DNA from: Bryoerythrophyllum caledonicum | Taxonomy: Eukaryota > Streptophyta > Bryopsida > Pottiales > Pottiaceae | Direction of reading: 5' to 3' | NCBI GenBank assembly: GCA_963971425.1 | Contig: OZ020519.1 | Span: 11,424,028 to 11,488,027, forward strand | DNA length: 64,000 bases | Part shown: piece after piece, positions 1 to 64,000 of the stretch | Layout: every line of letters starts with the position of its first letter | Position numbering within the stretch: position 1 is the first letter of the stretch | Notes under the pieces: model-generated | Database searches by the model: none | Seen by the model: only the letters and a program-made list of their open reading frames with translations | Told to the model about the DNA's origin: nothing | Translations under genes and position numbers: made by a program

Positions 1-130
1 CGACTCGCACTCCACAAGGGGAGAATCAACGAGTGCAACTAAAGTAGAGAATGCGGAGCTTTCACTAATGATAAACAATCACTTTACAAGCAAAGAACTC
101 ACTAATCACTCGCTAACCTCACTCACAAAG

Positions 131-281
131 CTTGACTTGACAAAGACGTCAAGTCAAGGACGTGTGCGGCGCTATACGCACACACATACAATCCTACGTG
201 GATGAAAATCATCCACGGATGAAAGCGGTGCGCCACCGTTCGTCCCTAAACACACGTAGATTAGTAACAAACTAATCTACG
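131..281. repeat. Run of five consecutive perfect hairpins
   Basis: Five separate inverted repeats follow one another: 131-141/148-158 (11-bp stem, CTTGACTTGAC), 162-168/177-183 (7 bp), 197-205/209-217 (9 bp, CGTGGATGA), 226-230/234-238 (5 bp, CGGTG) and 255-265/271-281 (11 bp, CGTAGATTAGT). Loops are 3-8 nt. The stems are unrelated in sequence, so this is not a simple tandem repeat. It may be the end of a mobile element or a structured RNA; nothing nearby decides which. Confidence 0.7.
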
Positions 282-1478
282 CTAAAATCTACGATACGGA
301 GAGGCCCTCGACGCCACGTCCCGTGACAACTCGTAGGCTTGCTCGCGCCGGAGGGGAAGCCTCACGTCAGCATGGTGCAAGGTCTGCCGGGGACTAGGAA
401 GACGGCGTGCTCGGATCTCTCCAGTACCGGACGCCGATCTCAGCTCCGACGAATGCTGCGGTGCTGGAAGTTTGCAAGAGGATGATGAGCTTCCTCCTTG
501 GAATTGAACTGTAGCAGGAAGTCTTTTCGAGATTGGAGGTGCGAGGCAACCAACGAAGGAGCTGTTGCAAGAGCAGAGCACGAGGCCTAGGCAGGAGGTC
601 GAGCTGGATCAGGCGGGAGCTCCGTGCCAGGGGGATGGGCATGGGGTCTTGGGAGTTGATGGACATGGGATTTTCGGAGGGTGGTTGGTGGGAGGGACCC
701 AGTCTACATCAGGTCATGGACGTAGCCGTTTTAGGTTACAGCCAAGTCGACTTATGGTTATCAGTAGAGTAGTTTTCAATTTTCATAGCTCTCGGTTTTT
801 AGTCTCTTGTGCTCACAGTAATGGATGCTTTGACAAGTGGTCATTAGCACAACTTACTGTGGAAGTAGAGAGGTTTGTATGTCAAGGAATGGGTCACGAC
901 TTACTATCCACTTAAAAAATTTGTAGCAATTTCAATATGAAGAAATTAATGGTCACGACAATTGCAATATTCATGAAATCCTTTCTTGAATTCCCAAAAA
1001 ATTCTTACCATGTATACAAACGCTATAAATAGGTCAGCAAGCTTAAGTTGGTGGTTATAGGTCATCCAACCTTAGTTCTACTACTATGGGATCATACAGT
1101 TTACGTTTCCTTGATCTTGTTGGCGCATGTGACTTCATCCTAACATATGCATTTGCCATTCTCATAGCGTAATCTGGCAAAGATGCATTTGGAGTTGGGC
1201 TACGATATAAAGGATATACTGTTTTGCTGCGTGACAATAAAAAAAATAAAAAAGAGTTGAGCAATGTTTATAATACAAAAATGCAATATATAATGTTGAT
1301 ACTTGATGAGCCATTCTATTTACCTTTTGGAGTGGTGGAGGCGCTTCTTCTTCTGGATATAGTCGATGTCTTCAAAGTCAGATGGGTCAAGCCTAACCTC
1401 TAGTGTAGGTTGGAACCTCTTTCATTCAATTTAGTCAAACTCTTGGTATCTTTGGCTCATTCTCCCAAAAAAAACCTA

Positions 1479-1600
1479 TTGCCTCCACTTCTCGTGTGAA
1501 GGGGGTTACAAAAAATTACACTATTGCCTCCTCTTCTCGTGTGAAGGGGGTTGCCCAAAAAACTCGATTGTCTCCTCTTCTGGTGTGAACGGGGTTGATT
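1479..1600. repeat. Three-copy minisatellite, unit about 45 bp
   Basis: Three imperfect copies of a unit containing 'attgcctcctcttctcgtg' followed by 'tgaagggggtt' begin near 1479, 1524 and 1568. They lie in intergenic DNA and show no coding capacity. Confidence 0.7.
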
Positions 1601-2109
1601 CATCGTTCATCTGCTTTCTATCAAACGACGCTCAAGTGCAGAGGCTTCTACTCCTTCTCATGGTTTGGGAAGAGAATTGGGTTTTCTAGGTCATCACAAT
1701 TCGATGACTGAAATTCCTGCTTGCACCGAAGTGCGTTGATTGTCACACGCTGAGTTTCTCCCAACCAATTGCAAGATCTGAATTATTTTTGAAGTTTGTA
1801 ACCCTATTTGATGTATTTCGTGTTTTTTGCTCTGACTATGAAGGCCAATTTGGTTGTGGACAGGGATGTAGTCAGAGAATTAGGTTTTCGAACTCAGATC
1901 ACGTCTCACTCATGCCGGAAATGTTTTTCCACTGAGGTACATTGATTGAAATACTTCCAACACTGAATTTTTTTCTGTTTTTTCTTTCAGAACAAGCTTA
2001 TGTTTGATGTTTTTTGATGGATTTGATAGTTTGTAACCCTACTTTGATGAGTTTGGGGGTTTGTGATTCGGTTTTGATGGATTTTGCGCTGGCTTTTCCG
2101 GCTGTTGCG

Positions 2110-2148
2110 ATGGAGCAGGTGCATCAGGGACGTAGTGGATTGGCGTGA
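2110..2148 (+). promoter_or_regulatory. Upstream ORF overlapping the UBX start codon
   Basis: An ATG at 2110 opens a 12-codon reading frame ending in TGA at 2146-2148. The final A of that stop is also the first base of the main ATG (2148-2150). If the transcript starts upstream of 2110, ribosomes finishing the short ORF would end exactly on the main start, an arrangement that can permit reinitiation or reduce translation. Transcript evidence is needed to know whether it lies in the mRNA. Confidence 0.45.
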
Positions 2149-4633
2149 TGTCGGACAAGGGGACGGAGCGGCAGAAGTTGGTGTACTTCCAGGAGATCAC
2201 GGGGGTGAAGGACTCGACGCTCTCGCACCATGTGCTGGACGCCTATGGCTGGGACCTGGACTCCGCCATCCACGCCATGGTGGACAAGAACACCAACACC
2301 ATCCCCGAGTACGAGGAGGGCATGCATAGCGGGGGAGGCGCGGAGCCTACTGCGGAACCTGGCACCTCCTCCGCTGCCCCGACGGGCATCCCTGTCCCCG
2401 ACGAACAGGGGCTTGTGGAGGAGGAGAGCAGCCGATCGGTTCAGGGTACGACGCTTGTTTGGAGAGTAGTGACGGTCCCTTTCCTTCTCTTGCGTGGAAG
2501 CTATCATCTCATATACGGAGTCGTTGGCTTAGGTCTTTTGCTGGCGGGGGGGCTCTTGAGCGCTGGTCTAGGTATGGATTTCACTCTTCTATTTCTACTG
2601 CATTCAGATTAGTTTTTCACATAATTTGTGTTGTGCAATTGCTAGGGTTGTCATTCTCCACCATGAAGAGACTCCGTTTCATATATTCTTGTCATTTTGT
2701 TTTTAAAAGATAACGACTCGATTTCTGAATGGTATGAATTCAGAGCTTTTTGTTCCGTTCATGAATGGTTTTCAGATTGGTTCTGGTTGTCTTCTTCTTG
2801 TTGTACTGTCCAGGTGTTTTGCGGCTGAGTGGAGTTCCCGGTCTCGCGGTTGAATCCACTGCCATTGTTCCAGTGCCAGCTGGGGCATCTGAAGCGGCGA
2901 ATTTCTTACGAGCGTACGAAAAGCGTTATGGTGAAGTCCATCCGGAGTTTCAGGCTGTGAGCTTCATGGAAGCCCTTCGGAGAGCCGGTCAGGAGTTCAA
3001 GTTCTTGTTCGTGTACTTGCACGCTCCTCAGCACGTCAACACTCCAGTCTTCTGTGAGACCACGCTTCGGAATGAGGCGGCCGTGGATTTCATCAATTCT
3101 AACTTCATTGCATGGGGCGCTGATATTCACAAGACGGAGGGATATCAAATGAGTAATAGTTTGAATGCGTCCACATATCCTTTCTGTGCTATCGTTCTGG
3201 GCTCCACCGAGAAACACATCTCCGTTGTTCAACAGGTAGGTTGGTTGTGGTCGGAAGTCGTTCATATTTTGCTGCTTAGAGTTCTGTTTTCTGATTATTG
3301 GTTGCAACGCATTTCATTAGTATTCGAGGTTCTAGAACTAGGAATTCTTTCCTTTTTCTAACGAGCCATGCTCCTTCACTGACACTCATCATATTTTCTT
3401 TTCTTTGATGGCCGTTTGCGTCATTTTCATCGGTTGGCTCAAGGAGTTCTAAGCTCATTTAGGAATCCTCCTCCTCATAAATGTTAGGCAGCTCTAAAGA
3501 GTGGTTCTAGTGGTTAGCGATGGCTACTACTTTGGTCTCTCTAATTCGTAATTCTACTGAGCTTGGTCCTTGTGGGTACCAGGTAGGAGGATTCCGGACT
3601 GCCGGAGAATTGATGTCCATATTACAGAATGTAATTGAAGAGCAGAGCGGTTCTTTGATTGCCGGACGACATGAGCAAGAAGCACAGGAGCTGAACTCCC
3701 GCTTGCGTGAAGAACAAGACGAGGCCTATAGAATCGGACTTCAAATTGACCAGGTGTGCCTTCTAGACTTCCATCTCTTCCTGTTCAGCATATCATTCTC
3801 ATGCTTCAAGCTGCTCCACGCCAGAACAGGGATTAATTCCTTTTTCCAATTGGCCATGGTCATTCTTCCACTCACACATCTACTTCCTTTGATAACCACT
3901 TGCCTCATTTTCATTAGCCTCTAAGCTCATTTAGGAATCATCCTCAAAGTTTCCTATCTAGCACTGGTTCACCATTTTGCAGTATATATTCTTGCTCTCA
4001 AAAACATGGATTCTTCTTTTGGATCTGACGAAGAATTATTCTCTCTTCGTACAGGACAGGGAACGAAGAGAGCAAGAGGAGGAAGACCAAGCTGGCAGAG
4101 ACAGGAACGACGCAGAGATAAAAAGAGGCCACGACGAGAAAGACGCTGCACATGCCGCCTACCTCCTGGCACGAAAAGAGGAAAACTCAGCCCAACTCCG
4201 ACGCGACAAAGCGTTGAATCTCGGACCTGAACCTGAAGGCGGAGGATCAGATGTCACACATGTATGTGTCTACTACCTTCACACATCACACTGCCATGTT
4301 ATGTCATGTCATCTATCCTCATCTCCATGTCTCTCCAAGTTGATGAATTTTTCCTGTCTCCAATGTGACTAATCTACCTGTCTGTCTCTGTCTTTGCAGG
4401 TGGCGGTGCGGTTGCCCAACGGAGAACGCAAGGAGCGCAGGTTCATCAACAACACCAAGGTGCAAGCACTGTACGACTACATCGACTCACTCAACAGCTT
4501 CACCGCGGCCAGCTTCCTGCTCATTTCCAATTTCCCACGCGTGGTTTATGGCCCTGACAAGCTGGACTTGACACTCAAGGACGCAGGCCTGCACCCGCGC
4601 AGCAGCCTCGTCGTCCAAGTCCAAGAGCTCTAG
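2148..4633 (+). CDS. UBX-domain protein, FAF2/UBXD8 (plant PUX10) type
   Basis: Exons 2148-2571, 2814-3235, 3583-3753, 4055-4261 and 4400-4633 join in phase to give 485 aa. The order is N-terminal UBA-like domain (about residues 8-48, with 'LVYFQEITGV'), a hydrophobic hairpin (about 105-145) that would insert into the ER or lipid-droplet monolayer, a thioredoxin-fold UAS domain (exons 2-3), a charged coiled coil rich in R/E ('ERREQEEEDQ', exon 4), and a C-terminal UBX domain ('VAVRLPNGERKERRF') ending at the stop. This order defines the FAF2/PUX10 family, which recruits the AAA ATPase CDC48 to ER or lipid droplets for protein extraction and degradation. The start was chosen because UBA homology begins directly after it. 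All domains look complete. The family is clear; the localisation is inferred from it. Confidence 0.9.
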
Positions 4634-4879
4634 CGTCCAATTATTTTAGTCAGTGGTAGCAGTGCTAGGGTTTGCAAGCTCATCCTGTACATTATCCCAG
4701 TTTTGGGATCCAATCAATCAGCAATCACATTTGCCTCCCTATCAACTCGCAACAAAACCCATATCATTCAAAATTAGCAAATCAATAGAGCATCAACAAT
4801 CCAGTGTCGGTGAGGAGCCTCCGGAGCGGTAATATTAGGGTTTGCGAAGAGAACAGGGAGGCTTTGTTGTTCTCATGCG

Positions 4880-7800
4880 ATGCAGGTAGAGATGGAGGAG
4901 GAGGCTCCGCCGACGCCCGCGGTGCTGGAAGGAGCGTTATCAAGCACGATTTTGGACTTGGATCAAGGCGAGCATCATCATCAGCAGCAGCAGCACCATC
5001 CGCAGCAGCAGCAGGTTCAGCTTCCGGGCCCGGCGATGGAGGAGGGAGTGGGAGCGGGCGCGGCGGCGGGCGAGGACGAGGGCAGCATGGCGCGGAAGCG
5101 TCGCGCGGAAATCTGGCAGGACGCGGAGATGGACGCGCTGGTGCGCGCGTTCCGCGAGGTGCACATGAAGCTGACCTCGGCGGCGGGCACGGGCAAGAAG
5201 GTGAAGCAGGTGTTCAAGTCGGCCAATGATAAGTGGCAGGAGGTGCGCACGCTGTTGCTGGCGGCGGGCGTGGACCGCCAGCCCAAGGAGATCGAGCGCA
5301 AATGGTCCAACCTGTCCACGGCGTTCAAGCAGATCGCGGACTGGAACAAGAAGCCCGGGCGGCCCAGCTATTGGGAGCTCGATGAGGGCCTCAAGAAGGA
5401 AAAGACCAAGGCCAAGGAGCTCCCGGCCACGTTCCGCGTGCAGCTCTTCGACGCCATGGCTGAGTTCATGGGCGATCGCCAGGGCGCGCGGAGCCGGTCG
5501 CCTGCCCAGCCCCTGGCGCAGCAAGCGCAGCAGCAGGCACAGCAGGCACAGCAGCTCGTTGTGCTTCCTTCTCCCTTGCCGGGCTTGCCGCGCCCTCCTC
5601 CTGCTCCAGGTACTCGTGACTCTAAATTCCTTGGGTTCTACCTGAATCCCTTGCTAGCGTTTCAGCACTCTGAATCCCTAGGGTTTCACTCCTCACAAAA
5701 CCTTGCATATTTTGACGAGTTGGAATCCTCAGGGTTACACCTACCTGAACCTTGCGGTCTGTCCTAATCTGAAGGCAATTTTGCATTTTATGAAGAGTTG
5801 GATTTCCTAGGGTTACAGCAGTGACCCATAGGGTTTCTCTGATCTGAAGCCCTAGTGTTTCACTACTCTGAATCCTTAGGGTTCTACCAATCTGAAGCTC
5901 TAGGGTTCCAGTGTTCCTGACCAGCGATTGGGAGATGCTGATGGTGTGATTTTTTCATGACGTTGCAGGAGTTGTGGACGTGCCGTTGCCTATGGAGAAG
6001 CTCACCGGCAACATCTTAGACGCAGTAAACCAGTACGTTCAGTGTGTTAATATTACTGGCTTGACTAGATTAGAATCTGTTAGAATCTTCATGAATTTGT
6101 TGGAATCTGTATCCCAGTAGAGAAGGCCATCTATTGTTTTTGTTGAGAAAGTGATGTTCTGAGACCTTATCTGTGTTTGTTTTTTGTGTTCTCTGGTTTG
6201 GATAGCAAGAGGCGACGGGTCGTGATTCTAGCGCCAGGCAGCTTCAATCCACCGACATACATGCATCTCCGCATGTTCGGTAAGTTTGTGCACTTGTTCT
6301 ATAACCTAGAATGTATTAGGTTTAGTTTGCATTAGGGTTACTTTGTTGAACGTACCTGACTCTTTGGGCTATGCAGAATTGGGAATGGAGGCGCTTACAG
6401 CAGAAGGGTACCATGTTTTGGGGGGTTACATGTCACCAGTTAATGATTTGTACAACAAGAAGGTGTGTCACTCTTTTTTACGTTGTGGAAAGCAAACACA
6501 TCTCTAACAAGGAGTTTTTTTGGAATGAGTTGTTCTCTTGGTGCTGACATCTGTTCACATGTGAAATTGTCAAGGGTCTTGTTGCTGCTGAGCACCGGAT
6601 CAGGATGTGTGAGTTGGCGGTGGCTGATTCACCTTTTATAATGGTGGATTCCTGGGAGGTGAGAGTTAGTACCATTGAATTCCAGGTTGGCCTCTTAACC
6701 TTTCTGAAGCTACTACTAACATGTTGGACGAGGTTGTTTGAAGTAGGCTAAACAGACTTCGTATCAACGGACGCTCACTGTGATGGCCCGCATTGACATG
6801 ATGGTCAATTTCAATAACTTCGCCTCTGATGGTAAGCCCTTTTGTTGAATTTTCTATGGTGCTTTTAACTTTTTTTATGAATCATCTTGTGACAAGGAAA
6901 CGGCTTTTGCAGAAAAAGTAAGAGTGATGCTGCTTTGTGGAAGTGACTTGCTGGAGTCTATCACAACTCCAGGCGTGTGGATTCCGGACCAGGTTAGTGA
7001 TGCTCAAGCCTTTTCTTTTGATGTGATGTCTTTGGTATTATGTGAGCTGAGTATTCTCCTACGTACCTTCAGGCTCGAACTTTATTGCAAGAGTATGGAA
7101 TTGTGTGCATAAACCGGGAAGGGAAGGATGCCCGGCGCCTTGTTTTTGAACACGAAATCTTGTACAGTAATCGAGTAAGTTAGCACCTTTCTGCAGTGCT
7201 TGTGTTTCTTTCGTTTGTTGGCTATTCTATTGTTTCAGAGCCCTTGTCCAGATGATTGATCGTTAACAAGTACATGTTCTATCCTTTGGTGTAGGTTGTA
7301 CATTTTTAGTCTAAGCCGTGGGATTTTCATTAGTAGGAGCCTGCTCATGTCTCTTTCTATTATTCGTGTGCAATCGGCAGAGACAGATTTTGGTGGTGGA
7401 TGAGGTCATTCAAAATAACATAAGTGCAACAGCAATAAGGTATTTCCAGACACTTCCTGTCGGTTTTATTTGTGGGCATATACGCTCATGGATAATAGAG
7501 TTATTTGTTAAGTCACCCCCTCTTTCGACTACTCTTTCCTCACTCTAGTTATTAGATCACTAGAAGAGCTTGGTGGTATTTCAATCATAATCTTTTCCAT
7601 TCAGTCAACGGAAGAGCTTGGTGGTCTCTAACCTCAAATTAAAACTAGTTTAAGCCTTCCGTTGAGAGGGAAGGAGAGGTGATGTTGCACCAAGAATCTT
7701 TTCCGCTTTGAGTTGACCACAAGTAAAACTCTTGGTATCTTTGCCTATCGTTTGTACTAGCACTAATCATCACCTTGTTTCTGCAGGCGAAATTTGGCTC

Positions 7801-7883
7801 GGGACTTATCCGTGAAGTATTTGATTCCCGATGGAGTAATCAGCCACATCAAGATGCACCGCCTGTACACGAACAATCCGTAA
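4880..7883 (+). CDS. Trihelix DNA-binding domain fused to NMN adenylyltransferase
   Basis: Ten exons join in phase: 4880-5609, 5969-6032, 6206-6279, 6377-6462, 6575-6658, 6747-6831, 6913-6992, 7073-7174, 7381-7439 and 7787-7883, giving 486 aa. Exon 1 (about 243 residues) has an H/Q-rich start and a trihelix/Myb-SANT-like domain (about residues 73-195: 'IWQDAEMDALVRAF', 'IERKWSNLSTAFKQIADW', 'YWEL'), then a Q-rich tail. Exons 2-10 are a complete plant NMNAT: nucleotidyltransferase motif 'GSFNPPTYMH', then 'LGGYMSPVND', 'VMLLCGSDLL', 'WIPDQ' and the late 'ISATAIR' motif. NMNAT makes NAD (or NaAD) from NMN (or NaMN) and ATP. Plant NMNATs I know begin MDVPLP; here that site reads VVDVPLP with GTG codons, and the exon enters through an acceptor in the trihelix frame. 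The alternative is a separate NMNAT starting at Met codon 5992. Start could also be ATG 4892. Confidence 0.75.
5610..5968 (+). other. Intron joining the two modules, with 'ctagggtt' repeats and an in-frame stop
   Basis: This intron carries many degenerate copies of a short unit around 'tgaatccctagggttt' (for example near 5640, 5680, 5730, 5810, 5870 and 5900). If it is retained, the trihelix frame runs on to a TAA at 5765-5767, giving a 295-residue trihelix protein without the enzyme. Splicing it out gives the fusion. The gene could therefore produce two products, but only RNA data can show that. Confidence 0.5.
7530..7765 (+). repeat. Intronic SINE-like repeat, copy 1
   Basis: Inside intron 9 of the fusion gene. 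It has the shared start 'ctctttcctcactc', the D-arm-like 'agagcttggtggt' block (twice here, near 7564 and 7611) and the shared end 'ctcttggtatctttgcct'. Related copies lie at 15600, 24838, 54855 and 61575, with inverted fragments at 8515 and 31395. Confidence 0.6.
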
Positions 7884-8514
7884 AGACCTATCTTCTCTGT
7901 CAGACCTTTTACCGCTTCATGATTTCATCACTGTCTAGCGCTGAAAGGATTGTGATATTAACTTAAAAGCCTGGAAGTGATGTCAGAGCGTTTATCTTTG
8001 GACGGTCCTTGAGTTAATGTCACAACCCTGCTCAGGAGGATTCACCGTGAGCCCTCTTCAATGCATTTGTAAAGTTAGAGAGGTCCCGGGACATGAGTGT
8101 GGGATCGACGCACAATGTACCAATTACAGCAAACAATAAACTGGTGTCGTGGATTGTGGACGTTTTCTTATTGGAGCTCAATGCGTTGTAAATGGCGCTA
8201 GCTAGCTCTTGTGTTACTCTCTTTAGTGAGGTTTTTTGCATTAGTATGGTGTCTCTTCACCTTCAATTTCTGAAGCAACTCACCAGTAAAAGTTTGTGAG
8301 TTTTCATGCCTTTTGTCTCCAAATAGCTCTTAATCTGTACTCTTAAGCACACAACCCTGTTACGTTTTCATTTGATTTTCTCATCCAAATGATGTCATCC
8401 ATCCTCACATGAACTCACATCACAATTTCTTAGGATTTTCGCTAGTGACGTAAGAATTGCAACTATGGGTGTCTTCTCTAGTTTCAGTAATCAACTCTCA
8501 ATAGGAAAATGACG

Positions 8515-8585
8515 GCTAGCAGCGAAGACCACCAGCTCTTCCATTAGCTTAACAAGGATTCTAGTTGATTCTCCACCAAGCTCCT
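8515..8585 (-). repeat. SINE-like repeat fragment, inverted
   Basis: On the minus strand this reads 'agctaatggaagagctggtggtct', matching the conserved block of the intronic repeat family. It is a short degenerate piece in intergenic DNA. Confidence 0.45.
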
Positions 8586-8887
8586 CCACATCTAATAGCA
8601 AACAAATGATAGTACTGTTATAAACCAAAAGACCAGCATCTTTTGGGTGACTAGATTATTAATTAGAAAGTATTCCAGGACCTCCACATCATCATCTGCA
8701 AATGACTACAGCGGCGCCGCTATATGATTTGTCCTTTCGTTGCGAAATGCGGTTGCTGCTCGCTGGCACAACACCACCATCTCCCACTTCAATCTAGATG
8801 TAGCTTATTGAAGTCCGTCCTCCTCATGAACGGTGATCCATGATGCGCTTGCAACTTGATTAATTGGATATCTAATCTTCTCAGAAA

Positions 8888-9019
8888 CGAGTTGTGAAGT
8901 CAGTTGCTCTGAAGAAAATCGAGCCAGATCTGATGCAATCAGGATACTTCAACAAGTGGGAATCAGGAGAGGATGTGTATAAATTCATGAGAAACATTCC
9001 TCTCCTGAGTGTTCTTAGG
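8888..9019 (+). pseudogene. Exon-like fragment of unknown protein
   Basis: A stretch with a good acceptor ('cttctcag') and a possible donor ('cttag/gttaga') stays open and reads KRVVKSVALKKIEPDLMQ, then SGYFNKWESGEDVYKFM and RNIPLLSVL. The composition looks like real protein, with a mix of charged and hydrophobic residues, but I do not recognise the family and found no matching neighbouring exons. It may be a leftover exon of a decayed gene or an alternative 3' exon of the gene to its left. Confidence 0.25.
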
Positions 9020-9135
9020 TTAGATAATACTTCATATCTGGGTATTATTTTCAGCTTAGTATTACCACTGTGGACGTTCCTTGGTGGCCACAGTTGGGCA
9101 TGATACGCTCCTTCATTATCCTTCGTCAAGGAGCG

Positions 9136-12100
9136 TTTCGTGCCAAGCTGTGTGCATCCAAGGGTTTTGCTACCACACATTTAAGGGAGATATTCTGAAT
9201 GGTCTTGATCACCTGTAAGTTAGTTTTCCAGAGCACTCGGTAGAGTCAGTTCTAGACCGTAGAAATATACACAGTATATTATACACATGAGAAAGGTAGC
9301 CGAATATAATACCGCAAGTGCAAGTTGTATGGCACCACCAGGTCTTTATTCTAGTTGATTGTAGGGTACTACTGTAGTAGTGGACGCTGCCGCCCGACCA
9401 CTTATCAGGAGGCCAACTTGATAGCAACCCTTCAGCTTCAGATCATGTTCAGTGCGCCGCCGACAATCTGCTTCTGAGTCTCTTCGGAGGAGCAGCCTGG
9501 ACGTCGTAGTTTCTGTTAACAGACACCTAGGGCGGGAGAATCTTACCTCGGCATTGCAGTACTGGTGGTTTTCTCTGTTTGATTCTAGTAGTACTGGACT
9601 TCTATCTTAATGTGATTCAAGTAGCAAGGCAAGAGTTTTGCCGGCAGAAACCTGAAGAGCCGAACATGTTACCGCTGATCTTTACCCTAGGGTTTACGGC
9701 GGACCTCTTCCTGTCTACTTGAAGTCACAATAAGATGCGGTCACTAGCTGGCAAACCCAGTGTTCTCATGTGCACATTCTCAAGTGCCGCGCCTGGACGA
9801 TGCTGCATCAACCACTTTGGATAAGTACCTGAATTCGAGAGGCAGGCGGCGAAGGTACGTACTCTAACTTCGTTTTTTTTACCCACGACTGATAAAGCAT
9901 AAGATCATGTCGGTATGAACTCAGAAGTGTGATTAGAAGTCTGACAAGGATCTGAAAGGTGATGTTAGATCATAACTAATTGTCTAACATGCATTTAGTT
10001 GATTAGTAGGATAAGCTACATGTTAGGGTTTAGCATGTAATTAGGCTGGAGTTGATTTGCTCTTGAACTACTGCGTACAATGTTGACGAGAGGCTATCCA
10101 ACAAGCAAGCTCGTTACAAGCGTTGTAACAGTTGTATGTGTTGAGGGTGCTTGATTACACCATCCATTCTACATTCATATCAACGACTCGACTTGATACT
10201 AGTAATGTTTTTACGGGCGCCCTAGTTCACAAACATTGCAAGAAGTTCATTGTGTTCGGACCGACACATACCTCATTTCAGCACGTTACATAGTGATATT
10301 GTTTAGCATAATAATGAATGATCGGCAAGGTACTCACATGTTACACAGCTCAAGCATGAAGAAGCCGGAGTGCTGAAAGCCTGCAGATCAAAAGTCGTGC
10401 GGAAAATCTGCAGAAGAGTGTGGAGCAGGAATACGTCAGTTTGCGTTATCGATATTTCTACAATATTACATGATGACATATGTGTGTTGATTCTGTAAGT
10501 CTCTTTACACTTGTATGCATTACTGGGTGATGAATGAATTAGTTGATTAGTTCCATCATTTAACAGTCTGACATCATGTATTATGTGAGCTCTTTATAGA
10601 ATATTATCAACGTGGTTGCAGTTGATAATGTAGTGGAACACAGCGTATTTGCAGCAAGAGGGTGTGAACTTGGGGGACTAGACTATGCACATACCTCGTT
10701 TGAATACATCGAAGGCTCATTCTGCTGGTAATTGGACAGTCAGAAGTTAACGATTAGTCTACACATAATGGAACATCATTAAGCATAATTCCGGTCCCAG
10801 GATTTACTTCATTCAAACGTCTGAAAAAGGTTCTAAACTTTGACGCTATCTCACAAACAGTCTACAAATTTCACATATTTCCTAGATGCCAAAGCTGTTC
10901 AGCGGCGAGCTCATGACATCGGCTGCAGAACCAAATAATATGCGTAAGAGATTGACATTGTTTAATCAACATGAATACGAACACATTCATCGGCATGTGA
11001 AAGCACGAGAACAATAATACTGAAGATCTTAGCTTTTGCACCCATCGCAAATGGATTAAACTTAAGAATTGAAGCTTCAGGAAGGCATTGGTTGCACACA
11101 GATTCTGTCCATTCTCTTTGACAAGTGATTGCAAACGTGATTGCACTACATGATAAAACATCTTTGCAACAAATGGGCATCAACTCAACTCAGAGGAGTA
11201 GGACAGTTCACACACCAGTGGCTTCATTCACACCCACTTCAAATTGGTGCCCACTTGCTGCAAATATGTATCATCATTCATTACAATAACTTGTCAAAGA
11301 AATGAAGCAAAATCAGTACCAATATTTCATGTCTGCAACCAATTAGAGGTAGGCAAATGGTTTCCGTGAAGCTCCAATTCTCTCTTTTCCCTCATCTGCA
11401 ATGAATGCAGAAACAGAAAGGTCTTCAGTACGTGCTCACATGATGAATTTGTTTGCATTCAGTAACTCGGTTCAACAATTCTAGTAGGTTATTCAACATA
11501 TCTGCAGAAAGTGGGTGTCAGCTTAGAGAATGTAACATCCGCTTCTAGTCTAGAAGGAACGCTAATACATTTGTCACCGACGAACTTGATAAATAGTTGA
11601 CGATTCATTTGAACTACCCAACCGCGCTTGTAACGAACACATTCAAGCTTGATCTTAACTCAACATCTCTCATCAACAAAGCTTTCAGACTGACGACTTT
11701 GATGACGGAATGTTAATGTATATTCCCTTGTCTGTGTCTGTAAGGCGAGCACTTCAACGACAAGCTGGGGTAGAGATGAGTAGACATCAACGGGTTTAGT
11801 TCTTAGACGATTAACTCCAATTAGCACACTCAGACCGGTGTATTCATTTTGGCTCTCTGAACAGGGGATCAGCAACTTACATGCCTGGGAGAGAGCTTTC
11901 AGGATGTGAAACCACAGAAATTAACAGAGAATTTTACTTCACCTGTACAGAAAGCGCGCAACAGATGCACTAGCACTACGAATTAACAACGCCATTGCCC
12001 TGGAATGTCAATAGAGACTCGGCTGCTGCAGAACCAAAAAGATGTGTATAAACAAGGAAACGTCGATATTTACTGCAACCGTGGCCAACAACATGAAACT

Positions 12101-12514
12101 GAAAATCTCAGGAGAAGAAGAGCAAAACTAACAACAGAACATCTGAAAATCTCTAATGCATTTATGCATATACCTGATGCGAATGGAGGATATAACTGGG
12201 ACTTTTAATGTCAGGAATTATCGGCAAGACATGACCTACCTCTTGGTTGCACACAGCTTGGCACGAATCTCCCCTTCAAGTGTAACCAGCTATCCTAAAG
12301 CACCTCATCTACATCTTTCAACATGAAACCCATACAAAAACCTAAGAGTTGTTGCCTTGCAGTTCAAGAGAGAACAGATGCAAAGAATCAGACACACTGA
12401 GTTGCAGAAACTCAACTAACAAGTGATTCAAGTACTAGTAAGACTAATATAAGCTACGTCGTTAGGTAGTTCACAAGAATAAGAGTGTCGTGCCAAGCTG
12501 TAGCATCCAAGGAG
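9136..12514. repeat. Dispersed 26-bp repeat, three copies
   Basis: The block 'cgtgccaagctgtgtgcatc' plus 'caag' occurs at 9139-9163 (+), as its reverse complement at 12241-12267, and as a 1-2 nt deleted form at 12489-12512 (+). A weaker partial copy is near 11081-11105. The outer pair is inverted, about 3.1 kb apart, and could be the end of a decayed element. Confidence 0.5.
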
Positions 12515-13889
12515 TGGCATGCAATGAAACTCCGAATGTCAGCGACTCTGTTCCACCACTGAGGAGCAAGGAGTGCTGCTCAACACCTATCAATATACTC
12601 CACACCAGAAAGCCTCCAGAATATTGAACAGTAGCCAGCAACTGCACTCGTAATACTACTTCTACTACTGCAATCACCACTCGCAGTGCTACTGCGACTT
12701 ATACACGAGGATTCATCGAGATTCTCGTCAATAACCTGGCCCCTCTTTTTTGGATTTTCACCAAAAATCATCACGGTGTCAATGCTGGATTCAGCATGAA
12801 GTTTCCATGTAGATCAGAGCTATTTACAGCCCAGCCCACCTCTTTATCTCTCCATCGCTTAATGTATCTGTGCCTAAGATTTCTGATGATTATCCATGGA
12901 TCCATCCGCAAACATCTCGGTTTAGTTTACCTCAGAAAAGGGTAACTATATCCAGATCAGAGCTTTGGAGTATCATCAAGGCCACTTTCTAACATCGACA
13001 TAAAAATCTGAGAGCTTAGTGGTCCGTCTAGCTCCTAATTTAAACCCCTGAAGGACCAAGTGTCTATTCACTTTGAATACAATTATCTTTTAATCCGTAC
13101 GGTGAAAATTCACAATTTTTTTACCAAGTTATCTTATGTAAGTTTAGAAGAAGATCCTACGGTTACATCCTCAAAAGGTTCATCGTGGCAGTTTATAATC
13201 AATGGAGAGGTTTAAGTGAATGATTGTCGGACTGATCTTTCAGGAAGAAGACATGAGAGATGACTTTCTATGGCTACTACGAATGAAATTTGCAAGATAT
13301 TTGAGGAGCTGCCCAGAAGTCAATGGCGGGATGGCAGCAGGAGAGGAGAGACGTGGGGCCGGAGCTACGGGTTAGATGACACCTGATACGAAATGGCTCC
13401 TGATTTTTTCATGAAGCTGCAGGGATTGCTGGCTCCTCGTCCACCCGGCAGCTTGCGGAAAGGCCGCTGAACTGGCATGATTGCGCCATCTTGACGTCCG
13501 CTAACTTATCCCCTGTCACGATGCGAAGACATTGTACAAAAAGCATTATCTGCGTCCAGGAAGCACACCAGGAAGGTAGCCCAACCCTGCATCAAGGTTG
13601 AATTAGTAATCTCATTAACTAAGCGAGAGGATAAAGCTGCTGGCGGAAGTCAATGACCGCAGGAAATTTTAATTCTCCACCTTTGATATGATGACAATAG
13701 AGACCCTAACTACCGGGCTTGATGTAATATACAAAAAACTCTGATGTAATGACACAAAGAACTATTTACTACCTCTGACTAAAATACAACTGAGATGTTG
13801 ATCTCCCCCTCCTCAGCTTGCAGCAATCTCATGTGGAGGCTACTGAGAACCTTTGTTCCTATCCAATATGAGGCAAGGGAAATTGAGCT

Positions 13890-16800
13890 CTACTCAACTT
13901 TCGTGTATTCCATAAGGATATAGGGTGCTCTATATATTTTGATCAACGTCCAGAACAAGCCTTCCTCCAGCTCCAGCTCCCCGGCTGCTCGAGCTGCGTA
14001 TATGTCCTCGCAAATAGCAATTAACCTGGCACAACCAAGGCTTCTTGTCAATAGAAACTTCTTTCCAGGTAGAAAAAGGCATGGGAACCTTCTGAATGCA
14101 ACAGGAAGCGCATACTAGCTAAATCAAGGGGGCGATGGATCCCGTAGGAAATCAGTCACAAGGAGTAAAATAGAAAATAGAAGTCAGGCCCATTTCAGAC
14201 CAGCGACTGGACATAAGAGAAATATACGAGGGTAATAGATCATGGCAAACATCATCCAGGTCCCTGGGATATTTTGCCTTTGTCCGGTCGCTGGTATGAA
14301 GTGCGCCTTAATGATAGAAAGCGCGGCACCTATCACAAGCAGGGAAGTTTTCGTATGGGATTCGCATGCGGATATCAGCACACTGCAATCGAATGAACCT
14401 CCCCACTGCCAACACAAATGTTAAGTACAGGCTCCAAATGCTGAACCTACTGAGCGTCTCACCCAGAAGCCCCTCTGCACGCACATACAACAATTTTGCA
14501 TTAGTTTTCACCTTGACCATCAAACCGGCACTGCGCAAATAACAAGAAGACAGCCCTGGAGGGAGGGGAGATGCATATTTGAATTTAGATTTATCTTTGA
14601 TTTGCGATAGAAATGATAAACTGAAACAGACTTACTTGGAGGAACTTCCTCAGACACGGTGACGGCTGCTGGACCCATCATTGAACCACAATCACTTGCA
14701 AGGCTCGCGTCCCGCTCAAAAGACCACCATGTGTGTCCGTTTTCTCGTTTCAGTGTCAAGTTGCCAGAAACGAAAACCTGACAACAAAATTCACCACAGA
14801 AAATGTGACGGAAAATCAATCAGAAAATTACAATCAAGAATCAATGCTGCACCGGTTTGAACTTGAAGACATCTACATGGATGACAAGCTTACATCATGA
14901 GAGCTTTCAAGCATATGCACGTCACCAGAGCCTGGAACCCTGAAATATTGAGGGTAAAAATTCTCAATGTAGATGGAGTCCGAGGATCCATTCAGAACCG
15001 CCTTCAACTGGTCAGGTAACACGTTAATTTTTTCTTGAGGGTTGGGTGGGTACGAAGCCAACTCTTTCTCCTTGGGACGGTCGCGGTGAAAGTCCCACCA
15101 GCAGTTGAACACAAGGTCATCCGAATCAATCGAATGGATCAAGCTTTTTAGAGTTGCTGGAGGGATGAGCCACAGGGAAGCCCCATCCGGTTCACAGCAA
15201 ATCACTTGCACATCACGAGGATCATATCCTCCCAAGACGGCACGATGCTCATCCGGGAACAATTTGTCTGTCATCGTGTGGTTGTGGCACAGCCCTGTCT
15301 CATACAGCTTGAACACTCCACCCGCTGTTTTCACAGAGATCCCCGCGTGCACATCCATCACGAGGTTTGGAGTGTTTGTTGGATTTCCACTGCTGTAGAT
15401 CTGTAAGACAATCCGAGTCATCAGCAATCACGAGATGGAAACAACAATTAGATAAATACACGAATCCACACCTTTAGATGGGCGTCACAAGACAGCCAAC
15501 ACTAAGGCAGTCATAGGCAAAGAAACTTCACGTAAGAAGACCACAGCAAAATGATTCAGATATTTGTTTGGTGACCCGAATTTCAATAAGATATCCCTCT
15601 TTTGATTTGTAATATTACTCTTAAGATATGGACAAGCTCGGTGGTCTCTCAACTAGAATCCTTATTGGGTTTGATAAAATAAAGAACTCTACTTCTAGCC
15701 GCCTTTTAGAATGAAGGAGAGGTCATGTTGTACCATGAATCTTAGCCGTATTTTTCCTCTTTGAGCTGATATAGAGCTACTTAGGGCTGATTTTAAATGA
15801 GAAAAGAGGTCACACCTCATGGTATCTTTGCCTCACTTCACAAATAACTTCACTGTATCAAGCAAGGGAAGATTAAGTACCAGCATGGGAGCCCAGATGA
15901 CACCAATCAAGATTGCGAAAAGGAGGACTCCACTGCAGAACTTGATCCACATCCCCTGCTTTTCGCCCAGCCGATGCTTCTCTCGATTGAGCTTATTATC
16001 ACATTGAACCAAAAACAGGCTTCCATAGATATCCTCAAGCTGCAGTCCATTTCGCAGGCAAATATTTAGTGTCAAATAAAGATTGTACTGCCAGATTATA
16101 AAGAGGTAACTACCCCAGTCATTCATGGAATGAAGAAGAGTACCTTAAGCCAGTCGTACATGTTGAGAGCTGTGGTGGTGCAAGACCAGTCAAGAACACA
16201 CCGAAGCTCAAAGAGGAAAGGAATCGCACGGTACAAGCGGAAACAGTTCCAGCTCATAAGATTGACCTTTCTTGCCAGGAACTGCCCGTATAAAGCACTT
16301 TTATGAGGGAGACCATACTTAATTTGGATGGCTTGTAACGCCAAAGACAGCGCCTTCATCATATAGAATATCCTCAGCGGTAAGAAATGGAAATCGCGCT
16401 TCGTTTTTGTATCTGCAGTTTCATGATCCTCAATACTCCACACAAACTGTGACACATATCCCGTGTAGAGCACTAGGCTGCAAAGATAATAAACCACCTT
16501 TCCAAATGCAAATGAAGAAAGGTAGAGCACCCGGTCCACAACAATCAGGAAGAACAACGTCTGCAGAGTAAGAAACCACCACTTGTCTCAGTACCAGTGG
16601 TTTTGCTTGCCACACTGCTGATGAAGGATATAAGTAACTTGCATTGTTCACATCCAATATAAAGTAAGCTAGAAAATGGTAACTCTAAAACTAGAATGGT
16701 TTACAAAGTACTTACCATCAGAACGAGGATGAAACCTTTCGAAAACTGGTCCTCCAAGGTAGTAGTATCAAACAACCCGGAGCTATGTTTCATAAGAGGC

Positions 16801-19800
16801 TGATAAAAGAGCGCCACAAATGAGAAAGTGAGGAGCTCGGTCCCAAAAATGTAGGCATACAAATCCACCTCCCGTTTGCCTCCAGGAATCACAGAAAGGA
16901 TTGGGTACGGAAACCTGGTCACTTCAAGCAAGTTCTCGTCTTTAGCTCTGAGTAGTTCATCAGCGAGGTCGGCGGCCGGTGTCAGAGAGATGTGCTGAGC
17001 GTCCACCAAAGAAGATGTTTGAGATGGGGCAACATAGATGACCTCCAGCACAGCCAGAGCAGTTTCAGGCCTGTCAGGGCTGTTCTCGATGCTTTCCACC
17101 CGAACTCGGCTGCAATACTTCATGTCAAGAGCGTCAGAGTTGAACGATCTTGACTGTCGCACAGCCGCCAGGAGCCGATTGAATCCAGACTCAATTGTTT
17201 CCGGTTGTATTCCTGCTTCTGGCCACTCGCCCACTTCCATGGAGACCTGCACAAAATGAGGCGGCGCTTCACTGCCACTCGTCAAGGCTTGGAAATACCT
17301 CAACATCCCCAGTCTCAGGCTTGTGAACCAACCGGCAACCTGTGCCACCCACGCCCAAATTCTCTGTGATAAAGGTAACCGCGTGGACAAACCAGTCTGA
17401 CTCTCATGGTCTGGCACCCGGCGGATTGATGTGAAAGAACTAGATTCGTTCACTAGCATCCACTCCCCATCCCGGGCCTTGATTGAGCTCTGCACCAACG
17501 TTGCCAAATAGACCAAGAACAGCGGGAGCACGCTCAGAACAAATGAGTGCGTCATCTCACCCCCCGGAATGCCAAACTTCTTCAACCATGGTGGAATATA
17601 CTGGTCAGAACAGTGCTGCTGGTGGATCTGGTAGCAATATTGCAACAGAATATTGAACTCGATGTAGATCAGCATGGCCAACCAGAAGTACTGACTGGGT
17701 CCAGGGTTCACCAGCAAGGCATAAAGGAAGAGCACAGCTGGGAACATCAGCGTCAGGAAGCTGAAGTTCCAAACGTACACCAGGATGAAGAAGAAGTAGC
17801 AGACGAGGTCTGTGTTGGCTCGCAGCTGCGAGTAGATGAAGTAGAAGATCATGAAGAGCCGCCGCCATGTGTCGTTCATGTGAGATTGCTGGTGAGAAAT
17901 TTCATCCGCTGAGACTTTCGGTGGCACTTTGGAATTATCCACGAGCTCCTGAATGGTGATCTCCTCTTTCTCCACAGAAACGTGATCCTCCTCTGCAGAG
18001 GACCCTTCTGTGCTATCATCCTCATTTTCAAGGTTCAATAGCCCCACCAGGTTTGCAAGGGCCTTGTTTCCAAGGTTCTGCACTTGAGCAACCCCTTCCT
18101 CCAGCAACTGGACGCCTGACATGATAACCTGCCTGGACTGATGCTCACCATGCTTTCGTTCGTGAGCACTAACATCAGACCCGGTTTTGCGGTGGTCACC
18201 TCCGGCTAGTTTCTCCATGACTACAGCGTCTTCAACGCTCCTCGACTTCTTCTTAACAGCAGGCTTCCTCCTGCGCACGCCTCTGTGCTCACCGTCACTT
18301 TCTTCAGACTCTCCACGTGCAGGATCCTTCTCGAAGCTGAGCCGTCTCTCTGTGCTACCATCAGGACCTCTGTTTGCAACGGTTTCAGATGCAATTCGCT
18401 CCAAAACTCTGGAGTTGTCAACCCGAGGCCGGGGCGAATGAGAGTAGGGCGAAGCTGAAGGTTGAATGCTCTTCTTGCGATCGGCAAGCTCGTACTGAGG
18501 ACCAGTCGAATCAAGCACATCCAATCGCAGTTGCATGTGAAGCATGTCATGTTTCATCTTGTCAACTTGCTCTCGACGATGGTGTTTCCGTTCCTCCATT
18601 TCACGAATCCGCTGCAGCTGTTCCTTCTTCCAGGCTGCCTTGTCTTCCTGGAAATCAGAAATTACAGAAGCTGCAATAAATGAAAGTGGGCATTGCAGAT
18701 AGAATCACCAATAAATGCCTCACTCTTAATACTTCAGTTATCCTGCTCACACAAACACTTCGCACAAAGAGAAAGCTTACTGAAGCATCAAGAGATAACT
18801 CACCTGCGCATGAGCGCGTGCCTCCACTTGCTGCGCCTCAAGGTAACGCAAGACTTGCTCAAACTCACGGGACCGGAATATATGAGCTTGAAGACCAACC
18901 AAGCAGAAGATGGTGATGTCAACCAGGGCAGACCTTTCCGTGATACGGAACCCATGGTCGTATTTGTAAAGACCAATGTAGGTCAACAGACCCTGAGGCA
19001 ATGTGCACGTCTGATCAGCTTCGAACCCAAAATAGGGCGCTTGATAGGTCAATGATGCGACAATAAGGATGAAATTGTACAGCCTCAGGAAGCGGAATAT
19101 CGTATTCCGACGCTGCATAATAGTGCCTCGCATACGGAAAAAGATGAGTGACATCGCCAGGTACCCCAAGTGAAGAACATCATACTGCAGCGTCCCCGTG
19201 ATAAACACAAGCAACAGGACCACGTGAAGAAGGTGGCGGTAGAAGGCAAATCGTAAGTAGTCCAGCCACGTCCACTGACCTGTGGTTTCATATGATATCT
19301 CCTTCCACGCCAATCGGTCGCTTGCAGGCAAGATGCGGGCGTGTAAGGAGCGTGGATCCAGCACTCCAGCTGCCATGTTCGCATGCAGTTGGAAGCACGC
19401 TACTATAAACACCACAAAATGAGCCACCAGCATTTGACGATCGTCAACTGTGAGTCCTGCCAACGTCAAAACACTTAATGTCCATCAGTAGATGATTAAG
19501 ATAAAAAAAAATCATCCACATAAACCACCTCCTCGAGACCTCATGTCGCTATATATCAAATCACACTGACGATGGTTTTCAAATTCAGAAAATACTGGAC
19601 CGCACGTTTCTATCGATAGCGCTATGACTGATCATATCGAGGACGAGAGACCTATAAAGTATCCACAATACAGGACTACCACAAGCAACAAAGGAGGCAG
19701 TGTGCGTAACGTACCCAACCAGCACTGCCAGCAAAAGAAGTTGTGGCTGGTGTAGCTGCTCCAACATTGAACACACTGAAGGTGTGAATCCGGGGCGTGG

Positions 19801-22800
19801 AGAGGGGGCACGGTCCACGGTGGAGGGGCTCGACCAAGGACAGCATACTCCGTGATCATTATACACGCAAACATCACAACAAAGAGTGGCCACAGAACCC
19901 GGAGAGTTCGTCGTTGCAGCATGATGCAAAGGGCCAAGATGAATATGTAGAAGAGCGAAAACACGTTTAGAAGGGCAAAGCTGGACAACAGCAGCGCAAA
20001 CATGCTGAGCTCGAGACCATAGAGCTGACAAAAGTGCTCTATCCTGTGCTTGAATATAATGCTCAATGTTCGCAGCTGAGCCTCGTACCTTTCCTGCTCA
20101 GACATCCTGTAACTTCAGTAACATCTCAATCATGAATGGCAGGACAAAACCATACATATTTCTTCCTGGCAGGACTAGAGATTCAACAAAATTGTTTATG
20201 AAACAGACCTGTCTTAACAGAAGCATGCCTCTCCTTGTCCATTTTCTGCTCTCCGACAGGCTTCCCCATGGGGACTCCAGCTTGGGACGCCCATTGGCAT
20301 CGTTGAGATTGCTGCCTAAGACAGATTGCTTCGGTCTGGAAACTGAGTCTGATTCAGAGGTCGAAGTTGGATAGAAGCTCTGGGTTCTCACAGCCGGTTG
20401 TTTTTCACTGCCAGATCCCCTTTTCTGAGTCTTGTCCAGCAACGGATCAGTAATGCCAGAATGGCGCACGCTGCTGCCAACGCGCCGTAAATAGGGAGGG
20501 AAGAGTAAACAGGGCTCCCCATAATGCTCATCCACACGGAAAGAAGCTGGCAAGAGCGCAAACCATCCTAATGTGGTGCATTTCAAAATGCCCATCGTCA
20601 ATACGAGCACCCGGCTCCGCAACCCTAACTCAAGGCCCCAGAACCCGCCTTCAAATACCCTCAGCCCAAGCCAATATGCAAACTCGCCATGTGCTTGGTC
20701 CGGGAACATCTCCGCATTCTGACCCCACATCTGGTACAGGTACTCAACCATGATGACGAAGGAGGTGTAAAGGACATATGTCTGGCCTGGAAGGGGAGAG
20801 GTCTTGGACATGTTGCAAGTCACAACAAGCATGATCAGGTAGAAGAATCCGAGCGCGCTCACAGGAGTTATGGCTGCATAAAACACAGCTATGGAGAGGA
20901 GCTTCCCTGTGTGCAGGATCAGGAGCCGCTTGATGAGGCCCACGACTCCAGAGTTGGAGTCATCGTAGGAACTCCTTTCCTCCGGCGCAAGAGCTTTTTG
21001 GTTACGCTCAAATTTGTACACTTCCATGACGATGAGAATGGCCAGTGGGTCCCAGAGATGCTGAAACAATGATGCCGCAGGGTCAAATCCGAGGTAAAGC
21101 TGAAGCGGTACCCGTGCGTCCACATACTGTTGCACTATTGGAAAGGCACTCAAGATATAGCGAATAATGAAGACAACTGCGGAATACATCAACAGCGGAA
21201 ACCAGAGACGCTCTTCGGTTTTCCCAACAGCCTGTCGCCCAATTATCCAAAACAGGAGAAGGACAAGGTATCCAAAGGCTATGTAATTCTGCGGGACGCT
21301 GTAGACCACAAGAAGTACAGTTCCATAAGCGATGTATGTGCTGAACATGTGATAAGTACCCCTTATTTTCTCTCCTGTTGCAGCAAGAAATTTTGAGACC
21401 CAGTGAGCTGCAGCAACAACACCCAAAAAAAAAAGCGTCAGTCTAGAGAACCTTTCTAGATTGTAATTAAATCCCAGCATGTCTAGTAATCCAATGAACT
21501 AGCTGCGATGAGACAGGTTTCCAGTAAAAAAATCTGAAAGGCATAATCATATTCACCTTCTAGAACACAGAAAAGCAATCTAAAGAATAGATTTGGTTAC
21601 ATATGAATGCACCTGAATTATCACTTTCTTGTTGAAGTTCATTGAAATTGGTGGAGGCATATACAGACAAGAGGATTGAGCGGCCATTTCCAGTTCTGAG
21701 TATGCCCCACCCAAGTGGCGGTTGAGGGCTCTGCTGCACCGCCGCTGATAACGAGCTTGCAACTTTAAGCCCGTGATTCTGCACGGATGAGAACACCAAT
21801 AGAACTGCTATGCTCACAAAATCTTCAACCTTGGCGGTGTGCCATATACCTGCAAGTAGCCACCAAATATGAGCAAGCTAAGATCCTCTGTAAAAAAAAC
21901 ACCATTGTAGAGGCAGTAGCACAACAGATTAAATCCACTCTCACATAAAATTAAAGCTATGGGATGGTTCAGCAATCAACCTACGAGGGAGAAAATAGGC
22001 TTCAGCGTCTCAGAATGCTCAGCAAGATGTGCTGATATCCAATCCAGCTGTAGAAGGTAGAGCAATGCAAAGTGCAGCTCACAAAGCAGGATCAGAGACT
22101 GTCTTGTGGCCTTCGCCACAGATGAACTCAGCAAGTACGAAAGGAAAAATCCCACTGCATTCAACCACACACTCAGCATCAAATTTTTCAGTCACAAAGT
22201 AAAAATCTTATGGAGAAAACTCCGCTTGGTAGTAATCATATGCTGAATGCAACCTCGCAGTGATCTACATAACATCACAATAAGAAAACGAGCAAAGTAA
22301 ACGAGCCAAATCAGGAGGGCAATTTCGAGTTGGAAATCAGAACCTCTATTTCATAAAAGGACAACGAAATGAATGCCAAAAACAGTTGAAAAAGATAGAC
22401 CAGAAAATCTGAATACTCACTGTAAACTGCATGCAGCAAACCATCCTTCATGCCCACATTAAAAATGAGAATCAATGATATTACATGCGCGCTTCTGCGA
22501 ACAACCCATGCTACCACTGCTAATATCATTAGCTTCTTGTCTTCACGTTCTGCATGAACAACAAAATATGTGTGAAGATACGAAATACATGTTATTGCGA
22601 GGAAATCGTTTCAAGAAGTGCCTCGAACATTAAGTAAAATCAGGCAACATAGATTGAACACTGACCTTCTTCTAGCGTCCCAACAGAGTCTTCCCCACTC
22701 GGGCTTTCTGATTCACCCAAGTTATGTAAGATGTTATTGCTGACAAAGATGTCTGTCGCGACAAGGAACCCCAATGCATACTGAGCAAAGATAAAGAGCC

Positions 22801-25582
22801 CCGGCGTAGAGTAGTGCCACAGCCCAATTAGGTGCCAGATCTCTGTACCCTGCAAAAGAAGAAAAGCAAATAGACGTGGTAAATAATGTAAACAACTTAG
22901 TTATTAAATTCATTGTATTGACATGAAAACTAAAGATTTCACTTCTTCAGACTCTAAAGCAAGTAATAACAGACTCCACTAATTTGCAGACGATTCCATT
23001 CCAAGTATCCTCACTTCTGTGAGACATTACGTACCAGGTCGAATTTGGAATTTACAATAGAAAACGCGGCGTTGAAAAAGTACGTGGTCGAGGCATACAG
23101 GAGAATAAAAACTAGAAGTACTGGATTGAGCTTTTGCAGGGTGCTGGCTGTGGGAAAGGCGAAGAAGATATAGCCCACATACAGCAGCAAAGCAAATGCA
23201 CATAGACTTGCATACACGAAGCTCCAACATACCAGCGCCACCATGCAAATCTGTCATAAAAAACCACAATGCCACAAATTGAGATTCTGATCCCATCTAC
23301 AAAACCACTGTGTATCGAATGTTATCATGAACATGGCCAAAAAAAATGTTTTCCTCATATTTCCGACAGCTCTAGACAATAGCATGAACATGTACCTCTC
23401 CAAACAAGCCCAGAATGAAGAAGAAAGAGCCAGGACTAGCAGCTAAGGAATCTTACAGGAAATCCATAAGTAAAGAAATTTATAGTAGCATGCTGAAAAG
23501 CAATTATCCGCCTTTGCTCTACAAGCCGCCTCCTCGAGTTCCTGCATCATAAAATTGAATCTCTTTATGAAGCGCAATCGAGGTTCAAACAACGACTAAG
23601 GCAAACAGAGAGCAACAAGAGAACCAACGTCTACAGGACAAACGGAGGAGCTACACATACATTGATTCTCTACGGCCGAGACCTTGATCGGAGGGCAGAA
23701 GGCTCTCTGTGAGCAAGTCGCTATCAGAACCTCTGAAACTGAAGGACCTTGCATTGCGACTGTAGCTTGTTGGTAAAGAGTCCCTACTCTCAGCAACTTG
23801 GTGTCTATGATCCTCATCCAAGTCATTCACTGCAACACAAAGCTGTCAATGAAGAAAGAGTCAGCGTCGAAATTTGAGTTTTCAACTTATTCCAATAAAA
23901 ACTCGTAAGCACTAATCTCTGAAACATACCAGCATGAAGAATCCAAAAAGCGCCACGCCTTGGACAGCCTCAGGCCATCCCATCTCCACCAGCGTACATT
24001 TGAATAAGCCAATGTATTCCGCGGCATCCTTCAGCTCCTGAGGAAATGCAATAGGAAGTTGGTACAGGTACTGTAGCAGGATATGGACTCCTGTGCAATA
24101 CATCAAAAGCCTCCATCCCCTACAAACCACCTCGACAAATAGACAAAATTAGCAACGAAATTATAGCTGCTAGAAACTTGAAATTAGGAGCAATGATCGC
24201 TTCCCTTTCAATTCTCTCCAACGCCACCACTGGCATGGCATAACGTTGTACATTCAATGACGATAATACTAAGCTATTGAGCTCAGCACATAAAAAGCAA
24301 GACAATACACTCAAACTAATATATACACGTTAAACCATTATTAAAATGAGACATAGCGAAAGACAAGGGATAAGCAACTACCTTGAGAGGCCAACAAAGT
24401 TACTCGTCATAGACCAATGAAGAAGCCCGGCACAGCAGAAGATGAAGTAAGGAAGAGCAATCCAAGATGGACGAGCCACTCCTGCTACCAACTGAACACT
24501 TGGGAGGACAAAGCTTATCAAGTTGGCCCTCCAGTGAAACAAATCCTCGTCTGCTGTCGATAACATCAAACAAACACAGCTTAAGATTCAGCATAATAAA
24601 TGGCTTCTGTGATTATCCGATATCAAACGAGGAGAATATGGCACACACCATAATACATAGGACCAGAGCCCTGCAATGTTGAATGTTGCTCATGATACAA
24701 AGCGCACGCGGCTGTTAAAGCCACTGCAAACTGCGGAGCCATGAGCAGGAACACTTGTGAACTGCTCTCCCATGGGTTCAGGCTGCTCCAACACACACAC
24801 AACACTCAGAAAACCAGACGCCAGATTTATTGTAATACTCTTTCCTCACTCTTGATAGCTGTTAGGTCAGTGGGAGAGCTTGGTGGTCTCTAAATTCAAG
24901 TTAGAGCTGCCTTTGAGAAGAAAGAAGGGGAGGTTCAATGAATCTCAGCCGCCTGTTTTCCTCTTTGACCTGATTATAGAAATTTGAAGCTGGTTTTAAT
25001 GAGAAAAGAGGTCAAAACTCATGGTTAAATCTTTGCCTCACTATTCGTCATTGAGGAAACGACTCCTACCTGGCGAGACCGAGAAGCTTCAGCCATTTGG
25101 AATCCAAAAAGCTTCCATCAACAGCGAACACTGTGCATCCAATTGCCACCAGTCCCTCGATCACAATCACCACAGTGGCCAGCAACACCACTGACATCCA
25201 TAGCCCTGACCTCGGGCGAGTGAAATCTGATAAAATAAAATAAAAAGGTCAATAAAATAATCTCATCAACAATCCGAGAAACCCTAACTCAAGGGAAAAA
25301 AACAACAATTCACCTCGTCGTTGGATTTTGAATTGGACCAGGAAGAACGTAATCAGGAAGCAAAGCGAGATCAAGCTCCAGCTCCCGAGAGCAGCTGCAA
25401 GAAAAGAAAAGAAAAAACAATAGCCCTCAGCCCTGAGAATTAGGGTTTAATACACCAAATATCCTCCTTAAAATCCTAAATCCTCCCTGAACAGAGAAAG
25501 CTCGATCAAACCACGAAGACTGAGACCGTGTACCGCAAACGAGCACCACCGGGGCGAACGCCCCGATTGCAGAAGCTTGCAT
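13890..25582 (-). CDS. PIEZO: PIEZO mechanosensitive ion channel
   Basis: A large multi-exon gene for a very long membrane protein (by rough estimate about 2,400-2,600 aa). Exon 1 (25582-25534) starts MQASAIGAF and joins in phase to an exon ending near 25308. Many exons of hydrophobic segments follow, the longest at about 18599-16701 and 21480-20098. The PIEZO signature PFx2Ex6W is intact as 'IPFLFELRCVLDW' (16187-16228). The C-terminal cap is at 15410-14640, followed by the pore-helix exon 14474-14330 ('GLLGETLSRFSIW', 'FIRLQC') and the last exon 14025-13890 ('CEDIYAARAAGELELEE'), with TAG at 13892-13890. PIEZO proteins are trimeric, stretch-gated cation channels of plasma membrane or, in moss and Arabidopsis, the vacuole. 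Two intronic SINE-like copies sit in it. I see no frame break, though not every exon border was traced. Confidence 0.93.
15600..15836 (+). repeat. Intronic SINE-like repeat, copy 2
   Basis: In a PIEZO intron, antisense to the gene. It shows 'acaagctcggtggtctctc', 'gaatgaaggagaggtcatg', 'gaatcttagccg' and the shared end 'ctcatggtatctttgcctcact'. Confidence 0.65.
24838..25046 (+). repeat. Intronic SINE-like repeat, copy 3
   Basis: In another PIEZO intron. This is the best-preserved copy: 'ctctttcctcactc' start, a tRNA D-arm-like stretch 'ggtcagtgggagagcttgg' (possible pol III A box), 'aggttcaatgaatctc' about 55 nt later (possible B box; consensus GGTTCGANNCC), and end 'aaatctttgcctcact'. Confidence 0.7.
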
Positions 25583-25954
25583 CCTTCTTCTTCTTCTTCT
25601 CCTTCACCCTGTGTCTCGGATTCTCATCCTCAAATCCGCCACCGCCACCGCGAGAAGAATCCTCCACGAAATCCTCACCTGCAAATGAAATTGGACACAG
25701 ATTGCTTCCGCCGCAATGAATGAGGTTGATTGAAAGGAGGAAATGAAAGCTATGGTACAGAATTCTATTAAAAAAACGATGAGTCGACACACAATTGAAG
25801 GAATGTCTGGCAACACGCGAAGCGATCTGAAGAGCGCACAGATCCGCCGCGCCTTGCGAGATGAGTGCAAATCCGTCACCAGAACCTAAAGCCGGTGCTA
25901 AGTGTTCTGAGAGGACATTATGAGGAGTAGAATCTATGAATCACAACAAAAGTG

Positions 25955-26059
25955 GCGGTTTTAGAGTTCGATAACGGTTTTGGGAGTTCTTTGGCGGTTT
26001 TGGGAGCTCCATAGCGGTTTTGGGAGTTCTTGGCGGTTTTGGGAGTTCTATGTCGGTTA
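25955..26059. repeat. 20-bp minisatellite upstream of PIEZO
   Basis: Units beginning 'cggttttgggagttct' start at 25955, 25975, 25995, 26015, 26034 and 26054 (last one partial), that is, a 19-20 bp period over five and a half copies. They lie about 370 bp upstream of the PIEZO start codon, so they are in its probable promoter. Confidence 0.85.
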
Positions 26060-26107
26060 ACAGGTTTTCGTTCTGTGACGGTTTAACCCCCTAAAGAACC
26101 GAGGAAA

Positions 26108-26472
26108 CTCTACTCCATTGATTAAAAACTCCCAAGATTGTCTTTTTGAGAGCGTAACAGTAGGATCTTCTTCTACCCTTCAATGTGAGATGATGTGGTA
26201 AAGTTTTTGTGAATATTGATTGTATGGATTGAAAGGTAATCGTAGTTTAAGTGATAAACTTTTGTACCCTCTAGGTATACTTGGTCCTTGAAGGACCAAG
26301 TGTTCCTTCAAACGACAAAAATGTTTCACTTTGATTGCAATCATATTTCAACCCGTACGGTCGAAATTCACAAAAGCTTTTCCACGTCATCTTATATTGA
26401 AGGTTAGAAGAGGATCCTCTCGATACGTTCTCAAAAAAATCATCTTGGTAGTTTTTAATCAATGGAGTAGAG
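26108..26472. mobile_element. Fold-back (long inverted repeat) element, 365 bp
   Basis: The two halves are imperfect reverse complements over their whole length. The outer ends are 'ctctactccattgatt' (26108) and its complement ending at 26472. The centre is the near-perfect palindrome 'cttggtccttgaaggaccaag' split as 26280-26300. A half copy of the same family is at about 13040-13215, and related 'aaccccta/gaaggaccaagtgt' ends occur at 43013. It has no coding capacity. The flanking duplication is unclear. Confidence 0.75.
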
Positions 26473-26694
26473 ATTCCAATAGACTCAATACATAATAAAC
26501 ACTACAATACCTACCCTTTGAGGCCTCATGCTCTAGGAGACATTTTGAATTGGATTTCAAAATTACCGTTGAAAGGATTTGGATTTTAGGGTGAATTCTT
26601 TGTTTAGAGTTTGATCTACAGATTTTTATTTGTGTTGTCAAAGTCAGGGATGGAAGCTTCCTCTTTTGTGCATCAGGTCAGTGCTTGGAGCTTA

Positions 26695-27204
26695 GGGCCG
26701 CTTCACACTTGGTGGCCAAGTCAAGAGGCCGTCGATTTCCACCAATGAGATTGCTAGAATGGCCAAAGTCCGGACTTTGGGCCTTCACACTTGTGCCCAA
26801 ACTCCAAAGGCCGTTGTCCTACATGGCAACAATTTTGGGTTGTTTTGGCGCCAAAGCGGCGGCCTCTCGAGCAAAACTTGGAATGCCCATTTAAGTCGAC
26901 CCAAACTACAATCGAGAGTCCGTCGAATTTTTTATTGAAATAATCAAAAATCGACAAGATCTAGACCGTTAGATGAAAGAGATCGAATTTTTGGGCTGAT
27001 TTTTTTTTGCTGATTTTTTTTGGCATAATGATATGGGGTTTGGACTTTGGACTTGTCCTTTAGGGCTTCACACCACGGCCAGCCAAACCTTCAATCTATA
27101 TTATTCAATGTATTTTTTTGGCAAAAAAGTTTGGCCTCTTGCCATAGTTTGGCCACTCACTTTGACGGTCGGCCTCTAGACTTGGGCATAGTGTGAAGCG
27201 GCCC
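26695..27204. mobile_element. PIF/Harbinger (Tourist-type) MITE, 510 bp, TSD TTA
   Basis: It starts GGGCCGCTTCACAC at 26695 and ends with the complement GTGTGAAGCGGCCC at 27204. TTA flanks both sides (26692-26694, 27205-27207). The GGG-start ends and 3-bp TWA duplication are typical of PIF/Harbinger-mobilised MITEs. There is no ORF. A relative in the opposite orientation is at 33564-34156. Confidence 0.85.
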
Positions 27205-27446
27205 TTATGCTATTCTGCACCAAATCAGTGCTCAGAGTTTTTATTTTTCCGCACCAAATGAGCTTTCAGGTATAAGCATTTTACAATGCTTAATCACACT
27301 TTTAAAATCAAATTATAATTAAAGAATAATAATAACAATGATTTCAAAATAAAATGATAAACAGAGGGTGTTGTAATTTTTTTTTAATAAAAGTAAAAAA
27401 TTTAAATCAAGGGTGACGGTTTTCAATTTCCTAATAACAGAATGTA

Positions 27447-27992
27447 AGGTAGAGGCACCCAATTCCGATCACTTTTAGCCACTTGGGGACTCAAATGACA
27501 TCGTATGTCAAAAACATTTATTTAGAAAGATGCGGAATTAGGAATGAAACTCAACAAATATTTTTTCAAATTTAATCTCAAAGATTTGCAATTGATATAG
27601 AATTTAGAAGCCTAAAAACCACCAGAGCCGATAATCAAGCTATGGAGTAGGTGAGATTTGGTGCCCTCTTTTGCCCAATACCAACAAGTGAGAGTGAGTA
27701 AATAGAGAGAAGACATGCCATAGATAACCAACTCATGGAGGGTACCCAATACCGATCGGCCTTGTTCGACTTTTGAGGCAATGCCACCAATGAGAGCTCA
27801 ATTGAGGTCGAGCAACCCAAAATAGCACACTTCATGACCCAATGCCGATAATGACTGGTGTTTTCAGATTTTGAGTTATCGGTTTTGGGTCACTTCATGC
27901 GCCATTTCAAGCATTTGCCATTTTCATGGACCATGCCATGCATACTCTACTGATCGGAATTGGGTGGCCGATCGGAATTGGGTGCCTCTACC
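27447..27992. mobile_element. MITE of 546 bp with TA duplication, next to the PheRS promoter
   Basis: Terminal inverted repeats of about 24 bp begin AGGTAGAGGCACCCAATTCC at 27447 and are mirrored at 27969-27992. TA flanks each end (27445-27446, 27993-27994), as in Tc1/mariner-mobilised MITEs. Inside, 'ccaatnccgat' recurs at least four times in both orientations. It is non-coding. Confidence 0.8.
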
Positions 27993-28075
27993 TTATATCT
28001 GTACGTTCTAGGTTTCGAAGATGTAGGTAATGGACTGATAATCCGCGAGTGACGGGATTCGGTCGTCGTCTCCAA

Positions 28076-28092
28076 AAACCTTAAACCCTAGA
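28076..28092 (+). promoter_or_regulatory. Telo-box in PheRS alpha promoter
   Basis: The sequence 'aaaccttaaaccctaga' contains the plant telo-box core AAACCCTA about 75 bp before the start codon. Telo-boxes are frequent in promoters of translation genes, which fits the downstream tRNA synthetase. Confidence 0.45.
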
Positions 28093-28160
28093 ACAGACGA
28101 GGAAACAGATATCGATAGAGAGACGGACGAGTTGTTGTTGGATTGGGTGCGTTTGGAGCG

Positions 28161-31100
28161 ATGGCGGGGGCGGAGGAGGCGCTGCTAGGCGCGTTACAGG
28201 GCGTGGAGTCCATCCCGAGCTCGCTGGCGTGGGCGACGGAGAATGGCTACGAGCACAGCGTGGTGGAGGGCGTGGTGCGGTCGCTTCACGGCTTCGGCTA
28301 CGTGGAGGCTGAGGTTAGTGGAGGTGGAGGTGCAGCAGAGACGTGAGAGACGGGAGAGAGGCTTATGGAGTGGTGTAAATTTGCAGATTGTGAAGAAGGT
28401 GCGATGGCTGCTCACGGCGGAGGGGAAGAACTACACGATCGGCGGGTCGCCGGAGGTCCAGGTGTTCGAGGCGGTGCCGCCGGCGGACGGGATTTCCACG
28501 GCGGAGCTGAAGGCAAAGCTGGACGCGTTGGTGTACGACGTCGGGTTCAAGACCGCGATGAAGAACAAGTGGATTCAGACGACCAAGGGTTTGATCTCGC
28601 GGAAGGTGTGTGTGTGTGCGCGCGGGGGGTCAGGGTTTAGGGTTTGGATTCGGAGCCTAATGGTGATGCTGCCACACAGGTTGAAGACGTGAAAGACGAG
28701 GTTCGCAGGATTCTCACGGGCATTCACGACGGGAATTATCCGGAGACGAGTGTTATTAACGATTTGAAGAAGCGGAAGCTGATCGAATCCAGGAACGATG
28801 CGTGGTATTCGTTGAAGAAGGGGCCGAATTACGCTCCGAAGAGAGTGAAGCCCGAGACTGATCTCACGCGTGAGCTTCTGCAGAGGTACTATGATTTCTG
28901 ATGGTTTGTGTGTGTGTGTTTGCCTAGCTTTTGGTGACTGATTCCTTTCATTTATTGCAGTGGTGAATGGTTGAAACGCGAGTTCAAACCGTATAATTTC
29001 AATGCGTTAGGGCAGCCTACTGATGGTGGTCATCTTCATCCATTGCTGAAGGTACTAGCTCTTGTTCATTTGGTAGCTCCTGCTTCATGATGTACTTTTT
29101 GAAAGTTCCAGAAGTCATTGACAAGGTTGAGCATATGTGGTTTTTGGAACGACAGGTGCGGACGCAATTCCGTAATATTTTCTTAGAGATGGGGTGAGTA
29201 TTCTTTCTCTTGTCAAAACCTGTAATTCGAGATGTTTCTGATGGAGGATTATTGTCTTATCTTATCTATAACTGCGTCATTTTCTAATTTCTATATCACC
29301 TTCATTGCTCAGGTTTGAAGAGATGCCAACAAACAATTTTGTTGAAAGCAGGTACGATAACGCAGTTTTAATTTCTAACGTGTTGTTTGAAATTTTGCTT
29401 CCTTTTTCTTTAGTTTAGTATGTTCTACTTCTGATCTGTACTCGTCTGTGGGACTGTAGCTTCTGGAACTTTGATGCACTCTTCCAGCCTCAACAACACC
29501 CCGCACGTGATTCTCACGACACTTTCTTCTTGAAAGGTGAATTGGAGTTGCTGAGATTTTTCTTAATCAGGAACATGGTTTTTCCTGGTGCGCGTGGTAC
29601 TTGATGCATTCTAAGTACCTTGATGCTGAAGTTGGTATGCAACTATTCTTGCAGCTCCAGCGCGGACAGTTGAGTTGCCCGAAGATTACTTGGAACGTGT
29701 GAAGAAGACACACGAAGAAGGAGGATATGGGTCCATAGGGTATGCCAATCTTATTCCTTGTATTTGTTTATCCTCTGCCATCATTGGTTGGTCCAATTAT
29801 AGCTGAGAGTTCTTATCTTATGAAATTGTTCACGTCCCTGCTCTTTCTTACATAAAGCTCAAAGTATAATTAAACAATGTATCATAATTCGTTGTTGGAA
29901 AATGTTGAAACAGATATGGATATGATTGGAAGAGGGATGAAGCCGAAAAGAACTTGTTGCGGACACACACTACGGCTGTTTCGTCTCGTATGCTTTACAA
30001 ACTTGCTCAGGTACACTCCTTCGCAACATTTCATCCTCCTTTTCTTCTAACACTAGCAGACTCAACGAGAGTTTGTATTTATATCTGTCAAGTTAACATC
30101 TGAACATGGTGTCATATCCAGGATGGTTTCACACCAAAGAGATACTTTTCCATTGATCGGGTGTTCCGAAACGAGGCTGTGGATCGCACTCATCTTGCCG
30201 AGTTTCACCAAATCGAAGGTGATCTAACTCTGCTTTGATCTTCCAGTGTCAAAAACCAAAAAAATTGTTGCGAGAGGGAACAATCCAAGATCAATCTATC
30301 CTGTTAAGTCTTATGTTAATAATAAACCTCTATGTCTGCACTGTTTCTAGTTGTGTTCGAAATTTAACATCAGACCTTGAAGCAAATGAGCAAAGCTTAA
30401 TGTTCCAACATTCTTTATACGATGCTGCAGGTCTTGTATGCGACAGAGGTCTTACGCTTGGAGATCTCATTGGTGTTTTGAATGAGTTCTTTGCTCGCCT
30501 CGGTATGTAACCCCTTCATTGATAGTTGTGACCTCTCATTGCGCCCTCTTTCTAGAATTATCCCTTCCTTTTCAGTATTATGCGTATCATATCATTTCTT
30601 CAATATTAATTTTCATCAAGATGTGCGTTCTGATGATTGCAGGAATTAAAAAGCTGCGCTTCAAGCCAGCCTACAATCCATACACCGAGCCCAGTATGGA
30701 GATTTTCAGGTACGAGTTCTTTAGATCATGAAGTAAAACGTCATCCTTGGAATGTACATCATAGTCCTATTTCCGACGTGTGGATTTCTCAGCATATTTT
30801 ATTGGCTTCATTTGGTACAGCTACCACGAAGGTCTGAAGAAGTGGGTGGAAGTGGGCAACTCCGGAATGTTCCGACCTGAGATGTTGCAGCCAATGGGCC
30901 TTCCCGAGGATGTATCTGTTATTGCTTGGGGCTTGTCTTTGGAGAGGTAAAATTATCAGCCCATTGGCTACACTCAAAATTGGGGGCTATTTTTTATAAC
31001 GGTTGAAAAAATTGCCAAATTGTAAAAAGAGCCGAGGTATCACCTAGATATCGACTAGCTATCACCGCATTATCACCCAAATATCACCCTGAGTATTCTT

Positions 31101-31558
31101 GGCCACATGGAAGAATTGCCAAGAAATTAGTGTCAATTCATTGTTATTTGTTGGCACCAGGAATGCATTCCGTGAGGGGTTTTATGTTACTGCAAAAACC
31201 AAAGGTTTAACTTGTCCTTCGTTTGATGTCCAGGCCAACGATGATTATGTACGCGATCGACAATATTCGTGATCTCTTTGGCCATAAGGTGACGCTTCTT
31301 TCTACTATTGGCTTTGTAAAGTCAGCCAACACTCCCTTTTCCATTGTGGATAATAAAAATCATTTAATTCTCAAAGGAGGGAAAGGCGGCTATTCATGAA
31401 ACTCTTTAAAGTCGGTTTGAGTGGAGAGACCACCAAGCTCTTCCATACTCAAGTTTAATTCCTGTTCTTTTATTGACTTTTTCCTTTGTGTTTGGTTTGT
31501 CCAGGTTGACCTGAGGCTCATCAAATCGAATCCCATTTGCCGGCTAGGAATGAAGTAA
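28161..31558 (+). CDS. Cytosolic phenylalanyl-tRNA synthetase alpha subunit
   Basis: Fifteen exons join in phase: 28161-28313, 28387-28605, 28680-28885, 28961-29051, 29156-29193, 29313-29351, 29460-29536, 29655-29739, 29914-30010, 30122-30218, 30431-30502, 30643-30709, 30821-30946, 31234-31288 and 31505-31558, giving 491 aa, a normal length. It charges tRNA-Phe in the cytosol as an (alpha-beta)2 enzyme with the beta subunit encoded elsewhere. The N-terminal winged-helix repeats (exons 1-3) bind tRNA. The class II core shows motif 2 '[19 protein letters not shown]' and motif 3 'WGLSLERPTMI', and '[20 protein letters not shown]' is typical of PheRS alpha. It ends 'NPICRLGMK'. The ATG at 28161 matches the expected N-terminus. 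Intron 14 carries an inverted SINE-like fragment. Confidence 0.96.
31395..31480 (-). repeat. Intronic SINE-like repeat fragment, inverted
   Basis: In PheRS intron 14. On the minus strand it reads 'tatggaagagcttggtggtctctcc', the conserved block of the family, followed by 'aaagagt'. It is truncated compared with the other copies. Confidence 0.55.
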
Positions 31559-31838
31559 TTCCTGATTTCCAATTTTTGCCGACCCATTATGGCAACTGGT
31601 TTTTATATCATTCTTTTATATACATTCCAGGTGCATAGTACAATAGTTTCTATTGCAAATCGCTTTATGTTTGAGAGCCGTGTTCAGGTCCAACTTTTTA
31701 TTCTTATTAACCTGATTCTTGTTGCATATCCCTGAAGTTACTAACCATGGGTACAACAGCTGTGAAGTTATTTGGAAGCATTGGCCTCATATGATATACA
31801 TCAAAGTGGGTAATACTATTTTTGTGTGGGTCTCTTAA

Positions 31839-32755
31839 CCCCTAAATTTCTTTGACAATCTCACACAAAAAAAACTTCAAAAAATGCTTCAATGCGTAAG
31901 GAAGGAAACTTCAACTTTTGTTTCTAGTTTTAACTGTAGGATCTCAAATCTCAATTAAGACTTGTTTAGTAGCATTCTTACAAAATTTCTTCTACTTTGA
32001 CCACATGGATTGAAAGATTGCAGTGTTTGAAGTTTGACCATATGGTTTATTTTCTTCTCTGTGTTGAGTGGATCAGCAGACTTTGTCAAAGTTTTGCACT
32101 GCATAAGACCTAAATTCATTACCATCATGTCAAGCATGTTACTAGTTCCTTGTACACCAATGTTTAGAGGTAGAAAAGGGGTACAACATATTCAAAAAAA
32201 TTGTGCAAGAAGTGAAGGTTCAAAAAGTGCCAATTCATGTTTTACTTTTTTGTGAACTTGATAACTCAAACGGTTAATAAGAAGGTTTACACCACATCTG
32301 GTAGTAGAAAAAATAAAATGTAAAAAATACAAAGAACTTGAAATTTTTTGTGGAAAAGAAGTTTTTTGTACCTAACTTGAAAATGTGTGACAATGTGTGA
32401 AAATGTTTGATTTGGTGTAATATGTTTTTTTTCACCAAAGACAAGAAATGTTTTTTGACAGTATGAAAGGAAACATCATACCTTGCTAGTATTGGAAAAT
32501 CTCACATTTGATAGTGTTTTAGCAAAAGTTTTTGGCCTTGCCCAACAGTGCCGGCACTTGAGAAGTTTTTAAGATGGATTCATTTTTTTTCCAGAAGTCC
32601 AATAAGAATGAAATTATATTTTCATACACCTCTTTTCTTTTTAGTACACCAAGTTTGTACAAAATTTTGGAAATTGTAGATGTAAATTGCAACCTTGAGA
32701 ACATGCTTGAGATTTGCAAAAGTCCACTTCAAGACTTTTTCATTTAGAGGGAACC
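31839..32755 (-). repeat. Inverted relative of the 43013-43945 repeat
   Basis: Long stretches match the reverse complement of 43013-43945, such as 'gtggatcagcagactttg', 'agttccttgtacaccaa', 'aagaaggtttacaccacat' and 'aaaatctcacatt'. It is a diverged copy, outside the large transposon and about 11 kb from its partner. It is non-coding. Confidence 0.65.
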
Positions 32756-32782
32756 CTCTCCCTCTCCCATGACCGAGAACTT

Positions 32783-34375
32783 AAGCATGTGGATACATGG
32801 AGAGGTGAAAGAATAATAAATTTATTTAACAATGATAGCCAATAGAATTACAAGTTCAACCCAAGTTTTTTTAAATTTTTATTGGGTGAAATGTGATATA
32901 AGAATGAATTTTCAAAGTGTGCTACCATATTTACACTAATAGGTACCTCTATAAGCACCGACCAAAAGGGAGGGGTCCTAACTAGTATCAAATTTCTATC
33001 TAAATGTGTGAATGGGTGGTAATAGCATGAAAGTGGGTTGGATATACTCCAATTTTATAAGTGTTGGTTATGGGTTTTGGTTGGTCACCAGGGGTGTTAC
33101 CTTAGTTCCTAATCCAGTTACCTTGTACTTGGTTATGGTACAAAACATTATCAAAATGGTGGCATGTGATTGGTGGATGATATGAGCACTAGAATGGAGT
33201 ACTCTACCAAGGATCTACAAGAGTCTATAAGGATTACTTCAATATCTCCCAAGAAAATCATTCTTCAATTTCAAAAAGATGGATTCAAGCTTCAGGTATT
33301 TTTGTCTTGTGGAGATCATGATGAAAAGTATGTCACATTCTACATGACATTGTGGGTCACGCATCAAATAGGATAACAACGAATGGCACCATGTACACAT
33401 AAAGTGTTAAGCTTAACGGTTTTTACATCTTTTGTTTGGGTCAAAGTCAGCCTTGAAAAGCATGTTGCTGAATGGATGGCAAGGAACAAGTCAATGCATA
33501 TTCTGGGCCACCATGCATGTTTTCTTGTAATAGAATGTTCATTTACATGTTTGTGTAAGGTAAGGGCTGCTTCACACCAGGCTGAGTCGAGAGTATGTCC
33601 GTCAAAAATTTTGTCCTAACTATGGCGAGAGTCCAAACTTTTGGATTAAAGAAAAACATTAAAAAAATATATATATTGAAGCCTTTGGGCGGCTGTGGTG
33701 TGAAGCCCCAAAGCCCAAGTCCAAAGTCCAAACCCCATATCATTACGACAAAAAAAATCAGCCCAAAAAAATCAGCCAAAAAACATCGACCAAAAAACAT
33801 CAGCCAAAAAATTCGGCCTCTTTCATCTGACGGTCTAGGTCTTGTTAGATTTTGATTATTTTATTGAAAAAATTGACGGACTCTCAAAGGAAGTTTGGGT
33901 CGACTTAAAACTGCGACCCAAGTTTTGCTCAAGAGTCCGTCACCTTGGCGCCAAAACTCTCCAAAAGTATTGCCATGTAGGCACATTGGAAGACAACGGC
34001 CTTTGGACTTTGGCCTTTGGTATAAAGGACGAGAGGCCGGACTTTGGACTTTGGCCTTTGGTGTAAAGGACGAGAGGCTGGACTTTGGCCATTCAAGCAA
34101 TCTCATTGGTGGAAACCGACGGACTCTTGACTTGGGCATTAGGTGTGAAGCGGCCCTAAGCCCCCCAAAAACCGACAAGTTAAGGAATGTGCATATATGG
34201 AGAGAGGAGATAATTATGCTATTATTTTTCAGTGATAGCCAATAGAATTACAATTCCAACCCAAGTGATTTCATTATTTTCAATGAAAATTGAATTAGTT
34301 ATGAATATTCAAACTATGCAGCCATGTTTAGTGGGTGGCCAACAATAGGTACCCCCATAACCAACGACCAAAAAT
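32783..34375. repeat. Two copies of a dispersed repeat (32783-32970, 34182-34375)
   Basis: Both copies share 'tgatagccaatagaattaca' and then 'caacccaagt', followed by 'ataggtacc' and 'accgaccaaaa' or 'aacgaccaaaa'. Downstream stretches ('gggttggatatac', 'caattttata') also match, so about 300 bp were duplicated. A third copy without the last part lies at 63079-63235 beside the lipase gene. Confidence 0.65.
33564..34156. mobile_element. PIF/Harbinger (Tourist-type) MITE, 593 bp, TSD TAA
   Basis: Ends are GGGCTGCTTCACACC at 33564 and the complement of GGGCCGCTTCACACC at 34156, flanked by TAA on both sides (33561-33563, 34157-34159). It is the same family as 26695-27204 but inserted in the opposite orientation, and is internally slightly rearranged. 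No ORF. Confidence 0.85.
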
Positions 34376-34593
34376 AAGCATTTTTGACTAATAGAAAATC
34401 TCCATTTGGAGCTCAGTTGGTGGTAATGGGATGGAAGAGGGTTGGATATACCTCAATTTTATAGGCGTTGGCTATGGGTTTTTGTTGGTTATGGGGGGGG
34501 GGGCTTACCATAATGTAATGCATCTTGTACATGCTGTAGTCTTGACTTCCACGGTTTTACAAAGAATGAAACTTTTGTTGTGCTTTTTAACCC

Positions 34594-34937
34594 TTAATCC
34601 TTTAGTGCCCACGAGGCTCAAAATGGAACTCTACAGGTGTTAAAACTCAATTTTTGCAAACATTCTTGCAAGAATCTATTGATGGATAAAGTAGTATTCC
34701 CTCCAAAGTCGACAATTTTCATTACCAATATATGGTAACTTTAAACACCATAATCTATCCCATCAACTATTGGATGTTGTGCAAATTTTCCACAAAGTTC
34801 ACGTCATGGTCTGAGTTCAAGTTTGTAAGGTTGGATACTAAAACTAGGCATTATATATCCATCAAAGTTGATTCAAAGGAAAAAATGAGCATATATCATG
34901 GTTTTGGAGAAAGATGACTTGGGCACTAAAGGGTTAA
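34594..34937. mobile_element. Small TIR element, 344 bp, abutting the large transposon
   Basis: Inverted ends of 18 bp with one mismatch: TTAATCCTTTAGTGCCCA at 34594 and the complement of TTAACCCTTTAGTGCCCA ending at 34937. The TTAACCCTTTA motif is shared with the element at 52590-52852. Non-coding. Confidence 0.65.
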
Positions 34938-34981
34938 CCCTTCAACGTCATAAGGTGCCACTGGTGGCCATATTATTCTAC

Positions 34982-35017
34982 ATGTAACACGCAATTAAGC
35001 AATTATGCACTTAGCCA
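34982..35017 (+). repeat. Left TIR and target duplication of the large transposon
   Basis: ATGT (34982-34985) then the inverted repeat from 34986 to about 35017. The first 27 bases are identical to the reverse complement of the right end; the 28th differs (A/G) and GCCA follows in both. Confidence 0.8.
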
Positions 35018-35582
35018 AGTGCACTGGTTGGTGGTAGAAAGCCGCAAGTTATTTGCTCATAACTTTTTTTTAAATCAAAATTTGGCAAAAGTTTAGTATG
35101 TTTTTAGTCATTTTTTTTTGGTGTTTGTCGTATCATACATTGGCATCTTTATGCTCATATCAGTAATATTTTTTTTACATTCGCTACCTTTTTTTAGAAA
35201 ATATATGATTTCTACTTTAGTTTGCAAATCATGCTACAAAATTATGATCATGTGCCCAAAGAGATTATAAATGTGTTATGAGTTATTATAGGATTTTAGA
35301 GTACTGCACTACAAATACAATGTGTAAGAGATACAAAATATATATGCAAATTCCTAAGATAGTGTAAAGTACCTCACTGTATTTTATAATGCAAAAACAT
35401 ACATAATCAAGCAATTCCACACTATTGCTGAGGAATTCTAAAATCAAACATATCATATGGACCACCCAATATATAAATATATACCACCAACCGAACGATA
35501 GACACATCTCAAACTGCATAATACTAACGTACTTGCCACCTAAACTCCGTGCATGCTCTACTATAGTATATAGCTCCACGGC

Positions 35583-38500
35583 TCACAGCTCATCTGCTGG
35601 CGGAACGACTCCCTCCACGTGTCCAATGGCGCTACCTACCATAGCGGATAGTTCATGATCCTCCACTGGACAATCTCCCACATCTTCGATGCCAATGGAG
35701 GCACACTCAACAAATCGGTAATTGCCAGGAACACCCTCCCGCGTATGCCTTACCCTGTCATCATTATAGAAAAAGCCATCCTTTGCATTGAAGGACATCT
35801 CTCGCTCTGATGAGAAGGCCCCCTGAAATGCAATGATGTCCTCAGATACGCTAGATCTTGGAATGGGAGGCAAACCTGGTCCGGTATCACTCTGAGTACC
35901 TCCGAACGTCTCTTGTGTCTCCGATACAGGCTCTGATTGAGGAGGCATCGAAGGCTGTCGAATCCTCCTCTGAACCGAAAAAAATTCACATGAATCCAAT
36001 CCTTCTTCCTCCATCTCCAACCTAGGACCATCAAATGTACACCCCCGTCCTGCCCTTGCCGCCAAACTAACATCTACTACACCTGTATCTTCCATCCTCT
36101 CTGTAGGTGTTGCAGACGTCGCCCCTGAAGTATCTCCCACCGTCCGTTGTGTTGATGGAATTCTCTCTCCATCCTCATCGGCGTCTGAATCACTGCCAGA
36201 TGAAAAATCTTCAGTGGTACCTGAACGTGGCAATCTCTCATGTAAACCACCTCCATCCTCATTGTCCTCTTCATTCCTCACTCCACCAACCGCATCTTCG
36301 GTCTCAGGTACGATGTTGCAACCAGTACTTGTTCCACCAGTCCTGACCAACAATTGTCCTTGGAAATTGTCGGACAACTCATTGTATAGGAATGAAACTC
36401 TGTCTGTACAATCGTCAATGATGAAAACCTCAGATCCCTGGAAATCTCCTTCAAGGATCGTAGGAATGGCCGTAGATATGTTACACGCCACTAAACCCCA
36501 ACCACGGGGCAAGTATGAGCCCACTAGTCTTGCGAGCTCTGATGGAGATCTCTCAAGTGAATCAACTTCAGAGGGTTGGCGTGCCTCACTCCAGTGATCC
36601 AAGAATACAAGTGGAAGTGGAACGTCTCCAGAAACATAGTTCGGGCCAGGAGATGTACCCACAGGGTGCTGCATACAAATCACAACATCGCCAATCGGTT
36701 GTACTACTTGCTCCAGACGCCCATTCTCTGTAAAATCAAGAGCATAGGGATTAACCGAGTTGGGATCAAAAGCCCAGCATCCACGTCGCATAGTACATCC
36801 CTCTGGAAGCTTCACCTTCGTGAAAAACTCCTCATTGGCATACACAGCCGCTGGTAACAAGAAGATGACGTTCCATCGTTCAATATTTGCCATCCATAAT
36901 GTCAGCTGTGCAAAAGCTGCGGATAATTGGGCGTCTCCCCAATGACCATCTCCATGCCTCCCACCGCCACGTCGACAATCAATCACCCACAAACATGGTT
37001 TCCCCAACTCTATGTAGTCGGTGCGGAATAATCCTCTTCTACACCGAACCGGAAGAAGATTCTCTGTGTCGCTCTGGCCTGGCCTCTTGACTTCCATCTG
37101 CCATTCCCAATTAGCAGTAGCCAATTCTCCCACATCCACGGACAGTCCAATGTATCCACGCCCCCCTGCTGCAATGTCACCATAATGAAACCTGATGGAA
37201 GGGGGGATGAGGTAGCCTATGTCTTCCAGTTTAGACACCTTCCCCCGCACAGGAGCACTCCAAGCTTTTTTCGTGGCAGCATTCAAAAGCTTCCCAAAGG
37301 TATCAAGTTGTGCACTACTCCTCGGAAAATACTTCGCTACACGGATACGAAAGAACTCTTCCATGGAATCAGGTGTACTTTCCTTGTTCTCCACCATCAA
37401 CCAACGGATCGAATTCATCACAGCTTCTCGTCTCTGATATCGGTCAACCACACCGGCAATCGTACGAGGATGTGGATTCTTGTCTTTTACACCGTCGAAG
37501 TAATATGCTTGAGAAAGTCTTACTCCATCCTCCCTCACCGGCTTCGCTGCAGCAGACTTTGCCAACCGAAGATAATATGGATTCGGAACCCTACCTAGAG
37601 GCCTCAACCAATTCTGCGTCATCTCCTTTCTTGTTGGTCGTACGTCCACATTTGGATCCAGCTCTTTCTTCCTCGCCATGTCCTTCCACTTGTCCTCTTC
37701 CTCCTTGCTGTAAAAGAGAATGCCGTCTTCGTAGTCCTTGCATACTTGAATGATAGCTTCGAAGCAGTCATTGCTCGGATTCCATGCATGATTGGTCAGA
37801 TCCTCCATGTTTTTGGCCAACCTCTTCACCGTGACAACTCCATCCCCCTTGGGCAACTTATGCACTGCACTTGCCGCACTCACCAAAGCAACTGCCCTGC
37901 GTGCATCGTCCGCACGTAGTGTGCTATCAGGCCTCCCGTATAGATCCCAAATCTGACGGATCTTCCTCAAATCCTCCTCCATGGTAGAATATGAATGTCT
38001 CTGGAACTCCGCCACGTTGATCCGCGCAGACTTCTCAATGTAAAAGCGACGATCATCATACACCACAAAAGAGGCCTCCCGCCGTTCAAACGTGTCCAGA
38101 TACTCGTTTAAAGGCATAGTACCATCTCTCCACTGCTGTTGTGCAAACTTACAAGCTGCTACTATGTGTTGCCCATCCACCGGTTCCCAAATGATATGAT
38201 CTTGAAGCCAAGCATACTGGGATCCCATGGCACCCTGTGCAGAAGCACTCCCGTGTGCAATGAACATGCGCTCAAACTCTCGTGCGGTACCTACCAACGG
38301 AAATGGCAGCTCTTCCTTCTCAACGACACCATCATCGGTGGTAGTATGCACGATGTATCTGATCGGTTGAAGTACCAATCTACTCACCCGAGTCGCGGAT
38401 TCTGGGTCTCGTAAGCGGTTGAATACTTCTCTGACCCTCTTCTGTGATAAAACCCGGTGGTTGGTTTCCGGATTCTCTACAGAGACAATGCGGTCCATGT

Positions 38501-39527
38501 GTGCCATAAACACAAAATTCCCCCACACTGATCCTTTCGCAATCTCCTCTGTTGTAGGCACTGGTGCTTTTAAATTCATAGGAGTTGGAACATCCTGTGG
38601 TATCTCTGCATTGTCTTCAAAATCCTCTGGTATATTGTCTGGAAGGTTGTGAAAATCTTCTTCCTCCGGCGCCATGGCTGACAAATCAGCTGAATCTCCC
38701 GGTGTAGATGTAGGGGCCCTATGATGACCATCAGACGTCCTGAGCCCCGACCTAGGAATCCTGCCACCAGATCTTGCACTTCTCCCAATCAACCTCCTCC
38801 CACTTGGATCCAAACTTGATGGGCCTTCTCTTGAACCAGAAGCTACATCACTGTCAACACGTCGTGGCCTCTTCGTAGGACGTCTACTCGTTAATGGAGG
38901 ATTCGGTAATGTCTGTACCTCAGAAGTTGTGGTGGGATGTTGGCCTCCACTTCCTCTCCCCCCCTCCAGTGGTCGCCAATCCAGTTGCAACGGCTCAGCA
39001 AGAATTCGATAAACTTCTGTATCTTCTGGTTCCGTTGGTGGGGCTTGAGTTGTCGCACGTGATGGGTCCCTCTCCCGAAATGCTTCATATCTAATATGTT
39101 CCTCCATAATCTTCTTAGCCTTCAGCACCATCTCCGGTGATAACGCTAAACAGGCTAAGACGTTGTTGTGTCTAGCGGTACGTACCGCAAGAGAGATGTT
39201 CAACCAAAACGTCTGCAATGATTTGAGGAATTTCACCTGACCTGGATTTTGAAGAAGATTCAAAGGGACAGGTGCAAGAAGCAACTTCTTCGAAAGAGAA
39301 GTCTTCACCTCCGATTGACCTGGACCCACTGCGCAAGTAACGTATACCATATCATCACGTCGAAGAGTGATTGCCTGGATTTTGCCAAAACTCTTCCCCA
39401 ACGCCGATGTACGCTTCCCCAGCTCAAAGGGATAATCCGTCACCCATAAGAAGGCGCTCGACTCATCCACTTCCGCGATCCACCAGCCGTGGCTCTCCCA
39501 GATTCTATCAATATTTGGTGGTGCCAT
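35583..39527 (-). CDS. Transposon-encoded protein with ParB-like and degenerate DNA-methyltransferase-like regions
   Basis: An uninterrupted 1,314-aa ORF from ATG 39527 (frame open to 39608 but without another good start beyond ATG 39557). About residues 430-530 carry 'WEPVDGQHIVAACKFA' and 'FVVYDD', resembling the DGQHR-type core of ParB/Srx-like domains. About residues 780-1060 resemble a beta-class (N6A/N4C) methyltransferase in order: 'LWVIDCRRGGG' where a DPPY loop is expected, 'GDGHWGDAQLSAAFAQL', then 'SPSELARLVGSYLP', 'ACNISTAIPT' where FxGxG is expected, and 'EVFIIDD'. The key catalytic residues are replaced, so it is probably not an active methylase. The last 250 residues are acidic and disordered. 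This fold assignment is inference; no family was recognised directly. It lies inside the element, divergent to the transposase. Confidence 0.6.
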   Translation of the reverse strand: MAPPNIDRIWESHGWWIAEVDESSAFLWVTDYPFELGKRTSALGKSFGKIQAITLRRDDMVYVTCAVGPGQSEVKTSLSKKLLLAPVPLNLLQNPGQVKFLKSLQTFWLNISLAVRTARHNNVLACLALSPEMVLKAKKIMEEHIRYEAFRERDPSRATTQAPPTEPEDTEVYRILAEPLQLDWRPLEGGRGSGGQHPTTTSEVQTLPNPPLTSRRPTKRPRRVDSDVASGSREGPSSLDPSGRRLIGRSARSGGRIPRSGLRTSDGHHRAPTSTPGDSADLSAMAPEEEDFHNLPDNIPEDFEDNAEIPQDVPTPMNLKAPVPTTEEIAKGSVWGNFVFMAHMDRIVSVENPETNHRVLSQKRVREVFNRLRDPESATRVSRLVLQPIRYIVHTTTDDGVVEKEELPFPLVGTAREFERMFIAHGSASAQGAMGSQYAWLQDHIIWEPVDGQHIVAACKFAQQQWRDGTMPLNEYLDTFERREASFVVYDDRRFYIEKSARINVAEFQRHSYSTMEEDLRKIRQIWDLYGRPDSTLRADDARRAVALVSAASAVHKLPKGDGVVTVKRLAKNMEDLTNHAWNPSNDCFEAIIQVCKDYEDGILFYSKEEEDKWKDMARKKELDPNVDVRPTRKEMTQNWLRPLGRVPNPYYLRLAKSAAAKPVREDGVRLSQAYYFDGVKDKNPHPRTIAGVVDRYQRREAVMNSIRWLMVENKESTPDSMEEFFRIRVAKYFPRSSAQLDTFGKLLNAATKKAWSAPVRGKVSKLEDIGYLIPPSIRFHYGDIAAGGRGYIGLSVDVGELATANWEWQMEVKRPGQSDTENLLPVRCRRGLFRTDYIELGKPCLWVIDCRRGGGRHGDGHWGDAQLSAAFAQLTLWMANIERWNVIFLLPAAVYANEEFFTKVKLPEGCTMRRGCWAFDPNSVNPYALDFTENGRLEQVVQPIGDVVICMQHPVGTSPGPNYVSGDVPLPLVFLDHWSEARQPSEVDSLERSPSELARLVGSYLPRGWGLVACNISTAIPTILEGDFQGSEVFIIDDCTDRVSFLYNELSDNFQGQLLVRTGGTSTGCNIVPETEDAVGGVRNEEDNEDGGGLHERLPRSGTTEDFSSGSDSDADEDGERIPSTQRTVGDTSGATSATPTERMEDTGVVDVSLAARAGRGCTFDGPRLEMEEEGLDSCEFFSVQRRIRQPSMPPQSEPVSETQETFGGTQSDTGPGLPPIPRSSVSEDIIAFQGAFSSEREMSFNAKDGFFYNDDRVRHTREGVPGNYRFVECASIGIEDVGDCPVEDHELSAMVGSAIGHVEGVVPPADEL

Positions 39528-39598
39528 AACGCAACACTCAAAAAACCTGTATATCATTACAAAACGATAGTCACTATTAGTATGGAATAAGAATTTTT

Positions 39599-40860
39599 GA
39601 ACCTCCACTCATTGCACAACTTTTTTGAACATGCTACACCCCTTGTCTACCTCTAAAAACTTTTGCACCACAGAAGATCTAAATCCAATATCATCGTGTT
39701 AAGCATGTTGTTAGTTCTTTGGTGAAATAGCATATTAATCCAAGTCAATCATTTTCACACATTGTCACACATTTTCGAGGATAGTACCAAAAAACTTCTA
39801 CTTTTCCACATAAAACTTTGAGAACTTCGTATGATTCACTTTTGATTTTGCCTACAACATTATGCGATGTAAAACTTCTCATTGACCATTTGGATTCACA
39901 TTTCAAACGATATCAAGTTCAAAAAATAATATAACGTGAATTGAGAATTTTTGAACCTACACTCATTGCAATTTTTTGTTTAATATGCTACACCCCTTGT
40001 CTACCTCTAAAATCTTTTAAACTACACAAGATCTACATCCAATACCATCATGTTAAGCATGTTCTTGGTTCTTTGTCGAAATAGCATATTAATCCAAGTC
40101 AATCATTTTCACACATTGTCACACATTTTCGAGGAGAGTACCAAAAAACTTCTAGTTTTCCACATAAAACTTTGAGAACTTCGTATGATTCACTTTTGAT
40201 TTTGCCTACAACATTATGCGATGTAAAACTTCTCATTGACCATTTGGATTCTCATTTCAAACGATATCAAGTTCAAAAAAAAACATAACGTGACTTGGGA
40301 ATTTTTGAACCTCCACTCATTGCAATTTTTTGTTTAATATGCTACACCCCTTGTCTACCTCTAAAATCTTTTAAACTACACAAGATCTACATCCAATACC
40401 ATCATGTTAAGCATGTTCTTGGTTCTTTGTCGAAATAGCATATTAATCCAAGTCAATAATTTTCAATCATTGTCACTTATTTTTGAGGAGAGTACCAAAA
40501 AACTTCTACCTTTCCACATAAAACTTTGAGATCTTTGTTTGATTCACTTTTGATTTTTCCTACGGCATTATGTGATGTAAACCTTTGTATTGACCATTTG
40601 GATTCTCATTTCAAATGATGTGAAGTTCACAAAAAAACATAATGTGAATTGAGAATTTTTGAACCCCCACTCATTGCACAATTTTTTTGAATATGCTACA
40701 CTATTTTTCTAACTTTAAAAAATGGTATATAGCAAATTAACATCATCCTTAACATTGTGGTAATTAATTGAGACCTTTTATAGTGCAAAAATGTGACACC
40801 AATTGAAATCAAAGTCTGCTGATCCAGAAAACGCAGTGAAGAAAATGAGGCTTTTCACTA
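39599..40860. repeat. Tandem 354-bp repeats
   Basis: The marker 'gaacctccactcattgca' begins at 39599, 39953, 40307 and 40661, exactly 354 bp apart each time. Within each unit 'tgctacaccccttgtctacc' and 'gattcacttttgattttgcc' recur. The inner copies are nearly identical; the rightmost is more diverged. They start at the 5' end of the minus-strand ORF. A related diverged stretch is at about 43330-43800. Confidence 0.9.
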
Positions 40861-41239
40861 CTTCAAACATTATAATCTTTCAATCCGTGCGGTGAAAATT
40901 TATGAAATTTTGTGAGCATATTAATTAATAGGTAAGGATTAAGATCCTACGGTTAAAATGACCAAAAAAACTATAATTTGTCTTCCTTGCTAAATGCACT
41001 AAAACAAGCATTTTTTAAGATTTTGGGTTGAGATATTCTCAACATCATTTATGGACCAAGGTATATTGGGTATCAATAGCGAGGGTATCACCACCAGGGT
41101 ATGAGTTCATAGGTACCAATTCCAAGTTATCAACCGAGGTATCTAAGTCGGGTATCAATTAGGGTTTGCTACTAGGGTTTTGGAAATGTGGGTATCAATG
41201 GAGGATATCAATCCTTTGCAAAGTTGGGTAGTCCTACGA

Positions 41240-41563
41240 GGGGGTGTGCGCGCGCACACCCCTGGCAGTAGTTTGAGGGAGGCTGTGAGTGTTAGAGAGG
41301 GTTTGGAGGAGGGTTTGAGAGAAGGGCTTGAGAGGGTGAAGAGAATAGAGTTGTGAGGGAGAGGAATGGAGGGGAGTTGTGAGGGAGAGAAGTAGTGGGC
41401 GTCTAGGGTTTGGGAGAGAGAAGGAGAGAAGTTTGGGAGGTGTGAGAAATGCAAGCAATAGTTTGGGAGGTGTGAGATGAACATGTGAGAGTGATTGGGA
41501 GGTGTGAGAGATGGCGCCCGCGCCGCGCCGCGCCTTGGCGCTGCGCCCGGCAGCGAGCGCCCG
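41240..41563. repeat. Purine-rich low-complexity tract leading into a GC island
   Basis: 'gagagagggttt' and 'gggaggtgtgaga' blocks recur (the latter near 41431, 41463 and 41500), then the sequence turns very GC-rich ('gcgccgcgccgcgcc') just before the assembly gap. The ORFs that cross this tract and the gap are artefacts of composition. Confidence 0.6.
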
Positions 41564-41763
41564 NNNNNNNNNNNNNNNNNNNNNNNNNNNNNNNNNNNNN
41601 NNNNNNNNNNNNNNNNNNNNNNNNNNNNNNNNNNNNNNNNNNNNNNNNNNNNNNNNNNNNNNNNNNNNNNNNNNNNNNNNNNNNNNNNNNNNNNNNNNNN
41701 NNNNNNNNNNNNNNNNNNNNNNNNNNNNNNNNNNNNNNNNNNNNNNNNNNNNNNNNNNNNNNN
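41564..41763. other. Assembly gap of 200 N
   Basis: Exactly 200 N, so probably a fixed-size placeholder of unknown true length. The GC-rich left flank suggests a region hard to sequence. It lies within the large transposon, so the element's true length is uncertain. Confidence 0.99.
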
Positions 41764-41814
41764 CACCTCCAGTCCACGGTTACTCCATCAGGTGTCGCGT
41801 GAACTTCGTGGGAC

Positions 41815-41912
41815 CGGCGGCTGCGGCAGTTAGGGTTTAGTTGCGGCGGCTAGGTTTTGTGTGCGGCGACTAGGGTTTGGGTGCCTGGGTGTGGCGGCTA
41901 GGGTTTCAGGTT
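41815..41912. repeat. Short tandem 'ggcggctagggttt' repeats
   Basis: Four imperfect copies of 'ggcggctagggttt' follow the gap, with 'agggttt' resembling the plant telomere unit. Likely continues into the gap. Confidence 0.6.
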
Positions 41913-43012
41913 GTGCGGTGATGTGCCGTACTAAGGATTTAGTGCCATATTATTAACTTCACATTGACTTCAATTTGTATGGTGTTGGTGTAATTATTTC
42001 AGTTGAACGAAGGTTTAACTTACTAGTTCTTGACTGCTGTATGTGTATTCATTCAACGTTGCAATTTTGTACATACTGAAGTTGGTGTCCTCATTTGTGT
42101 ATTCAGAAATTGGTATTTACCTAACTCTATCGTAACTCTCACTGAGCTTCAATCATCATGTACCTATCCCTGAGTTCCCTCTATGCAGAATTGAAACAAA
42201 GTTAGAAGCTTACCAAATTCGCTATTATCTCCTCGATGGCAAATTTCCTTCAATCTACACAGTACACCAAGTTGACAGAAATTAGTGAATGGAGTAAAAA
42301 TGCACATGGCTTAAGGTTTTGAATGCAAGAGTGCTCACCTTAGAAACTGGGAAGAGAAATGACCTCCAGATTTGCATAGAAACCTTATATCCATGTTGGA
42401 ACCTTGTGCCTCAAGTTTACAAGTCAAAGTTTGACTTTTGAACTTTGGACCTTTTGCTTTGTTCCTCCTTATGTTTAAATTTTTTAAATATTTTATTAAA
42501 ATTTTGGGGTATATGTAATACGATGATACTTAGGAGGTTTTATTGCATAGTTTACCGTATAAATTTTATGCATGTGGTGCAGGTAAAGTGAGAAGGGTTA
42601 AAAAACATGTTCAACAACGACGGAATGGTGATTAAATGTTGAACGCCATCAAGCATCTGTGTGTATACCGCTAACACCTGCAACGTATCTTGAGGTAAAC
42701 ATTTATTTTTATACAAGTTTAAGATTGATTGTTGATTGATCTTCTATACTATGTTGTTTGTAGAATAACCTTTATGTGGATGTAGAAACTTTTTTGTTAT
42801 TAGCGATCGTAATAAGTTCCAATGGTGTCGGTAATAGCAAGTAGACAACATGGTTCATTTTCTTCCCTAAGTTCAGTGGATTCCCTTCGTTTCAGTTCAC
42901 TTGGATTCAAAAAATCGCATCACACATGATCTAGATTCGTTATCATCATGTCAAAAAAAGCCGCAAGTTCTATTTACACCAATGTTTAGGGATGCAGAAG
43001 AGGTGTAGCATA

Positions 43013-43945
43013 TTTAACCCCTAAAGGATCAAGTGTCCAAAATGGGCTTTTTGAAAGTTCGGTCAAGTTCCTATGGTGTCAATTTCCACCATTTCTCTTT
43101 GATCATTTTTCTAAAGAAAGGCATTACGAAGACTTTAGTGGGAAAACAATTTTTACCTAAATTGGACATTTGATCAAAACAATTAAGGGTTTTGAATTTC
43201 AAATGGGGAGAGTAGGCAAGTCGAGCACGTCCAAAAACTTTTGCTAAGACACTATGTTGAATGTGAGATTTTCAGTACTTGCAAGTAATATAATTTCCCT
43301 TGATGTTGTCAAAATAAGTTCTTGTTTTTGGCGAAAAATAGCATACCAACCCAAGTCAAACATTTCACACATTGTCAGTCGGTGTTGGACAAGGTACCAA
43401 AAAAACTTCTTGTTTTTCAATTAAAACCTAGATAATTTTTTATATTTCACTTTTTATTTTTTCCACAACATTATGTGGTGTAAACCTTCTTATTGACGAT
43501 TTGAATTACCAATCTAAAACATATTAAGTTCACAAAAAATGACACTGTGAATTAACAACTTCCAAACTTCCACTCTTTGCATAGTTGTTTTGAATATGCT
43601 GCACCCATTCTTTACCTCTGAAAATTGGTGTACAAGGAACTAACATCATGCTTAACAAGATGGTTATGGATTTAGACCTTCTGTACTGCAAAATATTGAC
43701 ACCAAGTGAAGTCAAAGTTTGCTGATCCACTGCATGCAGGGAACAAAATGAACCATTTGCTTGACTTCAAACACTATAATTTTTCAATCCGTGCGGTCAA
43801 AGTTTATTGAATAAGTCTTAATTGAGATTCTACGGTCAAAAGTAGAGATAAAAGTTTTTGTTTCTTTTTTTGTTCATTGCGCTGGAATCCAACAATTTTG
43901 AAGTGTTTTTGGTGTAAAACTGTCATTGTATCTTCAGGGTTAAAG
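43013..43945 (+). repeat. 930-bp repeat, possibly an inserted TIR element
   Basis: Starts 'tttaacccctaaaggatcaa' and ends with the complement of 'tttaaccctgaagata', so the ends are weakly inverted. It is the partner of the inverted copy at 31839-32755 and shares inner sequence with the 354-bp tandem repeats. It sits 217 bp upstream of the transposase start codon. Confidence 0.55.
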
Positions 43946-44161
43946 ACTCTGTGCAAGGAGTTCATGCTCTAAAAATTCTTAATTTTTTTATTTCAAACTT
44001 GATTCATCAAAAGGTCCAATATCATCTTCATATTTTGAACTGTAAATATGTGTTTAGAAACATATCTTTTATCAGATGAATGGTGCTTTAAAGGTTAACA
44101 ATTAGTACATGTATTTTGACTAATGTGCAGCCATAATGTTCCTATTTTTTGAATAGTGATA

Positions 44162-47100
44162 ATGGAGAGCCGCACGATTCAGACTCCTTCGATACGGCCA
44201 CACATCCAAAGGGATAATATGCTTTCCAATAGCTCTGTGGGGGCCCGATTAGTACGAGCAGCACGTGCAAGGCAAATTCAACAGAGATCTGTTGATATCA
44301 TGACATCTGAATTAGAAACGGTAGTAGAATTGCTTTCTGAGAGAGGAGATGTGGTGGGCTTAGCAACCAGGGAGCATGCATTGAAAAGTGGCATGGAGTT
44401 GAATGGGTCAAAGTTGTTCCCATTCGAGGTGGCGGTGCGTATCACTAGGGTGGATAATGCATTGCATTGGACCGGAGAGATTGTAGGAGAACGCCTTGGC
44501 ATGTGTGTGGGCTTGATGATTCGTTGGCATCGGTCTTTGCTACGTGTAGTGGTTATAGAACCCGATATCACAGGTGTCCATGGTGACATTGGATCACAGA
44601 TAGCGCCTACACAAGTGATGGCCACAGAATTTGATTTTCCTGAGTTTATCAACACATCAGGATCCACCCAGAGGTCTCGACGTAGTAGTCATGCTTCAAA
44701 CGCCATAGATGAAAATTCGCCGTTTTCCCAATCTACTCCCTCGAGTATCCAAGATTTGCCCCATGTAGATGGATTTGCTTATGTTAGACCAACACGTCGT
44801 CCATATTCTATGCAAAATAGGAGAAGGAGACATTCAAGGGAGCCATCATTGACAGAAGCTGCACCAGCTAAGGTATCGCTTAGAAGCGTGCAAATTGCAA
44901 TGGCACAAGGAGGATGCAAACGCAATTGTTTGAGGGACGTTCCAACAAGGTATCTATTGGACATGCGATATAATGCATGGGGTAATGAGTTTTCAGTTCG
45001 AAGTACGTGGATGAGACAGATGCTGGTTTCTTTTTACACAAGGACGGAAGGAACTCGTCGAGACAAGTTTGTAACAAAGTTAGATGGGAAAGAAGTTTGC
45101 AATGCTTGCTACGCTCTTGGGGTTGGATATTCACAGAGGCGCTTTAAGCAATTGAAGAAGGATTGTCTAATATATGGAAGAGTGACATCGATTCATGGCA
45201 ATACCCTTTCAGATCCGATAAGAGAGAGTACTAGAATGTCTGCAGCAGAGGCTTGCTTTAAATCGTTTGTCGATGAAGCTGGTTGTCCTCAACCTCATCG
45301 TTGTATTCGCCGTAAGAGTGACAACGAAGTGGTGCCTCTCATTCTCCTTCCTATGAATACAGCCAAATTTGATGTATTCAATTACGTGAACGAGGAGGTC
45401 AAGAGAATTTGTAATGGAGAAACCATTTCTATGAGTTCGTTTCGGAGGTTGTGGCGCATCAAGTATCCCCACGTTCAGGTACCTCCATTCTCGAGATTCT
45501 CAAAGTGTTATCATTGTTGGGAGTATAAATGTGCCATGGAAGGAACCACCAATGCGGATGCAAGGATAAAGATAAAGGAGTTGTTTATGTTGCATCTACG
45601 CAACCAGATGGAAGAACGTAGGCATTATTGGATATTCAAGAGGTCGTGTTATATTAGCCCTGAGTTGTACATGTGCATCATCGTGGATGGCATGGACCAA
45701 AACACGACCATGGTACCGAGGATGCGTCAGACTGTGAAGAATATTGAACACCGATTTGTGAAGACCCATCTGTGTGGTGCTCTTGTACATGGGATTGGTT
45801 TATATTGCGACGTGTGGTTCGGGGCTCACCACAAACACGATAGCAACCAAGTCGTAAGTACATTGTTGTACGTGATAGGAGATGTGCTGCGGAGGAGGAG
45901 CTTTTTGCCACCAACATTGCGGATTCAGGCCGACAACTGCACGCGTGAGAACAAAAACATTTATATGTTTGCTCTATGTGCTACATTGGTGGGATTGGGG
46001 TTTTTTCAGGAGGTGGAACTATCTTTTCTTATAGTGGGCCATATACACGAAGATATTGATCAACGCTTCAGTTGTATTTCAAATACGTTGAAGAGGTCGG
46101 ACGTGGATTCGTTGAAGGAAATGATGAGTCTTATAGAACAAGGAACATCCCCTACAGAGGCATTTGTTAGCGCCCGGCTGCTAGAGAATGTATGGGATTG
46201 GAAATTGTTTATAACTCCTCACTTACTGACAGGTCAGGATTCATTGGTGGACATAACATTTCCGCACCACATGCGATTCTATATGGACAATCGAGAAGGG
46301 ACTCGTGTGGTTCGAGTACAACACAAGCATTATTGCAAGGATCCATGGGGACCGGAGGCAGGGACGAAAACTTTGAGGTCGTTGCCAAGTAGGGATGAGC
46401 GACCAGCGTTTGCGGAAGTATTTGCAGCGGATGAACGGGAGTTGAAGGCGTTGGATGACTTCATTGTATATAAAGAAAGGTGCATCCAAAGGTTGCAGCA
46501 TGAGGACAAGAATCGTGAGGCAAAAGTAGAGGCTGAAAGATTGAAACTCTATTTAGCTGAATTTCCACACAAAAATCGTAGCAATGAGCATCGTTCCTCA
46601 CCGTTTTGGCCTTCAGAGTTCTCCAACACCGGACCTACAGGGAGCGCATCTTTGGATGTAATGGATGGTGCAAGTGAAGAAAATCGCGAGATAGATGTTG
46701 TAGAGCAGGTAGTGGCCATGCTTCCAAATGCCGAGGCTCGAGGATACTTTGGTCCTCGTAGAGGAAGACCCTCTAATCAAGCAGTGCGTAGGGCACAACA
46801 AACAGAGCGCAACTATGTTGAGGAACGCGCCGAAGAAGGAGCAATGTATGAAGGTAATCACGACCCATTTCCACCATTTAATCCACAATCTGATATCCAT
46901 TGTGGACAGTTTGTAGCCTTGAGTGTTGATCAAGCAGAGATAGAAGGCGGTGTATCATTCTATGTGGGAAAAGTGATTGAGGAAGGAAAAAACCGATGGA
47001 GACTTAAGATTAAGGTTTGTTGGTATTGGCCCATCATCCAAAGGGGGGTTGCTGATGGACATGGGTCTTCTGCACAACGCTATGCAAATTGCATGGATTC

Positions 47101-47353
47101 ATTCTGGGAGCCATCTGGGGAGAGCCATAGTTGGGTAGAGAAAGATTCATGCATTTTTTCATGGGTAGACACACTGGAAAGAACCATGTCTGGGGCGAGC
47201 GGGTGGAGAAAGCGCAATGTATTTGGAGTGCAAGTTGAAAGCAGGATTCGCATTCTTCAATCGGCAAAGGCTCACATCCTACAATATATTGCAATGCAAA
47301 CCGAAGCTATCGATGACGACCGTTTGCAAGCAGCCCTAAATTCTGTAGAGTAG
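44162..47353 (+). CDS. Transposase, RNase H-like (DDE) fold of DUF7869 type
   Basis: A single intronless ORF of 1,063 aa (ATG 44162; a GTG lies two codons earlier). About residues 290-345 contain 'KEVCNACYALGVGYSQRRFK', the N-terminal helix-turn-helix-like part usual for this family, and 'CYHCWEYKC' (about 449-458) could bind zinc. The catalytic core shows three acidic sites in order: 'CIIVDGMDQ' (about 507), 'RIQADNCTRENKN' (about 590) and 'VGHIHEDIDQRFS' (about 625-637), matching what I know of DUF7869 proteins in invertebrates, oomycetes and mosses. It would cut and join the inverted repeats of the element. The 3' ORF end is about 570 bp from the right terminus. No frame break. Whether it is active, or kept as a host gene, cannot be seen. 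Confidence 0.75.
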   Translation: MESRTIQTPSIRPHIQRDNMLSNSSVGARLVRAARARQIQQRSVDIMTSELETVVELLSERGDVVGLATREHALKSGMELNGSKLFPFEVAVRITRVDNALHWTGEIVGERLGMCVGLMIRWHRSLLRVVVIEPDITGVHGDIGSQIAPTQVMATEFDFPEFINTSGSTQRSRRSSHASNAIDENSPFSQSTPSSIQDLPHVDGFAYVRPTRRPYSMQNRRRRHSREPSLTEAAPAKVSLRSVQIAMAQGGCKRNCLRDVPTRYLLDMRYNAWGNEFSVRSTWMRQMLVSFYTRTEGTRRDKFVTKLDGKEVCNACYALGVGYSQRRFKQLKKDCLIYGRVTSIHGNTLSDPIRESTRMSAAEACFKSFVDEAGCPQPHRCIRRKSDNEVVPLILLPMNTAKFDVFNYVNEEVKRICNGETISMSSFRRLWRIKYPHVQVPPFSRFSKCYHCWEYKCAMEGTTNADARIKIKELFMLHLRNQMEERRHYWIFKRSCYISPELYMCIIVDGMDQNTTMVPRMRQTVKNIEHRFVKTHLCGALVHGIGLYCDVWFGAHHKHDSNQVVSTLLYVIGDVLRRRSFLPPTLRIQADNCTRENKNIYMFALCATLVGLGFFQEVELSFLIVGHIHEDIDQRFSCISNTLKRSDVDSLKEMMSLIEQGTSPTEAFVSARLLENVWDWKLFITPHLLTGQDSLVDITFPHHMRFYMDNREGTRVVRVQHKHYCKDPWGPEAGTKTLRSLPSRDERPAFAEVFAADERELKALDDFIVYKERCIQRLQHEDKNREAKVEAERLKLYLAEFPHKNRSNEHRSSPFWPSEFSNTGPTGSASLDVMDGASEENREIDVVEQVVAMLPNAEARGYFGPRRGRPSNQAVRRAQQTERNYVEERAEEGAMYEGNHDPFPPFNPQSDIHCGQFVALSVDQAEIEGGVSFYVGKVIEEGKNRWRLKIKVCWYWPIIQRGVADGHGSSAQRYANCMDSFWEPSGESHSWVEKDSCIFSWVDTLERTMSGASGWRKRNVFGVQVESRIRILQSAKAHILQYIAMQTEAIDDDRLQAALNSVE

Positions 47354-47926
47354 ATAGTGTGCCTTTATGAGAGTATACTAGTTGTGTATGGTAATTGATA
47401 TATAGTGTACGTGTAAGAGTAGTATATTCTAAGGGTGATGTAAGACGTTATGTCATTAATCCTATAGAGTAAAGGTAATTTTACTATTGGTGCTAAGTCC
47501 AGATGTAGAAGAATCTATATTTAATTTCCACCATTGTATGCATTATATACTACGTAGAATATCTTTTAATCAACTGCCAACCCTTGCATAAACTATGTTT
47601 TTCTGTGATTACGCCGGTTTGTATACTACAATCCTTCAAATCTATCTTTGAAATATTGTGAAACTATATTAAATACAGATTTATCTAGTATTAACGAGGG
47701 GCCACCAAAAATTAGTTGAAAATGCCAAAAAACCGCTTTCAATATTAACAACCATGATTGTACGTAATATTGTTGTAGAAGCTCAATTTTTTTTCTTTGG
47801 AAATCATTTTTTTTCATTGATTTTTTTTTTTTTTTTTGCAATTTTGCCACTTTTGTTCGCAATGGCCGCCGTTGTACCCAAGTGCACTTTTATATGGCCA
47901 AGTGCATAATTGCTTAATTGCGTGTT
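47354..47926. other. 3' flank of the transposase gene and right TIR
   Basis: AT-rich sequence with a T run at 47820-47838, then the right inverted repeat (about 47895-47926), followed by the ATGT duplicate at 47927-47930. No other coding capacity. Confidence 0.6.
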
Positions 47927-48909
47927 ATGTATGGTATTGTATCTCAACATGATAAGGTTTAGATTTTGAAATGACCTCCAAATGAAAGATGTTAGTTGAA
48001 GATTCTTTAATCCAAAGGTGTATGTCTTGCTAAACTTTGATACGTTTTTAATACTCTACAGAGCAAAATACGTGCCTTTATATACAGTTCTCAAATGACG
48101 TTTAAGGATTTAAGGTCTAATGGAGACAATATATACGGTCACATATTTTTATTCCTAGAATACAAAACATGTATTAAAATTAAGTACGATCATTTTAATA
48201 TCTGAACCTCATCATGTTCAAATATGGCACCATACATGTAGAATGCATGACCATTTTTCCACTTCTCAAATATATAGTAGGTGCAATAATGATCTAAATT
48301 TGAAATGCCATGTGTCATTGGATTGGGCTCAACACAAATACAAATTTTTATAACTCCTACATACATTCTTACAACTTGTATGTCCAATATACAAGAAAAT
48401 ATCATATTGCAACCCAAATTTGGCTCCTTAGACCTACAAGAGTTAAACATATCTCTTGTGGTGCACTTATAATATTAGCTATCAATTGTACATAGGTCTA
48501 AATTGGAATCATAGGGTAGTAGATAAGAAAAGAGAGAAGAAAGACAAGGAGCCTACCTAAAAGAGAAAACCGTGGACTTTATCAAATTACCCCAAGTTCT
48601 TCTTATGATCAATTTTAGTTGAAGATGACCTATAGTAGAATAGTTGACCTATCATCAACTCAATTGTTTCCATAATTTTCCATCATTGCAAAGGCAACAA
48701 TTTTCTTAACTAGTGAATGTTATATAGGACTCGTATCAACAGAAAAGAGTATTTTTTTAATTTTAATATGTATGTAGATGTGATGATAGAGAGTTGTGTA
48801 TCTCATAGGACATGCTTCATCTTCACCACATATGATTCTAAACCATTGTAGGCCATATCTTGCCTCTTGGGGACCTTTGAGAGCTGAGATAGGTTCCTAA
48901 GTATTCAAT

Positions 48910-48913
<4 letters not shown>

Positions 48914-48949
<36 letters not shown>
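48914..48949. repeat. (AT)n microsatellite
   Basis: About 17-18 uninterrupted AT dinucleotides in an AT-rich intergenic stretch. Confidence 0.9.
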
Positions 48950-49787
48950 TTTTAAAGAATTGAGAATAAACATTTTGAATATCTTGACATGGCTATTTTT
49001 TATATTTTTTGGATTTAAAGTGACAAAGTTAGACTTCGAACATCAAAAGCTAGACTATGAGGTAACATGGTAGGATTCTATAGGGTTCAAAATTGTGGAT
49101 GCGGCAGTAGTGAAGGAAAATCTAGAAAAAAAGGTTGGGCACTTGACGAGGTTGTTATGAAGAACCTCTTCTCTCCCACCCTTTATTTGTTTGCAACACT
49201 TCTTTTTGTTAGTTAAATTGCATAAATGTAACAATAAACGTTAGTTTTTATTTTTTTCCCAATTTCTTCTACATTAAATAGAAGAACTCAAACTCTCCCT
49301 ATCTACCCATTGGATATCACTTTTTGACAATTATTAATTTTAATAATTTTTTTGAAATTGACACGCTTGTGAAAGGGCTGTGTTTTATACCCCAAAACAT
49401 TGTTCTATTTTTTCTCATACTTTGAACCATTTTCATACTTGTGATTTTTGGTGTGCATTGACCCAACATAGGCTAGAACACAAGGACATAAAATGTAGGT
49501 TCTACATACCAAGAAATCTTGACATTATTTTGAGACAAAGAACGTTGGCCCTATCCAACCAAGGTAGAAAAGAAAACTATATTGCAGTCTTCAAATCCAT
49601 TTACCTTACAATATGCCTAGTCAAAGTTCACAAATAAATTTGAGTGTCTTCTCGTAATACTAAAATCAAGATCCTACAATAGAAAATTAGTATATAAAAA
49701 AATAAAATAAATCTCGTAATACCTCATTTTTTAGAGCAATTTTGGAATGATTTTGATTAAACTCAGACATAGTTGTTTAGGAATTAA

Positions 49788-51485
49788 GAGCATCACCACC
49801 CCTTGTACACCCCCGATCACGGTGTAGAGGCCGAGATGGGGTAATAATAGCCTATTGGAGGTAAGGAGCGGCATGCACCCCACCGCTCGCCCGCCAATGG
49901 CTGCTATTTCCGCAACCCGCCAACTGCACAACTCACCAACCGGTCGTTGTATTGGTCTCATTTCAAAAACCAACAAGAATTCATGAAATCTTGCTCAAAT
50001 TGTGTGTTTGTAATGTAGGGTGACATTCAAATTGGCGTTTTGGCAATTCTAGGAATAGTGTTCTACAGTGCAACCAACTTTGACACCGTCTTGAGGGCTA
50101 AAAAATTGTCATTTACCATTAAATTTTTGGCACAAGATCATTTCCATGTTGATAACATGTGTGCAAAATTTCAAGGCTAGAAGATGAATACAAAAAAGAT
50201 ATTAAAAATCTACCTAGATGTGTAGTTGTGAGCCATTCATAGCTACCAACTTTGACACCCTCCCTAGGGCTCATTTTAATTTTATATATGGTGAAATTTA
50301 TGGCACAAGATCACCTTTATGTTTATAAAAAGTGTGCCAAATTTCAAGGCCACATGATGAATACAAAAAAGGATATACTCAAAATTGTTTTTCATAGTTA
50401 CATATTTTGATAGATTTTGCAAATGGTTTTTTGTATTCATCTACTGGCCATAAAATTTGGCACACATTATACCATCATAGAGATGATCTTTTGCCAAAAA
50501 TTTCATGGTTAGTCAACAATTTTTCAAACCCAGTGTGGGTGCCAAAGTTGGCAATAGTGAAATGGTTTCCCTGATTGTTTCTCACAACTACACATGTTCG
50601 TACATTTAGATTCTTTTCTTTTCTTTGTGGATCTTTTGGACTTGAAATTAACCACACGTATAATCACCATAGAGGTGGTCTCATGTCCAAAATCTCATGG
50701 GAAAAAATAAAAAATAAAATCCTTGGGAGGGTGTCAAAGTTGGCAGCAGTGAAAATTTTCTCACAACTACACATGTTGGTAGATTTCAAAAATCTTTTCT
50801 TATGTGTATATTTTAGCCTTTAAATTTGGCCCACATGTAATCAACATAGAGGTAGTTTCATGCCAAAAATTTCATGGGAAAAAACAAAAAATTTAATCCT
50901 TGGGAGTGTGTCAAAGTTGGCTAGGAGTGAAATGTTTCTCACAACCACACATGTTGGTAGATTTGGAATATTTTTTTTTTGAGTGGATCTTTTGGACTTT
51001 AGATTTTTCACACACATAATCAACACAAAGATTATATCACTCTAAATATTCCATGGGCAAAAAAAAATTCCTCAATCCTTGGGAGGGTGTCAAAGTTGGC
51101 AGTTGAAAAACTTTTTTCACAACTACCCCATGTTGGTAAAGCTTGCATATCTTCTTTTGTATATATTTCCCCAACTTGAAATTTGGTACGCATGTTGTCA
51201 ACATAGAGATGATATTGTCCCCAAAATTTCATAGTATAATAACAATTTTTCATCCCTCAGGAGGGTGTCAAAGTTGGCAGCAATGTAGGACACTCTCCCT
51301 AGAATTGCCAAAACGCCAGTTTGAATGTCACCCTACTGTACAAGCCAAAAATCGTTCGGAAGTCTACTTGCGAGGTGTGAAACAGGGCTCACAGGGCCCC
51401 CCGGTAGCAGAGTGTGCGAGGAGGGAGCACCAACCCGACCCACTCCCACACCATCCGCCAGGTTTGTGGACGGGTGGGGATGCTC
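49788..51485. mobile_element. Harbinger-type MITE split by an inner transposon, TSD TAA
   Basis: Ends are GAGCATCACCACCCC at 49788 and the complement of GAGCATCCCCACCC at 51485. TAA flanks both (49785-49787, 51486-51488). Removing the inner element (50015-51336) leaves about 376 bp, a normal MITE size. GAGCATC-type ends with TWA duplications are common in plants. Confidence 0.75.
50015..51336. mobile_element. Inner 1.3-kb non-autonomous transposon with repeated subterminal units
   Basis: Inverted ends of 39 bp (50015-50053 and 51298-51336) differ at one base and begin GTAGGGTGACATTCAAA. Inside, the right half has units starting 'gggtgtcaaagttggc' at about 50544, 50728, 50907, 51086 and 51262, about 178 bp apart. 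The left half has the same motif inverted ('caactttgacaccctc' type) at 50074 and 50248. Such arrays look like repeated transposase-binding sites. No ORF. I could not find a clear target duplication. Confidence 0.8.
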
Positions 51486-51529
51486 TAAGGTTCTCCTGAA
51501 GGAATTGAGTGAGGTGTCACACACCCGCT

Positions 51530-51796
51530 TCATTTACGTAATAGATTTTGAACAATAAGTACAAGTAAGGAAAACCACTTCCCAAGATTTTCATCCACTT
51601 CGAGAACTTGGACAACAAGCAACCAGAACGGGTCATTTATCTTGATCTGTACAGTGATGACAAGGCAGTTCATATGGAATGCAAACTTGACCAAATCATC
51701 AAACTCATGTGATGGTGTGTAGATATCTATAATGTGCACGGAATTCGCCACCATAGCTTGACATGTTTCATAACTGAAAAGCCCGCTGCCGACCAA
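51530..51796 (-). pseudogene. Open fragment of an unrecognised protein
   Basis: 88 codons stay open with protein-like composition ('SVHIIDIYTPSHEFDDLVK', 'DPFWLLVVQVLEVDENLGKW'). It has no good start context and no extension, so it is probably a transposon or gene remnant. I do not recognise the family. Confidence 0.3.
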
Positions 51797-52589
51797 CCAC
51801 CCACAACTGAATTTTTGGGTTCAGGGCAACATCGTGATTTGTCACCATCAAAGCAAGCTTTCTAACCCCAAGATGTTCCAAATTCTACACCATCCTCTCA
51901 AATGGATGCTACCAACACCAATTATATTTTAAATGTAATAAATTTCAAATTTCATTTTTTTTTCATCTTTCGTAAATAGTGGTATTGAAGTGTGTTTTTG
52001 AGAATCGTAGTAGTGATCTTTCACGACTACTAAATCTATGTCTGGTGGACGTTGGTTTAGTGGTGGAACAAACAAACACTTTATTCACTCCGGCCCCCTT
52101 GAGTGAGGACCGGAGCTCTTCTCCATTCAGGGATTAAAATCAATCTCTTAGAGTCAAGACCATGGTCGAAGGTTATTTACCCGTAAACCAAAACCCAAAT
52201 TGTAACCCAAAACCACCTCAACATTGTCTTTCCAAAATGTGGCGCTAGAAGACTAATTGAAACAATGTTTTACTATATTCAATCAAGTTACCTACTACCA
52301 AAAGCCACTAATTATTTTTAAAAACTTTAACCGCACATAATGTAAGATACATGGCATTTGAAAGGTACAACATGGTTGTTTTTTCCCCTACACAAAAAAG
52401 GTCAACGTACTTTGACTCAAGATCATGACATCTTTTTCCACTACACACTACAAATTTTTTATGGAGCTATGTTCTACCTTGTGCATTGACCAATGAATAC
52501 GACGACTAGCTACATTTCCTCCCTGGAATCTACGAAGGGTATAGAAAGAAGAAGTATTGGGTGGCCCATCGCTTTTGGGTTGTCCTACC

Positions 52590-52852
52590 TTAACCCTTTA
52601 ACGACGAGGCCCTAGGAAATCTACAGATGTAACAAAGCAACCACGAGAAAAAGTCAACAACATCTACACAAAGAGCACACTAAACCGTTGACTTTTTCCC
52701 GCATAAATCATTATAGTTCGTAAATCCCTCAACCAATTGGAGATCAGGAAAGATGGAGGAAAGCAAAGCACATCGTGAAAATAAATCTCCCAAAAAAAAA
52801 AAACAAAAAAAAAAAACCAATCTCATCAACCACTTTGTTGTTAAAGGGTTAA
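52590..52852. mobile_element. Small TIR element, 263 bp
   Basis: TTAACCCTTTAACGAC at 52590-52605 faces its complement (GTTGTTAAAGGGTTAA) at 52837-52852, one mismatch in 16. It shares TTAACCCTTTA with the element at 34594-34937. It ends about 310 bp upstream of the NFD4-like start codon. Confidence 0.65.
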
Positions 52853-53165
52853 TGAAACTTCAAATTCCAAGAAAGCCACGTGTCCATATACGAAAGACTC
52901 GGACACCCCAAACCGCGCCAGAAATCACTTGCCACGTGGCAAATGAAAACAGTGGACTCCCTCAACTCAAACAAGCTCTCAAAGGCCCCCACAATTTCAC
53001 ATGGAATTGTTGCTGCGAATTCAGTCGAGGAAGCAGTTGAAGAGGATTCGTGGTCGAAGAGGAATTTGGTGGCGGAGGGGAATTTGAGGGATGGGCAGTT
53101 GAGGATGGCGATGGCGGATTGCGAGGTGTTGGAGGGGAGAGAGTGGTGAGGGAGGCGTTGGCGCG

Positions 53166-55563
53166 ATGGGGGTGAGCGGGAGGGCGGCGTTGGTGGCGAC
53201 GAAATGGGTGGGGTTGGCGGCGGCCATCTGGGTGCAGGCGTCGGGGGGGAACGCCTACATGTTTGCTTTCTACTCGCCGTCGCTCAAGTCCGTGCTGCAC
53301 TACAACCAGCTGCAGCTCAACAACCTCGGCGTGGCCAAGGACATCGGCGAGAATGTGGGCCTCCTCGCCGGCCTCCTCTGCAACAAGATCCCCGCCTGGA
53401 CCCTCCTCTGCATCGGCGCGCTCTTGGGCTTCCTCGGCTACGGCATGCTCTGGCTCGTCGTCAGCGGCCAACTCGCGCCGCTGCCTTACTGGCAGGTGCG
53501 CAATTCTGGTAGATTAGGGTTTGGCGCTCATCGTAGGGTTTGGCGCTCATCGTAGGGTTTGGCGCTCACGAGCTTTGGTTGTTTAGTGTTTGGTGCTGAT
53601 TGTCACAGATGTTGGTGATTCAGTGTTTTTGGTGCTGATTTTAGGGTTTGGCGCTCACGAGTGTTGTTTTTTTTGTTTCACAGATGTTGGTGATTCAGTG
53701 CATTGGCAGTAACTCCACGACATGGTTCAACACGGCAGTCTTAGTGACGTGCATGAGGAACTTTCCGCACTCGCGCGGCAGTGTCGTGGGCATCCTCAAG
53801 GGCTTCGTGGGGCTGAGCGCGGCGATCTTCACGCAGATCTACACGGCTCTGCTCACCGACAACGCGAACCTGCTGCTTCTCTTCCTGGCGGTTGGCCCGG
53901 CCGCTGTCTGCCTGGCGTCCATGCTCTTCGTCCGCCCTGTCCCCGCCGTGGGAAGCGAGGTCCGCGACCCGGAGGAGCGCCGCAACTTCCACTACGTGTA
54001 CGCGGTGTGCGTCGCGCTCGCGGCGTACCTCCTCGCCACAAACCTTGCCGAGGAGCTCGTGCAGATGAATCGCTTCGTCCCCGTCGTGCTCACCGCCGTC
54101 ATGGTCGTCTTCCTGCTCGCGCCCCTCGCCATCCCCATCAAAGCGCTCGCCGAAGAATGCTACGGCGGAGCACCGGAGAGCGATTCCGCCCAAGAGCCAC
54201 TCCTCAAGGAAACAACCACCTCCCAAACCAACGCGCCATCGATCATCAGAGAAGAAAACACAAGGTCCATCGAAGACGACGTAAGGTCCGTCGAAGACGA
54301 TACAAGGTCTATAGACGACGATACAAGGTCCATAGACGACGATACAAGGTCCATAGACGACGATCTAAGGTCCATAGAAGACGATACAAGATCCATAGAG
54401 GATGATTCAAGGCCTGAGCCTTTGGATCATGCTGAGAAAGGGAAGAAGAAGGTGACGCTGGCTGCAGATGTGATTAGGAGGCTGACTCGACGCGAGGAGG
54501 ATGCGGAGACGCTGCTGGTGGTGGGAGAGGGCGCGGTGAAGCGGCCAAAGCGGCGGCGGCCGAGGCGCGGCGAGGACTTCAATCTCCGGCAGGCGCTCGT
54601 GAAGGCGGATTTCTGGCTTCTGTTTCTGACGTTCTTTTGTGGAGTGGGCACTGGCGTCACTGCTATCAACAACTTGGGGCAGATCGGGGAGGCGCAGGGC
54701 TATGACAATGTTAACATCTTCGTCTCGTTGATCAGCATCGCCAACTTCCTGGGGCGCCTCGGCGGCGGGTCCCTGTCGGAGCATTACATCAGGTATGACC
54801 AGAGCTCTGTCTGTGAAGTCACCTGAAGTTTTAGTAAGATAACCCTCTCATACTACTACTCTTTCCTCATTCTCCATAGCTATTAGATCAATGGAAGAGC
54901 TTGGTAGTTTCTCAGCTTGAAAAGAAAGAAGGAGAGGTCCATGAATCTCAACCGCCTTTCTCCTCTTTGAGCTGATATTTGGAGCTACTCAGGCTGAGAA
55001 AACAGGTCAAAACTCATGGTATCTTTACCTCACTGTACTGTGATGTTACAAACCTGTTGTCTGGTTGCAGGACGGATGCGATTCCAAGGACGGTGTGGCT
55101 AGCCATAGCTCAAGTGGTCCTCATCTTCGTGCACCTGATGTTCGCCTCGGCACTGCCCGGAACGCTCTACCTGGGCTCCATCCTGCTCGGCCTCTGCTAC
55201 GGCGTGCACTTTTCCATCATGGTGCCCACGGCCTCCGAGCTCTTCGGGCTGAAGCACTTCGGCATGATCTACAACTTCCTCACCATCGCCAGCCCGCTGG
55301 GCTCGTTCCTGTTCTCCGGGCTCATCGCCGGCTACCTGTACGACCAGGAGGCCGCCAAAGACTCCTCCGGATCCCATCTCCTGGCGAAGGAGGTTTGTAA
55401 CGGGGCGCATTGCTTTCGCCTCACGTTTTATGTCATGGCGGGTGTGGCGGCGTTCGGGGTGCTGTTGACGACGTTGTTGACGTATCGGATACGACGCGTT
55501 TACTCTGCGCTGTACAGGAAGAGTCCTCACCCCTCTGCTTCCGACTTGAAGTCGCTAGAATAA
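53166..55563 (+). CDS. Nodulin-like / NFD4-type major facilitator transporter
   Basis: Exons 53166-53495, 53684-54792 and 55071-55563 join in phase, 643 aa. The N-terminal half is the plant 'nodulin-like' domain ('KWVGLAAAIWVQASGGNAYMFAFYS', split here as KWVGLAAAIWVQ and ASGGNAYMFAFYS), with helices to about residue 285. Then comes a long cytosolic loop, then the second helix bundle ('FWLLFLTFFCGVGTGVTAINN', read as FWLLFLTFFCGVG and TGVTAINN; 'GRLGGGSLSEHY'). About 12 membrane segments are expected. The family includes poorly characterised plasma-membrane or tonoplast transporters; the substrate is unknown. The loop carries seven heptads of the RSIEDD/RSIDDD type (54262-54411). Intron 1 has 'tagggtttggcgctcatcg' tandem copies; intron 2 has a SINE-like copy. 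Confidence 0.9.
53514..53578 (+). repeat. 20-bp tandem repeat in NFD4-like intron 1
   Basis: Three consecutive copies of 'tagggtttggcgctcatcg' or '...cacgag' type, with one more at about 53641-53660 in the same intron. Confidence 0.8.
54262..54411 (+). repeat. In-frame 21-bp tandem repeat coding acidic heptads
   Basis: Seven units encode (T/V/L)RS(I/V)(E/D)DD in the cytosolic loop of the transporter; the middle three are nearly identical at DNA level ('aaggtccatagacgacgat'). Since 21 bp keeps the frame, copy number can change without breaking the protein. Confidence 0.9.
54855..55037 (+). repeat. Intronic SINE-like repeat, copy 4
   Basis: In intron 2 of the NFD4-like gene: 'ctctttcctcattctccata', 'gatcaatggaagagcttgg', 'gaggtccatgaatctcaacc' and end 'actcatggtatctttacctc'. 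Same strand as the gene. Confidence 0.7.
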
Positions 55564-56199
55564 TAGAAGTCCTTTCGGGCTCTTGTACATTTAGACACAA
55601 GTTTTGCTACTTGGATATTTGACAATTCCAGACAGTTAATCATATGATAGTATTAAGATTTACCATATGTTAGTTGCCGAATACTTCCAGCGTGCAATAA
55701 GTGCACATCTGGATTCTAAAGTCTCGAATCTAATTTATGCAATATTGAGATTCAGCACACGCAGTGACCAAAAACTTGTCAAATGAAGCCACTTAAAAAC
55801 AGATTAACACGTTACAATGAAGCAACACGCTCACACTGAAACATTCAAGACGGGCACATTCCTGAGAAGATGAGAAACAAATTGAAATAATTTAGTCTCC
55901 GTGGACTTTACAAATATTAAGAAGATGCTACAGGCCTTCAAACATAAGCCTCATCCCTCAAGAAATAAATCAGAGTTGGAAAATCGGATCCCAACGAGCT
56001 CATCAGCCTCCACGAAAATTCTGCATTTGTGAGATGCTAAGACTGTACAGAGGAAGCCAATCGCAACTCAAGAATATGCAACTCTAAGCTCCTGGCTCCA
56101 AATTTCAGACTAAAATCTCTCCATCTTCTCTCTCACGCTTATCTCAAAGGCTTAGGTCATCAAAATGCTCAGAGCTCGAGCCTGTACCTGCCAAATAAT
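55564..56199. other. Convergent 3' region
   Basis: The 3' flanks of the transporter (+) and of the small mitochondrial gene (-) meet here. AT-rich; I see no gene or repeat. Confidence 0.6.
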
Positions 56200-56628
56200 T
56201 CAAGCCGCCGTAACCGGATTCTCCTGGACCACAACCTTGGGCGGCGCAATGGAGAACAAGAACTTCCTGTCATTCGGACTCGACGACTTCTTGTCACCTT
56301 TGTGCTGGCACACCACGTTCACCGTCTTGCGCTCGCGCATCCACCGCAGCATCATCTTCAGGTGCTGCTTGCTCTTCAACGCGTGGTTCTCCATCTACGA
56401 AAGCCACGAACGCGATCGCATCACGAACTGAAACCCTAGTTAAAGGGTAAAAAGAAGAGGAGAAAAACGGTTCGTTACCTGCGCGGCATGGCTCCAGCAC
56501 TCCGAAGCCGTAATCGGACCGTGCTGCTCGAGGATCTTGTACAGCGCCCTGGACGCGCTCTCCACCTGCTCCCCCGCACTGGACAGCCTCGCCGGCCGTG
56601 GGCACAACCTCCGCGCCGTGGCAAACAT
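56200..56628 (-). CDS. Small predicted mitochondrial protein with winged-helix-like fold
   Basis: Two exons, 56628-56479 and 56394-56200, give 114 aa. The N-terminus (MFATARRLCPRPARL) is basic and free of acidic residues, as in mitochondrial targeting peptides. The rest, 'ALYKILEQHGPITASECW', 'SKQHLKMMLRWMRERKTV', then 'RKFLFSI', looks like a short winged-helix protein conserved in plants and of unclear name; a role with the mitochondrial ribosome is possible and would fit the telo-box promoter, but I cannot assign it. Divergent to the gene at 57095. Confidence 0.7.
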
Positions 56629-56663
56629 AGTGACTGCTCGTCTCTCGCCACGCGAACAATGCT

Positions 56664-56685
56664 CCCTAAACCCTAAACCCTAAAC
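56664..56685. promoter_or_regulatory. Triple telo-box in a divergent promoter
   Basis: Three consecutive CCCTAAA units lie 36 bp from the minus-strand start and 410 bp from the plus-strand one. Telo-boxes are common in promoters of plant ribosomal and translation genes, so the motif more likely serves the minus-strand gene. Confidence 0.65.
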
Positions 56686-57094
56686 TCAAACTCCCTCTGT
56701 AACAAAATCCCCCGCACAGCAAAAATCAACCTGAAAACAGCGTCTCCTCATCGATGAATGAATTTATGTCACCTCCTCATCCACATTCCAAGTCATCTTC
56801 TCATTCACGTTTTTGATCAGTTAAGGGTTCGGAGCTTTGAAGGTAAAGGCAAAGGTAATGAATTTGTTAAACTCTCACACTCGAAGAACTTTTTGTCGTC
56901 GTCTTCGTCTCTCTCCGACTTGTCTTTCGTGTTTCTCACTGGTTTCAATGGCGTAACGAGTGCGCCACTTGTGCTGACACCGCCCTCGCATCAAGCTCCA
57001 ACGCTCGAATCTGTTGCACACTCGCTCGGTCGCACAGAATTCGCAGACTGAATCAGAGAGAGAAATTCTAGAATTGCGCCACAATTCGCCGGCG

Positions 57095-58405
57095 ATGGAG
57101 TGCTGCATATCCGTCTGCGACGGCTCCCTCACCTTCACGTCACTCCGACAGCCAAAACGCTTGAGACGACTCCACGCTCAGGCGCGCCCGCGAATCACCG
57201 CAACCACAACCTCGCCCGAAAGAAATCAAGGCAAGCATAATGAATTTTCCTCGACTCGAAGCCCTAATTTTTCTGCTCACGACGATGTGAAGATTTGTGG
57301 CAGGATCGGCGCGGCGCGTGAGCTTTCAAGTGCCTCGGCGCTTGCTGGAGACGACGGGGAGTGATCGGGGGGAGCGATCGGAGGAGGTTCCGAGTACCTC
57401 GGGGCGAGTAGACGGTTTGGAGGCGGAATACGTTGTTGAGGTGGCCACGAGTGACGAGGCTCGGGCGGGGTTGTCGGTGCCGGACGCCGGCGTGATGCTC
57501 TCGCTCATTGGTGAAGGGGGCGAGGCGGTGGTGCGGAGGATTCTGCCGGTGGAGGGGGAGGATGCGGCGAGCTCATTGCGGTTCCAGAGAGGCGCTCTCG
57601 ATGTGGTGCGGTTTCGCGGGCCAAATGTTGGTCGCATCTCCGCCCTTTGGATCGCTCCAGAAGCAGGTCCTTGATGTGATTCAATGAAGTGAAGTTTTTC
57701 TCGTTATTTGACATTCTTGTTGCTTCGGATTTTTGGACATCCTTGTTGCTCTGTCGGCTGACTTGGGGGTTGGACATGGCAGGGACATGGCAGCTGGGGC
57801 AGGTAACAGTGACCACGATGCCACAGGGAGAGTCAGGACTCCGTTACGCGTTCAACGCGAGGGACATGGTTTTAGGCGACGGCGAGGACACTCCCGCAGC
57901 GGAGCTGACGCCATCGCAGGTGTTGGACTACGATGGAGCAGCAATTCTTCTCTCTAACGAACCACTAAAGACGCCGCAAGACTCTGCAAAGATGCGCGAG
58001 GCCAGCATGCGAGAATACGAGGCTTTGAAGCTCTTCCTGCTCAGCTCTACCGCCGGCATGGTTGGGGTGGGCACGCTGGGGCTCTACCTCCTTGGCGCTC
58101 CGGACGTGGCCGAGGGATTCGCTGCAGGCGGTGCCGGGGGCCTTGTTTACCTTCTTTTGATACAACGGGCAGTTGATCAGATCCCTGCTCCGGATCAGAT
58201 TCAAGCACGAAACGTGAAGGTGAAGACCCCCGCTGCAAGCTTTGCGCTGTTTGTGGGGGTGGCGCTCGTGGTGACGAGGGCCAGCCAAGCTTCCGCTGTC
58301 ATCAGCCTTCCTCCTCAAGCGCTTCTGGCTGGAGCGCTCGGGTTTCTCACTTCCAAAGTTGCTGTGTTCCTGGCCGCCTTCAGGTCTGAGAACGATCCCA
58401 AGTGA
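57095..58405 (+). CDS. Plastid membrane protein with PLAT-like domain (DUF7755-like)
   Basis: Exons 57095-57230, 57304-57666 and 57783-58405 give 373 aa. Intron 1 is GC-AG (AAG/gcaagc); joining there is the only way to link the two open frames in phase. The N-terminus (MECCISVCDGSLTFTSL, basic, S/T-rich) looks like a plastid transit peptide. Residues about 75-200 form a PLAT-like beta domain ('YVVEVATSDEARAGLS', 'VMLSLIGEGGEAVVRRI', 'AGTWQLGQVTV'). The C-terminal third has about four membrane helices ('LFLLSSTAGMVGVGTLGLYL', 'LVYLLLIQRAVDQIP'). I recall similar uncharacterised chloroplast proteins annotated DUF7755. The function is unknown; a thylakoid or envelope location is inferred. Confidence 0.75.
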
Positions 58406-58645
58406 ATGTGGTAGAGAATTTACTTCCACATTTGTGTATGTGTAGATTTGTGTGTAGCCAATGTCTCAGATGTGTGTTTAGTAGCCGGACTACCATATCT
58501 GGTTCGGAGAAGTCCGAAAATCTTAGCACTTGTATTATACACTGAAGTGTATCATTGAATGCAAATGGTACAATTGGAACGCGGTAAGTGATGAGAATCC
58601 AACCTGACCTTGGATCAGGAACCTGGTTCTTCATTTCAATTCCTA

Positions 58646-60263
58646 CTACTCATTGAACACCCACGGCGTCATGTAGCCGCCATCATCCATGAGCCCCAGA
58701 TTGCGCAGGCGGCGCTCCGCGTAGTACTCGAGCGAATCCAGCTCCTCCAGGCGCGCCTCAAACCACGTCTGCAGCTCCTGCATGACGCGCTTCTCGCCTA
58801 ACCTCACCACGACCGCCATCTCCCTCCTCACGCTGAGATCCTGTCGCTGCAGGGCTTCCACATCATCCTCCACACTCGTGCCATAGCCCGCCAACGCCGC
58901 GCGCAGACCCTCCAGCATCGACGTGCAGATGGCCTCCTCGTTCTCCCGGCTGATGGGGAGCGAGACGTGCCCCCACGCCTCGTTCCGGAAGAGCGCCTCG
59001 AGCAGGAAGGAGTCCGGGCCGGAGAGCGCGCTGAGGCGCAGGAACGTGATCATCTCGTCGGAGGGCCCGGCGCCGAGCGGGACGTCGAACTGCATGCTGC
59101 TCTGAAAGCCGTTGATCTCGAGGATGTCGGCCTTGTCGTCGAGGAATCGGTCTTCGGGGGAGATTTCGAGGCTGAGCGCGAGGGAGTCTCGGTTGCTTCC
59201 TCGCTCGACGAAGCCGTAGTCGAGCGCCAGGTCGGCGTTGCTCTTCGTTGAGCTGTATTGCATGAGGATTTGCTCGCCGGGTTGGAAGCTCCCCGTGGCG
59301 CGAATGGCGAGCACGTTTGTGCTGGCTTTGCCGAGGTTCCAGAGCGCGCCGCCCGTGCTCTTCTTCAACCACGTTGGATTGGCGTCGGAGAGGGACGGTC
59401 CGTGGTTTATGAGATCTGCGACGGGGACGAGGGCGAGGGATTCTCCGGTGAGAGGCGGGAAGGAGCGGGAGCGGAGGATGCCGAACGCCCAGCGGAACGC
59501 GTCGAAGGTGAAACGCTCAGGGTCGAAGAGGCTAGGGTTTGGTTGCAGAACGGATTCCTCCAAGTTCTGGTACTCGTTCTCCAGAAACTCGAGGTATCCG
59601 ACGACGGAGCCGAGGAGCTGCGTGCCCTGAAGCTCGCCGAGGTCCGCATCCGACCAGAAGAGCGGCGAGTCGAGGCGCGTCGGGAGCGTGTCCAGGTAGG
59701 GTTTCCATTTGGAGGAAGGATTGGCCGACTCGTGGATGAGGAAGAGCGCGATGGCGACCCAGGGCTTGAGCGTCTCTGTAGCACGCGCGAGGGGGGAGGA
59801 TTGCACGGTGGCGGAAGTGATCCAGGCGCTCTCCGGGACCGTGAGAATCTCGTCGCCTTGGCCGACGGGGCGCTCCGCGACCAGGCCGAGGCGCTCTGGA
59901 ACCGGGGCCGGCCGGAGCGCATCGCCCTGGATGCCTTGCGATTGCGCCCAGCTCCAGAGCGTGTCGACCTGCGTCTCTGTGCCTACGCTGCAGTGGAGTC
60001 GGCTCGGCTCGAGGATAAGCCTCGAGAATTGTCTCTTCACTCCCCTCACGGAAGTCTGCCCAAGAAGAAACGAAATACGTTGTCAAGAATTCAGGATTCC
60101 CACAAATTCTCACAAGCTAGAGAAGACGTGATTGGATAGAAGAGGAGAGAAGTGGATAGAAATGGATTGTAGAAGATTGAGGAGCAAAGAGAGAAGAGCG
60201 TACCGGCGCAAACGCACTACCGCATTGCAAGCCGGGCGCTGAGAGCGCCATCGCCATGGCCAT
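58646..60263 (-). CDS. Plastid SET-domain protein methyltransferase, Rubisco LSMT-like
   Basis: Exon 1 (60263-60204) encodes MAMAMALSAPGLQCGSAFAP, a plastid-transit-like leader; exon 2 (60055-58646) the rest, 489 aa in all. The SET domain shows 'GDEILTVPESAWITS', 'LVPVADLINHGPS' (the NH-type SAM-binding motif) and 'GEQILMQYSSTKSNADLALDYGF' (quoted here as GEQILMQYSS and NADLALDYGF). The C-terminal Rubisco LSMT substrate-binding domain follows ('SALSGPDSFLLEALFRNEAW'). Family members methylate lysines of Rubisco large subunit or fructose-bisphosphate aldolase in the stroma; the exact target here is not predictable. A telo-box-like 'aaaccctaacc' lies near 60418, about 155 bp upstream. Confidence 0.9.
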
Positions 60264-61261
60264 AGCTGCGCAGGGTCAGCTCAATGCGCGAGACGCTCGG
60301 TTGCAGGAACCGCGTTCATGAATGCTGCAACGTGAGAGAATCCGGAGATTCGACGTCAATGAACACACACTGTGCAAAACATTCTACACCCTGGCGCATT
60401 TCCCTTGCGATACTCCCAAACCCTAACCAGCTCCGGAGATGAAAAACCTCTCAGCTAAACCCTCAATACGCAACTCAGTAGGCCAATTCAGACGACATGG
60501 AGCTAATCTCCGACGCCTTTCACCAATTCTTATCACAGCAACACTTGAGCTTAATTCATACGACACCAATTCTCGATGGACTGTACCTGAAAGAGCTGAC
60601 ATGAGCGACAATTCTTCAACGCCGAGGCGCACTTCAACTCCGGAGCTTCGAAACTCCAGGAGATGATGCGTGAGCGTCAGGATTCGCAACCATGCGCACA
60701 ACCACGCGACACACAACTCTAGGATAACGTCAAGAGTCTGTAGATAAGAAAAACATCTACGAGATGATGAACCATCTTCTCCGGCGAACACAAATCTCCC
60801 AGTTTCCCTGCAAATCTTCACATGTAGCTTCTTGCCCAGTTCGCTTCGGTTGCTACAGCATGTACATGATCAAGGATGGGGAACTCTGAAGCTCCAGGCC
60901 TGGAATCCATTTGTCCAGACCACTTGTCACACAAACTAGTATAATTCTAGCAAAGAGTGAGTTGATTGTCTCCAGACTTGTCCAGATTGAGTAATCTGTG
61001 TCTAGAAAGTTCATGCCAATGATCTGTTTCTAGGTTAGAGTTTGTGTCCCGGTTTGTTCTAGATACCTCGTGTCTAGAGCGAGTTTGCGTCTAGGGTGTG
61101 ATTGGTCTGGACACAAACGACAAGTTGATTGTGTCTAAATTGAGTTCGTTTGGGAGAATTTGGGTCACTTTGGTTGTTTACTAGAAAGTTGGTGGTTGCT
61201 CAGAGAAAGCTTGCAGAGAGAAAGGAATATATATACAAATTCAGGTTGGTTGGTTGGGAAG
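60264..61261. other. Divergent promoter region between SET protein and SDR genes
   Basis: The ORFs here (for example 60423-60821, minus) have no recognisable domain. 60900-61150 has loose repeats of 'gtctaga' and 'tccaga'. The SDR leader before 61262 is purine-rich. I see no gene. Confidence 0.55.
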
Positions 61262-62959
61262 ATGGCGGATCCTGAGCCTGCGAAGAAGAAGGCAGCAGGG
61301 CCGTGGGGCGCCTCGCTCCAGGGCAAGGTGGTGCTGTTGGTGAGCGTGGCGCAGGACCTGGGCTACGAACTTGCAGGTTCACTGGCGAAGCAGGGGTGCC
61401 GGATCGTGTTGGCTGGAGGAGCGGCGCAACTCCACACGGCTTTCGACAGCCTCGGTTTCAGCGGCTCCGAGGCATGACACTTTTACATCTCTTTTACTTA
61501 ATTTTGTTTGTTTCCCTTTCCTTTGTAAATTCATCTCAAGTTTTAAAAAAAGTACCCTATTTCTCCCTTTAATGCTGTACTGTCCGTTCACTCTTAATAG
61601 CTACTAGCTTTACTAGACTCCTTGTTAACCATGGAAGAGCTTGGTGGTTTCGGTGGTGTTTAATTAGACAGTAGTTTTAGCTGCCCTTTGAGAATGAAGG
61701 AGAAGGTGTTTTACTTGAATCTTAGCTACTTTTTTCCCTTAAAAGCTGGTTATAGATTAATTGAGAGCTATTCAGGGCTGATTTTAGGGAGTTGATGTAT
61801 GCATTCAAGGTTCTTTTTGACAATTTGAGCAATTATCCCAGCGCCGTGCTGATGCTGGAAAACTTGGTGGTTCTTCTCTTGCGGTGGGGAAAGTGGAGTT
61901 GGATGTACGAGGAGGGGAGGCTAGCATTGATGCAGCAGTGGGTCAAGCATGGGACACCTTCGGAGCAATCGATGTCCTAGTATATTGCACCACTGTTCCA
62001 GGTAGCTTGTTGTCTCACACCAGCAAACGTCGGCACAGCTAGGAACTGGGACAAAACCCATGAGTTGGAAACTAAGCCATGATTTCTTTGCATGTGAATT
62101 AGGGGCTCTCAAGTCGCCACTGGATCACAGCGAGTTGGACTGGGACGAAACCATGGCGGTGAACCTGAAGGCGCCGTGGCTGGTGGCGAGAGCGGTTGCG
62201 CAACGTATCAAGGCAGCATCCACATCCAAAATGGGCTCCATAATCTTTGTGTCCTACATCTCGGGCCTTGAGAGAGGCTACATTCCCGGCGTCTCTGTGC
62301 ACGGCGCCGCTTTGGCTGGCCTTCATCAGTTGACGAAGGTAATGCTATGACCCCATCTATGTGCTTCATTTTACAACTTATGCTTCTTCTTTCCTTTTTT
62401 TTTTGCGCACACACAAGTTGCTATATTGGCAAATTTGTGGCAAGTGTTCCTGTCAAGAAAGATTTTACTTTCACACAACCACTCCCTCTCCACCATCATC
62501 TTTGCACTTTCTTTTAATAAGTTATGAAAGATGTTATGGGAAGATCAGCAAGTACCTTATTCAAACCTTGGGTGACTTAATGAAGTTGGTCCTGTGATAA
62601 TCCACCACACCTAATTTTCATTTATTTAATTTTTTGACCTTCTAGTAGCCATTAACTCATGATGCATTGGTGTCAATGGACAGTACATGGGGATGGAGCT
62701 GGGGAAGTACGGGATAATGGTGGCAGCGGTGGTGAGGGGGTTGTCCGAGACTGACCCAATGCTGGCGTCAAAGACCGAGCAGCAGATGCAAGAGGCGGCG
62801 AAGAAGATGCCGTTGCAGCGATGGACGCGTCCCGCGCGTGACATCGAGGCGCTCGTTGCGTTCCTCTCCAGCGACAACGGCCACTTCAGCACGTCTAGCA
62901 TTTTCATTGCCGACGGCGGACAGTCTTTGCCCCGGACCCGGATGAAGTCCAGCTTGTAA
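61262..62959 (+). CDS. SDR-fold protein without catalytic motifs (pseudoenzyme)
   Basis: Exons 61262-61471, 61842-62001, 62103-62338 and 62684-62959 join in phase to 293 aa, if intron 1 is GC-AG (GAG/gcatga). The layout follows plant FabG-like short-chain dehydrogenases: 'LQGKVVLLVSVAQDLGYELA' (usual TGxxxGIG missing), 'VELDVRGGEASIDAAV', 'AIDVLVYCTTVPG' (usual NNAG missing), 'MAVNLKAPWLVARAV', 'IIFVSYISGLERG' (catalytic Ser position is Tyr), 'SVHGAALAGLHQLTK' (catalytic YxxxK reads HxxxL) and a C-terminal 'IFIADGGQ'. So the fold looks kept and all NAD(P)-binding and catalytic signatures are lost. The open frame suggests a functional non-enzyme, though the weak intron 1 donor leaves a decaying gene possible. 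Confidence 0.7.
61575..61800 (+). repeat. Intronic SINE-like repeat, copy 5
   Basis: In SDR intron 1: 'cactcttaatagctac', 'ccatggaagagcttggtgg', 'gaatgaaggagaagg', 'tgaatcttagctac'. It is longer and more diverged than other copies and lacks a clear 3' end. Confidence 0.55.
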
Positions 62960-63259
62960 GGAATGTTACATAGAAAAATTCTTGTTCCCGCAATTGTATG
63001 GTCAACTTTGGAAGAATGCCACCCTCAACCGTTTACACTATTATGCACAACTAAGGTAACCCCCTAACGAAAAGTTAAACAATGTGCTTATGAGGAGAGA
63101 GGAAAGAATTATACATTTATTTTTCAGTGATAGCGAATAGAATCACAATTTCAACCCGAGTGATTTCATATTTTTCCAATAAAATGTGAATTAGTTATGA
63201 ATTTTCAAAGTGTGCTGCCATGTTTACGCCACTAGATAACATACTAGAATTTGGTGTTC
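62960..63259. repeat. 3' intergenic region with third copy of a dispersed repeat
   Basis: 63079-63235 matches 34182-34340 ('aatgtgcttatgaggagaga', 'cagtgatagcgaatagaat', 'gaattagttatgaa', 'gctgccatgttta'). It lies between convergent SDR and lipase genes. Confidence 0.65.
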
Positions 63260-63893
63260 TCAAACATATCTTTCTTGATTGACAAGCGAGGGAGTGTCCT
63301 CCCAAGCTCTGTCAGGCTCCCGCCACTGACCGTCCACCGAGAGCTCCAAACCTTTGTTCTCCGGTTGCCACCAATTCGGGGGAATGCCGAGCGACTCCCG
63401 CAGCAGGTCGCCGTGCTTGTTCGCCAGCGCGTAGTCGCGCCCGGTGACGAGCTCGAAGCGCCTCCGCTGGCCTTGATCTCCGTCCACAAGATGTAAGTAG
63501 GCCTCCAAGTTGTGGCATTCCTTTGGATCCCGCGCGCCTTTCAAGTAAGGCGAGCGAGTATGATCGACGCCAAGCTCAACGCCGACGTGCTTGTAGTAAT
63601 CGAGTTTCCATGGGAAGTTATAGAGCTTCGGCATCGCCTTTGGGACGAGATCGTGCACTTCCACGACGCGCAGCGCCTTGATGTTCATCTCCTCGAACGT
63701 CTTCCTGAAGACGCCGTTGCCGACGTGAGGACTCCCAAACGTGAAGACCGTCACAGGGATGGCCAAACCTCGTGAAGCTATCTCGTAGGCCGTCAGAATT
63801 GCAAGCGCGCCTCCGAGGCTGTGTCCCGTGAGAGTGATGCTCAGATTCTCTCCGTCGTAGAGTGTCAGTAATCTTGTCAATTCCGCGATGACC
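63260..63893 (-). CDS. Class 3 lipase, DAD1-like/phospholipase A1-II (5' part beyond the window)
   Basis: Only the last exon is securely visible (63893-63260). It contains the nucleophile elbow 'TGHSLGGALA', 'VFTFGSPHVGN' with the typical downstream strand, the catalytic Asp region 'VVEVHDLVPK', and a C-terminal His in 'ECHNLEAYLHLVDG', so the Ser-Asp-His triad is present. 'WWQPENKGL' near the end is typical of plant phospholipase A1-II / DAD1-like acylhydrolases, which release fatty acids from membrane lipids, some in plastids for jasmonate or oxylipin synthesis. The acceptor 'ggaatgcag' precedes GTC at 63893; bases 63894-64000 look intronic, as the frames there contain stops. Confidence 0.88.
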
Positions 63894-64000
63894 TGCATTC
63901 CGAGATGAAAATTAGGTTACTTCGCGAGACGAAAGAGGCGACTGACCTGCGTCATGAGATGGAATCAAGCCGCGGCTATGGCAAACGAGATGAGAGCGAC

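Follow-up and report, generated by a model that had tools for sequence, protein, structure and literature searches.

Positions 34986-47926 of the window (the whole 64,000-nucleotide stretch of Bryoerythrophyllum caledonicum DNA analyzed here) are a complete DNA transposon of 12.9 kb that carries a probable transposase gene (ORF2) and a gene for a ParB/methyltransferase-like protein (ORF1). It is multicopy and most likely a recently active, autonomous cut-and-paste transposon, and linkage across its relatives supports that the two genes move together. The methyltransferase-like half of ORF1 lacks both catalytic motifs of its class, and the protein probably works by binding DNA. The features are as follows.

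34982-34985, unstranded: target-site duplication ATGT, left copy (letters read)
34986-35017, + strand: left terminal inverted repeat, 32 bp (end comparison)
35583-39527, - strand: ORF1, ParB-like/pseudo-methyltransferase partner, 1314 aa from the likely ATG
36327-37094, - strand: amino-methyltransferase-like domain, ORF1 residues 839-1094, catalytic motifs lost
37929-38573, - strand: ParB-like region, ORF1 residues 346-560 (motifs and predicted secondary structure)
39590-40701, unstranded: array of 3.1 tandem 354-bp units, upstream of ORF1 (repeat analysis)
41160-41906, unstranded: GC-rich island in the center, carrying six TAGGGTTT boxes (41564-41763 are N)
43200-43960, unstranded: diverged relative of the 354-bp repeat unit, on the upstream side of ORF2 (repeat analysis)
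44162-47353, + strand: ORF2, probable transposase of the DUF7869 kind, 1063 aa counted from the likely ATG
45752-46303, + strand: DUF7869 domain, ORF2 residues 533-716 (E 2.7e-49)
47895-47926, - strand: right terminal inverted repeat, 32 bp (end comparison)
47927-47930, unstranded: target-site duplication ATGT, right copy (letters read)

A sequence-only reading of this DNA had described inverted ends of about 32 bp (27 exact), flanked on both sides by ATGT, and two long intact ORFs reading outward, all of which our analysis bore out. The terminal repeats are identical at 31 of 32 bases, the first 27 exactly, and by our estimate about 5e-9 inverted pairs of 27 bases are expected by chance in 14 kb. 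Their length falls inside the range of 11-1124 bp reported for Sola elements in the available part of PMC10741241 (the papers cited here by PMC number were available as excerpts). The two ORFs are uninterrupted and divergent, pointing outward from a 4.5-kb center. ORF1 lies in an open frame of 1341 codons (35583-39608, - strand) and ORF2 in one of 1065 codons (44156-47353, + strand); their likely start codons, at 39527 and 44162, were judged by homologue starts.

The genome (437 Mb) was searched for copies. With the 72-base left end, at least 40 matches at 99-100% were obtained (one is that of the window), 40 of the 1061 candidates having been scored. Ten copies were taken from the 39 other left-end matches, and this sample is biased to young copies because nearly all were chosen with a perfect end. 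A matching right end was present in nine of the ten, delimiting elements of 9.0-13.9 kb; the tenth, c17 (on C10), showed no right end within the 20 kb examined. Both ORFs were whole in three of the ten (c21, c25 and c27), besides the window.

Target-site duplications were read in 16 insertions with both ends, comprising the window, the nine sampled copies and six further copies picked for having a listed left end and a listed ORF2. The duplication was an exact 4 bp in 14 of them (ATGT, CTTT, TGTT, GTAT, CTAT, GTAT, TTGT, TGTA, TAGG, TTAC, ACAA, CTAG, CATA and AAAC); the others were CAGAT (5 bp) in c9 and ACAT plus one extra base in c15. The joined flanks of ten insertions were searched for empty sites, which the sequence-only reading had named as support. 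Those of c23 matched a clean paralogous empty site (84.6% over 500 ungapped columns). Repeats matched across the junction for c25, gapped matches at about 70 and 77% were obtained for c19 and c21, and weak matches for c11 and the window; the joined flanks of c9, c13, c15 and c27 gave no match. The paired ends and duplications of the other copies rule out a chance likeness between the ends of two unrelated elements.

Linkage of the two genes was examined in the best 35 of 2006 candidate ORF1 loci and the best 43 of 4310 candidate ORF2 loci. Among the loci listed there are at least 16 head-to-head pairs with the ORFs 3.8-6.1 kb apart, and a left end is listed 599-602 bp from ORF1 at 20 of the 35 ORF1 loci. 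Loci unpaired in these listings were probed with neighboring 900-base stretches, leaving out three on short contigs (C561, C864 and C753). ORF1 was found in the expected orientation by 20 of 25 ORF2 probes, and ORF2 by nine of 18 ORF1 probes; of the remaining ORF1 probes, two met each other's ORF1 and seven were without ORF2. Counting the window as well, pairing was established for 36 of 41 ORF2 loci and for 25 of 34 ORF1 loci among these best-scoring ones. The reported frame was free of stops in 34 of the 43 ORF2 matches and 18 of the 35 ORF1 matches listed, and both frames were stop-free in 12 of the 16 listed pairs. This linkage rules out the ORFs as independent host genes.

A second family was reached by searching with a distant ORF1 relative, at loci whose frame spans roughly 1355 codons. 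An ORF2 relative lay beside ORF1 in the same arrangement in all six probes. Identity was 78-82% in five of them; in the sixth the ORF2 match was split into three segments, of 71, 72 and 95%, that do not all share a frame. One second-family ORF1 was read from end to end, and it shares 65% identity with that of the window. The ends of this family read AACATGCAATTAAGC.../...GCTTAATTGCATGTT, and 4-bp duplications (TTAT and GGTG) flank both copies examined. The two genes, far from occurring separately or away from the ends, are linked in both families, and the sequence-only proposal of further copies with the same ends, 4-bp duplications and both genes is substantiated.

ORF1 and ORF2 are under purifying selection. 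Comparison of copies selected for intact frames put the dN/dS of ORF1 at 0.28-0.36 across six pairs. For ORF2, eight of ten pairs fell at 0.21-0.25; the values of 0.50 and 0.56 came from the two most similar pairs and are based on 28 and 6 changes. Between the families, ORF1 is most constrained in its ParB-like (0.21) and methyltransferase-like (0.22, residues 831-1095) domains. The N-terminal and middle parts follow at 0.27, then the tail at 0.42 and the linker at 0.69. Selection therefore maintains the ORF1 protein in two families of one genome.

ORF2 is a probable transposase. An RNase H fold is predicted for its DUF7869 region; candidates for the acidic residues are D593 and D633/D635, along with D511, which just precedes the domain. 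Its homologues include DUF7869 relatives from oysters and a lancelet. A PDB sequence search returned nothing for ORF2 alone and one weak match for its alignment (E 1.1), and DUF7869 is absent from the open-licence literature searched.

ORF1 alone had no Pfam, PHROG or NCBIfam match. Eleven aligned ORF1-type proteins gave seven single weak Pfam matches (best E 0.1) and six PHROG matches, the best to an unnamed family (E 0.0018); no TET/JBP dioxygenase domain was named among the Pfam results for the single protein or the alignment, and a PDB sequence search found nothing for either. The relatives found for ORF1 are all unnamed or hypothetical proteins. One scan each of IMG/VR and GTDB with short peptide patterns, which distant relatives could escape, gave 28 and 32 pattern matches and no tblastn relative.

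Predicted structure and motif comparison place one ORF1 domain in the amino-methyltransferase fold. This domain took all the matches listed in a PDB structure search with ORF1, leaving ParB matches no place. A Foldseek search with the whole ORF1 model gave large-rmsd matches to phage proteins, one of them named ParB/Sulfiredoxin (rmsd 32.6). The ParB-like region contains the boxes NPETNHR and WEPVDGQH; the arginine of box II (GxxR) is absent, the box reading GQHI or GQHV in all those sequences, 16 of 18, where it was found.

Active N4/N6 amino-methyltransferases are characterized by [DNS]PP[YFW] as motif IV and D.F.G.G as the SAM-binding motif I. Canonical motif IV was present in none of 18 ORF1-type proteins, DCRR replacing DPPY in all 16 sequences that cover the site. 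Canonical motif I was present in none of the 13 with the motif-I stretch found, which have ACNISTAI or variants instead; the lone match to the pattern, found in P0043, is placed 119 residues ahead of the DCRR of that protein, an unexpected position for this class. Because both catalytic motifs are missing, ORF1 is probably no modifying enzyme, and this apparent loss of catalysis favors DNA binding over modification. The sequence-only reading of a transposase with a ParB/methyltransferase-like partner thus holds for a multicopy plant transposon with linked genes, and gives way where its methyltransferase half is concerned.

The noncoding DNA beside the genes varies among copies. The window and c25 have three units in the 354-bp array; c11, c19 and c27 have two, and c9, c13, c15, c21 and c23 a single one. 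The diverged unit on the ORF2 side was found in eight of nine copies. The 354-bp repeat is also present outside the element. Between the repeats, the GC-rich island is a candidate bidirectional promoter. Besides its six TAGGGTTT boxes, three to eight occur in the central island of each of nine other copies, and the raw count on that strand across the whole window, which has no chance baseline, is 20. An Rfam search gave no match at the gathering threshold.

We lean toward an autonomous Sola1-like element, most likely so assigned, in which an inactive ORF1 binds element DNA and counters silencing or aids transposition. The two genes would be driven from the shared central region, and the integrase-like RNase H fold of ORF2 would cut at the inverted ends and insert with a 4-bp stagger. 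ORF1, whose ancestry is probably a prokaryote-type ParB-methyltransferase fusion, would since have lost catalysis. Most likely it binds the element's own DNA, perhaps at the noncoding repeats beside each gene or at the ends, and this binding would keep the element expressed against silencing, as VANC does, or help assemble the transposition complex. The VANC-like reading of the tandem repeats is weakened because the 354-bp repeat is also found outside the element.

A more specific form of this idea is that the dead fusion is a sequence-specific binder that shields copies or loads the transposase, making a second, independent VANC-like system with the invariant DCRR as a new working part; we regard this only as a tentative possibility.

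Harbinger and Spm are two-protein transposons. ORF1 could likewise be indispensable for transposition, as a subunit that binds the ends or builds the complex, rather than an anti-silencing factor. The pairing at 36 of 41 ORF2 loci and in all six second-family probes, the purifying selection on both genes and the conserved divergent arrangement are in keeping with such a role. However, DUF7869 relatives occur in oysters and a lancelet, whereas those found for ORF1 are all unnamed or hypothetical proteins; this is a hint, though no proof, that transposases of this lineage can work without ORF1. We consider a required partner a minority possibility, behind the Sola1-like element with a DNA-binding ORF1.

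An active DNA methyltransferase with unusual motifs, one that would mark element DNA with 4mC or 6mA in the way suggested for the Ectocarpus protein described below, is improbable: none of 18 proteins has canonical motif IV, the 16 that cover the site all read DCRR, and motif I is canonical in none of the 13 where its stretch was found. That ORF1 is a passively captured hitch-hiker of no benefit to the element is very improbable, in view of the dN/dS of about 0.3 when young copies are compared and of 0.21-0.22 for the two folded domains when the families are, the 18 of 35 listed ORF1 matches without stops, and the retention of ORF1 in two families despite a 35% protein difference.

The pairing of a ParB/methyltransferase gene with a transposase is not wholly new. 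In the available part of PMC12477816 (2025), Sola1-1_Ec32 of the brown alga Ectocarpus is described with a transposase and a ParB-like/amino-methyltransferase gene, the methyltransferase being predicted to make 4mC or 6mA, and further green and red algal cases of the transposon-borne pair are cited. By description, both elements are large DNA transposons with the ParB/methyltransferase gene on the strand opposite the transposase. The Ectocarpus protein has 1104 aa in an element of 21.5 kb, compared with 1314 aa and 12.9 kb here, and the present element differs by description in its lost catalytic motifs, plant host and many young copies. Sola elements have DDD transposases and 4-bp duplications, with the moss Physcomitrella among their hosts (PMC10741241, PMC9033089, in excerpt); the 4-bp duplications, inverted ends and large size range found here resemble them by description.

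Other systems share single traits, as far as the excerpts describe them. The VANDAL transposons of Arabidopsis, with their VANC anti-silencing proteins, are comparable in that a DNA transposon of a plant carries a protein other than the transposase together with variable noncoding tandem repeats, the VANC targets being fast-changing repeats of this sort (PMC10398659; by description). Fungal TET/JBP transposons also carry an accessory gene from a DNA-modification family, but it encodes a dioxygenase and not a methyltransferase-like protein, the transposase superfamilies are others, and the duplications are of 2, 3, 6, 7 and 8 bp (PMC12730594). Retrotransposons with captured C5 DNMTs, which have charophytes among their hosts, likewise join a mobile element to a DNA-methylation gene, but they are retrotransposons with a C5 enzyme whose catalysis was demonstrated (PMC5890265). 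Prokaryotic and phage ParB-N6/N4-methyltransferase fusions join a ParB-like fold to an amino-methyltransferase (PMC12704722) and are the probable ancestry of ORF1; relative to them, box II GxxR, whose arginine is important in the ParB nucleotide-binding fold, has become GQHI/V here, and DPPY has become DCRR.

The sequence-only reading knew of no described plant element with this pair. The brown-algal case removes the novelty of the pair as such; no land-plant case was found in the open-licence literature, and the algal papers cited by PMC12477816 might hold one. The available parts of PMC10294476 and PMC7466625 contain no case of this kind. Within the literature searched, the land-plant occurrence, the conserved loss of catalysis and the scale appear to be new. 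The element extends the hosts of transposon-borne ParB-methyltransferase proteins from the algae reported so far to a streptophyte plant, and suggests that a methyltransferase is used here as a binding protein, not an enzyme. Its many young copies with both frames open form a natural test system for accessory proteins in plant transposon spread.

A LEAFY domain (SAM_LFY, E 1.3e-27) was present in the host genome and in none of 14 control genomes; together with the genes around the element it points to a streptophyte, probably one of the land plants. The ORFs flanking the element in the window match the Piezo, Nodulin-like/MFS, Rubisco LSMT, CGL160 and lipase families.

Pairwise comparison of the window copy and three other genomic copies of the element in which both ORFs are whole (c21, c25 and c27) gave a synonymous divergence of 0.03-0.06 for ORF1, the ParB-like/pseudo-methyltransferase partner, versus 0.11-0.15 for ORF2, the probable DUF7869 transposase, in five of the six pairs. 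The central regions were not alike from copy to copy. This unequal divergence, together with the differing central regions, makes it seem that the two halves of the element have been swapped between subfamilies. Elsewhere in the genome (G000 C8:4434811-4446275), two ORF1 copies lie in opposite orientation, 3.4 kb apart, possibly representing nested or rearranged elements.

Probes of family 2 (L084-L089), a second element family with the same head-to-head gene pair, that derive from different large contigs showed mutual identity of up to 99.9% over 3 kb. This similarity suggests that transposition of family 2 is very recent or current.

An inverted repeat with 48-bp arms (79%; window 47927-48237) starts exactly at the element's right duplication, so the edge of a small inverted-repeat element may be where the insertion lies. 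A repeat of ~700 bp outside the element (window 31830-32546) shares 69% identity with the noncoding repeat upstream of ORF2, and some element copies are flanked by its relatives. The telo-box-like motif TAGGGTTT is clustered in the central island of the element (window 41160-41906), and is also carried by a 19-bp tandem array immediately ahead of the Nodulin-like gene (window 53515-53642).
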